Shown piece after piece: positions 1 through 45,562 of a DNA stretch of 45,562 nucleotides. The notes under the pieces were generated by a model. It worked only from the letters and a program-made list of their open reading frames with translations, searched no databases and was not told the DNA's origin. Source of the DNA: Clostridiales bacterium (GTDB taxonomy: Bacteria; Bacillota; Clostridia; Christensenellales; Aristaeellaceae); NCBI GenBank assembly GCA_012520375.1, contig JAAYOH010000075.1:1-45562 (forward strand), given 5' to 3'. The first letter of the stretch is position 1. Each line of letters opens with the position of its first letter. Both the position numbers and the translations under genes were made by a program.

Positions 1-1
1 C

Positions 2-406
2 CGTAGGGCCTACGCATTCGCTGACCCAAAACTTGTTTTTTCGAGGATCGACGATAAATTTGTTGAGTTGATGCCCATGGCCACCCTGCATCGCATCATG
101 GCCGTCAGCCTCAATGCATCGAAATCCATGGAGGAGGACATCGTCGTCAACCTTCAGCTGAACGACGTCAAGAGGAATGACCCCAAGGCGTCAGATCACT
201 ACACATTGAACGTTCGCAAGGGTATCCTCGAGGTGGATCCCCCATCCGCGGGCAAGGGCCAGCTCGAGATCGCGACCGACTCGATGACCTGGAAGCAACT
301 GGTTCTGGCGAAGCTCCATCCTGAAGACGCCGTAGCAAACGGAAAGCTGGTTATTTCCGCAGGAACTCCAGAAAGCTTCTATTCTTTCATGGAACTTTTT
401 CATTAA
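2..406 (+). CDS. Alkyl/aryl sulfatase, C-terminal SCP2-like domain (5' end outside window)
   Basis: The reading frame is open from the window edge, so only the last 134 residues are visible. They match the SCP2-like C-terminal domain of SdsA1/BDS1-type metallo-beta-lactamase-fold alkyl sulfatases, which hydrolyse alkyl sulfate esters. The visible cues are FVELMPMATLHRIMAVSLNA, followed by a short beta-rich stretch (YTLNVRKGILEV) and the closing segment with LVLAKLHPEDAVANGKLVISAG, typical of the lipid-binding fold. The catalytic zinc domain lies upstream and cannot be checked. An internal TTG at 68 is not a plausible start because homology continues upstream of it. An isolated SCP2 protein is the alternative, but the continuous frame argues against it. 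The family call is from pattern recognition. Confidence 0.7.
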   Translation, partial: RRAYAFADPKLVFSRIDDKFVELMPMATLHRIMAVSLNASKSMEEDIVVNLQLNDVKRNDPKASDHYTLNVRKGILEVDPPSAGKGQLEIATDSMTWKQLVLAKLHPEDAVANGKLVISAGTPESFYSFMELFH

Positions 407-470
407 AGAAAGATACGGGAGCGGATCAGCGACCAATCCCCATCCAAGAAGCAGGAAAAGACAAAGCCAA

Positions 471-502
471 GGAAATCTCTGACCATATGGTCAGAGATTT
501 CC
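471..502. repeat. Perfect 32-bp palindrome around a start codon
   Basis: Positions 471-486 are the exact reverse complement of 487-502, with no loop and no mismatch, and the centre reads CATATG. The ATG of the decayed lipoprotein gene is the right half of that centre. No T-run follows, so it is not a classical terminator. It could be a dimeric repressor site, a hairpin stopping the upstream sulfatase mRNA, or both. Confidence 0.85.
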
Positions 503-1011
503 GGAACCATTTATTCCTTGTAGGAATTGTCCTTGTCCTGTTCCTGCTTGTGGGCTGTGCTTCGCAGATGTTTGCCGTGCGGGAAACCGTCACGGTCACG
601 ATCCGGGAAACCAGCGATTTGCATGGCTCCATTGCTTCCTACAACTATGCGACGGACGCCCCTGCTGTTATGGCGGGTTGGTCAGTGACGGAATCATCGA
701 CGAAAAGGACTTGGTGTTTGACCCAACCATTGATATGCCCGACACGCCCGCCGTGCGCGACATGATTTCCCTGTATGCCCGTCAGATGGGGGAACTGACG
801 CCGAAATGCGACGAAAACTGGAAGACCGTGGGCGCGAAACCTGGACCATCCCGATGCCGAAGCCATCTACAAGTTGGTGCGTGAAGGCGTTATCGTCATC
901 CCTGCAAGCGAGGACGGACGAACGCCCAACGTGAAGAGCCTGAATGCAGAAGAGATCAGGCGTGAGGGCTTGCTGGATGAAAGGGACGAAACCATCGAAT
1001 TGTTGTCATAA
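487..1011 (+). pseudogene. Remnant of a 5'-nucleotidase / 2',3'-cyclic-nucleotide 2'-phosphodiesterase lipoprotein
   Basis: The first part (frame from 487) has a lipoprotein signal peptide with lipobox LVGC, then TVTIRETSDLHGSI and YNYATD. These are the metallophosphoesterase opening of CpdB/YfkN-type nucleotidases, in which Asp and His bind metal. Around 660-680 homology stops and the frame changes: the next piece (VSDGIIDEKDLVFDPTID to about 838) resembles a late part of the same family. A second frame change near 840 leads into LDHPDAEAIYKLVREGVIVI and a stop at 1009-1011. Intact members are over 500 residues, so most of the catalytic domain is deleted and at least two frame breaks remain. 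The fragments keep family order, which supports one decayed gene. Where each break lies is approximate. Confidence 0.7.
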
Positions 1012-1031
1012 CAAGAAAGGTGTGAATACAA

Positions 1032-2003
1032 ATGACAAAACAAGTGCTTCCGATTCTGCTCATCCTGGTGATTTCCCTGTGCGTTTGCGGGGTTTCCGCT
1101 CAAACACCGGAAGGCGTGTTCAACCTGATACTGTGTGCCGATTTTTCGAACGGTTCTTCCGCTGGGACCGTTGAGGAAAATCCTATAGCCTTGCCGTTTG
1201 AAAGCGAACCTGCAGCACCGTCCCAGATAGCCTTTGCGCTTGCCGACGGATTGAAGGAATGGACGGGTCTGGCCTTTAACGTAAACGACGTATCCTTTCC
1301 GGATGAGGAGAGCATCATCGTCGATTGGTCCAAAGACTCCACGCTGATCGCTGGGCTGGACGAGCGTGAATTCAAGGAAGGTTTCCGCTTTGATGATGCC
1401 GTCAGCCTGAATTGGTTCATGATGGACAGCCTTGCCACCACACTCAAGCGCAACATGGAGGTCACGACTGTCTATTACCAGTCGGAAGGGCAGCCCCTCA
1501 CCTTTACAAACCCGGAAGATATGGCGGGGCAAGGTCTGCCTGTACTGCCGATAGATCAGCCCTATGAGGGCAGCGTGTTCTTTGTAAGCCATGCGGGAGG
1601 CATGGGCGAAGAGGGCGCGGACTACGGCGATGGCGACTTGATGACCGGTGAACCGATAGCCGAGGGGGTTTTTACAAATTCTCTTTTGCAAAGCGATGCC
1701 GGGGAAAACATGTCCCCCTATGATGCCGCCTGTGGGCTGTTCAACCTTGTGCTGAAAGACAAATTGGTTCCGGGCACGGATTACAGCGCGAATGCGCCGA
1801 TGTATATCACCTGCGTGGATGTGACGGAAATCGATGGGGAAGAATGCTACCTGTTTTCAGTCAGCGGCGTGTTCAACACCAAAGCGTGGGAATACGCCGT
1901 AGGCTATGCTGCAAAGCAGGATGTTTACCTGATGTCCGGGGCGGAGAACCAATTGCTCGGCTCCTTGCTCGACCTTGCCGGAGAGGACATGACGGGGGGA
2001 TAA
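1032..2003 (+). CDS. Exported protein of unknown function
   Basis: A 323-residue protein with a clear Sec signal peptide (MTKQV, a hydrophobic run of leucine, isoleucine and valine, cleavage near GVSA-QT). An AAGAAAGG ribosome binding site lies at 1013-1020. The mature part is acidic and soluble, with no further membrane segment. A middle section (DDAVSLNWFMMDSLATTLKRN then VTTVYYQSEGQPLTF) has the helix-then-strand feel of GerMN-like sensor or germination domains, but I cannot confirm this. Four cysteines occur in the mature protein. It starts 20 bases after the decayed nucleotidase and ends in a strong terminator, so it may once have shared an operon with it. Function unknown. Confidence 0.75.
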   Translation: MTKQVLPILLILVISLCVCGVSAQTPEGVFNLILCADFSNGSSAGTVEENPIALPFESEPAAPSQIAFALADGLKEWTGLAFNVNDVSFPDEESIIVDWSKDSTLIAGLDEREFKEGFRFDDAVSLNWFMMDSLATTLKRNMEVTTVYYQSEGQPLTFTNPEDMAGQGLPVLPIDQPYEGSVFFVSHAGGMGEEGADYGDGDLMTGEPIAEGVFTNSLLQSDAGENMSPYDAACGLFNLVLKDKLVPGTDYSANAPMYITCVDVTEIDGEECYLFSVSGVFNTKAWEYAVGYAAKQDVYLMSGAENQLLGSLLDLAGEDMTGG

Positions 2004-2023
2004 AACTTCATAGGATAAGAATC

Positions 2024-2065
2024 CAGGGTGCTGTGCCCGAAGAGAAGGGTACAGCACCCTGTTTT
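2024..2065 (+). terminator. Rho-independent terminator after the exported protein
   Basis: Eleven-base arms at 2024-2034 and 2051-2061 (CAGGGTGCTGT and its complement) enclose a 16-base loop and are followed by TTTT. Confidence 0.85.
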
Positions 2066-2248
2066 GAATGGCAAACCTTATCGAAAAACAACTCATATCC
2101 TGCACATGCACCATTTCTGTTGCCCCAAAGCCTGCCCTTGGGATGCCCGCCGAAGCAGAGTTTGATATGACAGAAAAAGACTCATCTCCTCAATTTCTTC
2201 ACGAGATGATTTTACAAACCGTTCCGGAGGACAAGCCATACTTCCCCC

Positions 2249-2290
2249 AAAATGCAAGGAGCCGCTGCAATCATCCGCAGCAGCTCCTTC
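2249..2290 (-). terminator. Terminator of the hydrogenase operon
   Basis: Read on the minus strand, AAGGAGC...CTGC pairs with GCAG...GCTCCTT and is followed by GCATTTT. It lies 15 bases past the hndD stop. The 2066-2248 stretch between the two convergent terminators shows no gene. Confidence 0.7.
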
Positions 2291-2304
2291 GATCGTGGGG
2301 GTTA

Positions 2305-4053
2305 TCAGACGTACTTCTCCCGGACGGTGTAGGTGGTGTGCAGCAGCTCGTGGGCCTTGTGGGAGTTGGGCTCGCCCAGGTAGTCCTTGTAGATCTGCTT
2401 GATCTCGGGGTTCTCGTGGGACTTGCGGATGGATTTTCCGGCATCCTCGTCGTACAGGGCCTTGGCGCGCAGGATCCGGGGATCGTTCTTCTCCCGCTCG
2501 GCGGGGGATACGTGGGGCTGGCCGCCGCCGTTCACGCAGCCGCCGGGGCAACCCATGACCTCGATGAAGGTATAATCCTTTTCGCCGGACTTGACCATAT
2601 CCAGCAGCTTGCTGGCCATGCCGGTGGAATGGGCCACGGCCACATTCACCTTCAGGCCGTCCAGATCCAGGGATGCTTCCTTTACTTCGCAATCCCCCAG
2701 ACCGCGGACCTGGGTGAAGTTGACGTCTTCCAGGGTCTTGCCGGTGATGACTTCGTAGGCGGTGCGCAGGGCAGCTTCCATAACGCCGCCGGTGGCACCG
2801 AAGATGACGGCTGCGCCGGTGGACTCGCCCATCAGCTTGTCGAAATCCCCATCGGGCAGCGCGGCGAAGTCGATGCCGCTCTGCTTGATCATGCGGGCCA
2901 GTTCCGCGGTGGTGATGACCACATCCACGTCCTTCATGGCGCCCTGGCCCATTTCCGGGCGCTGGCACTCGAACTTCTTGGCGGTGCAGGGCATCACGGA
3001 GACCACGTAGATCTTGGCGGGATCGATGCCTTCCTTCTCGGCGAAGTAGGACTTGATCAGGGCGCCTTCCATCTCGTGGGGGGACTTGCAGGTGGACAGG
3101 TTTGGCAGGAACTCGGGGTAGTAGGTCTCGCAGTACTTGATCCAGCCGGGGGAGCAGGAGGTGATCATGGGCAGCACGCCGCCGTTCTTGACGCGGTTGA
3201 CCAGCTCGGTGGCCTCCTCCATGATGGTGAGGTCGGCTGCGAAGTCGGTATCGAACACTTTGTCAAAGTGCATGCGGCGCAGGGCGGTGACCATCTTGCC
3301 GGTGACGGAGGTGCCCATGGGGATGCCGAATTCCTCGCCCAGGGCAGCGCGTACCGCGGGAGCCGTCTGCACCACCACATACTTATCGGGATCCGCCAGG
3401 GCGGCGAACACCTTCTGGGTATCGTCTTTCTCGGTGAGGGCGGCGGTGGGGCATACGGCGATGCACTGACCGCAGTTGATGCAGGGGGCATCGGCCAGGC
3501 TTTCGCCCCAGGCGCACTCGATGCTGGTTTTGAAGCCGCGATACACGGGGCCGATGACGCCCACGTTCTGCACCTTGGAACACACGGCCACGCAGCGGCG
3601 GCACAGCACGCACTTCAGGTTGTTGCGAACGATAGAGGGCGAGATCTCGTCGATCTCGTGGGCGGTAATATCGCCCTGGTAGCGGTTCTCGTCTTCCACG
3701 CCGTACTCTACGCACAGAGCCTGCAGCTCACAGTTGGTGGAGCGCACGCAGCTCAGGCACTTCTTGTCGTGGTTGGACAGGATCAGCTCCAGGTTGACCT
3801 TGCGGGCCTCGCGGACCGCGGGGGTATTGGTCTTTACGTTCATGCCTTCGCTGACGGGCACCACGCAGGCGGCAGCCAGGGCGCGGCCGCCGGCGTCCAC
3901 GACGCACATACGGCAGGCGCCGATCTCATTGATGTCCTTCAGGTAGCACAGGGTGGGAATGCGGATGCCCGCGGCTTTTGCGGCTTCCAGTATGGTGGTG
4001 CCGGCCGGGACGGATACCGCGATGCCGTCGATTGTCAGGTTGATCATATTCAT
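2305..4053 (-). CDS. hndD: [FeFe]-hydrogenase catalytic subunit (HndD/HydA type)
   Basis: This 582-residue subunit reduces protons or oxidises H2 in a cytoplasmic NAD(P)-linked complex. In order it has a plant-type [2Fe-2S] domain (C36, C47, C50, C63), a His-Cys3 [4Fe-4S] site (H95, C99, C102, C108), two ferredoxin clusters (C148/151/154/158 and C191/194/197/201) and the H-cluster domain. H-cluster motifs are L1 TSCSPGW (298-304), L2 MPCTAKKFE (354-362) and L3 EVMGCPGGCVNGGGQP (C502, C506). L1 has Ser where CpI-type enzymes have a second Cys. The ATG at 4053 has TAAGGAGGAT just upstream, overlapping the hndC stop. It is the last gene of the operon. Accessory maturases HydEFG are not in the window. 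Confidence 0.95.
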   Translation of the reverse strand: MNMINLTIDGIAVSVPAGTTILEAAKAAGIRIPTLCYLKDINEIGACRMCVVDAGGRALAAACVVPVSEGMNVKTNTPAVREARKVNLELILSNHDKKCLSCVRSTNCELQALCVEYGVEDENRYQGDITAHEIDEISPSIVRNNLKCVLCRRCVAVCSKVQNVGVIGPVYRGFKTSIECAWGESLADAPCINCGQCIAVCPTAALTEKDDTQKVFAALADPDKYVVVQTAPAVRAALGEEFGIPMGTSVTGKMVTALRRMHFDKVFDTDFAADLTIMEEATELVNRVKNGGVLPMITSCSPGWIKYCETYYPEFLPNLSTCKSPHEMEGALIKSYFAEKEGIDPAKIYVVSVMPCTAKKFECQRPEMGQGAMKDVDVVITTAELARMIKQSGIDFAALPDGDFDKLMGESTGAAVIFGATGGVMEAALRTAYEVITGKTLEDVNFTQVRGLGDCEVKEASLDLDGLKVNVAVAHSTGMASKLLDMVKSGEKDYTFIEVMGCPGGCVNGGGQPHVSPAEREKNDPRILRAKALYDEDAGKSIRKSHENPEIKQIYKDYLGEPNSHKAHELLHTTYTVREKYV

Positions 4054-4067
4054 GGCTGGTATCCTCC

Positions 4068-5864
4068 TTACTGCTTAGAGATGGCGCCGAACTTGCACTT
4101 TTCCATGCAAGCGTTGCACTTGAGGCACTTGGCGGGATCGATGACGTGAGGCTCTTTCACGTTGCCCGTGATGGCGTCTGCGGGGCAGACGCGGACGCAC
4201 AGGGTGCAGCCCTTGCACTTGGCGGGATCGATGACGTAGCGCAGCAGCTTCTGGCATACGCCGGCGGGGCAGCGCTTCTCATAGATGTGGGCCTCGTACT
4301 CTTCGCGGAACTGGTGTATGGTGGACAGCACGGGATTGGGCGCGGTCTGGCCTAGGCCGCACAGGGCGGTAGCCTTGATGTTGTCCGCCAGGGTCTCCAG
4401 CTTTTCGATGTCACCTTCTTCGCCCTTACCGTCGCAGATGCGGTTCAGGATCTCCAGCATGCGCCGGGTGCCCACGCGGCAGGGGGTACACTTGCCGCAG
4501 CTCTCGTCCACGGTGAAGTCCAGGAAGAAGCGGGCGATGTCCACCATGCAGTTGTCTTCGTCCATGACGATCATGCCGCCGGAACCCATCATGGAGCCCG
4601 CAGCGATCAGGTTGTCATAGTCGATGGGGGTGTCCAGCAGGCTGGCGGGCAGACATCCGCCGGAGGGGCCGCCGGTCTGAACGGCCTTGAACTTCTTGCC
4701 GTTGGGGCAGCCGCCGCCGATGTCGTAGATGATCTCCCGCAGGGTGGTGCCCATGGGGACTTCCACCAGGCCGGTGTTGTTGATCTTGCCGCCCAGGGCG
4801 AAGACCTTGGTGCCCTTGGAATGCTCGGTGCCCATGGAGGCGAACCACTCGGCGCCGTTCAGGATGATCTGGCACACGTTGGCGTAGGTCTCCACGTTGT
4901 TCAGGATGGTGGGCTTGTCGAACAGGCCCTTTACCGCGGGGAAGGGCGGGCGGCAGCGGGGCTCGCCGCGCAAACCTTCGATGGAGTTCAACAGGGCGGT
5001 CTCTTCGCCGCAGACGAAGGCGCCGGCGCCCAGGCGCAGTTCGATGTCGAAACTGAAATCGGTGCCGAAGATGTTCTTGCCCAGCAGGCCGTATGCACGG
5101 GCCTGGTTGATGGCGAGCTCCAGGCGCTTCACGGCGATGGGGTACTCGGCGCGGACGTAGATGTAGCCCTGGTCGGAGCCGATGGTGTACCCGGCGATGG
5201 CCATGGCTTCCAGTACGGCGTGGGGATCCCCCTCCAGCACGGAGCGGTCCATGAAGGCGCCGGGGTCGCCCTCGTCCGCGTTGCAGCACACGTACTTTTT
5301 GTCGCCGGCGCTGTTCATGGCGAACTGCCACTTCCGGCCGGTGGGGAAGCCCGCGCCGCCGCGGCCCCGCAGCCCGGAAGCCAGCAATACGTCGATGACG
5401 TCCTGGGGCTTCATCTCACTGAGCACCGTGTACAGGGCTTTGTAGCCGTCGAAGGCGATGTATTCGTCGATGTTCTCGGGATCGATGACGCCGCAGTTGC
5501 GCAGGGCGACGCGCTTCTGTTTTTGGTAGAAGTCCATATCGTCCAGGGCGCGCACCTTGCCGGTATCGTCCAGGGAGCCCCGGTGCAGCAGGCGCTGCAC
5601 GATGCGGCCCTTGACCAGGTGCTCGGCCACGATCTCGTCCACGTCCGGCACGGTGACATGGCTGTAGAAGGCGCCTTCGGGATATATGATGACGATGGGG
5701 CCGGCTTCGCACAGACCGAAGCAGCCGGTGCGGACGACCTTGACCTCGTCCTGCAGTTTGTTTTTCTCAAGCAGCTCTTCGAAGCGATCGATCAGCTTGC
5801 CGGAGCCAGAGGACGAACAGCCTGTGCCGCCGCAAATCAACACTTGGGAACGAAAGAGAGCCAT
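4068..5864 (-). CDS. hndC: NADH-binding flavoprotein subunit of the hydrogenase (NuoF-like)
   Basis: A 598-residue FMN/NAD(H) subunit that passes electrons between the pyridine nucleotide and the hydrogenase clusters. The N-terminus is a thioredoxin-like [2Fe-2S] domain (C11, C16, C48, C52). The FMN loop GLRGRGGAGFPTGRKW lies at 164-179. A nucleotide-site glycine loop GGGCPNGKKF lies at 383-392. The NuoF [4Fe-4S] ligands are ESCGKCTPC (C456, C459, C462) plus C502. The C-terminus carries two ferredoxin clusters (C550/553/556/560 and C580/583/586/590). This full set of extra clusters is typical of HydB of electron-bifurcating hydrogenases, so the complex may use ferredoxin as well as NAD(P)H, which is an inference. 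AGGAGGT precedes the ATG. Confidence 0.95.
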   Translation of the reverse strand: MALFRSQVLICGGTGCSSSGSGKLIDRFEELLEKNKLQDEVKVVRTGCFGLCEAGPIVIIYPEGAFYSHVTVPDVDEIVAEHLVKGRIVQRLLHRGSLDDTGKVRALDDMDFYQKQKRVALRNCGVIDPENIDEYIAFDGYKALYTVLSEMKPQDVIDVLLASGLRGRGGAGFPTGRKWQFAMNSAGDKKYVCCNADEGDPGAFMDRSVLEGDPHAVLEAMAIAGYTIGSDQGYIYVRAEYPIAVKRLELAINQARAYGLLGKNIFGTDFSFDIELRLGAGAFVCGEETALLNSIEGLRGEPRCRPPFPAVKGLFDKPTILNNVETYANVCQIILNGAEWFASMGTEHSKGTKVFALGGKINNTGLVEVPMGTTLREIIYDIGGGCPNGKKFKAVQTGGPSGGCLPASLLDTPIDYDNLIAAGSMMGSGGMIVMDEDNCMVDIARFFLDFTVDESCGKCTPCRVGTRRMLEILNRICDGKGEEGDIEKLETLADNIKATALCGLGQTAPNPVLSTIHQFREEYEAHIYEKRCPAGVCQKLLRYVIDPAKCKGCTLCVRVCPADAITGNVKEPHVIDPAKCLKCNACMEKCKFGAISKQ

Positions 5865-5901
5865 AGTCGTTTACCTCCTCGTATCAATGGGTTGCCTGTC
5901 G

Positions 5902-6267
5902 TTATTCCGCGGCGCCGATGGTGTATTCGTCCACGGGATTGTGGTTGACCACATGCTCCTGCACGATGCGGGGCACCATTTCGGGGGCAACCTTGACATA
6001 GGTCACCTTGTCCTGACCGGGCACGGAGATCTCTACGATGGGCTCAAGGCGGCACATGCCGATGCAGCCGGTCTGGGCGACGGTGACGTCCAGCAGATTG
6101 CGTTTGGACACCTCGTCCAGGAAGGCCAGCATGACGGGGCGGGCGCCGGCGGCGATGCCGCAGGTCGCCATGCCCACCACGATGCGGGTTCCTTCGTGTT
6201 CACGGCGCAGATTGACCTTATCCAGCGTCTTTTGACGGATAGCTTCCAGGTCTGCAAAGGATTTCAT
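5902..6267 (-). CDS. hndB: Thioredoxin-like [2Fe-2S] subunit HndB
   Basis: A 121-residue subunit with the HndB signature VGMATCGIAAGARP and a later TGCIGMC. The visible cluster ligands are C36, C68 and C72. The position that is a second Cys in NuoE-type [2Fe-2S] domains falls in the AAGA stretch, so only three of four usual ligands are present. I recall HndB proteins sharing the CGIAAG form but cannot check it here. It sits between the ATPase-domain gene (21-base gap) and hndC (37-base gap). Its likely job is electron transfer or assembly within the hydrogenase complex. Confidence 0.85.
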   Translation of the reverse strand: MKSFADLEAIRQKTLDKVNLRREHEGTRIVVGMATCGIAAGARPVMLAFLDEVSKRNLLDVTVAQTGCIGMCRLEPIVEISVPGQDKVTYVKVAPEMVPRIVQEHVVNHNPVDEYTIGAAE

Positions 6268-6288
6268 GGATAGTCCACCTCCAAATGA

Positions 6289-6843
6289 TTATAGGGTCGT
6301 CCCTTGAACTTCGGCCATGCCCTGGGCGATGTAGCCGGCGATCCAGCTCAATATGTCGGGCTCTGCCAGGGAGAGCCCGCCCAGGGCCTGACGGACTTCG
6401 CGGGTATCGAATGTGAAGCGTTGTTGGCCCATGGAGTATTCCAGCACGAATTCGGGCTGGTCCGGCGCGCCCAGGATCAGGGAACGCATGGTGCCGGGCA
6501 GATCCCCCATGGGGGGGAGGTCGATACTGCTCATTTTGAATCTTGCCGACAGCGTGGTGCCCTTGCCTACCTGGGATCGGAGGGAGAAGGCGCCCTCGCA
6601 CAGTTCCGCCAGTTGCTTGAGCATGGGGATGCCGAGTCCGACCTTTCTGGTCGTGCGGGTGGTGGCGAAGGGGCTTGTGACCCGTTGCAGCAGGGCTTCG
6701 TCCATGCCGCACCCATCGTCGATCAGCTCTATCAGCAGGGTGTCGGCGTCCGGGTCGTAGGCGATGCGGATGGTTACCACCGTCGCTCCTGCCCGTACCG
6801 AGTTTTGGACCAGATCCAGGATGTGCAGTGACAACTCAAACAT
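6289..6843 (-). CDS. Histidine-kinase-like ATPase domain protein
   Basis: A 184-residue GHKL ATPase domain with no sensor, no phospho-accepting His helix and no membrane segment. It begins almost directly with the N box (DLVQNSVRAGA, 10-20), followed by the G1 box DDGCGM and G2 box GLGIPML. The last 75 residues match no domain I know. It lies 2 bases after hndA, so the two must be co-transcribed. The fold binds ATP in anti-sigma factors and kinases. Here it could be a regulator of hydrogenase expression or activity, but nothing in the sequence names the partner. Confidence 0.85.
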   Translation of the reverse strand: MFELSLHILDLVQNSVRAGATVVTIRIAYDPDADTLLIELIDDGCGMDEALLQRVTSPFATTRTTRKVGLGIPMLKQLAELCEGAFSLRSQVGKGTTLSARFKMSSIDLPPMGDLPGTMRSLILGAPDQPEFVLEYSMGQQRFTFDTREVRQALGGLSLAEPDILSWIAGYIAQGMAEVQGTTL

Positions 6844-6845
6844 AC

Positions 6846-7325
6846 TTACATTGCCTTGTATTTGGCCAGGATGCCGGGGATGTCGTCGGGCACGAGGCGG
6901 CCGTACACGTCTTCGTTGATCATAATGACGGGGGCCAGGCCGCAGGCGCCCAGGCAGCGGGTATCCTTCAAGGTAAATTTCAGGTCGGGCGTAGTCTGGC
7001 CGGGCAACACGTCCAGCTCATTCTCGATGCGCTCCAGGATGAGCGCGGAACCTTTGACATAGCAGGCGGTGCCCATGCACACGCCGATGATATACTCGCC
7101 CCGGGGTTCCAGCGCAAACTGGGAATAGAAGGTGGCAACGCCGTACACTTCGCTCAGGGTCACGTCCAGGCCCTTGGCGATGTACATCTGCACATCCTTG
7201 GGCACGTGCTCGAAGATATCCTGCGCCGACTGGAGTGTACGCATCACCGCACCGCGCGTTCCCTTGTTGGCGGCGATTACCTCATCCAGTTTCTGCAATT
7301 TGTCCTTGTGATCAAGAACAGACAT
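6846..7325 (-). CDS. hndA: NuoE-like [2Fe-2S] subunit of the hydrogenase
   Basis: A 159-residue subunit of the 24-kDa NuoE family, first in the hydrogenase operon. The [2Fe-2S] ligands are all present: C83 and C88 in VCMGTACYVKG, and C124 and C128 in TRCLGACGLAP. The helical N-terminus with EVYGVATFYSQF is typical. The frame is open further upstream to 7613, but the ATG at 7325 has GGGAGG eight bases upstream and matches family length. The extra 96 codons would run through the promoter region and show no family similarity. Confidence 0.93.
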   Translation of the reverse strand: MSVLDHKDKLQKLDEVIAANKGTRGAVMRTLQSAQDIFEHVPKDVQMYIAKGLDVTLSEVYGVATFYSQFALEPRGEYIIGVCMGTACYVKGSALILERIENELDVLPGQTTPDLKFTLKDTRCLGACGLAPVIMINEDVYGRLVPDDIPGILAKYKAM

Positions 7326-7394
7326 AGGTAAACCCTCCCTTGGATTATAATACTGACGACAGCCAGAAACGATTTGCCGGCAGCAACGTTTAAT

Positions 7395-7423
7395 ATTATA
7401 ACACAAAGGCGGGAAATACGCTA
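7395..7423 (-). promoter_or_regulatory. Probable promoter of the hnd operon
   Basis: A minus-strand TATAAT (7395-7400) is preceded by TGT, giving an extended -10 element. The -35 box (TAGCGT, 7418-7423) is poor. The 5' leader would be about 65 bases. A second TATAAT at 7344-7349 lies too close to the ATG. Confidence 0.45.
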
Positions 7424-7528
7424 CATATTTGTGGAGAAAATTTACCGGAGATCTTTCAATATTCTTCGAGAACCCGGCGGCTTGGCCTCTGGTTCCGGCG
7501 ATCCCGGCGTTTTTTACCCGGCTGCCCC

Positions 7529-7557
7529 TGTTCAAGGGGCGAAAAGCGTGGTATAAT
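7529..7557 (+). promoter_or_regulatory. Probable glnS promoter
   Basis: TGTTCA (7529-7534), a 17-base spacer and TATAAT (7552-7557). The transcript would start near 7564, which rules out an upstream in-frame ATG at 7556 as the start of glnS. Confidence 0.5.
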
Positions 7558-7591
7558 GGCGTGGATATCAGTAGTGAAGGGGGCTGTCCGC

Positions 7592-9298
7592 GTGGAAAAC
7601 CAGACCCGTGCAAGCAATTTTATCGAAGAGTTTGTGGAAGAAGATCTCGCCTCCGGGCGTTTCGACTATGTGAAGACCCGCTTTCCGCCGGAGCCCAACG
7701 GGTTCCTGCACATCGGTCATGTCAAGGCGCTGTGCATCGATTTTGGCATTGCCCAGAAGTACGGAGGGACCTGCAACCTGCGCTTTGACGATACCAACCC
7801 CGCCAAAGAGGATACCGTCTTCGTGGAGGGGATCCAGAAGGACATCGAGTGGATGGGTTTTCACTGGGACGAACTGTACTTCGCCTCAGACTTTTTCGAA
7901 GAATTGTACGAGATCGCCTGCGGCCTGATCAAAAAGGGCGTGGCCTATGTGGACGACCAGACCAGCGAGGAGATGCGGGAGAATCGGGGCACCCTCACCA
8001 GCCCCGGGGTCAACAGCCCCTACCGGGAGCGATCGGTGGAGGAGAACCTGGATCTTTTTGCCCGGATGCGGGCGGGGGAATTCCCGGACGGAAGCCGGGT
8101 ACTGCGGGCCAAGATCGACATGGCCTCCCCCAACGTGCTGATGCGGGATCCCACCCTGTACCGCATCAAACGCCACCACCATCACAGGACCGGGGACGCC
8201 TGGTGCATCTACCCCATGTATGACTTCCAGCATCCCATCCAGGACGCCATTGAAGGGATTACCCACTCCCTGTGCTCCCTGGAATACGAGATCCATCGGC
8301 CTCTGTACGACTGGATGGTGCAGATGGCGGGCTTCGAACGGCCGCCCCGGCAGATCGAGTTTGCCCGGCTGAACATCTCCCGCACCATTATGAGCAAGCG
8401 CCACCTGCGCCGGCTGGTGGAAGGGGGCTACGTGTCCGGCTGGGACGATCCCCGGATGCCTACCCTGGTGGGCATGAGGCGGCGGGGCTACACCCCCGAG
8501 GCCATCAAGGATTTCCTGGCCCGGGTGGGGGTGGCCAAGGCCGATTCCACCGTGGACGGCGCCCTGTTGGAAGCCTGCGTGCGGGACGCCCTGGGCCATG
8601 AGGCGCGAAGGGCTATGGCGGTACTGAACCCCTTGAAGGTGGAACTGACCAACTGGCCCGGGAACTTTGTGGATGAGCTGACCGTGGAAAACCATCCCGA
8701 CCGGCCCGAATTGGGGGAGCGCACCCTGCACCTGGGCAACACCCTGTACATCGACGCCGAAGATTTCATGGAGAATCCCCCGAAAAAGTTTTTCCGCCTG
8801 GCCCCCGGCCGGGAGGTGCGGCTGAAGAGCGCTTACATCATCAAGTGCGAGGGCGTCAAGAAGGATGCGGAGGGCAATATCGTCAAACTCCTTTGCACCG
8901 TGGACCTGGGCAGCCGCTCCGGCAGCCCGGGCGCCAACAGGAAGGTGAAGGGCACCCTGCACTGGCTCAGCGCCATCGATGCGGTGCCTGCCCAGGTGCG
9001 GCTGTACGAGCCCATCCTGCTGGAGGAACAGCCGGAGATGGAGGCGGATCTGCCGGAAGACGAGGAGATGCCGGAGCAGGCCCCCGTCCGGGACTTTATC
9101 GAGTTGCTGAACCCGGACAGCCTGAAGGTGGTGGAGGGCGCCCTGGTGGAGCCCGTCATAGCCCAGGCCGAAGTGGGACAGCGCTTCCAGTTCCTGCGCA
9201 CCGGCTACTTCTGCAAGGATCCGGATTCTACCCCCCAGCGCCCCGTGTACAACCGGATCGTGCCCCTGCGGGACAGCTGGGCTAAGATCAACAAATAA
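7592..9298 (+). CDS. glnS: Glutaminyl-tRNA synthetase
   Basis: A 568-residue class I synthetase that charges tRNA-Gln with glutamine in the cytoplasm. The HIGH motif is exact (FLHIGH, 38-43), the KMSKS equivalent is the GlnRS form IMSKR (266-270), and the family-specific FPPEPNG (31-37) and RFDDTNP are present. The C-terminal beta-barrel anticodon domain is complete up to VPLRDSWAKINK. I chose GTG at 7592 because GAAGGGGG precedes it and the earlier in-frame ATG overlaps the -10 box. Many Clostridia lack this enzyme and make Gln-tRNA by amidation, so its presence is notable. It ends in its own terminator. Confidence 0.95.
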   Translation: MENQTRASNFIEEFVEEDLASGRFDYVKTRFPPEPNGFLHIGHVKALCIDFGIAQKYGGTCNLRFDDTNPAKEDTVFVEGIQKDIEWMGFHWDELYFASDFFEELYEIACGLIKKGVAYVDDQTSEEMRENRGTLTSPGVNSPYRERSVEENLDLFARMRAGEFPDGSRVLRAKIDMASPNVLMRDPTLYRIKRHHHHRTGDAWCIYPMYDFQHPIQDAIEGITHSLCSLEYEIHRPLYDWMVQMAGFERPPRQIEFARLNISRTIMSKRHLRRLVEGGYVSGWDDPRMPTLVGMRRRGYTPEAIKDFLARVGVAKADSTVDGALLEACVRDALGHEARRAMAVLNPLKVELTNWPGNFVDELTVENHPDRPELGERTLHLGNTLYIDAEDFMENPPKKFFRLAPGREVRLKSAYIIKCEGVKKDAEGNIVKLLCTVDLGSRSGSPGANRKVKGTLHWLSAIDAVPAQVRLYEPILLEEQPEMEADLPEDEEMPEQAPVRDFIELLNPDSLKVVEGALVEPVIAQAEVGQRFQFLRTGYFCKDPDSTPQRPVYNRIVPLRDSWAKINK

Positions 9299-9308
9299 GG
9301 ACGAAACG

Positions 9309-9334
9309 AGCGGCCGATTCCCCGGCCGCTTTTT
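9309..9334 (+). terminator. glnS terminator
   Basis: Eight-base GC-rich arms (AGCGGCCG at 9309-9316, CGGCCGCT at 9323-9330), a six-base loop and TTTT. It lies only 12 bases before the next ATG, so some readthrough into the pseudouridine synthase is likely. Confidence 0.8.
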
Positions 9335-9346
9335 CCTGGAGGCATC

Positions 9347-10237
9347 ATGCGGGAATATTTCTGCCCCGTGTCCCCCGAGGACGCGGGGCGGCCCATCAAG
9401 CGGGTGATCCGCAGCCGGCTGGGCCTGTCCCACCGGCAGTTCGTGTTGCTCAAGTATCAAGGGGAGATGCTGCTGGACGGCCAGCCCGTCCGCGCGGACA
9501 AGGCCGTCGGGGCCGGGCAGATCATCACGGTGCGGCTGGCGGAAAAGGACCGGGCAGCGGAGGGAAGGCCCGGCCCCCTGAACATCCTGTACCAAGACGA
9601 GGATATCCTGGTGCTGGACAAGCCCGCTCCCCTGCCTTGCCAAGCTTCTTCCCGGCAGGAGGGGGACGCCCTGGAGCACTATCTGGCCTGGCGCTTCCGG
9701 GAGCGGGCCGGCGCCTATACCTTCCGCCCGGTGAACCGTCTGGACAAGGGCACCAGCGGGCTGATGGCGGTGGCCATGAACGCCCACGCCCAGATGGTGC
9801 TGAGCGCTTGTCTGCACACCCCCGCTTTCCGCCGGGAATACCGGGCGATCGTATCGGGGAGTCTTCCGGAGCCTGAGGGCCTCGTGGAAGCGCCCATCCG
9901 AAAAAAGCCCGGCCCTACGGTGTGCCGGGAGGTACATCCCGAGGGTCGTCCCGCCGTCACCCGGTATAAGGTACTGCGGAGCGACGGAGCCCGTTCCCTT
10001 GTCCAATTGGTGCTGGCCACGGGCCGCACCCACCAGATCCGGGTACACCTGGCCCACCTGGGCTGCCCGGTGCTGGGGGACTACCTGTACGGCACGGAAG
10101 ACCGGGAAAGGCTGCCCGGCCGCTTCGCACTCCACAGCAGCCTGCTGCGCCTCCCCCATCCCCAGACGGGCGAGGAGCTGGAATTTGCCTCGGAATTGCC
10201 GGCGGAGATGACGGCGCTGCTTCCGGACTGCCCCTAA
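9347..10237 (+). CDS. RluA-family RNA pseudouridine synthase
   Basis: A 296-residue enzyme that isomerises uridine to pseudouridine in rRNA or tRNA. An S4-like RNA-binding segment (SHRQFVLLKYQGEMLLDGQPV) fills the N-terminus. The catalytic motif is RPVNRLDKGTSGL, with the essential Asp and Asn in place of the more usual His before RLD. The RTHQIRVHLAHLGCPVLGD motif is exact. A TGGAGG site precedes the ATG. The substrate position (RluC-, RluD- or YjbO-like) cannot be told from sequence alone. It ends tail to tail with the ROK regulator, overlapping by four bases. Confidence 0.9.
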   Translation: MREYFCPVSPEDAGRPIKRVIRSRLGLSHRQFVLLKYQGEMLLDGQPVRADKAVGAGQIITVRLAEKDRAAEGRPGPLNILYQDEDILVLDKPAPLPCQASSRQEGDALEHYLAWRFRERAGAYTFRPVNRLDKGTSGLMAVAMNAHAQMVLSACLHTPAFRREYRAIVSGSLPEPEGLVEAPIRKKPGPTVCREVHPEGRPAVTRYKVLRSDGARSLVQLVLATGRTHQIRVHLAHLGCPVLGDYLYGTEDRERLPGRFALHSSLLRLPHPQTGEELEFASELPAEMTALLPDCP

Positions 10238-11334
10238 ACCGCGAAATGATGATTGAAGATGTGCGCGCTCATGCCCCGGATGCCCATGTGTGTCTCCTCC
10301 CGGCAGATCCCGAAGGTTAGGTCCCGCAGGTGACCATCGGTCACCCGGCAGCGGATGCGCTCGATCAGCAGGTCCCGGTTTTCTGTCCCAAGGTTCCGAA
10401 CCAGCCGTCCGCTGAGCAGCACGATCCCGGGATCGTACAGATTGACGGCGGTGGAAATGGCCATGGAATAATAATCCAGCAGCGCATCGTCCACCTGATT
10501 CCCGTTTCGCATCAAGTGATACCGGACGACGGCTTCCAGGCAGCCCCTTTGCCCACAGGAACAGGGAACATCTTCGGGCAGTTTGATGTGGCCCAACTCG
10601 CCGTGCATATAATTGTGACCATGCTGACAATCGCCCCGGACCACAACCGAAGCGCCGATCCCCTCGTTTTCCATGAGCACCAGCAGGATGTGGTTGAACG
10701 TACGGGCCATTCCGAACTCAAATTCCCCCAGGGCGATCATGTGGGAGGTGCGCTCGAGAAAGATGTTGTTCCCGAAGGCTGTCTGAAACAGCGAACACAT
10801 GTCCACATTGCGCCAGCCCAGTTCCACCGAATGGAGCACGGTTTGACTGCGGCTGTCGATCAGACCGGGCATGACCAATCCAAGGCCCAGCAGGGCTTCC
10901 GGATCCACCGGATGCTTCTTCCGCAGTTCCCCGATGCCCTGGAGCACCACCTGGGCAAAGCCGAGGGGCATACAATTTGGCGGGAAAGAGAGCTGCAGAC
11001 TGTCCAGGATCGAAGCCCCCAGATTCACCAGACAAAGGGTACGGCTTCCCCACTCGAAGATATACATCAAGCGGGAGCCCTCATTCAGACACAGATAGCG
11101 GCTTACGCTGCGTCCCTTGCCGCGCCGCCGGGCTTCGGACCGTGGCGCCGGGACTTCGGTGATCAAACCGCTCTCCTGCATCTGTCGGACGATCATAGTG
11201 ACCGATGCGCGGCTGATGGCCATGGATTTCCAGATATCGGTACGCGAAACCCTTCCTTGGCTTCGGATATAGCGGAGCACCAGATTTCTGTTCAGCAGTG
11301 CCGCATCGGAATGGGAGAGGAACGCATCGCTCAT
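10234..11334 (-). CDS. ROK-family transcriptional repressor (XylR/NagC type)
   Basis: A 366-residue regulator with an N-terminal winged helix (about 14-78, recognition helix near SRASVTMIV, basic wing RRRGKGR) and a ROK sugar-binding domain. The ROK zinc site is present (GELGH at 246-250, CSCGQRGC at 259-266). The kinase-type DxGxT near residue 105 reads VNLGAS, so sugar kinase activity is unlikely and it should act only as a sensor. It follows the alcohol dehydrogenase on the same strand after 90 bases. A minus-strand TATAAT at 11369-11374 may give it its own promoter. It probably controls the divergon at 13845-14046, where a ROK-like operator is seen. Confidence 0.9.
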   Translation of the reverse strand: MSDAFLSHSDAALLNRNLVLRYIRSQGRVSRTDIWKSMAISRASVTMIVRQMQESGLITEVPAPRSEARRRGKGRSVSRYLCLNEGSRLMYIFEWGSRTLCLVNLGASILDSLQLSFPPNCMPLGFAQVVLQGIGELRKKHPVDPEALLGLGLVMPGLIDSRSQTVLHSVELGWRNVDMCSLFQTAFGNNIFLERTSHMIALGEFEFGMARTFNHILLVLMENEGIGASVVVRGDCQHGHNYMHGELGHIKLPEDVPCSCGQRGCLEAVVRYHLMRNGNQVDDALLDYYSMAISTAVNLYDPGIVLLSGRLVRNLGTENRDLLIERIRCRVTDGHLRDLTFGICREETHMGIRGMSAHIFNHHFAV

Positions 11335-11424
11335 GAAGTGACGCCCCTTTGTCTATAGTATTCTGCTTATTATATCAGGTCTGTCCGGCAAGCGACCCCG
11401 TTCGGCAAGTTTTTACAGATCACC

Positions 11425-12471
11425 TCAAGTCGTGCCGCGCTTGTCGCTGAGGTAGAAAACGCTCTTGATGAAGCCGTCCTCCCGCTTGACGGAATCTGCC
11501 ATACAGCGGGCAATGTGGGCAGCTTCGTACTTGTGCGAAACCAGAAGAGACAGGTCGAAGACACCCGATTGCATCATTTCGATGGTCATGGGCCAGTAGC
11601 GCTCGTACAGGCGACCGGTATCGGTGGCCGGCGTGGTATGGATCAGGCGCTGTCCGCGCAGGTGTCCCAGTTTGAAATCCAGCATGCGGGGGGTGCGGTG
11701 CCAGCCGAAGAGGTATATGCTGCCCGCCATGCCGCACATCTGAACGGCCAGATCCATGCCGCCCTGGCTGCCTGTGCACTCAACGACTGCATCAAAATGT
11801 CCGGGCCCCCAGACCTTGAGCCGATCTTCTCCTTCATCGCTCCCGATCAACAGGGTTTCCCACGCGCCGCAGCGCCCGGCTTTCTTGAGACTGGAGGGCT
11901 TAAGGTCTGCACACACGAACTGCGCCATGGGATATCCGCGCAGCATTTGGGTCATGAGCAGCCCCATAAAGCCCGTGCCGATGAGTAGTACTTTCATTCC
12001 CGGTTTGATCTCCATATACTGCCCGGCATTGACGATGGAGGCGACGGGTTCAACGACCCAGTGGGCGAAGTCATCCATGGTATCGGGCAGTTTGTACGCC
12101 ACATCAGCCGGCCCGATCACCCGTTCCGCCCATTGTCCCATGTACCAGCAAGCTGCACAGTAGTCGCCTTCTTTGAGATGGGTAACGCCCCGGCCCACCC
12201 GGGTCACCTGGTGGACCGCCTCGTGCCCGGGGATCATGGGATAGCGGGGATGGGTCAGTTCCCCCGTGAAAAGGGAGACCTCGTGGGTGCATACGGCGCC
12301 GCATACCGCGCGGGTCTCGATTTCGCCTTCTTTGGGGTCGCCGAAGTGGCGGGTGACCACCCGGGTACCGTGGTCGATTTCCTCCTGTCGGGTGGGCTTG
12401 TAATCGTCAGTCGGCGTCAGTTCACGCCAGCTGATTTCGCCAATGCGCTCGATGCATACCGATTTGGCCAT
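11425..12471 (-). CDS. Zinc-type alcohol/polyol dehydrogenase (MDR superfamily)
   Basis: A 348-residue medium-chain dehydrogenase. The catalytic zinc region shows CGAVCTHEV and PMIPGHEAVHQV, and the Rossmann motif is LLIGTGFMGLLMTQML. The four closely spaced cysteines of the structural zinc lobe are missing: the corresponding stretch reads YCAACWYMGQWAERV. That absence is seen in polyol dehydrogenase and threonine-dehydrogenase-like branches. The start at 12471 has CAGGAGGCAGG upstream. It lies between the binding-protein gene and the ROK regulator, so it probably oxidises the imported sugar or polyol with NAD(P). Exact substrate unknown. Confidence 0.85.
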   Translation of the reverse strand: MAKSVCIERIGEISWRELTPTDDYKPTRQEEIDHGTRVVTRHFGDPKEGEIETRAVCGAVCTHEVSLFTGELTHPRYPMIPGHEAVHQVTRVGRGVTHLKEGDYCAACWYMGQWAERVIGPADVAYKLPDTMDDFAHWVVEPVASIVNAGQYMEIKPGMKVLLIGTGFMGLLMTQMLRGYPMAQFVCADLKPSSLKKAGRCGAWETLLIGSDEGEDRLKVWGPGHFDAVVECTGSQGGMDLAVQMCGMAGSIYLFGWHRTPRMLDFKLGHLRGQRLIHTTPATDTGRLYERYWPMTIEMMQSGVFDLSLLVSHKYEAAHIARCMADSVKREDGFIKSVFYLSDKRGTT

Positions 12472-12505
12472 GGTGACCTGCCTCCTGTTCTGTCTCGATG
12501 TGGGT

Positions 12506-12530
12506 GGGGCTGCCGCAAAACGGCAGCCCC
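12506..12530 (-). other. Intercistronic hairpin after the binding-protein gene
   Basis: Ten-base perfect arms (GGGGCTGCCG and its complement) enclose CAAAA, with no T-run. In ABC operons such hairpins often protect the binding-protein mRNA or partly attenuate the next gene. Confidence 0.6.
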
Positions 12531-12558
12531 GAACGGTATTGGATCGGTATTGCCCGAC

Positions 12559-13821
12559 TTAGTCCGCGAAGTACCAGGCCTGGGTCTCCATCATGAAGGC
12601 GGCAGCTTCTTCGGGGGTGCAGCCTTCCACCAACAGCTTGTAAATGGCCTCGCTGATGGCGGCGGTGTAATCCGGGCTCTGGTCGGACAACTGCTGATAG
12701 GGCATTTGCTGGAAAAAGTTCACGCCCTTGCCGGCTTTCAGATCCTGGATCTGGTTGAAGATGTCCAGGGCATTCTCATTTTCCAGGGAGGAGAAGATGT
12801 TGGAAGCGGCATACTGGCCGACTACCAGGTTGGTGAACATCTCGGAAGCCTCGACGTCGCCCAACCAGTTCAGATAGACCTTGGCTGCATCCAGTTTTTC
12901 ACCCTCCAAATTGGAATTGATGCCGTAGCCCATGATGATCCCTATGTTGATGGAGGTGGGTTCCTCGGCGGTCTCGCCGGGCATGAAGAACCAGCCCAGA
13001 TCCAGCTCGGGGTTGGCGGCTTCGATCACGCCCAACTCGAAGGAGCCCACGGGATAGATGGCTGCCATCTCGGCACAGAACATCATCTGCATGTCATCAT
13101 AGCCGATGCCCTCATATCCCTCGGGGAAGAACTGGGAGATCTCCTTGATCCACTCAAAGTGCTTGATGAAGCCGGGATCGTTGTAGTCCACCTCTTTGGC
13201 CATCAACTTGCCATGCCACGCGGAGCCGCCCGTTGTCATGGGCACGATGGTGGAGGACAGATATTCGGCAACCATCCAACTGTCTTTGATGCCGAAGGAA
13301 ATGGGCGTATAGCCCTTGTCCGCGATGGTCTGGCAGGCTGCCATGAACTCGGACCAGGTGGCGGGAACCTCTACGCCGCAGTCCGCAAAGATGGCCTTGT
13401 TGTAGAAAAAGCCGCCGTAACATACCGAGCCGGGCATGCCGTATACCACGCCCTCCTCGGTGGTCCAGGGATTGGTCATGGCGCCGTCCATGTTGGCCAG
13501 GTTGGGGATTTCATCCACGCTCAAGGGATACACATACCCGGCGTCGAAGATCTGACGGCCGGTCCCGAAGGCGCGAAGGAACATGAGGTCTTCTGCATTG
13601 CCCGAAGCCAGCTTGGTTTGCAGTACGCCGTCATATTCGGTAGCGGTCACGGGCAGGAATTCCACAGTGATGTCGGGGTAGGATGCCGTGAAGGCTGCGT
13701 TGATCTGATCCCATAGTGCTTTGTCATCGGTGCGCCAGCTGGTCATGGTCAGATTCACCTGTGCAAATGCGTTGCAACACAAGAAAGCCATCGCCAGTAC
13801 GAGAACCAGGAACTTCTTCAT
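12559..13821 (-). CDS. ABC transporter sugar-binding protein (family 1)
   Basis: A 420-residue extracytoplasmic solute-binding protein. The signal peptide is MKKFLVLVLAMAFLCCNAFA with cleavage near AFA-QV. A double cysteine lies in the hydrophobic core, but there is no good lipobox. The mature part begins VNLTMTSW and has the family's GVVYGMPGSVCYGGFFYNK and TWSEFMAAC segments. It captures a carbohydrate for the two permeases at 15897-17646, which lie on the other arm of the divergon. AAGGAGGAG precedes the ATG. Substrate unknown. Confidence 0.9.
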   Translation of the reverse strand: MKKFLVLVLAMAFLCCNAFAQVNLTMTSWRTDDKALWDQINAAFTASYPDITVEFLPVTATEYDGVLQTKLASGNAEDLMFLRAFGTGRQIFDAGYVYPLSVDEIPNLANMDGAMTNPWTTEEGVVYGMPGSVCYGGFFYNKAIFADCGVEVPATWSEFMAACQTIADKGYTPISFGIKDSWMVAEYLSSTIVPMTTGGSAWHGKLMAKEVDYNDPGFIKHFEWIKEISQFFPEGYEGIGYDDMQMMFCAEMAAIYPVGSFELGVIEAANPELDLGWFFMPGETAEEPTSINIGIIMGYGINSNLEGEKLDAAKVYLNWLGDVEASEMFTNLVVGQYAASNIFSSLENENALDIFNQIQDLKAGKGVNFFQQMPYQQLSDQSPDYTAAISEAIYKLLVEGCTPEEAAAFMMETQAWYFAD

Positions 13822-13844
13822 GGGGGACTCCTCCTTTATTTCTA

Positions 13845-13873
13845 TATATATCGCCGCAGCGATATGTTCTCAA
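13845..13873 (-). promoter_or_regulatory. Promoter of the binding-protein operon
   Basis: On the minus strand TTGAGA (13868-13873) and TATATA (13845-13850) are separated by 17 bases. The leader would be only about 20 bases before the ATG at 13821. A perfect palindrome fills the spacer and a second palindrome abuts the -35. Confidence 0.65.
13848..13865. promoter_or_regulatory. Palindrome in the promoter spacer (possible operator)
   Basis: ATATCGC and GCGATAT form perfect seven-base arms around CGCA. It covers the spacer and part of the -10 box of the leftward promoter, an ideal place for a repressor. It differs from the 13880 site, so a second regulator may act here. Confidence 0.55.
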
Positions 13874-13879
13874 AACGAA

Positions 13880-13899
13880 ATTTGGTTCAGAAACTAAAT
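13880..13899. promoter_or_regulatory. Probable ROK/XylR-like operator
   Basis: ATTTGGTT-CAGA-AACTAAAT is an inverted repeat with 7 of 8 matching positions. On the minus strand it begins ATTTAGTTT, close to the left half of XylR-type sites (TTAGTTTGTT). It lies six bases upstream of the leftward -35. The ROK repressor at 10234-11334 is the obvious ligand, by inference. Confidence 0.55.
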
Positions 13900-14017
13900 C
13901 AAAAGAAAAGGGGGAAACTTGCCATAAAATTCATAATTTCACCCGTATTGTAACGCAGGCCGCCGGGAATGTCAAGGGAAAAGTGAAAAAAATCTCCGTT
14001 TAGATGAAAATTCAGCC

Positions 14018-14046
14018 TTTACAAGTTAAGAAAAAACTGCTATACT
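14018..14046 (+). promoter_or_regulatory. Promoter of the transketolase operon
   Basis: TTTACA (14018-14023), a 17-base spacer and TATACT (14041-14046). Confidence 0.8.
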
Positions 14047-14093
14047 CTTCAGTGAATGAACTTGAATGAGCGAAAAAAGGATGTGAGCGATCT

Positions 14094-14948
14094 ATGTATG
14101 AAAACTACAGAGCCTTGGCGGCAAAGGCGCGCGCCCATTGCCTGAACATGGTGTACATCGGTCAGAGCGGACACATCGGCAGCATGCTTTCGGCAGCGGA
14201 CGTGCTGGCAGTGTTGTACGAAGGTATTTTGCGTGTGGATCCGGAGAATCCGGAATGGCCCGAACGGGACCGCTTCCTGCTCAGCAAGGGACATGCGGGG
14301 GCGCTCGTCTACGCCATTTTGGCGGAGAAAGGCTTTTTCCCAAAGGAATGGCTGAACACCTATGACCAGAATGGCGGGAAACTGCTTGGCCATATCAGCC
14401 ATCATGTTCCCGGCGTCGAGTTTTCCACCGGTTCGTTGGGCCATGGCCTGTCCATTGCCTGCGGTATGGCCAAGGTGGCACGGGAAAAGCATCAGAAGCA
14501 TCGCATCTTTGTCATGACCTCGGATGGGGATCTGAACGAGGGATCTTCCTGGGAGGCCATCATGTTTGCCGGACAGCACCATCTGGACAACCTGATTGCC
14601 ATCGTGGACTACAACCGGATCCAGGCCCTGGGCTTCAGCAAAGACATTTGCGACCTGGGCGACCTTGATAGCCGGGTATCCCCCTTTGGATGGACCTGTG
14701 TGTCCATTGACGGACATGATTATGGCCAGATCGAAGATGTGCTGAAGAGTGTCCCGCTGGTGCCCGGAAAACCTACCATGGTCATCGCCAATACCATCAA
14801 GGGCAAGGGAGTTTCCTTCATGGAAAATCAGGTGCATTCCCACTACTGGCATGTGGGGGACGAAGACCTGGACAAGGCACTGAAGGAATTGGCTGGCGGT
14901 GTGCCCGCTGAGATTGCGGAGTGTCTTCCGCAGGGGGTGAAAGCATGA
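14094..14948 (+). CDS. Transketolase-like protein, N-terminal (thiamine-diphosphate-binding) subunit
   Basis: A 284-residue subunit carrying the TPP pyrophosphate-binding half of a split transketolase. The start has GQSGHIGSMLSAADVLAVLY, and the substrate- and cofactor-binding His lies in SKGHAGALVYAIL. The GDG-type metal motif reads SDGDLNEGSSWEA, ending near VDYNRIQALG. The usual single-chain enzyme is about 650 residues. Here the two halves are separate genes with an ATGA overlap. The ribosome binding site (AAAAAAGG) is rather far from the ATG. Transketolases move a two-carbon ketol unit between sugars. In a transporter operon with three dehydrogenases and no kinase, the donor is probably a catabolic ketose and not a pentose phosphate. 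Confidence 0.92.
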   Translation: MYENYRALAAKARAHCLNMVYIGQSGHIGSMLSAADVLAVLYEGILRVDPENPEWPERDRFLLSKGHAGALVYAILAEKGFFPKEWLNTYDQNGGKLLGHISHHVPGVEFSTGSLGHGLSIACGMAKVAREKHQKHRIFVMTSDGDLNEGSSWEAIMFAGQHHLDNLIAIVDYNRIQALGFSKDICDLGDLDSRVSPFGWTCVSIDGHDYGQIEDVLKSVPLVPGKPTMVIANTIKGKGVSFMENQVHSHYWHVGDEDLDKALKELAGGVPAEIAECLPQGVKA

Positions 14949-15880
14949 GAAAGGTATTCAACAAAACGCTTGTGGAGTGCGCCAGAAAGGATTCTCGCAT
15001 CCATCTGGTGCTGGCGGACATCGGCTATGGAGAGATTGAACCCTTCGCCCGTTCCTTTCCGGAGCGCTATATGAACTGCGGGGTCATGGAGCAAAACATG
15101 ACAGGGGTGGCCTGTGGGATCGCCATGGAAGGCAACATCGCCGTCACCTACTCCATCGCCAACTTCCCAACGCTGCGCTGCCTGGAACAGATCCGAAACG
15201 ATGTATGTTACCACAATGCCAATGTCAAGATCGTCATCATCGGCGGCGGCGTATCCTACGGTCCCCTGGGCATTTCACATCATTCCACGGAAGACATCGC
15301 CATCATGCGGGCGCTGCCCAACATGGTGGTGCTGGCTCCCTGCGACAAACGGGAAGCCGAGGCAGCTACCCGGGCCATGCTGGCATATGAGGGCCCGGTC
15401 TACTTCCGCTGCGGCTACGTAGGGGAAAAGGACATCCATCACGGCACCATTGATTTTCAGATCGGCCGATCCATTGAAGTGGAACAGGGCGACGACTGCT
15501 GTGTGATTTTTTCCGGTCCGCTGGGCTACGAGGTGCAAAAGGCAGTGCTTGCCCTGCGCGAAGAGGGGATCCGGGCTCAGCTCATCTCCATGCATACGAT
15601 AAAACCCATAGATCGCGGGGCCATTGTCCGTGCGGCAAAAGAGACCGGCAACATCCTGACGGTGGAGGAACACAACCTGTCCGGAGGCCTCGGCAGCGCC
15701 GTCGCGGAGGTGCTGGCAGACGAGGGTTGTCTGGACGTCAGATTCAAACGCATGGCTTTGCCCGATGTGTTCGTCCACGAAGTGGGATCCCAGCAATGGC
15801 TGAGGGATCAATATGGTTTGGGTTTGGAGGACGTCAAACGGGAGATCCGGTCGTTGCTCGCTCCCGCGACCGGAACGTAA
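14945..15880 (+). CDS. Transketolase-like protein, C-terminal (pyrimidine and C-terminal domain) subunit
   Basis: A 311-residue partner of the preceding subunit. The catalytic Glu that activates the thiamine ring is in NCGVMEQNMTGVACGIA. The pyrimidine domain is followed by the C-terminal transketolase fold (CCVIFSGPLGYEVQKAVLAL, HTIKPIDRGAIVRAA, LTVEEHNLSGGLGSAVAEVL). I chose ATG 14945, with GGGGGTGA upstream, which overlaps the previous stop as ATGA and implies coupled translation in equal amounts. The frame is open a few codons further upstream, but this start fits the family. Relatives include DXP synthase-like proteins, but the two-gene layout and length fit split transketolases better. 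Confidence 0.92.
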   Translation: MRKVFNKTLVECARKDSRIHLVLADIGYGEIEPFARSFPERYMNCGVMEQNMTGVACGIAMEGNIAVTYSIANFPTLRCLEQIRNDVCYHNANVKIVIIGGGVSYGPLGISHHSTEDIAIMRALPNMVVLAPCDKREAEAATRAMLAYEGPVYFRCGYVGEKDIHHGTIDFQIGRSIEVEQGDDCCVIFSGPLGYEVQKAVLALREEGIRAQLISMHTIKPIDRGAIVRAAKETGNILTVEEHNLSGGLGSAVAEVLADEGCLDVRFKRMALPDVFVHEVGSQQWLRDQYGLGLEDVKREIRSLLAPATGT

Positions 15881-15896
15881 AGGGGAGGATGGTGCA

Positions 15897-16799
15897 GTGA
15901 AGCGATCCCGATCCTCTTTTCTGGCATTGGTGGCGCCGGCTTTCGTGGTTTATACCGCCTTTATGCTGGTTCCGTTGATCGCCTCATTGGGACTGAGTTT
16001 CTATGAATGGTCAGGATATGGCGCAAAGAACTTTGTCGGGGCGCGCAATTTCCTGCGCTTGTTTTCTGACGCCAATTACAGTACCCGCTTCTGGAATGCG
16101 CTGGGAAACAATACCTACTTTTTTGTCATCACCATGCTGATCCAGAACGTGACTGCACTTGTGCTGGCCGTACTGCTGGAACGAGGACTGAAAGGAAGCA
16201 ACCTCTTCCGCACCATTTTCTTTGCGCCCTCCACCATCTCGGTGGTCATTGTAGGGTACCTGTGGCTCCTGATCTACAATCCGATCTGGGGCGCGCTGAA
16301 CAAGGTGTTGGGACTTATTGGCATCAACATGAAAAATTTTGCCTGGCTGGGCAACGAAGGCACGGCACTTACGGCTGTAGCGGTCGCCAATGCCTGGCAA
16401 TACATCGGTATTCCCATGATGCTTTTCATTTCGGGCATCAATACCATCCCGGAAGAACAGTATGAGGCGGTTTCCGTGGACGGAGGCGGGGAATGGCACA
16501 AGTTTTGCTATGTTACGTTGCCCAATTTGAAACCCATCCTGTTCATCGTTTCCACCATGACCTTTGTGGGCAATTTTTCCTCCTTCGAAATCATTTATGC
16601 CATGGAGGGGACGCTGGGCGCCCCCAACTATGCAACGGATACCTTGGGTACCTTTTTCTATCGCACCGCTTTCGGCGCACGAACCGGCTCGCCCCCGGAG
16701 ATGGGGATGGGAGCGGCGATTGCCGCCGTGATGACCCTGATCATCGGGGTCGGCGTTGTGGCATGGCTGCGCTTCAATGCGGCGGGACGGGACGATTGA
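15897..16799 (+). CDS. ABC sugar transporter permease 1 (MalF type)
   Basis: A 300-residue inner-membrane protein with about six transmembrane helices, starting with a hydrophobic segment at SSFLALVAPAFVVYTAFMLVP. The EAA loop that contacts the ATPase is visible as EEQYEAVSVDGGGEWHKFCYVTLP. GTG at 15897 follows GGGGAGGAT and fits the family length. It lies 16 bases after the transketolase and 13 before permease 2. No ATPase gene is in the cluster, so a shared MsmX-like ATPase elsewhere must energise it. Confidence 0.9.
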   Translation: MKRSRSSFLALVAPAFVVYTAFMLVPLIASLGLSFYEWSGYGAKNFVGARNFLRLFSDANYSTRFWNALGNNTYFFVITMLIQNVTALVLAVLLERGLKGSNLFRTIFFAPSTISVVIVGYLWLLIYNPIWGALNKVLGLIGINMKNFAWLGNEGTALTAVAVANAWQYIGIPMMLFISGINTIPEEQYEAVSVDGGGEWHKFCYVTLPNLKPILFIVSTMTFVGNFSSFEIIYAMEGTLGAPNYATDTLGTFFYRTAFGARTGSPPEMGMGAAIAAVMTLIIGVGVVAWLRFNAAGRDD

Positions 16800-16812
16800 G
16801 GAGGGAAGCGCT

Positions 16813-17646
16813 ATGAGGAGGACAAGACTTCGGCTTTCAGATCTCCTCATCTATCTCGTGCTGGGCATTATGGCGCTGATCGTGGTGGCGCCCATCTTTC
16901 TTATGCTCATGACCAGTTTGAAAGGCAATCTCCAGTTTATGAAGCAGCCTCTTGCCCTTCCGGACGGCATCCACCTTGAGGGATATATATCGGTTTTCAC
17001 GGAGCACAACTTCCTCCGCTATGTGGGGAACAGTCTGTTTGTGACCTTGATCTCCCTTTCCGTATCCCTGGTATTTTCGGTCCTGCTGGCATACGCCCTG
17101 TCTCGTTACAGGGGCAAGTGGGTGACGCGATTGTATTTTTACTTCCTGATGGGTATGATCATTCCCATCCGACTGGGCGTTCTCTTCCTGAATGACCTGT
17201 TGAACAGGATGGGGCTGCTGGATTCCCTGTGGGGCCTGGTGTGCATTTATACAGCCATGAGCATTCCTTTTGCCATGTTCATTTTGACGGGCTACATCAA
17301 AATGGTGCCGGCAGAAATCGATGAGTCGGCCACTATCGATGGCTGCGGCACGGGCCGCATCATCACCCACATCATCCTGCCCCTTATCCGCCCTGCCATC
17401 GCAACGGTGGCGATCTATAATTTCATGCCCATTTGGAACGATGTGTATTTCCCCCTGGTGTTCATTTTTGACCAGAGCAAAAAGACCTTTATGCTGCACG
17501 TGACCATGTTCTTTGGGCAATACAGCAAAGACTACAACCTGATCTTTTCGGCACTTTCCTTTGCCGCACTGGTCAGCCTGATTTTCTATGCGTTTGGAAG
17601 CAAACAGCTCATCAAGGGCTTGACAGCCGGCGCACTCAAGGGATAG
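16813..17646 (+). CDS. ABC sugar transporter permease 2 (MalG type)
   Basis: A 277-residue membrane protein with about six helices and a MalG-type C-terminus (KQLIKGLTAGALKG). The EAA loop reads PAEIDESATIDGCGTGRIITHIILP. A GAGGAGGGAAG ribosome binding site overlaps the end of permease 1. It completes the importer with permease 1 and the binding protein at 12559-13821. Confidence 0.92.
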   Translation: MRRTRLRLSDLLIYLVLGIMALIVVAPIFLMLMTSLKGNLQFMKQPLALPDGIHLEGYISVFTEHNFLRYVGNSLFVTLISLSVSLVFSVLLAYALSRYRGKWVTRLYFYFLMGMIIPIRLGVLFLNDLLNRMGLLDSLWGLVCIYTAMSIPFAMFILTGYIKMVPAEIDESATIDGCGTGRIITHIILPLIRPAIATVAIYNFMPIWNDVYFPLVFIFDQSKKTFMLHVTMFFGQYSKDYNLIFSALSFAALVSLIFYAFGSKQLIKGLTAGALKG

Positions 17647-17658
17647 GAGGCGGTATCT

Positions 17659-18429
17659 GTGAACAGACTGGATGACAAGATCGCGGCCATTACGGGGGGC
17701 GGCGGTGGGATCGGTCGGGCGGCGGTGGATATTTTTTCTGAAGCGGGCGCCACCGTACTGATCCTGGAAATGGATGAGGCTACGGGACGCGGCGCAAAGG
17801 AAGCCGTGCTGGCTTCCGGCGGGCAAGCCGAGTTCTACCAGGTGGACATCTCGGAGCATCAACAGGTCCGCGCCGTGTTCCACCGCATTGAGGCTGAGTA
17901 TGGCGGCGTGGATGTCCTGTACAACAATGCATCGGTATTCTGGGGGAAGAAGGACGCACCGCTCGATGTGCTGGATATGGACGTGTTTGAGCGCATTCTG
18001 AGAATCAACCTGTTCGGACTGGTGTATTGCTCCAAGTACGCCGTTGGGCAAATGAAGAAGAGGGGCGGAGGCGCCATCATCCATACCGCATCCTCAGCGG
18101 GCGTCATTGGGATACCCAAGTGCGATGCGTATACCGCGGCCAAAGGGGGAACCGTTTCACTGACCCGTTCGATGGCGGTGGAATTCGGGCCCTTTGGGAT
18201 CCGAACCAACTGCATCGCGCCTGCTGCCATTGCCACGCCCATGGTCGTCGAGAGCAACCTGAGCGATCCGGATTTTGATGAGGACCATTTCCTGAACCAG
18301 GGGACGCCCCTGCGGCGCTGGGGAACGCCCGAAGAGATCGCCCGGACTGCACTTTTTCTGGCCAGTGAGGACGCCTCCTACATAAATGGCGCCATCCTGG
18401 TGGCAGATGGGGGCATTACCATTTCCTGA
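17659..18429 (+). CDS. Short-chain dehydrogenase/reductase
   Basis: A 256-residue classical SDR. The cofactor loop is TGGGGGIGRAA near residues 13-23, and NNAS marks the central sheet. The catalytic set is Ser in HTASSAG and Tyr/Lys in YTAAKGG. Asp or Glu after the second strand (LILEMDEA) suggests NAD rather than NADP preference. GTG at 17659 follows TAGGAGG. It probably oxidises a hydroxyl of the imported compound or of an intermediate. Substrate unknown. Confidence 0.9.
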   Translation: MNRLDDKIAAITGGGGGIGRAAVDIFSEAGATVLILEMDEATGRGAKEAVLASGGQAEFYQVDISEHQQVRAVFHRIEAEYGGVDVLYNNASVFWGKKDAPLDVLDMDVFERILRINLFGLVYCSKYAVGQMKKRGGGAIIHTASSAGVIGIPKCDAYTAAKGGTVSLTRSMAVEFGPFGIRTNCIAPAAIATPMVVESNLSDPDFDEDHFLNQGTPLRRWGTPEEIARTALFLASEDASYINGAILVADGGITIS

Positions 18430-18441
18430 GGAGGATGAGAT

Positions 18442-19491
18442 ATGAAAAAGATCAGGTGGGGCATTTTGGGGGCAGGCGGGATAGCGGATCGGCGCACCAT
18501 GCCCGGGATGCAGCTGGCTCCCCATGCCAGGATCGTCGCCGTGATGGAGGTTGATCCGGAAGTGGCTGAGGGACTGCGGCGGAAATACGGTGCGGACCGC
18601 TGCTATACCGAGGACGTCGCGCTGCTGGCGGATCCCGAGGTTGATGCGGTGTATATCGCTTCCCCTGTTGCCTTCCATGCAAGACAGGCTATGCTGGCCG
18701 CTGATGCCGGCAAGCATATCCTGATCGAGAAACCCCTGGCCCTGTCCTCCCGGGAGGGCCAGTCCATCGTGGACCACTGTGCGAAAAGAGGCGTACAGAT
18801 AGCAGCCGGCTTGATGATGCGCTTTGGCAGCTATGTGAATGCCATGCGGGAGGCGATCGCCCAGGGAAGGATCGGCGAGGTGGTCTCTTGCTTCGCCCAT
18901 TTTACTTGCTGGTATCCCGATATCGAGGGCAGTTGGCGCCAACGAAAGGAAACGGCTGGCGGAGGCGCTCTGATGGATATGGGTATCCACTGCATCGATC
19001 TGATCCGTTATGTGACGGGACAGGAGGTGAGGCAGGTGGCCGCCATGCACGACACCCTCACCTTTGACTACGAAGTGGAGGACAGTTCGACGTTGCTCAT
19101 GCGATTGGAAAAGGGGACGCTGGCCACGGTGCAATCCAACTTCAACATCCCGGACGAGGCCTCCCTTTGGCGTCTGGAATTCTTCGGGACCCGGGGTCGT
19201 CTGGCCGGCCGGGGCGTCATCGGGCAGGTGGACGGCGGCAGCGTGGACGCGGTCTTTCTGGACCGGGGTAGTGAGTACAATGCAAAACAGGACCATGGGG
19301 ACTCTGTATCTGCAACCTGCCTGGAAGCCCAATTGGGCAACATGTATGCGCGGGAGATCGAAAGTTTCTGCCTTTCTTTGATTGAGGGAAAACCGCTTGA
19401 AGTGCCTGCACAGGAGGCAGTTCAGTGTCAGCGCATCATCGAAGCAGCCTACAGGGCAAATGATACGGGGCGTTACGAGAACCTTTTCTGA
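18442..19491 (+). CDS. Gfo/Idh/MocA-family oxidoreductase
   Basis: A 349-residue NAD(P)-dependent sugar dehydrogenase. The Rossmann motif is GILGAGGIADRR. The family's Lys lies in LIEKPLALSSREGQ, and the C-terminal catalytic segment has GGALMDMGIHCIDLIRYVTG. It follows GGAGGATGAG and is the last gene of the operon. Members act on inositols, glucose, anhydro sugars and hexuronic derivatives, so it is the third dehydrogenase of this locus. Which ring position it oxidises cannot be told. Confidence 0.92.
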   Translation: MKKIRWGILGAGGIADRRTMPGMQLAPHARIVAVMEVDPEVAEGLRRKYGADRCYTEDVALLADPEVDAVYIASPVAFHARQAMLAADAGKHILIEKPLALSSREGQSIVDHCAKRGVQIAAGLMMRFGSYVNAMREAIAQGRIGEVVSCFAHFTCWYPDIEGSWRQRKETAGGGALMDMGIHCIDLIRYVTGQEVRQVAAMHDTLTFDYEVEDSSTLLMRLEKGTLATVQSNFNIPDEASLWRLEFFGTRGRLAGRGVIGQVDGGSVDAVFLDRGSEYNAKQDHGDSVSATCLEAQLGNMYAREIESFCLSLIEGKPLEVPAQEAVQCQRIIEAAYRANDTGRYENLF

Positions 19492-19750
19492 TGTGAGGAT
19501 CCCCAAAACGGGTTCTTCACGGAAAGTTGAGGGATGGGGGATTGCGAGCGGGCAGTGCAAGGCAACGCATGAGGGCGAAGAAGCAAACGTCATCCCTAGC
19601 CGTGGACAATGCGCGTAGCGACCTGGTTCTTGCCATTGAAATCTTCCGGCTTATCCCCGGGACCAGAGAAAAGAGCAATGATTGTTGGATACGGGAAGGT
19701 GGTATAGTGGTTCCTGGTATCCGGCGCCGGGGCGTTTTTTCTTTTTTGCC
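19492..19750. other. Gap after the sugar operon; one possible hairpin
   Basis: No gene is recognised. At 19687-19722 GGATACGGGAA and TTCCTGGTATCC form an imperfect hairpin. It is followed, after a GC-rich stretch, by T-runs from 19735, and may be the terminator of the sugar operon. No other structure is clear. Confidence 0.4.
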
Positions 19751-19779
19751 TTGACATGAACCGTTAATACGTTTATAAT
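19751..19779 (+). promoter_or_regulatory. Consensus promoter of the nrfA operon
   Basis: TTGACA (19751-19756), exactly 17 bases, TATAAT (19774-19779): a perfect sigma-A consensus. It suggests high expression unless repressed. Confidence 0.9.
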
Positions 19780-19809
19780 ACGAGAAAGAAATGTACAGGA
19801 GGGTTTTTT

Positions 19810-20955
19810 ATGAAAAAGAAAGTCCTTGTTTTCTTTCTCCTTGCGATGTGCCTTACCGGTTTCGCGCTGGCGTCCACGGTTTCTTTGCCTGCGGATTCCT
19901 ATAAGGACACTTTTCCGGACCAGTACCAGAGTTATTTGAGAAACGCGGAAAACGATGAGAACTACGACTATGTCCAGGCTCATCCCCAAATCGCGGTTTT
20001 GTATGAAGGCTTCGGCTTTGCGCACTCGTATTTTTCCGCCCGCGGGCATGAGTATACGCTGGAAGATGTGAAAAACATCGGGAGGCCGCATCCCCTGGCC
20101 AACTGCCTAACCTGCAAATCCGGTGATTACACCGCAATGGTCAATGAGATGGGCATAGAAGCGTACAAACTGCCCTTTGATGAAACCTTTGCTGAGCTCA
20201 AAGGCGGGATCAGCTGTTTCAATTGCCATGGCGAAGAACCCGGTGTTCTCCAGGTCACCCACCAATACCTCAAGGACGCGGTGGGGGAGGACAGTGGTGT
20301 CAACCCTGCGATCCTGGCCTGTGCGCAATGCCATGTGGAATACTATTTCCCGGCCGACACCAAGGCGACGGTCCTGCCGTATGAAGGCTTGGAGAACGCC
20401 ACCCCTGAAATGATCTACGCGTATTTTGATCAACTGGGCTTCTCGGATTTTGTCAACCCGCGCACCGGCACCAATATGATCAAAGTCCAGCATCCCGAGT
20501 TTGAGACCTATACCGGTGCCGGAAGCGTTCACAAGAGCACGCATTCCTGCGCGGACTGCCATATGGGCAAGGCCGTCAATGAGGCTGGCCAAAGCTTTTC
20601 CTCCCATTACCTGACGAGCCCGCTGAAGAACCCGGCCGTCCGGGATTCCTGCGTGCAGTGCCATGCCGATCTGGATGAGTTTGTCAAAGGGATACAGGAC
20701 AGGACCGAAGAGCGTACCTATCTGATCGCGGACAAACTGGTCGACCTGACCAACGCCCTGGCGGACAAGGTTGCCGCCGGCGCCACAGATGAGGAACTGG
20801 CTCAGCTGCGCGCGCTCAACCGTGAAGCGCAGTTTTACTGGGATTTTGTCTTTGTGGAGAACAGCGAAGGCGCCCACAACAGCAAATTGTCAACTGCCTG
20901 CCTGGACAAGGCGGAGCTGCTGGTAGACCAGGCCCTGGAGCTGGTCAAGCAATAA
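19810..20955 (+). CDS. nrfA: Ammonia-forming cytochrome c nitrite reductase (pentaheme)
   Basis: A 381-residue exported enzyme that reduces nitrite to ammonium with six electrons. The Sec signal peptide ends near FALA-ST. Five haem sites are present: the active-site haem as CLTCK (99-103) and four CxxCH at 136-140, 171-175, 247-251 and 281-285. The catalytic set can be placed: R92, Lys103 as haem ligand, Tyr178 in CHVEYYF, and His228 in the calcium-associated KVQHPE. A further distal His is H356. It is much shorter than E. coli NrfA because the loop before haem 1 and other insertions are missing. AGGAGG lies 7 bases before the ATG. No NrfH quinol-oxidising partner follows. Instead come haem-ligation genes. 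Confidence 0.92.
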   Translation: MKKKVLVFFLLAMCLTGFALASTVSLPADSYKDTFPDQYQSYLRNAENDENYDYVQAHPQIAVLYEGFGFAHSYFSARGHEYTLEDVKNIGRPHPLANCLTCKSGDYTAMVNEMGIEAYKLPFDETFAELKGGISCFNCHGEEPGVLQVTHQYLKDAVGEDSGVNPAILACAQCHVEYYFPADTKATVLPYEGLENATPEMIYAYFDQLGFSDFVNPRTGTNMIKVQHPEFETYTGAGSVHKSTHSCADCHMGKAVNEAGQSFSSHYLTSPLKNPAVRDSCVQCHADLDEFVKGIQDRTEERTYLIADKLVDLTNALADKVAAGATDEELAQLRALNREAQFYWDFVFVENSEGAHNSKLSTACLDKAELLVDQALELVKQ

Positions 20956-20970
20956 GCGGCGCGATGACGG

Positions 20971-21006
20971 AGGCCTGCCGCGCTTGTGGTGGCAGGCCTT
21001 TTCTTT
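20971..21006 (+). terminator. Terminator or attenuator between nrfA and resB
   Basis: Nine-base arms AGGCCTGCC (20971-20979) and GGCAGGCCT (20991-20999) with TTTCTTT. As resB follows at once without another promoter that I can see, it probably lets nrfA be made in excess over resBC. Confidence 0.75.
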
Positions 21007-21022
21007 GGAAGGAAACCTGCCT

Positions 21023-22312
21023 ATGAAAAAAATGCTCCGTGTTTTTTCCTCCATGTACCTGGCCCTGGTTCTCCTGGGCTTGATTGTACTTTCTTGTGTG
21101 CTGGGCGGCATCATTCCACAGGGCGCCCTTCCGCAGGATTACAGGGACCTCTTTGGTGAGACATTTTCCCAAGTGATCCTGTTTGCGGGATTTGACCGGG
21201 TATTCACAGCCTGGTGGTTCATCCTTCTGATGGGATTGCTGCTGATCAATCTATTCCTGTGCAGCTTGATCCGTTTTCCTTCCACCTTGAAACTGTACAG
21301 GGAGGGCTTCACGCTCAACAGCTGTCTGCTTCAGACAAAGCCCAGTTTCGACCTGTGCCTTTCCCCTGGAAGAGCCCGGGATTTCTTACAACAACTGGGC
21401 TTTGCAAAGCCCCTTTCCCAAACGGTAGACGGGGTCCATTACCTGTATCAAAGCCGCAGGCGCCTGGGCGTCTGGGGTTCCTGGCTGTCTCATCTGGGGA
21501 TGCTGATCATCGTGGTAGGGTTTGCGCTGGGCCAGCTGCTGCATGTGGATACCAGCGTGTATGGCGTTCCCGGGCAAACCAAGCAGGTGCCGGGGCATGA
21601 CATCGCAGTTCAGATCGACGCCTTTGATATTATCCTGCGGGATGATCACACGGTGGAACAGTACATTGCGGATCTTACCATCCACAATACCAAGGACAAC
21701 ACCTCTGTCAAAGGGCAAAGCAAGGTCAATCACCCTCTTGAGGCTTACGGCATGAGCTTCCTGCAAAACGCCACCGGCTGGGCTGTGAATGTGTCCAGTT
21801 TCCGGGGGGAGGAACTGCTGGATGAACGGATTGTCTGCGCAGGGGAAAGCGTGGAGTTAAAGGATCTGCATGAGGACTATATGGATCTGGCCCTGGTGGT
21901 GCATGCCTTATACCCGGACGTGATCATGACGCCCGCGGGTCCCAGGACGGCAAGCCCGCACCTGAACAACCCGGCTGTCCTCTTTTCCCTTTATTACCAA
22001 GGCAAACTGGTGGACCAAAACCTGGTTGGCATAGGCCATGACATCAAAGCCTCGGATTACCGTTTTGTCCTGTCCTCCCCGCAGCCCTATACCTTGATCC
22101 AAATCGTTTCAGACCCTTCCCTGCCCCTGGTCATGGCTGGCGGCGTGCTGATGCTCATCGGGCTATTCCTGGCCTTTTACGTAAGGCCGCAGCAGGTGTG
22201 GGTGCGTTATGAGGAAGGACAGGAACGGGTTTATGGCTATGCAAAAAAAGGCGCGGACTTGTTTTCGGACAAAGCCGTCATGCTGACGAAGGAGATGAAT
22301 ACCACAACATGA
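21023..22312 (+). CDS. resB: Cytochrome c biogenesis protein ResB (CcsB/Ccs1)
   Basis: A 429-residue membrane protein of the System II haem-attachment machine outside the cell membrane. It has N-terminal helices (VFSSMYLALVLLGLIVLSCVLGGIIPQ, cut here by prose, and WWFILLMGLLLINLFLCSL), a third before a large extracytoplasmic domain (about 185-385), and a last helix (LVMAGGVLMLIGLFLAFYV). ATG 21023 with GGAAGGAAA upstream suits the family; an upstream in-frame start at 20984 would sit inside the terminator. It overlaps resC as ATGA. Together they should attach haem to NrfA, including the unusual CLTCK site. Confidence 0.92.
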   Translation: MKKMLRVFSSMYLALVLLGLIVLSCVLGGIIPQGALPQDYRDLFGETFSQVILFAGFDRVFTAWWFILLMGLLLINLFLCSLIRFPSTLKLYREGFTLNSCLLQTKPSFDLCLSPGRARDFLQQLGFAKPLSQTVDGVHYLYQSRRRLGVWGSWLSHLGMLIIVVGFALGQLLHVDTSVYGVPGQTKQVPGHDIAVQIDAFDIILRDDHTVEQYIADLTIHNTKDNTSVKGQSKVNHPLEAYGMSFLQNATGWAVNVSSFRGEELLDERIVCAGESVELKDLHEDYMDLALVVHALYPDVIMTPAGPRTASPHLNNPAVLFSLYYQGKLVDQNLVGIGHDIKASDYRFVLSSPQPYTLIQIVSDPSLPLVMAGGVLMLIGLFLAFYVRPQQVWVRYEEGQERVYGYAKKGADLFSDKAVMLTKEMNTTT

Positions 22313-23130
22313 ATTATTTGCAGGCGGAAACCATCCTATTTTCGATCACGGCTGTCGCCTACTTGATTTCGGCCGTGTTGTATATCCTCTTTTTTGCCCT
22401 GAAAAAAGAAAAACCGGGCGAACTTGCCGGCTATGTGCTCCTGGCCGCTTTCATCCTCCACACAGCAGCCCTGGTTGTCCGTTCCATCGGGGCTGGACGA
22501 TTGCCCCTGTCCAACCAGTATGAGTTTGCCACCAGCTTCGCCTGGGGGATTGCATTGTCCTATGTAATTTTCGCGCGGAAAAAGAAATACAGGGCGCTGG
22601 GCACCTTTGTGGCTCCGGTCATCTTCCTGATCATCGGGTACGCTGCCATGCAGTCCCGCGAGGTCAATGAACTGATGCCGGCGCTGCAGAGCAACTGGCT
22701 GGTCATCCATGTATCCACCGCCATCATCTCCTATGGAAGCTTTGGCGTCGCCTTTGGCGGCTCTCTTATGTATCTGTTGCGCGACCGCATTCATGAGAAC
22801 GAGTTTACACGCCATTATTTCCCCGAAAAGGAGCGCCTTGATGTTCTGAATTACCGGATGATCTCCTTTGGCTTTCTGTTTTTGACCCTGGTCATCGTTA
22901 CCGGCGCCATCTGGGCGCAGAAAGCCTGGGGGCGCTACTGGACCTGGGACCCCAAGGAAACCTGGTCACTGGTTACCTGGATTATTTACGCCATCTACCT
23001 GCACCTGCGCATCACACGGGGCTGGCGGGGCAAGAAGGCCGCGTGGTTTGCCGTCATCGGGTTTATCTGTGTGATCTTCACCTACATCGGCGTCAACACC
23101 TGGATCCCAAGCATCCACAGTTACGCGTAG
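22309..23130 (+). CDS. resC: Cytochrome c biogenesis protein ResC (CcsA)
   Basis: A 273-residue protein with about eight transmembrane helices and the haem-handling tryptophan-rich WWD-type signature WGRYWTWDPKETWSLVTW. Conserved His residues flank it (H154-type in WLVIHVSTAIISYGSF, and VTWIIYAIYLHLR). It exports haem and, with ResB, ligates it to CxxCH/CxxCK cysteines. The start overlaps the resB stop. W. succinogenes uses a fused CcsBA (NrfI) for the CxxCK haem, and this pair may be a split counterpart. Confidence 0.93.
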   Translation: MNYLQAETILFSITAVAYLISAVLYILFFALKKEKPGELAGYVLLAAFILHTAALVVRSIGAGRLPLSNQYEFATSFAWGIALSYVIFARKKKYRALGTFVAPVIFLIIGYAAMQSREVNELMPALQSNWLVIHVSTAIISYGSFGVAFGGSLMYLLRDRIHENEFTRHYFPEKERLDVLNYRMISFGFLFLTLVIVTGAIWAQKAWGRYWTWDPKETWSLVTWIIYAIYLHLRITRGWRGKKAAWFAVIGFICVIFTYIGVNTWIPSIHSYA

Positions 23131-23276
23131 GAAGTTGGTATCTGCTGAACAAGGCGCCCCCTATGTAGCGCCGGTTTGGCGCAGAGAACCCGTGGTGATG
23201 AGCCTGCCTGACGTCTTGCAGATAGGGATAAGATTGAAAATGTTTGCAGTTGATTCGAAAATAGGCCATGTCAGGA

Positions 23277-23309
23277 AAAGAGCCCCCCGGAACGATCGTT
23301 CCGGGGGGC
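23277..23309 (-). terminator. Terminator of the tRNA cluster
   Basis: A 26-base perfect palindrome at 23284-23309 (arms CCCCCCGGAACGA) lies just after tRNA-Asp on the minus strand, followed by CTCTTTT. Confidence 0.85.
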
Positions 23310-23310
23310 C

Positions 23311-23387
23311 TGGCGACCAGGAAGGGGCTCGAACCCTCGACCTCCAGCGTGACAGGCTGGCATTCTAACCAACTGAACTACCTGGCC
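23311..23387 (-). tRNA. tRNA-Asp (GTC)
   Basis: The 77-base cloverleaf has acceptor GGCCAGG/CCTGGTC, anticodon loop CTGTCAC, T loop TTCGAGC and an encoded CCA at 23311-23313. Last of four tRNAs. Confidence 0.95.
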
Positions 23388-23392
23388 ATACA

Positions 23393-23466
23393 TGGGCCCT
23401 CAGGGACTTGAACCCTGGACCGATCGGTTATGAGCCGACTGCTCTGACCAACTGAGCTAAAGGCCC
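23393..23466 (-). tRNA. tRNA with CAT anticodon, probably Ile2 (lysidine type)
   Basis: The 74-base cloverleaf has acceptor GGGCCTT/AGGGCCC, loop CTCATAA and discriminator A. CCA is not encoded. CAT can be elongator Met or, after lysidine modification by TilS, isoleucine for AUA. C4-G69 and C5-G68 in the acceptor are TilS recognition features known from E. coli, so Ile2 is favoured. Confidence 0.9.
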
Positions 23467-23487
23467 ACGCTCAATGCCCCTTGGGCG

Positions 23488-23512
23488 CCGGCGCACCCTT
23501 TGGGTGCGCCGG
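23488..23512. other. Hairpin between two tRNAs
   Basis: Perfect 11-base arms (CCGGCGCACCC) with a TTT loop, no T-run. Probably a processing signal in the tRNA precursor. Confidence 0.6.
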
Positions 23513-23516
23513 GAAG

Positions 23517-23588
23517 CGACCTCTAGGGGATTCGAACCCCTGTTACCGCCGTGAAAGGGCGGTGTCTTAACCACTTGACCAAGAGGTC
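23517..23588 (-). tRNA. tRNA-Glu (TTC)
   Basis: The 72-base cloverleaf has acceptor GACCTCT/AGAGGTC, anticodon stem CCGCC/GGCGG, loop CTTTCAC, T loop TTCGAAT and discriminator G. CCA is not encoded. Confidence 0.95.
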
Positions 23589-23591
23589 TCG

Positions 23592-23671
<80 letters not shown>

Positions 23672-23696
23672 ATGGGATCGGAAAGCGGCATATCGA

Positions 23697-23725
23697 ATTA
23701 TAACAAAGCCTGCCCCGTTCGTCAA
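23697..23725 (-). promoter_or_regulatory. Promoter of the tRNA cluster
   Basis: Minus strand TTGACG (23720-23725), a 17-base spacer and TATAAT (23697-23702), about 25 bases before tRNA-Pro. Confidence 0.85.
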
Positions 23726-23780
23726 GGGGCCCCGGGGGACTTTACCGATACTTTACTGTGTGCCGGGCCAAGAGGCGCCG

Positions 23781-23809
23781 TTGTTTTTGGTGTATCCCTA
23801 TGGTATACT
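23781..23809 (+). promoter_or_regulatory. Probable mntP promoter
   Basis: TTGTTT (23781-23786), a 17-base spacer and TATACT (23804-23809). I see no manganese riboswitch: the leader is only about 25 bases. Confidence 0.6.
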
Positions 23810-23840
23810 GCCCTGCATGGAAATGGGGGTGCGGCACAAT

Positions 23841-24434
23841 ATGGATTGGCCCTTTTCTTTCCTTGGAAACAGCGCGCTGTTGGGCGTGGGCCTGGCCATG
23901 GATGCCTTTTCGGTCTCCCTGGCCAACGGCTTGAATGAACCCGGGATGGGCGTACGGCGGATCTGCCTCATTGCGGGGATCTTCGCCCTCTTTCAAGCCC
24001 TCATGCCCATGGTGGGTTGGCTGTGCGTCCACACCGCCCTGCAGTGCTTCCGGGCCTTTGAGCCTTTCATCCCCTGGATCGCCCTGCTCCTCCTGGGCTT
24101 CATCGGGGGCAAGATGATCGCCGGGGCCATCCGGGGCGGGGAGGAGAACCGGGCAGCCCCGAAATTGGGCCTGTCCGCCCTGTTGCTCCAGGGGCTGGCA
24201 ACCTCTGTCGACGCCCTGTCCGTGGGCTTTACCATCGCATCCTACGGAACCTTCATGGCCATTGGCGCCTCCCTGGTCATCGCCCTGGTCACCTTCCTGA
24301 TCTGTTTGGGGGGCGTGTTGATCGGCAAGCGCTTCGGGATCCGGCTGGCCAGGAAGGCCGGCTTCCTGGGGGGCGGGATCCTGCTCTTCATCGGCCTCCG
24401 GATTTTTGTGCAGGGCGTCCTGCTGCGCTCTTAA
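23841..24434 (+). CDS. mntP: Manganese efflux pump MntP family
   Basis: A 197-residue membrane protein with six predicted helices in two repeats. The metal-site Asp residues occur in both halves: LAMDAFSVSLANG near residue 20 and LATSVDALSVGF near 120. ATG 23841 has GGGGGTG at suitable distance. An earlier in-frame ATG at 23817 would sit on the transcription start and give a leaderless message. The family exports Mn(II) to limit toxicity. It is the only gene between two promoters. Confidence 0.88.
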   Translation: MDWPFSFLGNSALLGVGLAMDAFSVSLANGLNEPGMGVRRICLIAGIFALFQALMPMVGWLCVHTALQCFRAFEPFIPWIALLLLGFIGGKMIAGAIRGGEENRAAPKLGLSALLLQGLATSVDALSVGFTIASYGTFMAIGASLVIALVTFLICLGGVLIGKRFGIRLARKAGFLGGGILLFIGLRIFVQGVLLRS

Positions 24435-24525
24435 CATCCCCTCTGTTTCATTCCCCCGGGGGGCTGTGATACAATGGCGTGGAATGTAAGAAGGGTCCGT
24501 TTTGGATCCGGGATCGAGGTGCGAT

Positions 24526-25704
24526 GTGTCCATCCGCAACAATTACAACCACACGTTGTACGCCAGTTATGTGGGGTACATTACCCAGGCCATCATCAAC
24601 AACTATGCGCCCCTGCTGTTCGTCACCTTTTCCGGGGAGTTCGGGCTGCCCCTGGATCGCATGTACCTGCTGGTGACGGTGAATTTTGGTCTGCAGTTGC
24701 TGGTAGACCTGCTGGGCGCCCGGTATGTAGACCGGATCGGCTACCGCAAGTGCGTCGTGGCGGCTCACGTCTTTGCCGCAGCGGGGCTCGCGGGAATGGC
24801 TTTGCTGCCTATGGTCATGCCGCCTTTGACGGGGCTTCTGATTGCCATCGTGCTGTACGCCCTGGGGGGCGGGCTGCTGGAGGTGCTGCTGAGCCCCATT
24901 GTGGAGGCCTGTCCCCACACCACCCATAAGGCTTCTGCCATGAGCCTGCTGCACTCCTTTTACTGTTGGGGGCATGTGTTCGTGGTGCTGGTTTCCACCG
25001 CCTTTTTTGTGATCTTCGGCCGGGAGAGCTGGCGCTTTCTGGCCCTGGTATGGGCTTTGGTCCCCCTGGCAAATGCCCTTTATTTCAGCCGGGTGCCCAT
25101 CGCCCAATTGACCGAAGACGGGGCCAGCATGCCCATAAAAAAGCTGCTGACAATGAAGGTGTTCTGGGTCTTCATGCTGCTGATGGTGTGCGCCGGGGCC
25201 TCCGAGCAGGGGATGAGCCAGTGGGCCTCCGCCTTTGCGGAAAAGGGGTTGCAGGTGGACAAGACCCTGGGGGACCTGGCGGGGCCCTGCATGTTTGCGC
25301 TATTGATGGGCCTTGCGCGGCTGCTGTACGCCCGATTCGGTGCGCGGTTGCGCCTGAAAATGGTTATGGCGGCCAGCGGATGCCTGTGCGCGTGCAGCTA
25401 TCTGCTGGCGGCTTTTGCCCCCCATCCCGTCCTGGGCCTGGTGGGCTGCGGGCTGTGCGGCTTGTCCGCAGGCATCATGTGGCCGGGCACCTTTTCTTTG
25501 GCTGCCGCAAGATGCCCCACAGGGGGCACCGCCATGTTTGCCCTGTACGCCCTGGCGGGGCATCTGGGCTGTACTGCCGGGCCTACCCTGGTGGGGCTGG
25601 GTTCCGGGGAGAGCCTGTCCCAGGGGATGCGGCTGGGGACGCTCTTCCCTGTGCTGTTGCTGGTCGGGTTGCTGTTGTTGGGCCGCGAGGGGGAGGCAAG
25701 GTGA
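24526..25704 (+). CDS. Major facilitator superfamily transporter
   Basis: A 392-residue protein with about twelve hydrophobic helices. The loop 2-3 region reads LLGARYVDRIGYRKCV, a fair match to the MFS GxLxDRxGrR motif. The second half begins after a central loop (PIAQLTEDGASMPIKKLLTMK). GTG 24526 follows GAGG, and an upstream in-frame start at 24502 has no ribosome site. Its stop overlaps the start of the phosphopantetheinyl transferase, so the two are translated together. The substrate is unknown. The FucP/YfkF-like sugar branch or a drug exporter are both possible. Confidence 0.85.
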   Translation: MSIRNNYNHTLYASYVGYITQAIINNYAPLLFVTFSGEFGLPLDRMYLLVTVNFGLQLLVDLLGARYVDRIGYRKCVVAAHVFAAAGLAGMALLPMVMPPLTGLLIAIVLYALGGGLLEVLLSPIVEACPHTTHKASAMSLLHSFYCWGHVFVVLVSTAFFVIFGRESWRFLALVWALVPLANALYFSRVPIAQLTEDGASMPIKKLLTMKVFWVFMLLMVCAGASEQGMSQWASAFAEKGLQVDKTLGDLAGPCMFALLMGLARLLYARFGARLRLKMVMAASGCLCACSYLLAAFAPHPVLGLVGCGLCGLSAGIMWPGTFSLAAARCPTGGTAMFALYALAGHLGCTAGPTLVGLGSGESLSQGMRLGTLFPVLLLVGLLLLGREGEAR

Positions 25705-26375
25705 CCCCTTTCCTCCTGACGGCGGATACCGGACCCCTGAAGGATCCCGGGCTGTACGATGCGCTGTATCAAAAAGTTGCCCCCTGGCGCCGGCAGAAGA
25801 TCGAGGGGCTGGCCAGGCGGGAGGATCGGGTTTTGTCCCTGGGGGCGGGGCTGCTGCTGGGGCACGCCCTGACGCTGGAGGAAGCAGATCCACACCAGAC
25901 GCCGCAATACGGGGAACACGGGAAGCCCTATTATCCCGGGCTTCCCTCCCTGCATTTTTCCCTTTCCCACTGTCCGGGCCGGGTGCTGTGCCTGCTGGCG
26001 GACCGGGAGGCGGGCTGCGATGTGGAATCGATAAACCGGGGGGATATCCGGGTCGCCGCCCGCTATTTTGCCCCGGAGGAATATGCCTGCATCCTGGAGG
26101 CTCCCGACGAGGCCGCCCGTTTGCGCATGTTCTGCCGTTTCTGGACCCTGAAGGAGAGCCTGATGAAGTGTACCGGGCTGGGTTTTGCCCTCATCCCCTC
26201 CTCCTTTGAAATCAAATTGGGTGAGCCCATCCTTTGGAACGGGCTCACCTATGACGCGTACGAATATGATCTCGGCGGGCATCACTGCGCTTGTTGCCTG
26301 AAACGAGAGGGAGAGACCCCGGGAAAACCGCCCTCCCTGCGACAGGTACAATTCGGCGAGAAACCCTTCTGCTGA
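25701..26375 (+). CDS. Sfp-type 4'-phosphopantetheinyl transferase
   Basis: A 224-residue cytoplasmic enzyme that moves phosphopantetheine from CoA to a carrier protein Ser. The substrate-binding HFSLSHCPG, metal-binding Asp in GCDVESI and the catalytic FWTLKESLMKCTGLG are present in normal order. The start is GTG 25701 inside the MFS stop (GTGA), preceded by GGGGGAGGCAAG. No carrier protein, NRPS or PKS is in the window, so it may serve the primary acyl carrier protein in place of AcpS. The coupling to a transporter is odd. Confidence 0.9.
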   Translation: MTPFLLTADTGPLKDPGLYDALYQKVAPWRRQKIEGLARREDRVLSLGAGLLLGHALTLEEADPHQTPQYGEHGKPYYPGLPSLHFSLSHCPGRVLCLLADREAGCDVESINRGDIRVAARYFAPEEYACILEAPDEAARLRMFCRFWTLKESLMKCTGLGFALIPSSFEIKLGEPILWNGLTYDAYEYDLGGHHCACCLKREGETPGKPPSLRQVQFGEKPFC

Positions 26376-26410
26376 GCTTTTGTTCCAAGGGCTTTCGGGA
26401 AAACCTGGGA

Positions 26411-26439
26411 TTGAAGCCTGCCGGCGGACGTGGTAGAAT
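26411..26439 (+). promoter_or_regulatory. Promoter of the YdcF-like gene
   Basis: TTGAAG (26411-26416), a 17-base spacer and TAGAAT (26434-26439). Confidence 0.7.
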
Positions 26440-26481
26440 GGCATAGAGGGGAGACCCCGCAACATATGAAAGGATACTTCC

Positions 26482-27249
26482 ATGAGCAAAATGGCAAATG
26501 TGATCAACTGTCTGGTTCTGGTCCTGGGTGTCCTGATGATCCTGTACTACTTTGCCCTGGGCATCTTCGTGCGCTTCGGGCAGTCCCTGCAATTCCTGTG
26601 GCTGCTGGCGGGCGGCGCCTGTGTCCTGCGAAGTTTGTACTGGCTGTGGGCGGCGCGAGTGGGAAAATGTCCCGGCGGGCGGCTCGTGTGGATCCTCCGG
26701 ATCCTCCTGGCCCTAGGCCTTCTCCTCTTCTTTGTGGGGGAAGTCATCATCCTGCGGGCCGGGTGTATTGAGGCCCCCGCCGGACTGGATCACATCGTGG
26801 TGCTGGGGGCCAGGGTGAACGGGCGGGAGCCCAGCGGCGCCCTGCGCAACCGCATCGAAGCTGCCCGGGATTATCTCCGGGCAAATCCCGGGACCGTCGC
26901 GGTGCTTTCCGGGGGCCAGGGGCCGGACGAGGAGATCAGCGAGGCCCGGTGCATGTACGAGCACCTGACCGGGGAAGGCATCGAGCCCGATCGGCTGATC
27001 CTGGAGGAGCGCTCCACGGATACGGGAGAAAACCTGTCCTTCAGCCGGGCGCTGATCCCCGAGGGCAGTTCGGTGGGCCTGGTCACCAACAATTTCCACA
27101 TCTTCCGCGCCCTGGCAACCGCCCGGGCCATGGACTGGAAGGTGGCGGGGGTGCCGGTGCCCACCAGCCTGATCTCCATCCCCCACTATTACATGCGGGA
27201 ATTTGTGGCGGTGGTGGTGGACGCACTGAAGGGGGACCTGGCGTTTTAG
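26482..27249 (+). CDS. YdcF/SanA-like membrane protein (DUF218)
   Basis: A 255-residue protein with three or four N-terminal helices (to about residue 92) and a DUF218 domain. Domain cues are HIVVLGARVNGREPSGALRNR, split at 20 in prose, then VLSGGQGPDEEISEA, DRLILEERSTDTGENLSFS and VTNNFHIFRA. Relatives are linked to cell-envelope integrity and vancomycin resistance (SanA) or bind S-adenosylmethionine (YdcF), and the reaction is unknown. GAAAGGA precedes the ATG. Confidence 0.88.
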   Translation: MSKMANVINCLVLVLGVLMILYYFALGIFVRFGQSLQFLWLLAGGACVLRSLYWLWAARVGKCPGGRLVWILRILLALGLLLFFVGEVIILRAGCIEAPAGLDHIVVLGARVNGREPSGALRNRIEAARDYLRANPGTVAVLSGGQGPDEEISEARCMYEHLTGEGIEPDRLILEERSTDTGENLSFSRALIPEGSSVGLVTNNFHIFRALATARAMDWKVAGVPVPTSLISIPHYYMREFVAVVVDALKGDLAF

Positions 27250-27287
27250 GACAGCCGCAAGAAAGACCCGGCGTTTTCTGACGGACG

Positions 27288-27333
27288 ATGCTCCGGCAAA
27301 CCGGATTGGAACCGGAGCCGGAGCATTTTATCT
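27288..27333 (+). terminator. Terminator after the YdcF-like gene
   Basis: Arms ATGCTCCGG (27288-27296) and CCGGAGCAT (27318-27326) followed by TTTTATC. It may also act weakly for the convergent hydroxyacid dehydrogenase. Confidence 0.75.
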
Positions 27334-27389
27334 TTCCCCAAGAGCGCTGCAACGTTCAAAACCATTGGCAGCCTGTCGTTCCTGTCGGA

Positions 27390-28361
27390 TCAGGGATTGA
27401 GCCAGTTGACCGGGTCCTTCCCGTTCATGACGTCGATGATGACTTGCGCATTGAAATAACTTACGGCATCAAAGGTTTCGTGGGTATCGGCGGCTTGATG
27501 GGGAGTCACGACCACGTTGTCGAGGGCAAAGAGCGGATTGTCCGCGCTTGTCGGCTCTACCGTGTAGACGTCGAGACCTGCCCCGGCAATTTGACCTGTG
27601 GTCAGCGCGGTATACAGGGCCTTCTCGTCGACGACAGGTCCCCGCGCCACATTGACCAACACGGCAGTATTTTTCATTTTCTCAAAGGCACGGCTGTCGA
27701 TCATGCCGGTTGTCTGGGGGGTACAGGGCACATGAAGGGAAATGATGTCGGATCGCTCCAGAACGGTATCGAGATCGGCAATGGTCACGCCCAGCTGTTT
27801 GGCCGCTTCCATGTCCGGATACAGATCAAAAGCAAGAATCCGTGCAGGCTCAAAACCCTGCAGGAGCTTTGCAACATTGCGGGCAATGGCTCCAAACCCA
27901 ATCAGGCCATAGGTCTTGTTGCGGATAATGCGACCGGAATAGCGCATCCAACCGCCCTTGCGTGTGGTTCGGTCCAGGTTTATCAAATTGCGCAGAACGG
28001 CAAGGACATGCAGGATGGTCATCTCGGCGACGGAATCGCTGTTCATGCCCCGCGCATTGACCACTTTTACGCCATGACGCTTCGCGGCTTCCAGGTCGAT
28101 GTTTTCGACGCCGATCCCAAAGCGGCTAAGGACTTTCAACTTGGGACAGGCGGCAATGACGTCCTCTGTCCACTGGTCACAACCGACGATGGCACCGCAG
28201 ATATCAGCGCCTACGGCTTTGATCTCGTCAGCGGTCATGACGGATTCTCCCTGGTAGGTTATGATCTCGAAGCCGTTTTCCTCCAGAAGTTTTTGTGCGC
28301 GTTTGCAATATGTGGAAAAGAGCGTCTTGGGAATCGTATTCAGAACCTTGTTTTTCATCAT
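27390..28361 (-). CDS. D-2-hydroxyacid dehydrogenase (SerA-like)
   Basis: A 323-residue NAD-dependent dehydrogenase. The cofactor loop is GLIGFGAIARNVAKLL. The catalytic triad is visible as Arg in NVARGPVVDE, Glu in GLDVYTVEP and His in TPHQAADTHE. There is no C-terminal ACT domain, so it is not a full regulated phosphoglycerate dehydrogenase. The ATG at 28361 has CAGGAGC upstream. It is the last gene of the ABC operon and probably interconverts a 2-keto and 2-hydroxy acid, for instance a product of the aldolase at 31676-32587. Confidence 0.9.
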   Translation of the reverse strand: MMKNKVLNTIPKTLFSTYCKRAQKLLEENGFEIITYQGESVMTADEIKAVGADICGAIVGCDQWTEDVIAACPKLKVLSRFGIGVENIDLEAAKRHGVKVVNARGMNSDSVAEMTILHVLAVLRNLINLDRTTRKGGWMRYSGRIIRNKTYGLIGFGAIARNVAKLLQGFEPARILAFDLYPDMEAAKQLGVTIADLDTVLERSDIISLHVPCTPQTTGMIDSRAFEKMKNTAVLVNVARGPVVDEKALYTALTTGQIAGAGLDVYTVEPTSADNPLFALDNVVVTPHQAADTHETFDAVSYFNAQVIIDVMNGKDPVNWLNP

Positions 28362-28389
28362 AGTTTGCTCCTGTATCATTGATATGGAA

Positions 28390-29226
28390 TCATCCCTTGA
28401 CTGCGCCGGCAGTAAGTCCAGCAATGATATATCGTTGCAGGAAGAAGGAAATGATAATGATCGGCATAGTGATCACGACGGATGCAGCCATGATCCCGCC
28501 CCAATCCACATTGGAATAGGAAATGAATTGATAGATTGCCAAGGGCAATGTCAGGGTCCTGCTGGAAGAAAGAACCAGCGCGAACATGAAATTGTTCCAG
28601 GAGAAGATAAAAGCCAGGATACCGCAGGTCAGTATGCCGGGCGACGAAAGGGGGAGCATGATCCGCAAAAATGATCCTGCTTTTGAGCAGCCATCTATCC
28701 AGGCGGAATGTTCAAGTTCCAAGGGCAGGGTTTCGAAATATGGAATCATGATCCAAATAATCAGGGGAAGGGATACGATCAGATGGCAGAGGATCAGAGA
28801 AGTAAAAGTACCCGCCAGATTCAGTTTGGAAAAGAGGGTATACCAGGGAACCAGGAATGAAATGGCGGGGACGATCCGAATCATGAGAATGATGCCTGAA
28901 AAGATGTGCATCCTTTCCCTGGCGATGGAATAGGAGGCGGGAAGCCCCATAATCAGTGCGATGATCGTTGAAACGAAAGAGATGATGAAACTGTTGACGA
29001 GGGGCCGCTTGAAGTTGTATTTCACAAATACACTGAAATAATTTTTCAGCGTAGGCGTGAACCGGAACATCCTTTTCACGTTCAAGATCTCTGCATTGGT
29101 CTTGAATGAAGCCAGCAGCATCCAGATCAGGGGGAACAGGACGAGCAACAAGACGACGGCCAGGAAGAGATAGAAGAGTATCTGACGGCGCAGCTTCTTC
29201 GAGGGAGAGGAAACACCATACTCCAT
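28390..29226 (-). CDS. ABC transporter permease 2 (MalG type)
   Basis: A 278-residue six-helix membrane protein with the EAA loop LPLELEHSAWIDGCSKAGSF and C-terminus RYIIAGLTAGAVKG. Its start shares a base with the stop of permease 1 (TAATG), implying coupled translation. It forms the channel with permease 1. No ATPase gene is nearby. Confidence 0.92.
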   Translation of the reverse strand: MEYGVSSPSKKLRRQILFYLFLAVVLLLVLFPLIWMLLASFKTNAEILNVKRMFRFTPTLKNYFSVFVKYNFKRPLVNSFIISFVSTIIALIMGLPASYSIARERMHIFSGIILMIRIVPAISFLVPWYTLFSKLNLAGTFTSLILCHLIVSLPLIIWIMIPYFETLPLELEHSAWIDGCSKAGSFLRIMLPLSSPGILTCGILAFIFSWNNFMFALVLSSSRTLTLPLAIYQFISYSNVDWGGIMAASVVITMPIIIISFFLQRYIIAGLTAGAVKG

Positions 29227-30113
29227 TACATGTCCACCTCCACTCTGCTTTTGATCTTGATCGTTAAGGCGGCGATCCCCATGACGATTAAAAAGAATAC
29301 GATCAGGGTAGCCGAGGCTTCTCCGAACTCCATAAACTCAAAGGCTTGCCGGTACGAGAGGATGTTCATCGTCTCCGTGGCGAATCCCGGACCGCCCTGG
29401 GTCATGGAATACAAGATGTCAAAGGTTTTCAGGACGTCGATCAAGCGCAGCAAAACTGCCGTGAATATGGTGGGTCTGAGCAGGGGCAGTGTGATTTTGG
29501 TCGTCAACTGCAAACGGGAAGCGCCGTCCACGAGGGCGGACTCGTAGGATTCGGTGGGGATGGCCGACAAGCCGGCCAACAGGATCAGCATCACCATGGG
29601 CGTCCATTGCCAAATGTCCACGATGATCAGGGAGTACAGGGCATTGGAGGTCGAACCGAGCCAGTCAATCTTGGGCCCCCCGAGAGAGCGGATCACATAA
29701 TTGAGGATTCCGATGGAGGGCTCGTAGATCAACTTCCAAACCATGCCGACGGCTACGGGTGTCGCGACCATGGGCAAGAGGAATGCGGTCTTTGTCATAT
29801 TCTTGCCCCAGAAGGAACGATTCAGGATCAATGCCAGAAAAATCCCCAACGACATTTCGAAAAAGAGAGCGATGGCTGCGAAGAGGAACGTGCGCCAAAC
29901 AGCCATCGGGAAGCGGGTGCCTGTGAACATTTGCACATAGTTCTGCATACCCACCCATTCCCATGGAACGTGTACGGACATTCTCCAGGAATGGAAACTC
30001 AGGACAAGGGTGTACAGGATGGGAAAAAGAACCATGCACAGAACAAAAATGATCGTGGGAACGGTAAAGATGTACTTGAGATTTTTATCGGCCCAGTTTC
30101 CGATTTTCTTCAT
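29226..30113 (-). CDS. ABC transporter permease 1 (MalF type)
   Basis: A 295-residue six-helix membrane protein. The EAA loop reads IPTESYESALVDGASRLQLT and the GGPGFATETMNIL segment is typical of this branch. I chose ATG 30113 because AAAGGAGGATC lies ten bases upstream. A seven-codon longer start would remove that site. Partner of permease 2 and of the binding protein at 30257-31558. Confidence 0.92.
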   Translation of the reverse strand: MKKIGNWADKNLKYIFTVPTIIFVLCMVLFPILYTLVLSFHSWRMSVHVPWEWVGMQNYVQMFTGTRFPMAVWRTFLFAAIALFFEMSLGIFLALILNRSFWGKNMTKTAFLLPMVATPVAVGMVWKLIYEPSIGILNYVIRSLGGPKIDWLGSTSNALYSLIIVDIWQWTPMVMLILLAGLSAIPTESYESALVDGASRLQLTTKITLPLLRPTIFTAVLLRLIDVLKTFDILYSMTQGGPGFATETMNILSYRQAFEFMEFGEASATLIVFFLIVMGIAALTIKIKSRVEVDM

Positions 30114-30203
30114 CGGAAATGATCCTCCTTTCATTCGCTCGGGCTGTTTTATATGGCCAAGTCCGGTGCTGCCGGCGAAGAAAAAGACCCGGGCGAAAAG
30201 ATG

Positions 30204-30242
30204 GGGCCGCGCAGGCCCCGAACAAAAGAGACAGCGCGGCCC
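30204..30242 (-). other. Intercistronic hairpin after the binding-protein gene
   Basis: Arms GGGCCGCGC and GCGCGGCCC, minus strand, followed by CATCTTTT. It probably reduces permease expression relative to the binding protein, as at 12506-12530 in the other importer. Confidence 0.65.
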
Positions 30243-30256
30243 TCAAACATCTGGGA

Positions 30257-31558
30257 TTACTTTTCGCTGTCGAGCAGAGCCTGCATTTCTGCATTCTTCT
30301 GGTCGGCCAGCGCCTGAATGTCGGCATTCCCTTCAATGGCGGCGACGATGACTTCGCCGATGATGTCCCGGGCCTTGGCTACATTGGTCATGTAAGGACG
30401 GTCGGTGGGGACGGCGACCTTTGCCGCAGCATCGGCAACTGCCTGAAGTTCGACCGGCCAGCTGGAATAATTCTCCGCCCATACACAGGCACGGGGACTG
30501 GAGCCGCCGCGCTTCTGGGTCTCGATCTGCATCTCGGGGCTGGATGCCCAGTTCACAAAGGTCCAGGCAGCTTCTTTGTTCTGAGAAGCAGAGCTCACGC
30601 CCAACGCCCAGGCAGTGATCAGGAAATCGCCATGATCGCCTCTGGGGCCCACGGGGATCTGGAAGAAACCGATCTCGTCCAAGGTGATCAAGGAGTTGTC
30701 GGGATCCCAACTGCCCATGTTGGTGTCCGCATCCAGACGCATAGCCGCCTTGCCTTGGGTGAACAGATTCCAGGTATCGGTCCAGCCCATGTTCAGCACG
30801 CCGTCCGGCCCATACTCCCGGAGGATCTTTCCATAGAACTCAAAAGCTTCGACGGCTTCGGGGGTATTGATGCAGGCATTGCCCTGCTCGTCCAGGAAGT
30901 CGGCTCCGAAAGCGCGCAGGAAGCAGGAGAACTGGGTAACGGCGGGGTTGCCGGCGCCGCGGCAGGCAAAACCGCAGATGTCATTGTCGGGATCGTTCAA
31001 AATGGCCGCCAGCTCATACATCTCTTCCATGGTGGTCGGCGGGTTCTCAATGCCCTTTTCGGCAAACAGCGTTTTGTTGTAGAACACGACGGCGCTCTCG
31101 ATCATCAGGGGCAGGCCGTGGATGTCGCCGGTTCCCGCCTGCTTGGACAGCTCCAGCGAAGCGGTATAGTAATCGTCGACCAGTGCGGCTTCGGGATCTG
31201 CATCGATGTAAGGCTGCAGATTTTCCAACCACCCGTTGCTGATAAAGAGACGGGCCTCGTCCAGGGGACGGAACATAAAGGCATCGATATCGCTTCCGCC
31301 TGCCGCAAAGGAAACGGCCAGTTTGTTGGAAGCTTGTTCGTTGCTGAACTGCTGGAAGTTCAGGCGAATCCCGTACTTCTCATACAGCTCATCCTGGCGC
31401 TCCAGGATCACATCGGTGATGACGTTATTGACGCCCACAATATTGAGGGTGACGTCAAACTTTTTTTCTTCCGCAAGGCCGGTCACGGTTCCTGCCAGCA
31501 TTGACACCAGCATGATCACAGCAAGAAGCAGAATTTTCACAGACTTGGTACCCTTCAC
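30257..31558 (-). CDS. ABC transporter solute-binding protein (family 1)
   Basis: A 433-residue exported binding protein. The signal peptide runs VKGTKSVKILLLAVIMLVSM and is cleaved near GLA-EEK. The mature part has DIHGLPLMIESAVVFYNK and the closing GKAAMRLDADTNMGSW region common to sugar-type binding proteins. GTG 31558 has AAGGAGG at good distance, and a longer in-frame ATG overlaps the promoter. Ligand unknown. Neighbouring enzymes suggest a hydroxy acid or acid sugar. Confidence 0.9.
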   Translation of the reverse strand: MKGTKSVKILLLAVIMLVSMLAGTVTGLAEEKKFDVTLNIVGVNNVITDVILERQDELYEKYGIRLNFQQFSNEQASNKLAVSFAAGGSDIDAFMFRPLDEARLFISNGWLENLQPYIDADPEAALVDDYYTASLELSKQAGTGDIHGLPLMIESAVVFYNKTLFAEKGIENPPTTMEEMYELAAILNDPDNDICGFACRGAGNPAVTQFSCFLRAFGADFLDEQGNACINTPEAVEAFEFYGKILREYGPDGVLNMGWTDTWNLFTQGKAAMRLDADTNMGSWDPDNSLITLDEIGFFQIPVGPRGDHGDFLITAWALGVSSASQNKEAAWTFVNWASSPEMQIETQKRGGSSPRACVWAENYSSWPVELQAVADAAAKVAVPTDRPYMTNVAKARDIIGEVIVAAIEGNADIQALADQKNAEMQALLDSEK

Positions 31559-31599
31559 AGAAAAAACCTCCTTATTCAAAATTGAACGACTACATATAT

Positions 31600-31628
31600 A
31601 TTGTATCACATTCTGAAAAACTATGCAA
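31600..31628 (-). promoter_or_regulatory. Promoter of the ABC operon
   Basis: Minus strand TTGCAT (31623-31628), a 17-base spacer and TACAAT (31600-31605). The transporter can thus be expressed apart from the upstream aldolase gene. Confidence 0.65.
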
Positions 31629-31675
31629 TTCGATATTGCGATGGATTTATTCGGCTTGGGAATGGGGAGAGCTTA

Positions 31676-32587
31676 TTACAACAGGACGGATGTGTCGGTG
31701 TAGTGCAGTGCCTCGATGGCGCGGAGGAGTTCCTTTTCCTCCTGCTCCGTCAGCATGCGCAGGGGAGAACGCATGGCGGCAGAGCGAATGACGCCCCGGT
31801 GTTTCAGGCAGGCTTTGTACCGGGCCATGTTGTTGGGACCGCTGATGTGGTCGATCAGCAGATTGACCTTCTTCTGCAGTTTGCGCCCCAGTTCGTAGTC
31901 CCCCGCTTTGAAGGCTCGATAAATGGCGGCGTAGTGTTCGGGGATGACGTTTGAGTTGCCGGAGATGACCCCGTCGCCCCCGGCGCACATGTGGACGAAG
32001 AACAGGTCGTCTGGGCCTGCCAGCACCGAGAAAGCGCCGTCGTTCACGTTCAGGAACTTCATCAGGCGGGGCATATCGGGATAGCTATACTTGATGCCGA
32101 TGACGTTGGGCGCCTTTTTCGCGATGCGCTGGGCAAGGGCGGGGGTGATGTCGTTTACTGCCAACTGGGGAATGCCATAGAGGTAGATGGGGAAATCCTC
32201 CGGGACGCTGCGGGCTACTGCAGTGAAATGCCCAACCAGTTCATCTGCGTCCAGCTTGAAGTAATAGGGGGTCACGACGCCCACGCCGTCCGCGCCGCAG
32301 GCGTGGGCGTGACGGATCAGCTCGATGGTCTCCCGGGTGGTGGGTGCGCCCACCATGGAAAAGACGCTTACCCTGCCATTTGAAACTTCCACACAGCATT
32401 CCAGCACCTTCTTCCGTTCCTCGGTGGTGAGGTATGCCATTTCTCCCGTGGAGCCGTTGGGGTACAGACCGTCCATTCCTTTTTCGATCAGGTATTCGCA
32501 CAGGCTTTTCAGGCTTTCGTAGTCGATCTGCTGATCCTCCAACATGGGGGTAGAAACAGGGGTGTTTACGCCAACCATTTTCTTCAT
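31676..32587 (-). CDS. DapA/NanA-family aldolase or dehydratase
   Basis: A 303-residue class I lyase of the dihydrodipicolinate synthase superfamily. The carboxylate loop NGSTGE (44-49), catalytic Tyr137 in YLYGIP and Schiff-base Lys166 in GIKYS are all present. The family makes or cleaves 2-keto acids such as pyruvate adducts (KDG aldolase, N-acetylneuraminate lyase, keto-deoxyglucarate dehydratase). Biosynthetic DapA is less likely here because it sits in a transporter locus. AAGGAAGGATCGG precedes ATG 32587. Substrate unknown. Confidence 0.88.
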   Translation of the reverse strand: MKKMVGVNTPVSTPMLEDQQIDYESLKSLCEYLIEKGMDGLYPNGSTGEMAYLTTEERKKVLECCVEVSNGRVSVFSMVGAPTTRETIELIRHAHACGADGVGVVTPYYFKLDADELVGHFTAVARSVPEDFPIYLYGIPQLAVNDITPALAQRIAKKAPNVIGIKYSYPDMPRLMKFLNVNDGAFSVLAGPDDLFFVHMCAGGDGVISGNSNVIPEHYAAIYRAFKAGDYELGRKLQKKVNLLIDHISGPNNMARYKACLKHRGVIRSAAMRSPLRMLTEQEEKELLRAIEALHYTDTSVLL

Positions 32588-32633
32588 GGTAATCCGATCC
32601 TTCCTTCCATAATGGTTTCGATATCCCACTGGT

Positions 32634-32662
32634 ATCATATGTCACCCTGGGGGAAATGTCAA
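32634..32662 (-). promoter_or_regulatory. Promoter of the aldolase gene
   Basis: Minus strand TTGACA (32657-32662), a 17-base spacer and TATGAT (32634-32639). An inverted repeat lies about 20 bases upstream of it. Confidence 0.8.
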
Positions 32663-32683
32663 TTCAAATTGGTCAACGACCGA

Positions 32684-32714
32684 TTCGGTTTTCAAATTAC
32701 GATCAGAAAACGAA
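32684..32714. promoter_or_regulatory. Possible LysR-type operator in the divergent gap
   Basis: TTCGGTTTTC (32684-32693) and GAAAACGAA (32706-32714) form an inverted repeat, broken by one extra G, with 12 bases between. It lies between the two divergent promoters, where LysR regulators usually bind. A smaller palindrome GGTC-AAC-GACC is at 32671-32681. Confidence 0.45.
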
Positions 32715-32723
32715 CAATTCCCT

Positions 32724-32752
32724 CTGGCATAATTCCGAGATAGATGTATAAT
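32724..32752 (+). promoter_or_regulatory. Promoter of the lysR operon
   Basis: CTGGCA (32724-32729), a 17-base spacer and TATAAT (32747-32752). The leader is about 65 bases. Confidence 0.6.
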
Positions 32753-32823
32753 AGAAGGGGCGTGCGTCCCTTTTGTGAAACCGGAGACGTCGGTGGACGT
32801 TTGTCCATTAAGGGGGGATCACC

Positions 32824-33711
32824 ATCGATTTATTCCAGATCCGCTATTTTATTTCGGCTGCAACCATCGGCAGCTTTTCTGCTGCTGCAATAGAAAACAA
32901 CATTTCCCAATCATCCTTTTCAAAGCAGATCATGTCCCTTGAGACCGAATTGGGCGTCAAACTCTTTTCCAGAGAAAAGAGGGGCGTTCGCCTGACGCAG
33001 GCGGGCATTTGTTTCCTGGAGCATGCCTATGACATGATTGAACAGTACAAAAAAATGAAAGACAGCATGGCGCGTTTTGCGACTGCATGCTCAGAGGTCA
33101 TCAATCTGGCCTCCATCCCGGTTATGATCCAGTATCATCTGACGGAGATCATCTCGGAATTCCGAATGCTATATCCGAACATTTCCTTCAACCTGATCGA
33201 AGCCGAAAGTGAGTCCGTCATGATGAGTCTGCGCAAAGCGGAACGGGACTTTGCCATTGTGCGGACGGATTATCTGGAGCAAGAGCAGTACAATATCCGT
33301 CCCCTTGTGGAAGACCGGCTGGTGGCATTGGTATCGGAGAAGCATCCCCTCGCCCAACGTACGTCGGTGTCTCTTGGTGAATTGCGTAAAGAGCGCTTTA
33401 TTTTGCCTACGACCCAATCGGATCTATATCGGATCTGCGTGAACGCCTGTGCGGGAGCGGGGTTCATGCCCAATATCGTATATGCCATTAGTGGAAAACC
33501 CGAAATCACACAGCGTTTTGTGCGGAAGGGGGATGCAATCACCATCGCCATGGAGAAGGTGATGAGTTTCAATCTCCTGGATGGATGCAGGATCCTGCCG
33601 ATTTCGGAACAGATTATCAGCACGACGGCGCTTGTGTGGCCTAAAACCGCCAAGCTGCGACCTGTCTGCAAGGTATTTGAAAACTACCTGGCCTTGCACA
33701 TCCAAATTTGA
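32824..33711 (+). CDS. LysR-family transcriptional regulator (apparent ATC start)
   Basis: A 295-residue regulator with the N-terminal helix-turn-helix (DLFQIRYFISAATIGSFSAA, then SQSSFSKQIMSLETELGVKLF) and a type 2 periplasmic-like effector domain. The frame runs back to a stop at 32809-32811 without ATG, GTG, TTG or CTG before 32932. The first ATG would delete most of the DNA-binding helices. ATC 32824 lies just where the family's initial Met belongs and is preceded by AAGGGGGG at ideal spacing. So a rare AUC start, a G-to-C mutation or a sequencing error is implied. Divergent from the aldolase, which it probably regulates. Confidence 0.85.
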   Translation: MDLFQIRYFISAATIGSFSAAAIENNISQSSFSKQIMSLETELGVKLFSREKRGVRLTQAGICFLEHAYDMIEQYKKMKDSMARFATACSEVINLASIPVMIQYHLTEIISEFRMLYPNISFNLIEAESESVMMSLRKAERDFAIVRTDYLEQEQYNIRPLVEDRLVALVSEKHPLAQRTSVSLGELRKERFILPTTQSDLYRICVNACAGAGFMPNIVYAISGKPEITQRFVRKGDAITIAMEKVMSFNLLDGCRILPISEQIISTTALVWPKTAKLRPVCKVFENYLALHIQI

Positions 33712-33753
33712 TTTGAAAGGCCTGCTTTCAAATGAAATCGGGGGAAAAACAAA

Positions 33754-34839
33754 ATGGATCGTATTCGTTTGACGGAAAGGCAATCCCGCAAATATGTGAG
33801 CGGACTGTTTCAGCACATGGGCTGCTCTCCTGCACAGGCAGAGATCATTGCGGATCACCTGACGTGCGCGGAGATGCGGGGCCTTGCTTCCCATGGCTTA
33901 AGCCGCATCCCATTTTACATCCGGAAATTGCGAAACGGCGGATACAATCCCACGCCCAACTTCAGCGTCCTGAAGGAAACGCTTTCCACGGCGCTCGTGG
34001 ATGCAGATGACGGTATTGGCCTTGTTTCTGGAAGCTTTGCAATGCAGATGTGCATCGAGAAAGCGCGGAGCACAGGCTGTGCGGCTGTCAGCGTGACCCA
34101 TGCAAACCATATAGGTTATTTGGGATATTATTCCATGATGGCTGCTCGCGAGGACATGATCGGCCTGACCATTTGCAATGCGGGCGCCAGTACGGCTGTG
34201 TGGGGGACCACCCAGCCCGTGCTGGGAACAGATCCCTTGGCCATAGCTGTCCCGACCATGGACAGACCCATGCTGGTTTTCGATGCGGCAACCAGCGTGG
34301 TGGCACAGGGAAAGGTTGCGGTTGCACAGATCGAAGGGAGACCCATTCCCGGGCACTGGGCTTTTGACCAACATGGGCAGCCGACAACCGATGCATCAGA
34401 GGCACTGCGGGGAAGCATGCGCCCCTTTGGCGACTACAAGGGTTCCGGACTGGCCATCATGATCGCGCTGATAACCGCTGGGCTTGGGGATGTGGCTTTC
34501 GACATGGAGGAGGACAATTTGCGCAGGATCCTGGATGATTCCGCGGGTTCGGACCTGGCCGACCTGTTTGTCGCCATCGACATCTCGGCTTTTGTTGATG
34601 CGGATCGGTTTAAACGGCGGGCGGATCAATTGATCGATCGGATCAAAGCCTTTGCGCCTGCCCCCGGTTTTGAGGAGATCCTGATGCCTGGAGAGATCGA
34701 ACATCGGAAATATCAGGCGGCACAGGCGGAAGGGTTTACGATAGACGACAAACTACGGACCCTGCTGGAACGGGTCAACAGTTCCGAGGGCTTTTCATAT
34801 GATACGAACGCGTGGCCCATTGACGGGCAGCAGATTTGA
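33754..34839 (+). CDS. Malate/L-lactate dehydrogenase family (Ldh_2) oxidoreductase
   Basis: A 361-residue NAD(P)-dependent dehydrogenase of the Ldh_2 (YlbC/ComC/AllD) family, which has its own fold distinct from Rossmann lactate dehydrogenases. Signature parts are RGLASHGLSRIPFYI, the catalytic-region His in THANHIGYLGYYS, GTDPLAIAVPT and PFGDYKGSGLAIMIALI. Members reduce or oxidise 2-keto/2-hydroxy acids, including 2,3-diketogulonate, ureidoglycolate and sulfolactate. It lies 42 bases after lysR and 16 before the AroE-like gene. Substrate unknown. Confidence 0.9.
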   Translation: MDRIRLTERQSRKYVSGLFQHMGCSPAQAEIIADHLTCAEMRGLASHGLSRIPFYIRKLRNGGYNPTPNFSVLKETLSTALVDADDGIGLVSGSFAMQMCIEKARSTGCAAVSVTHANHIGYLGYYSMMAAREDMIGLTICNAGASTAVWGTTQPVLGTDPLAIAVPTMDRPMLVFDAATSVVAQGKVAVAQIEGRPIPGHWAFDQHGQPTTDASEALRGSMRPFGDYKGSGLAIMIALITAGLGDVAFDMEEDNLRRILDDSAGSDLADLFVAIDISAFVDADRFKRRADQLIDRIKAFAPAPGFEEILMPGEIEHRKYQAAQAEGFTIDDKLRTLLERVNSSEGFSYDTNAWPIDGQQI

Positions 34840-34855
34840 ACAGGGGGGACGATCA

Positions 34856-35743
34856 ATGGACCTGAACCACGTCCGGCTCGATATGCATACGCGATTGATA
34901 CCGATTGTCGGTTTTCCCATGGATCATAGCAGTGCTTCCTACGTCTATAATTACCTTTTCCAATGCTATGAGATCAATGCTGTCATGTGGCCTTATGAAA
35001 TACAGCCTGAACAGCTTGCTGCTTTTTTGCGCGCCTGCGATCTCATGCACATCGACCGTTTTACCCTGACGATGCCCCTCAAAACGCCGATCATCCCCCT
35101 GCTGGACGAAGTGGACGCCTGCAGCCGTCTCTTCAAATCGGTCAATGTCGTCAAGAAGGTCGACGGTCGGTACGTTGGTTCCGGCTTTGACGGGAAGGGC
35201 TGCATGGGCGCCCTTCAGGATGCCGGGATTTCTGTCGCCGGAAAACGGGCGCTCATTCTGGGGGCAGGGAGCATCAGCGGGATCATCGGTTACGAGCTGG
35301 CGCGATTGGGCGCTGGCAGGCTGTCCATTGCGAATCGCACCTTTGAGAAGGCATACCATATTGCCCAAACCCTAAAGAACCATACCGGGATCTGTGCCTG
35401 CGCCTGCACCAATGGGGTGGACCAACTTTCCCGGGAGGCAGAACAGGCGGATCTGGTCATTCAGTGCAGCGCACTGGGCATGTACGGTTTCGGAGCCGAT
35501 TACGATGACCTGTCTTTCCTGCAAGCCCTGCCCAAACATGTGCCTGTCATGGAAGCCATTGTAAATCCGCCCCGTACGCGCTTTCTCAGCGAGGCGGAGC
35601 GGCTGGGACATCCCATCGTGATGGGGATGGATATGCTGGTTTCCCAGATGCAGGAAATCTTTGATTTCTGGTTTGGCATCCGGATCAACGAGCAGGAACG
35701 CAGCGCTTGCCGGCGCATCCTGATGCAGCACTTTGGCTATTAG
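34856..35743 (+). CDS. Shikimate/quinate dehydrogenase-like protein (AroE family)
   Basis: A 295-residue AroE-fold protein. The substrate segment reads GFPMDHSSASYVYNYLF where AroE has HSxSPxxHN. The catalytic pair is kept: Lys76 in LTMPLK and Asp112 in GSGFDGKG, plus Asn97 in SVNVV. The cofactor loop is LGAGSISGIIG with ANRT (159-162), typical of NADP-binding AroE. ATG 34856 follows CAGGGGGGAC. Because it is in a LysR catabolic operon and its substrate loop departs from shikimate enzymes, it probably acts on another cyclic or hydroxy acid. A second copy of biosynthetic AroE cannot be excluded. Confidence 0.87.
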   Translation: MDLNHVRLDMHTRLIPIVGFPMDHSSASYVYNYLFQCYEINAVMWPYEIQPEQLAAFLRACDLMHIDRFTLTMPLKTPIIPLLDEVDACSRLFKSVNVVKKVDGRYVGSGFDGKGCMGALQDAGISVAGKRALILGAGSISGIIGYELARLGAGRLSIANRTFEKAYHIAQTLKNHTGICACACTNGVDQLSREAEQADLVIQCSALGMYGFGADYDDLSFLQALPKHVPVMEAIVNPPRTRFLSEAERLGHPIVMGMDMLVSQMQEIFDFWFGIRINEQERSACRRILMQHFGY

Positions 35744-36066
35744 GTGCCCGGGACGTGCTGTTGCTTTTCTCCTAGGTCAGATGATCGCGTTTGCTGCAGA
35801 TAAACAATTGAACCCTTCCGGGAGCAAGGATACAACGGCGAGTGTGTGTGCGAAAAGATTTGAAGACAGTCCATTCCAAGGCGCAACTGCCTGGCGCTGC
35901 CGGGGCGCAGGTATCGGCCTTCATCATGGACGGCAGCTTGATGCAGCCCCGGATCCCCATTCCGCATCCGCCGGACGGCCAAGCCTGCTCCAACATATCT
36001 TCATCTCCCGGCACAGCACAAAGGAACCATGGGGAAGGGAGCCTTTTTTCGACCTGCTTCCCAAGC
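35744..36066. other. Gap with no recognised feature
   Basis: Open frames here on both strands are short, have no family resemblance and no ribosome binding site. I see no RNA gene or repeat before the tRNA-Arg terminator. Confidence 0.5.
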
Positions 36067-36111
36067 TGAAAAAGAAAAGGGCCGCCCCTGAAAACAGGAG
36101 CGGAGACCCTT
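36067..36111 (-). terminator. tRNA-Arg terminator
   Basis: On the minus strand AAGGG and CCGCTCCTG pair with CAGGGGCGG and CCCTT around a TTTT loop, followed by TTCTTTTT. Confidence 0.8.
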
Positions 36112-36117
36112 TCACAG

Positions 36118-36190
36118 TGCGCCCGGCGGGATTCGAACCCACGGTCTTTCGAGTCGGAGTCGAACACTCTATCCTCTGAGCTACGGGCGC
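36118..36190 (-). tRNA. tRNA-Arg (CCG)
   Basis: The 73-base cloverleaf has acceptor GCGCCCG/CGGGCGC, anticodon stem TTCGA/TCGAA, loop CTCCGAC, T loop TTCGAAT and discriminator A. CCA is not encoded. Confidence 0.95.
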
Positions 36191-36209
36191 AGGACAATAA
36201 ACGCTATAT

Positions 36210-36238
36210 ATTATACTCGTATTTGTTTGCCCGGTCAA
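36210..36238 (-). promoter_or_regulatory. tRNA-Arg promoter
   Basis: Minus strand TTGACC (36233-36238), a 17-base spacer and TATAAT (36210-36215). Confidence 0.85.
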
Positions 36239-36293
36239 CGCTTTTTGTGTTATTTCGGAGGGTATGGCCCCGCAGGCCCGCTGAATTCTCTCC

Positions 36294-36322
36294 TTGAACG
36301 GAATCGGGTTTTCTGGTATGAT
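36294..36322 (+). promoter_or_regulatory. Promoter of the aminotransferase gene
   Basis: TTGAAC (36294-36299), a 17-base spacer and TATGAT (36317-36322). Confidence 0.75.
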
Positions 36323-36362
36323 TCGGAAAGAGGCGGACAGCACGCGGAAAGGATGACGACAT

Positions 36363-37553
36363 ATGTACGATTTTGAGACCCTGATCGATCGCCGGGGAAC
36401 GGGCGCTGCCAAGTGGTCGGAGCTTGGGCCCTATGAATTGGAGCAGGGGATCCTGCCCCTTTCGGTGGCGGATATGGAATTCAGGGTGCCGCCCTGTGTG
36501 GAGGAAGCCTGCGTGGCGGCGGCCCGGCACGGGATCTACGGCTATACCATGGCGGACGAGCCCTACCAGGAGGCGGTGCTGGACTGGATGCAAGGCCGCC
36601 ACGGCCTGCAGGCGAAGGGGGAAGACATCCTGATTGTCCGTGGGGTGGTGCCCGCCCTTGGGGTGGCGATCCGGGCATTGACGAAACCCGGGGAGGGCGT
36701 CATCATCCAGCCTCCCGTCTACCCGCCCTTTTTTTCTACGGTGGAGCAAAACGGGCGTCGGGTGGAAGCCTGTCCCCTGCGGACAGGCGAGCAAGGCTAT
36801 GAGATGGACTTTGAAGCCTTGGAGCGGGCTGCGCGGAAGGAAGACGTGTCCCTGATGCTGCTGTGCTCTCCCCACAACCCGGTGGGGCGGGTCTGGACCC
36901 GGGAGGAGCTCACGCGCCTGGACGGGATCTGCAGGGGCAACGACGTGGTGATCGTAGCGGACGAGATCCATGGAGACCTGGTCCCGAAGGGCAGGCATAT
37001 CTGCTTTGCCACCTTGTCCCAGGAGGCGGCCCGGAACTGCATCCTGTGCACCGCCCCCAGCAAGACCTTCAACATCCCAGGCTTGCAGACTTCCAATATC
37101 TTTATCCTGAATCCGGAGATCCGGGAGCGCGTGGCCCGGCAGGCGCGCCTGGACGGGTGCTGCGGCCTGTCCTGGTTCGGGCGCGCCGCCACCATCGCGG
37201 CGTACCGGGAGGGGGAGGCCTGGCTGGAGGCATGCCTCCGCGTGGTGGCGTCCAACTATGGGATATTACGGACATATCTGGGGCGGCTGCCCGGGGTAAA
37301 GCTGTACCCCATGGAGGGGACCTACCTGGCCTGGGCCGACTTCCGGGCCCTGGGCATGGAGGAGAAAGAGCTGGAATCCTTCCTGCGGGAGCGGGCCCAT
37401 ATGTTCACCGACGAGGGGTACAGCTTTGGGCAAGAGGGCTCCGGCTTCGAGCGCTTCAACCTGGCCCTGCCCGAGAAAGCCCTCCGGCGACAGCTGGACA
37501 TGCTGCTGGCGGCCTGGGAGATCCATTGTGAACCCACCGTAAAAAAGGATTAA
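36363..37553 (+). CDS. PatB/MalY-type PLP aminotransferase / cystathionine beta-lyase
   Basis: A 396-residue fold-type I PLP enzyme. The N-terminus FETLIDRRGTGAAKWSELG and LPLSVADMEF are typical of the MalY/PatB branch, which cleaves the C-S bond of cystathionine or cysteine conjugates and may transaminate. The aspartate-binding region is IVADEIHGDLV, the PLP Lys is K234 in APSKTFNIPGL, and the closing Arg is in GSGFERFNLALP. GAAAGGA precedes ATG 36363. It stands alone with its own promoter. Main role is probably methionine/cysteine metabolism. Confidence 0.9.
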   Translation: MYDFETLIDRRGTGAAKWSELGPYELEQGILPLSVADMEFRVPPCVEEACVAAARHGIYGYTMADEPYQEAVLDWMQGRHGLQAKGEDILIVRGVVPALGVAIRALTKPGEGVIIQPPVYPPFFSTVEQNGRRVEACPLRTGEQGYEMDFEALERAARKEDVSLMLLCSPHNPVGRVWTREELTRLDGICRGNDVVIVADEIHGDLVPKGRHICFATLSQEAARNCILCTAPSKTFNIPGLQTSNIFILNPEIRERVARQARLDGCCGLSWFGRAATIAAYREGEAWLEACLRVVASNYGILRTYLGRLPGVKLYPMEGTYLAWADFRALGMEEKELESFLRERAHMFTDEGYSFGQEGSGFERFNLALPEKALRRQLDMLLAAWEIHCEPTVKKD

Positions 37554-37591
37554 GTCTCTGTTGAAAGGACCCGATTTGTTTCCGGTATCGG

Positions 37592-37620
37592 TTGACAAGG
37601 TCCTTTCTTTTCTCTACAAT
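37592..37620 (+). promoter_or_regulatory. ftsH promoter
   Basis: TTGACA (37592-37597), a 17-base spacer and TACAAT (37615-37620). The leader is about 80 bases. Confidence 0.85.
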
Positions 37621-37708
37621 AAACAATGGATACAATGACCGAAATGGATGCCGTCCCTACAATTTGGGCGGCAACGAAAAAGACAACAAAAAGAAAGCGA
37701 GGTATCTC

Positions 37709-39592
37709 ATGAGCGAGCAAAAGGGAAACAACAAGCAGGGCATCGGGCCCCGCAAGTTCAGGCCCCCTACCAACCCATGGTTCTTCATCCTGCTGGCCCT
37801 GGCCATCATGGTGGGCATCAACTCCATCACCATGATGAGTTTGAACGGTGCGGTCCAGGTCGTGGACTACTCCGAATTCACCAAAATGGTAGAGGACGGT
37901 CAAGTGGAGAGCGTGGAGATCAGCAGCGGGATGATCACATTCACCTCCAAGTCGGGCCTTTTGCGCTCCGCAGCCCGATACCAGACCGTGGCGGTGGAGG
38001 ACCAGTACCTGGTGGAGCGGCTGCTCAAAAACGGCGTCAACTTCGGCGGCAAAGTAAGCAGGCCTTCCTTCTTCGAGATCCTGCTGGTCTACGTGCTGCC
38101 CATCGCCTTCTATGCGGTGATGATCATCTGGATCGTACGCATGTTCAAGGGGGGCGCAAAGGGCGGCATCGGCGCCCTGAATTTCGGCAAATCGGGGGCC
38201 AAGCTGTATGAGGTCTCCGACGCCAGCAAAAAGTTCTCCGACGTGGCGGGCCAGGACGAGGCCAAGGAGGCCCTGATCGAGCTGGTGGATTTCCTGCACC
38301 AGCCGAACAAATATAAAGCCATGGGCGCCAAACTGCCCAAGGGCGCCCTGCTGGTGGGCCCTCCGGGCACGGGGAAGACCCTGCTCGCTCAGGCTGTGGC
38401 GGGGGAGGCCGGCGTTCCCTTCTTCTTCGTATCCGGCTCCGCTTTTGTGGAGATGTTCGTGGGCACGGGGGCCGCACGGGTGCGGGATCTGTTCAAGCAG
38501 GCCAACGAGAAGGCGCCCTGCATCGTGTTCATCGACGAGATCGACGCCATCGGCAAAAAGCGGGACACCATCGGCATCAGCGCCAACGACGAGCGGGAAC
38601 AGGCCCTGAACCAGTTGCTGGCGGAGATGGACGGCTTTGACCCCAGCAAGGGCATCGTGGTGCTGGGGGCCACAAACCGGCCCGAGATCCTGGACAAGGC
38701 GCTGCTCAGGCCCGGCCGCTTCGACCGGCGCATCATTGTAGACCTCCCCGACCTCAAGGGACGGGAGGCGGTGCTGAGGGTGCACGCCCGGCCCATCCGC
38801 ATGGACAAAGACGTGGACTACGCGGCCATCGCCAAGGCCACGGTGGGGGCTTCCGGTGCGGACCTGGCCAACATCGTCAACGAGGCCGCCCTGCGGGCGG
38901 TGCGCATGGATCACCACGCCGTGCTCCAGGAGGACCTGGAAGCCTCCGTGGAAACCGTCATCGCGGGCAGCGAGCGCAAGAGCCTGGTGGTGCCCGAAAA
39001 AGAAAAGCGCATGATCGCCTGCCACGAGATCGGCCACGCCCTGGTGGCAGCCCGGCAGAAGAACGCGGCGCCGGTGCACAAGATCACCATCATCCCCCGC
39101 ACCTCCGGGGCCCTGGGTTTCACCATGCAGGTGGACGAGGAAGATCGCGTGCTCCTGTCCCGGGAAGACCTGCTGGCCAGGCTGACGGTGCTGTCCGCCG
39201 GGCGGGCTGCGGAGCAGTTCATGTTTGGCACCTGCACCACCGGGGCGTCCAACGACATCGAGCAGATGACCAAGATCGCCCGGTCCATGGTGACCCGTTA
39301 CGGCATGAGCAGCAAGTTCGGCATGATGAGCCTGGAGAGCGGCGGAAGCGCTTATCTGGGCCAGGAAGGTCGCGCCATCTGCTCCTCCGAGAGCGCCGCC
39401 GTGGTGGACAAAGAGGTGGCGGCCCTGGTGAGCGACGCCTTCGAAAACGCCAGCCGCATCTTGAAGGAAAATGCCTCCCACCTGACAAGGCTGACCAACT
39501 ACCTCCTGGAAAAGGAGACCCTGATGGGGGACGAGTTCATGGAGATCCTGGACGCCGAGCCTGCGGGCACGGCCGACGGGGACGGGGCATAA
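37709..39592 (+). CDS. ftsH: ATP-dependent zinc metalloprotease FtsH
   Basis: A 627-residue membrane-anchored AAA+ protease that removes misassembled membrane proteins and short-lived regulators. Two helices (about 24-47 and 115-137) flank a small extracytoplasmic domain. Walker A is GPPGTGKT (217-224), Walker B is CIVFIDEID, and the second region of homology ends in [10 protein letters not shown]. The zinc site is HEIGH (439-443), with Ile in place of the usual Ala. ATG 37709 follows GCGAGG, whereas the frame upstream overlaps the promoter. The short acidic C-terminus ends TADGDGA. Confidence 0.95.
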
Positions 39593-39606
39593 ACGGTTGG
39601 AAGTCC

Positions 39607-39641
39607 GGGGCCGCCGGCTCTACAAGGGGGCCGGCGGCCCC
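39607..39641 (+). terminator. Hairpin after ftsH (no T-run)
   Basis: Twelve-base arms GGGGCCGCCGGC and its complement around an 11-base loop. The T-run is absent, so termination would be weak or factor-assisted. Confidence 0.5.
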
Positions 39642-39666
39642 ATTGCGGTCGGGAACATGTAAATTG

Positions 39667-39693
39667 TTAGCACTCTAAGAGGGAGAGTGCTAA
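39667..39693. promoter_or_regulatory. CIRCE element (HrcA operator)
   Basis: TTAGCACTC, nine bases, GAGTGCTAA: an exact CIRCE inverted repeat. HrcA binds it to repress heat-shock genes. It lies 7 bases upstream of the htpG -35 rather than over the transcription start. Confidence 0.97.
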
Positions 39694-39700
39694 TTTGCTA

Positions 39701-39729
39701 TTGACAAGGCCTGACAAAGGGTCTACAAT
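39701..39729 (+). promoter_or_regulatory. htpG promoter
   Basis: TTGACA (39701-39706), a 17-base spacer and TACAAT (39724-39729). Confidence 0.85.
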
Positions 39730-39788
39730 GGGGATAGAAGTCCGCCGTTGTTACAGGCGGGGAGAGCAAAACAGGAGGCAAAAATACC

Positions 39789-41657
39789 ATGACTGAAAAA
39801 GGCAAAATTTCCATTCATGCGCAAAACATCATGCCGGTCATCAAGCGCTGGCTGTATTCCGACAAGGATATTTTTCTGCGCGAACTGGTATCCAACGCCT
39901 GCGATGCCATCGCAAAGGCAAAGATCATGGCGACGAAGGGGGAGATCGAGGAATTTACCGGTCGGATCGACGTGGTGAGCGACGAAAAGGAAGGCACCCT
40001 GAAAATCATCGACAACGGCATCGGCATGACCGGGGAAGAGGTCAAAAAGTACATCGCCCAGGTGGCTTTTTCCGGGGCGGAGGAATTTCTGGCCAAGTAT
40101 AAGGCGGACGACAGTTCCAGCGGCATCATCGGGCACTTCGGCCTGGGCTTTTACAGCGCCTTTATGGTGTCCGACAAGGTGTGCATCGACACCCTGTCCT
40201 GCCTGCCCGGCAGCGAAGCCGTGCGGTGGGAGAGCGAAGACGGCATGGAGTATGAGATGGGGGCCTCCCAGCGCACCATGCCCGGCACCACCGTCACCCT
40301 GAAGATCTCCCAGGAAGACAAAGAGTACCTGCGCAAGTGGACGATCCGGCAGACCCTGGAGAAATACTGCTCCTTCATGCCCGTGCCCATCTACCTGAGC
40401 GAAGTGAAGGAACCCGAACCGGTGGCGGAGGGAGAGGAAGCCAAGCCCGCCCCCGAACCCGAGCAGGTGAACGAGGTGCAGCCCCTGTGGCTGAAAATGC
40501 CCAGCGACTGCACCGAAGAGGAGTACAAGGCCTTCTACCACAAGGTGTTCCACGACTACGAGGATCCCCTCTTCTGGATCCACCTGAACGCCGAGTATCC
40601 CTTCAACCTGAAGGGGATCCTGTACTTCCCCAAACTGAAGAACGAGTTCACCGCCAGCGAGGGCGTCATCAAGCTGTACAACAACCAGGTATTCGTGGCG
40701 GACAACATCAAGGAGGTCATCCCCGAATTCCTGATGCTGCTGAAGGGCGCCATCGACTGCCCCGACCTGCCCCTGAACGTCAGCCGTTCCTTCCTGCAGA
40801 ACGACGGCTATGTGAAGAAGATGTCCGCCTATATCACCCGCAAGGTGGCGGACCGGCTGGTCAGCGAATTCAAGGGCAAAAGGGAGGACTACGAGAAATA
40901 CTGGGACGACATCCACCCCTTCGTAAAGTACGGCTGTATCCGGGACGAGAAGTTCTATGACAGGGTGAAGGAAGCCCTGCTGTTCAAGACCACCGGGGGC
41001 GAGTTCCTGACCCTGAAGGAGTACCTGGACAAGACCGCCCAGTCTGCCGAAAAGGAGCAGACCGTATACTATACCAGCGACGAGAAGCGCCAGGCCCAGA
41101 TGATCGAAATGTACACCGGCGAGGGCAAGGAAGTGGTGCTGCTCAACACCCTCATCGACGTCAACTTCATCTCCTTCCTGGAGTACCAGCCCCGCAAGGA
41201 GGGAGATGAGGAGATCAAGCTGTCCTTCCGCAGGGTGGATGCGGGGACAGAAGGGCTCATAGAAGAGGGGGAGACCGACGAGGATAAGCGCAAGGCGCTG
41301 GAGGACAAGTTCCGGAAAGCCCTGGGCAAAGAGGACCTGGCGGTGACCCTGAACAACTTCAAGCAGGATACCGTGCCCGCCATGATGACCGTGGAGGAGC
41401 AGGGCCGCCGCTTTGCGGATATGAGCCGGATGTGGGGGGAAAAGTCCTTTGGCCTGCCCCAGCAGCAGACTTTGGCCCTGAACGCCAAACATCCCCTGAT
41501 CGTCTACCTGGAGGGCAGTGAGGACGAAGAACTGGACGAGATGATCTGCCGGCAGGTGGCCGACCTGGCAGAAATGGCCCGCAGCCCCCTGGAGAGCGAG
41601 CGCATGGTGGCCTTCCTGAAGCGCAGCAACGAACTTTTGACCCGGCTGGTGGAATAA
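39789..41657 (+). CDS. htpG: Hsp90-family chaperone HtpG
   Basis: A 622-residue cytoplasmic ATP-driven chaperone. The N-terminal GHKL ATPase has FLRELVSNACDAI, DNGIGM and GHFGLGFYSAFMV. The middle domain has the catalytic-Arg region LNVSRSFLQND, and the C-terminus carries the dimerisation domain. A charged linker rich in Glu and Pro (PEPVAEGEEAKPAPEPE) lies near residue 215. AGGAGG precedes the ATG by ten bases. The CIRCE site puts it under HrcA, unlike htpG of B. subtilis. The stop codon lies next to the A-run that forms the terminator of the convergent SRP RNA gene. Confidence 0.96.
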   Translation: MTEKGKISIHAQNIMPVIKRWLYSDKDIFLRELVSNACDAIAKAKIMATKGEIEEFTGRIDVVSDEKEGTLKIIDNGIGMTGEEVKKYIAQVAFSGAEEFLAKYKADDSSSGIIGHFGLGFYSAFMVSDKVCIDTLSCLPGSEAVRWESEDGMEYEMGASQRTMPGTTVTLKISQEDKEYLRKWTIRQTLEKYCSFMPVPIYLSEVKEPEPVAEGEEAKPAPEPEQVNEVQPLWLKMPSDCTEEEYKAFYHKVFHDYEDPLFWIHLNAEYPFNLKGILYFPKLKNEFTASEGVIKLYNNQVFVADNIKEVIPEFLMLLKGAIDCPDLPLNVSRSFLQNDGYVKKMSAYITRKVADRLVSEFKGKREDYEKYWDDIHPFVKYGCIRDEKFYDRVKEALLFKTTGGEFLTLKEYLDKTAQSAEKEQTVYYTSDEKRQAQMIEMYTGEGKEVVLLNTLIDVNFISFLEYQPRKEGDEEIKLSFRRVDAGTEGLIEEGETDEDKRKALEDKFRKALGKEDLAVTLNNFKQDTVPAMMTVEEQGRRFADMSRMWGEKSFGLPQQQTLALNAKHPLIVYLEGSEDEELDEMICRQVADLAEMARSPLESERMVAFLKRSNELLTRLVE

Positions 41658-41662
41658 AAAAA

Positions 41663-41794
41663 GCCACACGGGCTCGGGACGGGCATACCCGCTGCGCACG
41701 CCAACTTCCGCTTATTGCTGCTGCCTTCCGGCCCTGACAAGGTTCACGGCATGACGCCGCGCGGGACCCAGACGGTCATCACCCACGTGGCAAC
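41663..41794 (-). ncRNA. ffs: Signal recognition particle RNA (small bacterial type)
   Basis: On the minus strand the conserved apical hairpin is clear: GTGAACC, GTCAGGGCCGGAAGG, CAGCAGCAATAAGC, including the GGAA tetraloop and the Ffh-binding internal loop. The ends GCCACGTGGG and CCCGTGTGGC pair to close the rod, followed by a T-run at 41655-41662 as terminator. Exact ends are estimates. With Ffh it targets membrane proteins. Confidence 0.92.
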
Positions 41795-41798
41795 AGCA

Positions 41799-41827
41799 AG
41801 TATACCATAGATGCCGGGATTTGACAA
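41799..41827 (-). promoter_or_regulatory. SRP RNA promoter
   Basis: Minus strand TTGTCA (41822-41827), a 17-base spacer and TATACT (41799-41804). The -35 lies in one arm of a long inverted repeat. Confidence 0.8.
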
Positions 41828-41852
41828 GCCCCCCCTTTTTGTCAAATCCCGG
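41814..41852. repeat. 14-bp perfect inverted repeat over the SRP RNA promoter
   Basis: CCGGGATTTGACAA (41814-41827) and its exact complement (41839-41852) flank an 11-base C/T-rich loop. Each arm contains a -35-like TTGACA/TTGTCA. No -10 box at right spacing serves the plus strand, so the trmB promoter is not identified. Confidence 0.85.
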
Positions 41853-41882
41853 GACAACCCGGGCAAGGAGCGACATCGAAGC

Positions 41883-42605
41883 GTGAGGATGCGGCGCAAG
41901 AAGTGGACCAGGGCCGAACTGGCCGTTTGTCCCTATTATATCGACCGCCCCGAAGGAAACCGGGGGCGCTGGCGGGATGCCTTTGAAAGGGAGGGGCCCC
42001 TGTACCTGGAACTGGGCTGCGGCAAGGGGGTATCCACCGCCGCCATGGCGGCGGACAACCCCGGCGTCAACTACCTGGCCATGGACCTGAACGCCGATGT
42101 GCTGGGGGTAGCCCGGCGCAACGTCGAGGCGGCCTTCCGGGGAAAACAGGTGAACAACCTCAAGCTGCTCAGGGGCAATGCGGAGCAGATCGAGTACTTT
42201 TTTGCCCCGGAGGACAGGGTGGAGCGCATCTACATCAACTTCTGCAACCCCTGGGCCAAGCGGGCCAAGCAGCACAAACGCAGGCTGACCCACACCCGGA
42301 AGCTGTTGAAATACCGGGATTTCCTGGTGGATGACGGGGAGATTTGGTTCAAGACGGATGACGACGCCCTCTTCAACGCGACCCGGCGCTACCTGGAAGA
42401 GAGCGGTTTTGCCCTGCGTTGGCTGACCTGGGACCTGCACGGGAGCGGCTTTACGCCCAACTACGTCAGCGAGCACGAGCGGCTGTACATGGAGGCGGGG
42501 GTGCCCATCAAGTTGCTGATCGCGGCGAAGGAGCCCGGCTTGCCCGAAGGGGCGCCGGGGGAATGCGCCGGATCAGACGGGAACGAGAGGAATGAGGAAA
42601 CATGA
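41883..42605 (+). CDS. trmB: tRNA (guanine46-N7)-methyltransferase
   Basis: A 240-residue SAM-dependent enzyme that makes m7G46 in tRNA. It begins MRMRRKKW as the family does (GTG 41883, AAGGAG upstream). The SAM loop is YLELGCGKGVS, and the catalytic-region signature is YINFCNPWAKRAKQHKRRLT, with Asn where many members have Asp before PW. The conserved TDDDALFNA and TPNYVSEHE close to the C-terminus are normal. The stop overlaps the FAD dehydrogenase start as ATGA. A longer frame from 41811 would run through the inverted repeat. Confidence 0.92.
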   Translation: MRMRRKKWTRAELAVCPYYIDRPEGNRGRWRDAFEREGPLYLELGCGKGVSTAAMAADNPGVNYLAMDLNADVLGVARRNVEAAFRGKQVNNLKLLRGNAEQIEYFFAPEDRVERIYINFCNPWAKRAKQHKRRLTHTRKLLKYRDFLVDDGEIWFKTDDDALFNATRRYLEESGFALRWLTWDLHGSGFTPNYVSEHERLYMEAGVPIKLLIAAKEPGLPEGAPGECAGSDGNERNEET

Positions 42606-44020
42606 CAGAGAGGTATGACCTGATCATCATCGGCGCGGGCCCGGCGGGCATTTTTACGGCCCTGGAGACCATGAAGCTGCGGCCGGAGGCCCGGATTCTG
42701 GTGGTGGACGAGGGACTGGAGCTGAGCAAAAGGACGTGTCCCGCCCGAAAGCTGGGCCGCTGCGTGAAATGCAAGCCCTGCAACATCATGAGCGGCTGGG
42801 CGGGGGCGGGCGCCTTCTCGGACGGCAAGCTGTCCCAATGCGAGGAGGTGGGGGGCAACCTCACCGATTACCTCAGCGTGGCGGAGACCCGGGCGCTCAT
42901 CGACTACGCCGACGGCATCTACCTGGCCCATGGCGCCCCCCGGAAAGTGTTCGGATTGAACGACCCCAAGGTGGACGAGATCAAATACGAATGCTCCCGC
43001 TATAACCTGAAGCTGATCGCCTGCCCGGTGCGCCACATGGGCACCGAGAATGGCTTCAGCGTCCTGCTGGCCATGTACGAGACCTTGAAGGGCTATCCCG
43101 GCTTTGCCTTCCGGGAGAAGACCAGCGCCAAGCAGGTGCTCATCCGGGAGGGCGCGGTGGCCGGGGTGGTTCTGGAGGGGCCGCAGGGCACCTACGAGGC
43201 GAAGGCGCCTTACGTGGTGGCGGCGCCCGGCCGGGGCGGCGCCCGCTGGCTGGCGGAACTGGCCCGGAGCACGGGCATCCAGACCAGCAACAACGAAGTG
43301 GATATCGGGGTGCGGGTGGAATGCCCCAACGCGGTGATGGACCACCTGACCAAGCACCTCTACGAAGCCAAGATCGTGTACTACTCGGACACCTTCGAGA
43401 ACAAGGTGCGCACCTTTTGCATGAACCCCGGAGGCCTGGTGAGCGAGGAGCACTACGACGGGGGCATTGCCGTGGTCAACGGCCACAGCTACAGAGATTC
43501 GGCGCTGCGCACCGGCAACACCAATTTCGCCCTGCTGGTGTCCACCCGCTTCACCCAGCCCTTCGACCAGCCCATTGAGTACGGCCGCTACATCGCCCAG
43601 CTGGGCAACACCCTCACCGGGGGCGGCATCATGGTACAGCGGCTGGGGGATCTTTTAAAGGGCCGGCGCACCGACCTGTCCCGGCTGCGCAAGAGCACCA
43701 CCGAGCCTACCCTGAACACGGCGGTGCCCGGCGACCTGTCCTTCGTGCTGCCTCACCGGCACCTGACCAGCATCATCGAGACCATAAAGGCCTTGGACAA
43801 GGTGGCGCCCGGCCTGTACTCCGGCAACACATTGCTGTACGGCGTGGAGGTCAAATTCTATTCCTCCAAGGTGCAGGTGGCGTCCAATATGGAGACGGAC
43901 GTGAAGGGGTTGTACGCCATCGGCGACGGCGCCGGCATCACCCGGGGGCTCATGCAGGCTTCGGTGTCCGGGGTCGTGGCGGCCCGGGACATCCATGCCA
44001 AAGCGGAAGGCAAACCATAG
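42602..44020 (+). CDS. FAD-dependent dehydrogenase of uncharacterised family (COG2509-like)
   Basis: A 472-residue flavoprotein. The FAD-binding GxGxxG is DLIIIGAGPAGIFTA (6-20) with the ribose-binding Asp/Glu in LVVDEG. A second FAD contact lies near the C-terminus (GLYAIGDGAGITRGLMQA). Between them is a Cys group, C46, C54, C57 and C60 (CPARKLGRCVKCKPC), then SGWAGAGAFSDGKL. The cysteines could bind an iron-sulfur cluster or form a redox disulfide. Physiological substrate unknown. It is translationally coupled to trmB, and deoC follows 17 bases later. Confidence 0.85.
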   Translation: MTERYDLIIIGAGPAGIFTALETMKLRPEARILVVDEGLELSKRTCPARKLGRCVKCKPCNIMSGWAGAGAFSDGKLSQCEEVGGNLTDYLSVAETRALIDYADGIYLAHGAPRKVFGLNDPKVDEIKYECSRYNLKLIACPVRHMGTENGFSVLLAMYETLKGYPGFAFREKTSAKQVLIREGAVAGVVLEGPQGTYEAKAPYVVAAPGRGGARWLAELARSTGIQTSNNEVDIGVRVECPNAVMDHLTKHLYEAKIVYYSDTFENKVRTFCMNPGGLVSEEHYDGGIAVVNGHSYRDSALRTGNTNFALLVSTRFTQPFDQPIEYGRYIAQLGNTLTGGGIMVQRLGDLLKGRRTDLSRLRKSTTEPTLNTAVPGDLSFVLPHRHLTSIIETIKALDKVAPGLYSGNTLLYGVEVKFYSSKVQVASNMETDVKGLYAIGDGAGITRGLMQASVSGVVAARDIHAKAEGKP

Positions 44021-44037
44021 ACGAAAGGACGATATGT

Positions 44038-44709
44038 ATGAAGATCAGCAGGTATTTCGACGCAGCGGTCCTGAAGAGCGAAATGACCCCCCAGCAGGTG
44101 GAGGAGGCCATCCGGGAAGCCATCGCCTGGGATTCCTACTCGGTGTGCGTCCGGGGCTGCGACATCGATCTGGCTCTGGAGCTGACCCGGAGCACCAACA
44201 CCTCGGTGGGCTGCGTGCTGGATTTCCCCTACGGCTACGGCGGGCTGGAAGCCAAGCGCATGGCAGCCCGGGCCTATGCCGCAAAGGGCGTGGAAGACAT
44301 CGATATGGTCATGAACTACGGCGCGGCCCGCGGAGGGGCCTGGGATGTGGTGGAGGAGGAGATCCGGGCGGTGGTGGAGGAGGCCCATGCCAAGGGCGTC
44401 ATCGTCAAGGTGATCTTTGAGACCAGCCAGCTGAATGCCCGGCAGATCGCCAGGGCCACGGAGGTCTGCATCGCGGCGGGCGCCGATTTCGTCAAGACCT
44501 CCACCGGCTTCCTGGGCGGCGGCGCCACGGTGGAGGCGGTGCAGACCATGCTGGAGACAGCCCAGGGGCGCATCAAGGTGAAGCCTTCCGGGGGGATCCG
44601 GGACTACGAGACCGCCAGGAAATTCGTGGACATGGGGGTCCACCGCCTGGGCCTGGGCTACGGAAGCTGCCGTACCGTGTGCGAAGGGGAAAGGGCGGCG
44701 GAGCAATAA
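44038..44709 (+). CDS. deoC: Deoxyribose-phosphate aldolase
   Basis: A 223-residue class I aldolase that splits 2-deoxyribose-5-phosphate to acetaldehyde and glyceraldehyde-3-phosphate in nucleoside salvage. Asp89 in EDIDMVMN, Schiff-base Lys153 in FVKTSTGF and Lys182 in VKPSGGIRD form the catalytic set. VIFETSQL is typical. GAAAGGACGATATGT precedes the ATG. No deoxyribonucleoside genes are adjacent. Substrate specificity could be broader, since the N-terminal LDHT-type motif reads FDAAVLK. Confidence 0.92.
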   Translation: MKISRYFDAAVLKSEMTPQQVEEAIREAIAWDSYSVCVRGCDIDLALELTRSTNTSVGCVLDFPYGYGGLEAKRMAARAYAAKGVEDIDMVMNYGAARGGAWDVVEEEIRAVVEEAHAKGVIVKVIFETSQLNARQIARATEVCIAAGADFVKTSTGFLGGGATVEAVQTMLETAQGRIKVKPSGGIRDYETARKFVDMGVHRLGLGYGSCRTVCEGERAAEQ

Positions 44710-44720
44710 CTTGGATGCCA

Positions 44721-44757
44721 GGGGGCCGATGCATCGAAAAGCATCGGCCCCCTTTCT
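44721..44757 (+). terminator. Terminator of the trmB-deoC operon
   Basis: Twelve-base perfect arms (GGGGGCCGATGC and its complement) with an eight-base loop and TTTCT. Confidence 0.88.
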
Positions 44758-44798
44758 CGAATTGCGTCACAGATCGGCCGAAAAAGATACAGAAACGC

Positions 44799-44827
44799 TT
44801 TACGGGAAGGAAAAAAAGCGCTATAAT
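44799..44827 (+). promoter_or_regulatory. Promoter of the CBS-DHH gene
   Basis: TTTACG (44799-44804), a 17-base spacer and TATAAT (44822-44827). Confidence 0.75.
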
Positions 44828-44870
44828 GAACGAAACATCACATGAATACTACGGAGGGGGAGTGTGACCT

Positions 44871-45562
44871 GTGGAACCTGTATACGTGGTCGGCCATCGC
44901 AACCCGGATACGGACTCCATCGTATCCGCCATGGCTTACGCCGCCCTGCAGAACGCCCTGGGAGAGCGGCAGTATGTTGCGGCGCGGCTTGGGGGCGTAA
45001 GCGACGAGACCCAGGTGGTGCTGGACAAGTTCGGATTCGAGCCGCCCATGCTCCTGCGCAATCTGCGCACCCAGGTGCGGGACGTGGACTTCGATACGCC
45101 CCCCGCCATCAGCCACGCCGTGACCGTGGACCACGCCTGGCGGATCTTCCGGGGCAGCGATTATATCGCGTTGCCCGTGACGGACGAGGAAGGGCGTTTC
45201 TATGGCATGCTCACCACCGGGGACATCGCCAGTTACGACATGCGCTCCATCGAAGAACAGGTGGTGGAGGGGATCCCGGTGTTCAATATGTTGAGCGCCC
45301 TGGAGGGAAGGATCTTCAACGAGTCTTCCGAGTCGCCGGATCGCATCTCGGGCGAGGTGGCCATCGCCCTTCCCCAGACCCGGGACGGGCTGAGGAGGAT
45401 ACCCCGGGGCGGCATCCTCATCATCGGGGATCAGCCGGAAGTGCTGCGCCGGTCCATCGACGAACAGGCCGGCTGCGTCATCGTCTGCCAGGCCGAACTG
45501 GACGAGAGCGTGCGGGACATCGAGACCAACACCCTGATCATCACGACCCCCTTTGATCCCTA
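44871..45562 (+). CDS. Putative manganese-dependent inorganic pyrophosphatase with CBS domain (3' end outside window)
   Basis: The first 230 codons are visible and the frame stays open to the window end. The opening VYVVGHRNPDTDSIVSAMAY is the DHH-family metal site (H9, D13, D15) of family II pyrophosphatases, which hydrolyse PPi to phosphate with Mn or Co. A CBS-like part follows (about 72-125, ending YGMLTTGDIA), then the start of a DRTGG-like insert (about 160-230). CBS-PPases are controlled by adenine nucleotides. GTG 44871 follows GGAGGGGG. The rest of the catalytic domain lies beyond the window. Confidence 0.88.
   Translation, partial: MEPVYVVGHRNPDTDSIVSAMAYAALQNALGERQYVAARLGGVSDETQVVLDKFGFEPPMLLRNLRTQVRDVDFDTPPAISHAVTVDHAWRIFRGSDYIALPVTDEEGRFYGMLTTGDIASYDMRSIEEQVVEGIPVFNMLSALEGRIFNESSESPDRISGEVAIALPQTRDGLRRIPRGGILIIGDQPEVLRRSIDEQAGCVIVCQAELDESVRDIETNTLIITTPFDP

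Follow-up and report, generated by a model that had tools for sequence, protein, structure and literature searches.

In the apulose-4-phosphate transketolase (TK) route, the split TK is encoded in an operon for sugar catabolism, and an isomerase and a kinase are used as well. In the sulfo-TK route, as given in the available text of two reports (PMC12890257; PMC11659671), a split TK (SqwGH) removes a ketol unit from an unphosphorylated ketose, sulfofructose, with glyceraldehyde-3-phosphate as the acceptor and without a sugar kinase step. This route uses the isomerases SqvD and SqwI. The motif RSFHR is described as phosphate-orienting in TKs, with RAFDR as its sulfofructose-TK version, and the two-chain TK of Carboxydothermus hydrogenoformans (6yaj/6yak) keeps RSFHR (PMC11659671, available text). 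Residues S385, D469, and R520 of Escherichia coli TK have been changed to shift the enzyme from phosphorylated toward unphosphorylated and aromatic acceptors, and the engineered variant S385Y/D469T/R520Q takes unphosphorylated aromatic aldehydes (PMC5073344, available text).

We analyzed a window of 45,562 nucleotides from a contig of a Clostridiales bacterium, which carries a divergent gene block. Profile searches of the window recovered all nine genes that the initial annotation had assigned to a sugar divergon, each at its place and on its strand. The minus strand encodes a ROK-family repressor with a winged helix and a ROK domain (10234..11334; Pfam ROK 95.6 bits over cut-off, MarR HTH), an MDR zinc dehydrogenase (11425..12471; Pfam and PDB relatives), and an extracellular sugar-binding protein, SBP_bac_1 (12559..13821; Pfam 85.6 bits). 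The top NCBIfam model for the repressor is NagC, with a score far under the cut-off. On the plus strand are the N-terminal thiamine diphosphate subunit of a split TK (14094..14948; Pfam Transketolase_N 166 bits) and its C-terminal subunit (14945..15880; Pfam Transket_pyr and Transketolase_C), whose genes overlap by ATGA (14945–14948). They are followed by two ABC sugar permeases (both Pfam BPD_transp_1), one of the UgpA/MalF type (about 15897..16799) and one of the GlcU/UgpE type (about 16813..17646), with start codons picked by reading the sequence, and then by an SDR dehydrogenase (17659..18429; Pfam adh_short_C2 203 bits) and a Gfo/Idh/MocA dehydrogenase (18442..19491; Pfam GFO_IDH_MocA). 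There is no ATP-binding ABC subunit within the block. To the left lie a class I tRNA synthetase (E/Q type) and a pseudouridine synthase, and to the right a cytochrome c552 gene and cytochrome-assembly genes. Since these nearest outside genes are unrelated, the block is without a kinase, isomerase, or aldolase. It therefore differs from the apulose-4-phosphate route, with which it shares the split TK, in missing both the kinase and the isomerase, and from the sulfo-TK route in having neither SqvD nor SqwI.

A palindrome-like site in the divergent promoter, TTTGGTTCAGAAACTAAA at 13881, was considered as a conserved ROK operator and rejected. It has 0 mismatches to a motif that was read from this same sequence. 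Nine related loci contain no 0-mismatch site; one-mismatch sites occur in four, and only the one at L029:2171 is in the matching intergenic stretch. A repeat search of the divergent promoter stretch found nothing.

The TK of this locus recurs in 11 other loci, from records titled Clostridia, Spirochaetales/Spirochaetes, and Lentisphaeria, and the TKs of the 12 loci form one monophyletic clade (support 1.0). The gene set is rare, its hosts are gut and environmental bacteria, and a search of the open-licence literature found no description of it. Because core genes recur at 52–79% identity in these other records, the neighborhood is not due to chance. All 12 loci have the SDR and the TK in one gene run, about 8 kb apart in L031 and L032, and the SDR is 52–77% identical in all 11 relatives, with orthology judged from identity alone. 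The MDR is in the gene run of seven of the 12 loci, and five of nine searched genomes that hold the module gave no MDR match at E ≤ 1e-30. Importer genes are 56–71% related in L025, L026, L029, and L116; five of the 12 loci have the importer within the same block, and seven have a ROK gene. Apart from this locus, a close relative of the Gfo/Idh/MocA gene adjoins the module only in L027 (2/12), and the gene is a local addition outside the core. Thus, the "three dehydrogenases" of the initial annotation hold for this locus, but across its relatives the SDR alone is constant. Plasmid spread was also considered and dropped; the MDR gave two plasmid matches, at only 28% identity.

The lack of a kinase, isomerase, or aldolase, which had been claimed for the locus and was to be looked for in the same gene set elsewhere, holds in all 12 loci for the conserved core: the TK pair and SDR, often with the MDR and a transporter. 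It does not extend to every neighborhood. Epimerase- or NagB-like genes adjoin three of the 12 loci, including a NagB-like gene after the Gfo gene in L027 (Clostridia), and two spirochaete loci have, next to the MDR, a xylose-isomerase-like TIM-barrel gene within a gene set that is separate and convergent. MttB/MtaA-like methyltransferases accompany the module in L032, and a GH95-type glycosidase is near it in L028. Genes of the relatives were delineated roughly, by tblastn and a composition score; their neighboring ORFs were in part scanned against Pfam, and several were read by eye.

The catalytic set of transketolases includes His26, His100, His261, and His473, and in the alignment each is kept in 12 of 12 clade members. 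Both subunits have their best PDB match in the Carboxydothermus enzyme, which has the same two-chain plan (N-half with its N chain, E 9e-68; C-half with 6yaj, E 2e-63), and the domains are divided as in split TKs, with Transketolase_N on one chain and Transket_pyr and Transketolase_C on the other. The phosphate site is different. All 12 members read RGIGY at the RSFHR positions, a motif that all 78 other split pairs lack. Asp469, of which the Carboxydothermus enzyme has an equivalent in the alignment, is Leu in all 12, so that both specificity marks of pentose-phosphate transketolase (EC 2.2.1.1), RSFHR and Asp469, are absent throughout the clade. Arg91 is Tyr or Asp in all 12 (Asp at this locus), position 520 is Tyr, position 434 is Ile, and His461 is changed; Arg358 is the motif residue that is kept. 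Three further alignment modes agree on these changes except at position 385, where one of the four alignments has Gly, three have a gap, and none has Ser. An earlier alignment that matched Arg520 to a clade Arg through a gap, and Phe434 to Thr, was superseded by the later ones. The clade is thus altered at the same three positions as the laboratory variant of E. coli TK: S385 corresponds to Gly (or a gap), D469 to Leu, and R520 to Tyr. His461, Phe434, and Arg91 are changed in addition.

The motif is variable among split TKs. Exact RSFHR is found in three of 65 other pairs, RSYHR in 15, and RPIGG in seven, whereas 13 DLGF/DLGY-type pairs carry RGIGR, RGIGK, and others. The RPIGG pairs likewise are without the Ser, the His, and the last Arg, so this loss is not unique to the RGIGY clade, and what it means is judged only by comparing sequences. 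A group of 16 with D-type motifs, five of them RAFDR, forms a clade apart from the RGIGY clade (support 0.965). Other residues could hold a phosphate in the clade enzymes. With most phosphate-holding residues gone, the TK probably cleaves sugars that have not been through a phosphorylation step, which supports an unphosphorylated donor.

The zinc ligands of sorbitol dehydrogenases and ketose reductases are Cys, His-Glu, and Glu. The corresponding positions of the MDR align with those of ketose reductase (Cys against 1e3j, His-Glu as GHE, Glu as VEP), as in the polyol branch. Among solved structures, an alcohol dehydrogenase (5vm2) is closest to it, and ketose reductase and sorbitol dehydrogenases come next. 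The nearest PDB entry for the Gfo/Idh/MocA protein is 1,5-anhydrofructose reductase. The best PDB relatives of the binding protein bind chito- or xylo-oligosaccharides or sugars, and because they bind so many sugars, a substrate assignment from them is not informative.

We put at about one chance in two the reading in which the block serves to import and break down a polyol- or sugar-like compound that is not phosphorylated. By analogy, the block could be a counterpart of the sulfo-TK route, likewise kinase-less but fed by dehydrogenases; the available text on that route does not describe an SDR–TK core. The SDR would interconvert a hydroxyl and a ketone to give a 1-hydroxy-2-ketone. In this locus the polyol-type MDR would assist it, as would the Gfo enzyme for the local substrate. 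The TK would then move a two-carbon ketol unit from the unphosphorylated ketose to an acceptor aldehyde, leaving an aldehyde two carbons shorter. Where both are present, the SDR and MDR could reduce and then re-oxidize this shortened aldehyde, a redox pair that would replace the isomerase of the sulfo-TK route. Since the MDR was not found in five of 12 genomes, such a replacement cannot be general. The acceptor may be glyceraldehyde-3-phosphate, yielding xylulose-5-phosphate; this is the least certain step.

Parts of this scheme had been proposed in the initial annotation. Its unphosphorylated ketose donor is supported by RGIGY in place of RSFHR, but its phosphorylated acceptor is weakened by the same residue losses, because donor and acceptor share a channel and Arg358 alone is kept. 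Oxidation at several positions is not a general feature, given that five of nine searched genomes gave no MDR match and that the Gfo gene was added locally. Nor is the entry path without precedent: the sulfo-TK already pairs unphosphorylated sulfofructose with glyceraldehyde-3-phosphate, without a kinase step (PMC12890257, PMC11659671, available text). A version with no phosphate on either side is unlikely. In it, the RGIGY TK would pass the two-carbon unit of the SDR-made ketose to an unphosphorylated acceptor, perhaps bulky or of an aromatic type, derived either from the compound that yields the ketose or from a different imported one.

The rest of the genome contains 16 FGGY carbohydrate-kinase matches, so "kinase-less" describes the locus and not the cell. 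It also has two ribulose-phosphate 3-epimerase matches. A further split TK lies in an apparent mraY–ftsZ region, which means that the locus pair is not the only one. The 95% complete draft gave no match to transaldolase or phosphoketolase (XFP), and a closed carbon cycle through phosphoketolase was set aside as unsupported because neither was found in it. Counted against the catabolic reading are the FGGY kinases, which could act in trans, the lack of a match in the draft to either enzyme, which bears on the fate of xylulose-5-phosphate and on how two-carbon units would leave the pentose phosphate pool, and the retention of Arg358 together with the epimerase- and NagB-like genes beside three loci.

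If a kinase in trans phosphorylates the imported compound, then the TK could be an ordinary pentose-phosphate transketolase in a conventional polyol or pentose route. The FGGY and epimerase matches are consistent with this, as are Arg358 and the examined catalytic His residues, all kept in the clade. We nevertheless consider it unlikely: His461 and Arg520 are changed and Ser385 is absent in 12 of 12, Asp469 and Arg91 are lost, the genome has another split TK, and the conserved core is without a kinase gene. The TK might instead join rather than cleave, adding a hydroxyacetyl unit to an SDR-made keto-sugar in the style of branched sugars, which would make the module biosynthetic or glycan-modifying. 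A nine-member sister group lies in apparent polysaccharide loci (L033, L035, L036, L007–L012) and likewise has His461 replaced by Gly and Asp469 lost. Split-gene TKs, likened to the clade by description and not by sequence, have been proposed to introduce the branch into keto sugars during miharamycin and amipurimycin biosynthesis (PMC12247030, available text). However, the sister TKs adjoin genes that read as glycan genes, whereas the neighbors here are an importer, a repressor, and dehydrogenases; the importer is in the block in five of the loci and a ROK gene in seven, no nucleotide-sugar genes were seen among the ORFs read in the 12 loci, and the clade has its own motif, RGIGY. These differences make joining quite improbable.

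A variant sulfoglycolytic TK route, acting on sulfoquinovose or a different sulfonated sugar, would account for the split TK, ABC importer, and dehydrogenase at one locus, and sulfo-TK is reported from Clostridia, Spirochaetes, and Thermotogae (PMC12890257, available text). Yet the block has no SqvD/SqwI isomerase gene, and the motif is RGIGY rather than RAFDR; RAFDR-type TKs fall in the other clade, in an alignment that leaves SqwGH itself outside. This explanation is very unlikely. The Gfo, SDR, and MDR enzymes could instead act on an inositol-like ring, in the manner of the inositol route of Thermotoga, and the TK would then cleave an open-chain keto acid formed further along. The Gfo protein resembles inositol 2-dehydrogenase (152 bits against a cut-off of 355) and the MDR weakly resembles IolM (49 bits against 450), but both the IolG and IolM scores are far under their equivalog cut-offs, further genes of that route are absent from the window block, and the Gfo gene is outside the core. 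We find little probability in this reading.

If the catabolic reading is true, then the module would add a second chemistry to the few catabolic TK routes, with dehydrogenases replacing a kinase and an isomerase as the feed. The clade would be a natural source of TKs altered at three sites that engineers change by hand, and RGIGY would be a simple marker for finding and testing TKs rebuilt for unphosphorylated substrates. Should the phosphate-free step be true, the SDR and TK would form a general core that peels off two carbons and has been taken up for a variety of substrates, which may range from polyol-type compounds where the MDR is present to those suggested by the methyltransferases in L032 and the glycosidase near the module in L028.

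All nine genes that the initial annotation assigned to the sugar locus occupy their claimed places, and each falls in the stated family by Pfam, with NCBIfam returning related models. The two transketolase genes overlap as ATGA (14945-14948) when the sequence is read, which makes it likely that they are translated together. On its left, the block is flanked by genes for a class I (E/Q-type) tRNA synthetase and a pseudouridine synthase. Directly downstream on the right (19810-23130) lie a cytochrome c552 (NrfA-type) gene, then ResB-like and cytochrome-c assembly genes. Reading of the block and its immediate flanks bears out the claim that the block has no kinase, isomerase, or aldolase.

A scan with the N-subunit of this transketolase returned 245 related stretches. 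Among the best 80 of the 245, nine loci (L025-L032 and L034, with L030 cut by a contig end) carry C-subunits at least 62% identical to that of the window. A possible tenth relative, L048, is cut inside the N-subunit. Genome searches added L116 and L117, giving 12 loci with the window included. These relatives come from Clostridia (L025, L026, L027, L034), Oscillospiraceae (L028), Spirochaetales or Spirochaetes (L029, L031, L032, and L116, which is of the same order as L029), Lentisphaeria (L030), and the order of the window itself (L117). Of 396 genomes sampled from the window's order, its own included, three gave a match to the MDR dehydrogenase at E ≤ 1e-60, and all three copies reside inside a transketolase block. 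At E ≤ 1e-100, the C-subunit was recovered from 2 of 139 genomes of L029's order, counting that of L029, and in 1 of 398 genomes drawn from the phylum, which was the window's own.

The alignment comprised 91 transketolases: the 12 just described, E. coli TktA, 13 with a DLGF or DLGY motif, and 65 others. The fetched loci supplied 89 pairs, drawn from 88 of 103 loci; the remaining 15 loci were dropped because both subunits were not on one strand within 400 bases. By reading, none of the 89 pairs is a single-chain enzyme. The 12 transketolases are monophyletic (support 1.0), and their sister group is nine enzymes from apparent polysaccharide loci, the two together forming a group of 21 members (support 0.999). 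Split transketolases with a DLGF-type motif occur in the apparent polysaccharide loci L007-L012, L033, L035, and L036, where sugar transferases, LicD-like genes, and CDP-glucose-like enzymes were seen by eye; these transketolases possibly act on branched sugars.

According to Borusak et al. (PMC11659671), RSFHR is the phosphate-orienting motif of transketolase and RAFDR its version in the sulfofructose enzyme. We mapped the five letters on TktA positions 358, 385, 434, 461, and 520, where TktA itself has RSFHR. The motif RGIGY is present in all 12 clade members and in none of the 13 DLGF/DLGY enzymes or the 65 others. With three additional MAFFT modes the letters did not change, apart from a gap at position 385. 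Moreover, Asp469 is replaced by Leu in 12 of 12 clade enzymes, and Arg91 by Tyr (10) or Asp (2). For the 65 others, Arg91 and Asp469 are both kept in 21, Arg91 alone in two, and Asp469 alone in none. Moving E. coli transketolase away from phosphorylated acceptors and toward unphosphorylated and aromatic ones involved changes at S385, D469, and R520, the first of which is described as a phosphate contact (PMC5073344, PMC10787763). Judged by its residues, the clade enzyme is one that keeps the catalytic histidines and has lost the usual phosphate hold, with Arg358 the one exception. This makes an unphosphorylated donor likely, as had been proposed; the phosphorylated acceptor proposed along with it is possible but is unsupported by the same residues.

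However, the 65 other enzymes themselves vary in this motif (RSYHR in 15, RPIGG in seven, RAFDR in five, exact RSFHR in three, the remainder spread), and the RPIGG pairs (7 of 65) lack the same three positions as RGIGY, which counts against a simple reading of the clade motif. Among these 65, seven have Arg at His26 and seven have Ile at His100. The RPIGG pairs are probably the same ones, and given this probable loss of both histidines they might fall outside the transketolases altogether. Position 461 is Asp in 16 pairs, the second transketolase of the window's genome among them; these form another clade (support 0.965), typed by motif in an alignment without an authentic SqwGH sequence.

The constant partner of the transketolase is the SDR, which is 52-77% identical to that of the window and shares strand and gene run with the transketolase in 11 of 11 relatives. 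It adjoins the transketolase in L027, L028, L030, and L117, and a single gene separates the two in L034. In L025, L026, L029, and L116 it follows the permeases, which is also the arrangement of the window; in L031 and L032 it is found about 8 kb downstream. An MDR accompanies 7 of the 12 transketolases (window, L025, L026, L029, L116, L034, L117); that of L026 is on another contig (L118), beside the binding-protein gene. No MDR match at E ≤ 1e-30 was obtained in the genomes of L027, L028, L030, L031, and L032. Importer genes related to those of the window (56-71%) accompany L025, L026, L029, and L116, and different importers (23-32%) are found in L027, L031, and L032. Six relatives carry a ROK gene 40-47% identical to the window's, L030-L032 have distant ROK genes, and L034 and L117 have LacI and AraC regulators, respectively. 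Only L027 has a close relative of the Gfo dehydrogenase (70%) next to the module, and a PIG-L gene follows it there. At E ≤ 1e-60, 7 of 11 genomes yielded no Gfo of the window type; relatives in genomes G421 and G422 (58-59%) belong to other clusters, and that in G424 (60%) is near a contig end. The 58-59% relatives (L137:8269-9318 and L138:8034-9080) sit in two similar clusters, of which the one scanned, L137, encodes a PIG-L deacetylase, a BPD_transp_2 permease, and peptidases of families M24 and M20.

Among the neighboring ORFs scanned, the expectation that related clusters would also be free of kinases and isomerases holds for the conserved core, but isomerase-type neighbors appear in two lineages. 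In L027, a NagB-like gene accompanies the PIG-L gene after the Gfo gene, and a galactokinase is encoded on the opposite strand, 4.6 kb away from the SDR. Convergent with the MDR in L116 and L119, both spirochaete loci, are a TIM-barrel gene of the AP_endonuc_2 family and an unrelated Gfo gene (26-28%); L119 probably abuts L029, because their two MDR fragments overlap. L032 encodes MttB-like and MtaA-like (URO-D) methyltransferases, a class III aminotransferase, an amidohydrolase, and another ABC importer, and L031 resembles it by reading. The methyltransferases and aminotransferase suggest a methylated or aminated substrate for the SDR-transketolase core in L032 and, by reading, L031. Near the SDR-MDR-transketolase genes of L034 are two large proteins (11742-13100 and 16981-19065) with no Pfam match, the former also with no NCBIfam match.

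The window's genome, a probably clostridial 2.29-Mb draft of 106 contigs (95% complete), has four Transket_pyr matches: the locus itself, a 629-aa protein read as 1-deoxyxylulose-5-phosphate synthase, an 824-aa frame taken by analogy with a relative for a fused 2-oxo acid dehydrogenase E1, and a second split transketolase. The last (L130, contig 80, 10832-12642) follows an apparent ftsZ in what reads as an mraY-ftsZ region and has the D-type motif KCFDR. This draft also gave two matches to ribulose-phosphate 3-epimerase, none to transaldolase or phosphoketolase, and 16 to FGGY kinases. Thus, kinases exist elsewhere in the cell, and the window pair is not its sole transketolase.

Because the SDR is the constant partner, its reaction would come directly before or after the transketolase step. 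SDR relatives include, among many others, 2,3-butanediol and gluconate 5-dehydrogenases, which handle hydroxy-ketones, and in the MDR the zinc-ligand positions align with those of ketose reductase. The sulfoglycolytic transketolase route likewise uses an unphosphorylated ketose donor without a kinase step (PMC12890257, PMC11659671). In contrast to that route, the loci described here have a dehydrogenase core without isomerases and a transketolase clade with its own motif. The dehydrogenase pair might replace the isomerases through reduction and re-oxidation, although this cannot hold for loci that lack the MDR. Among the papers listed in searches of the open-licence literature, none dealt with this gene set.
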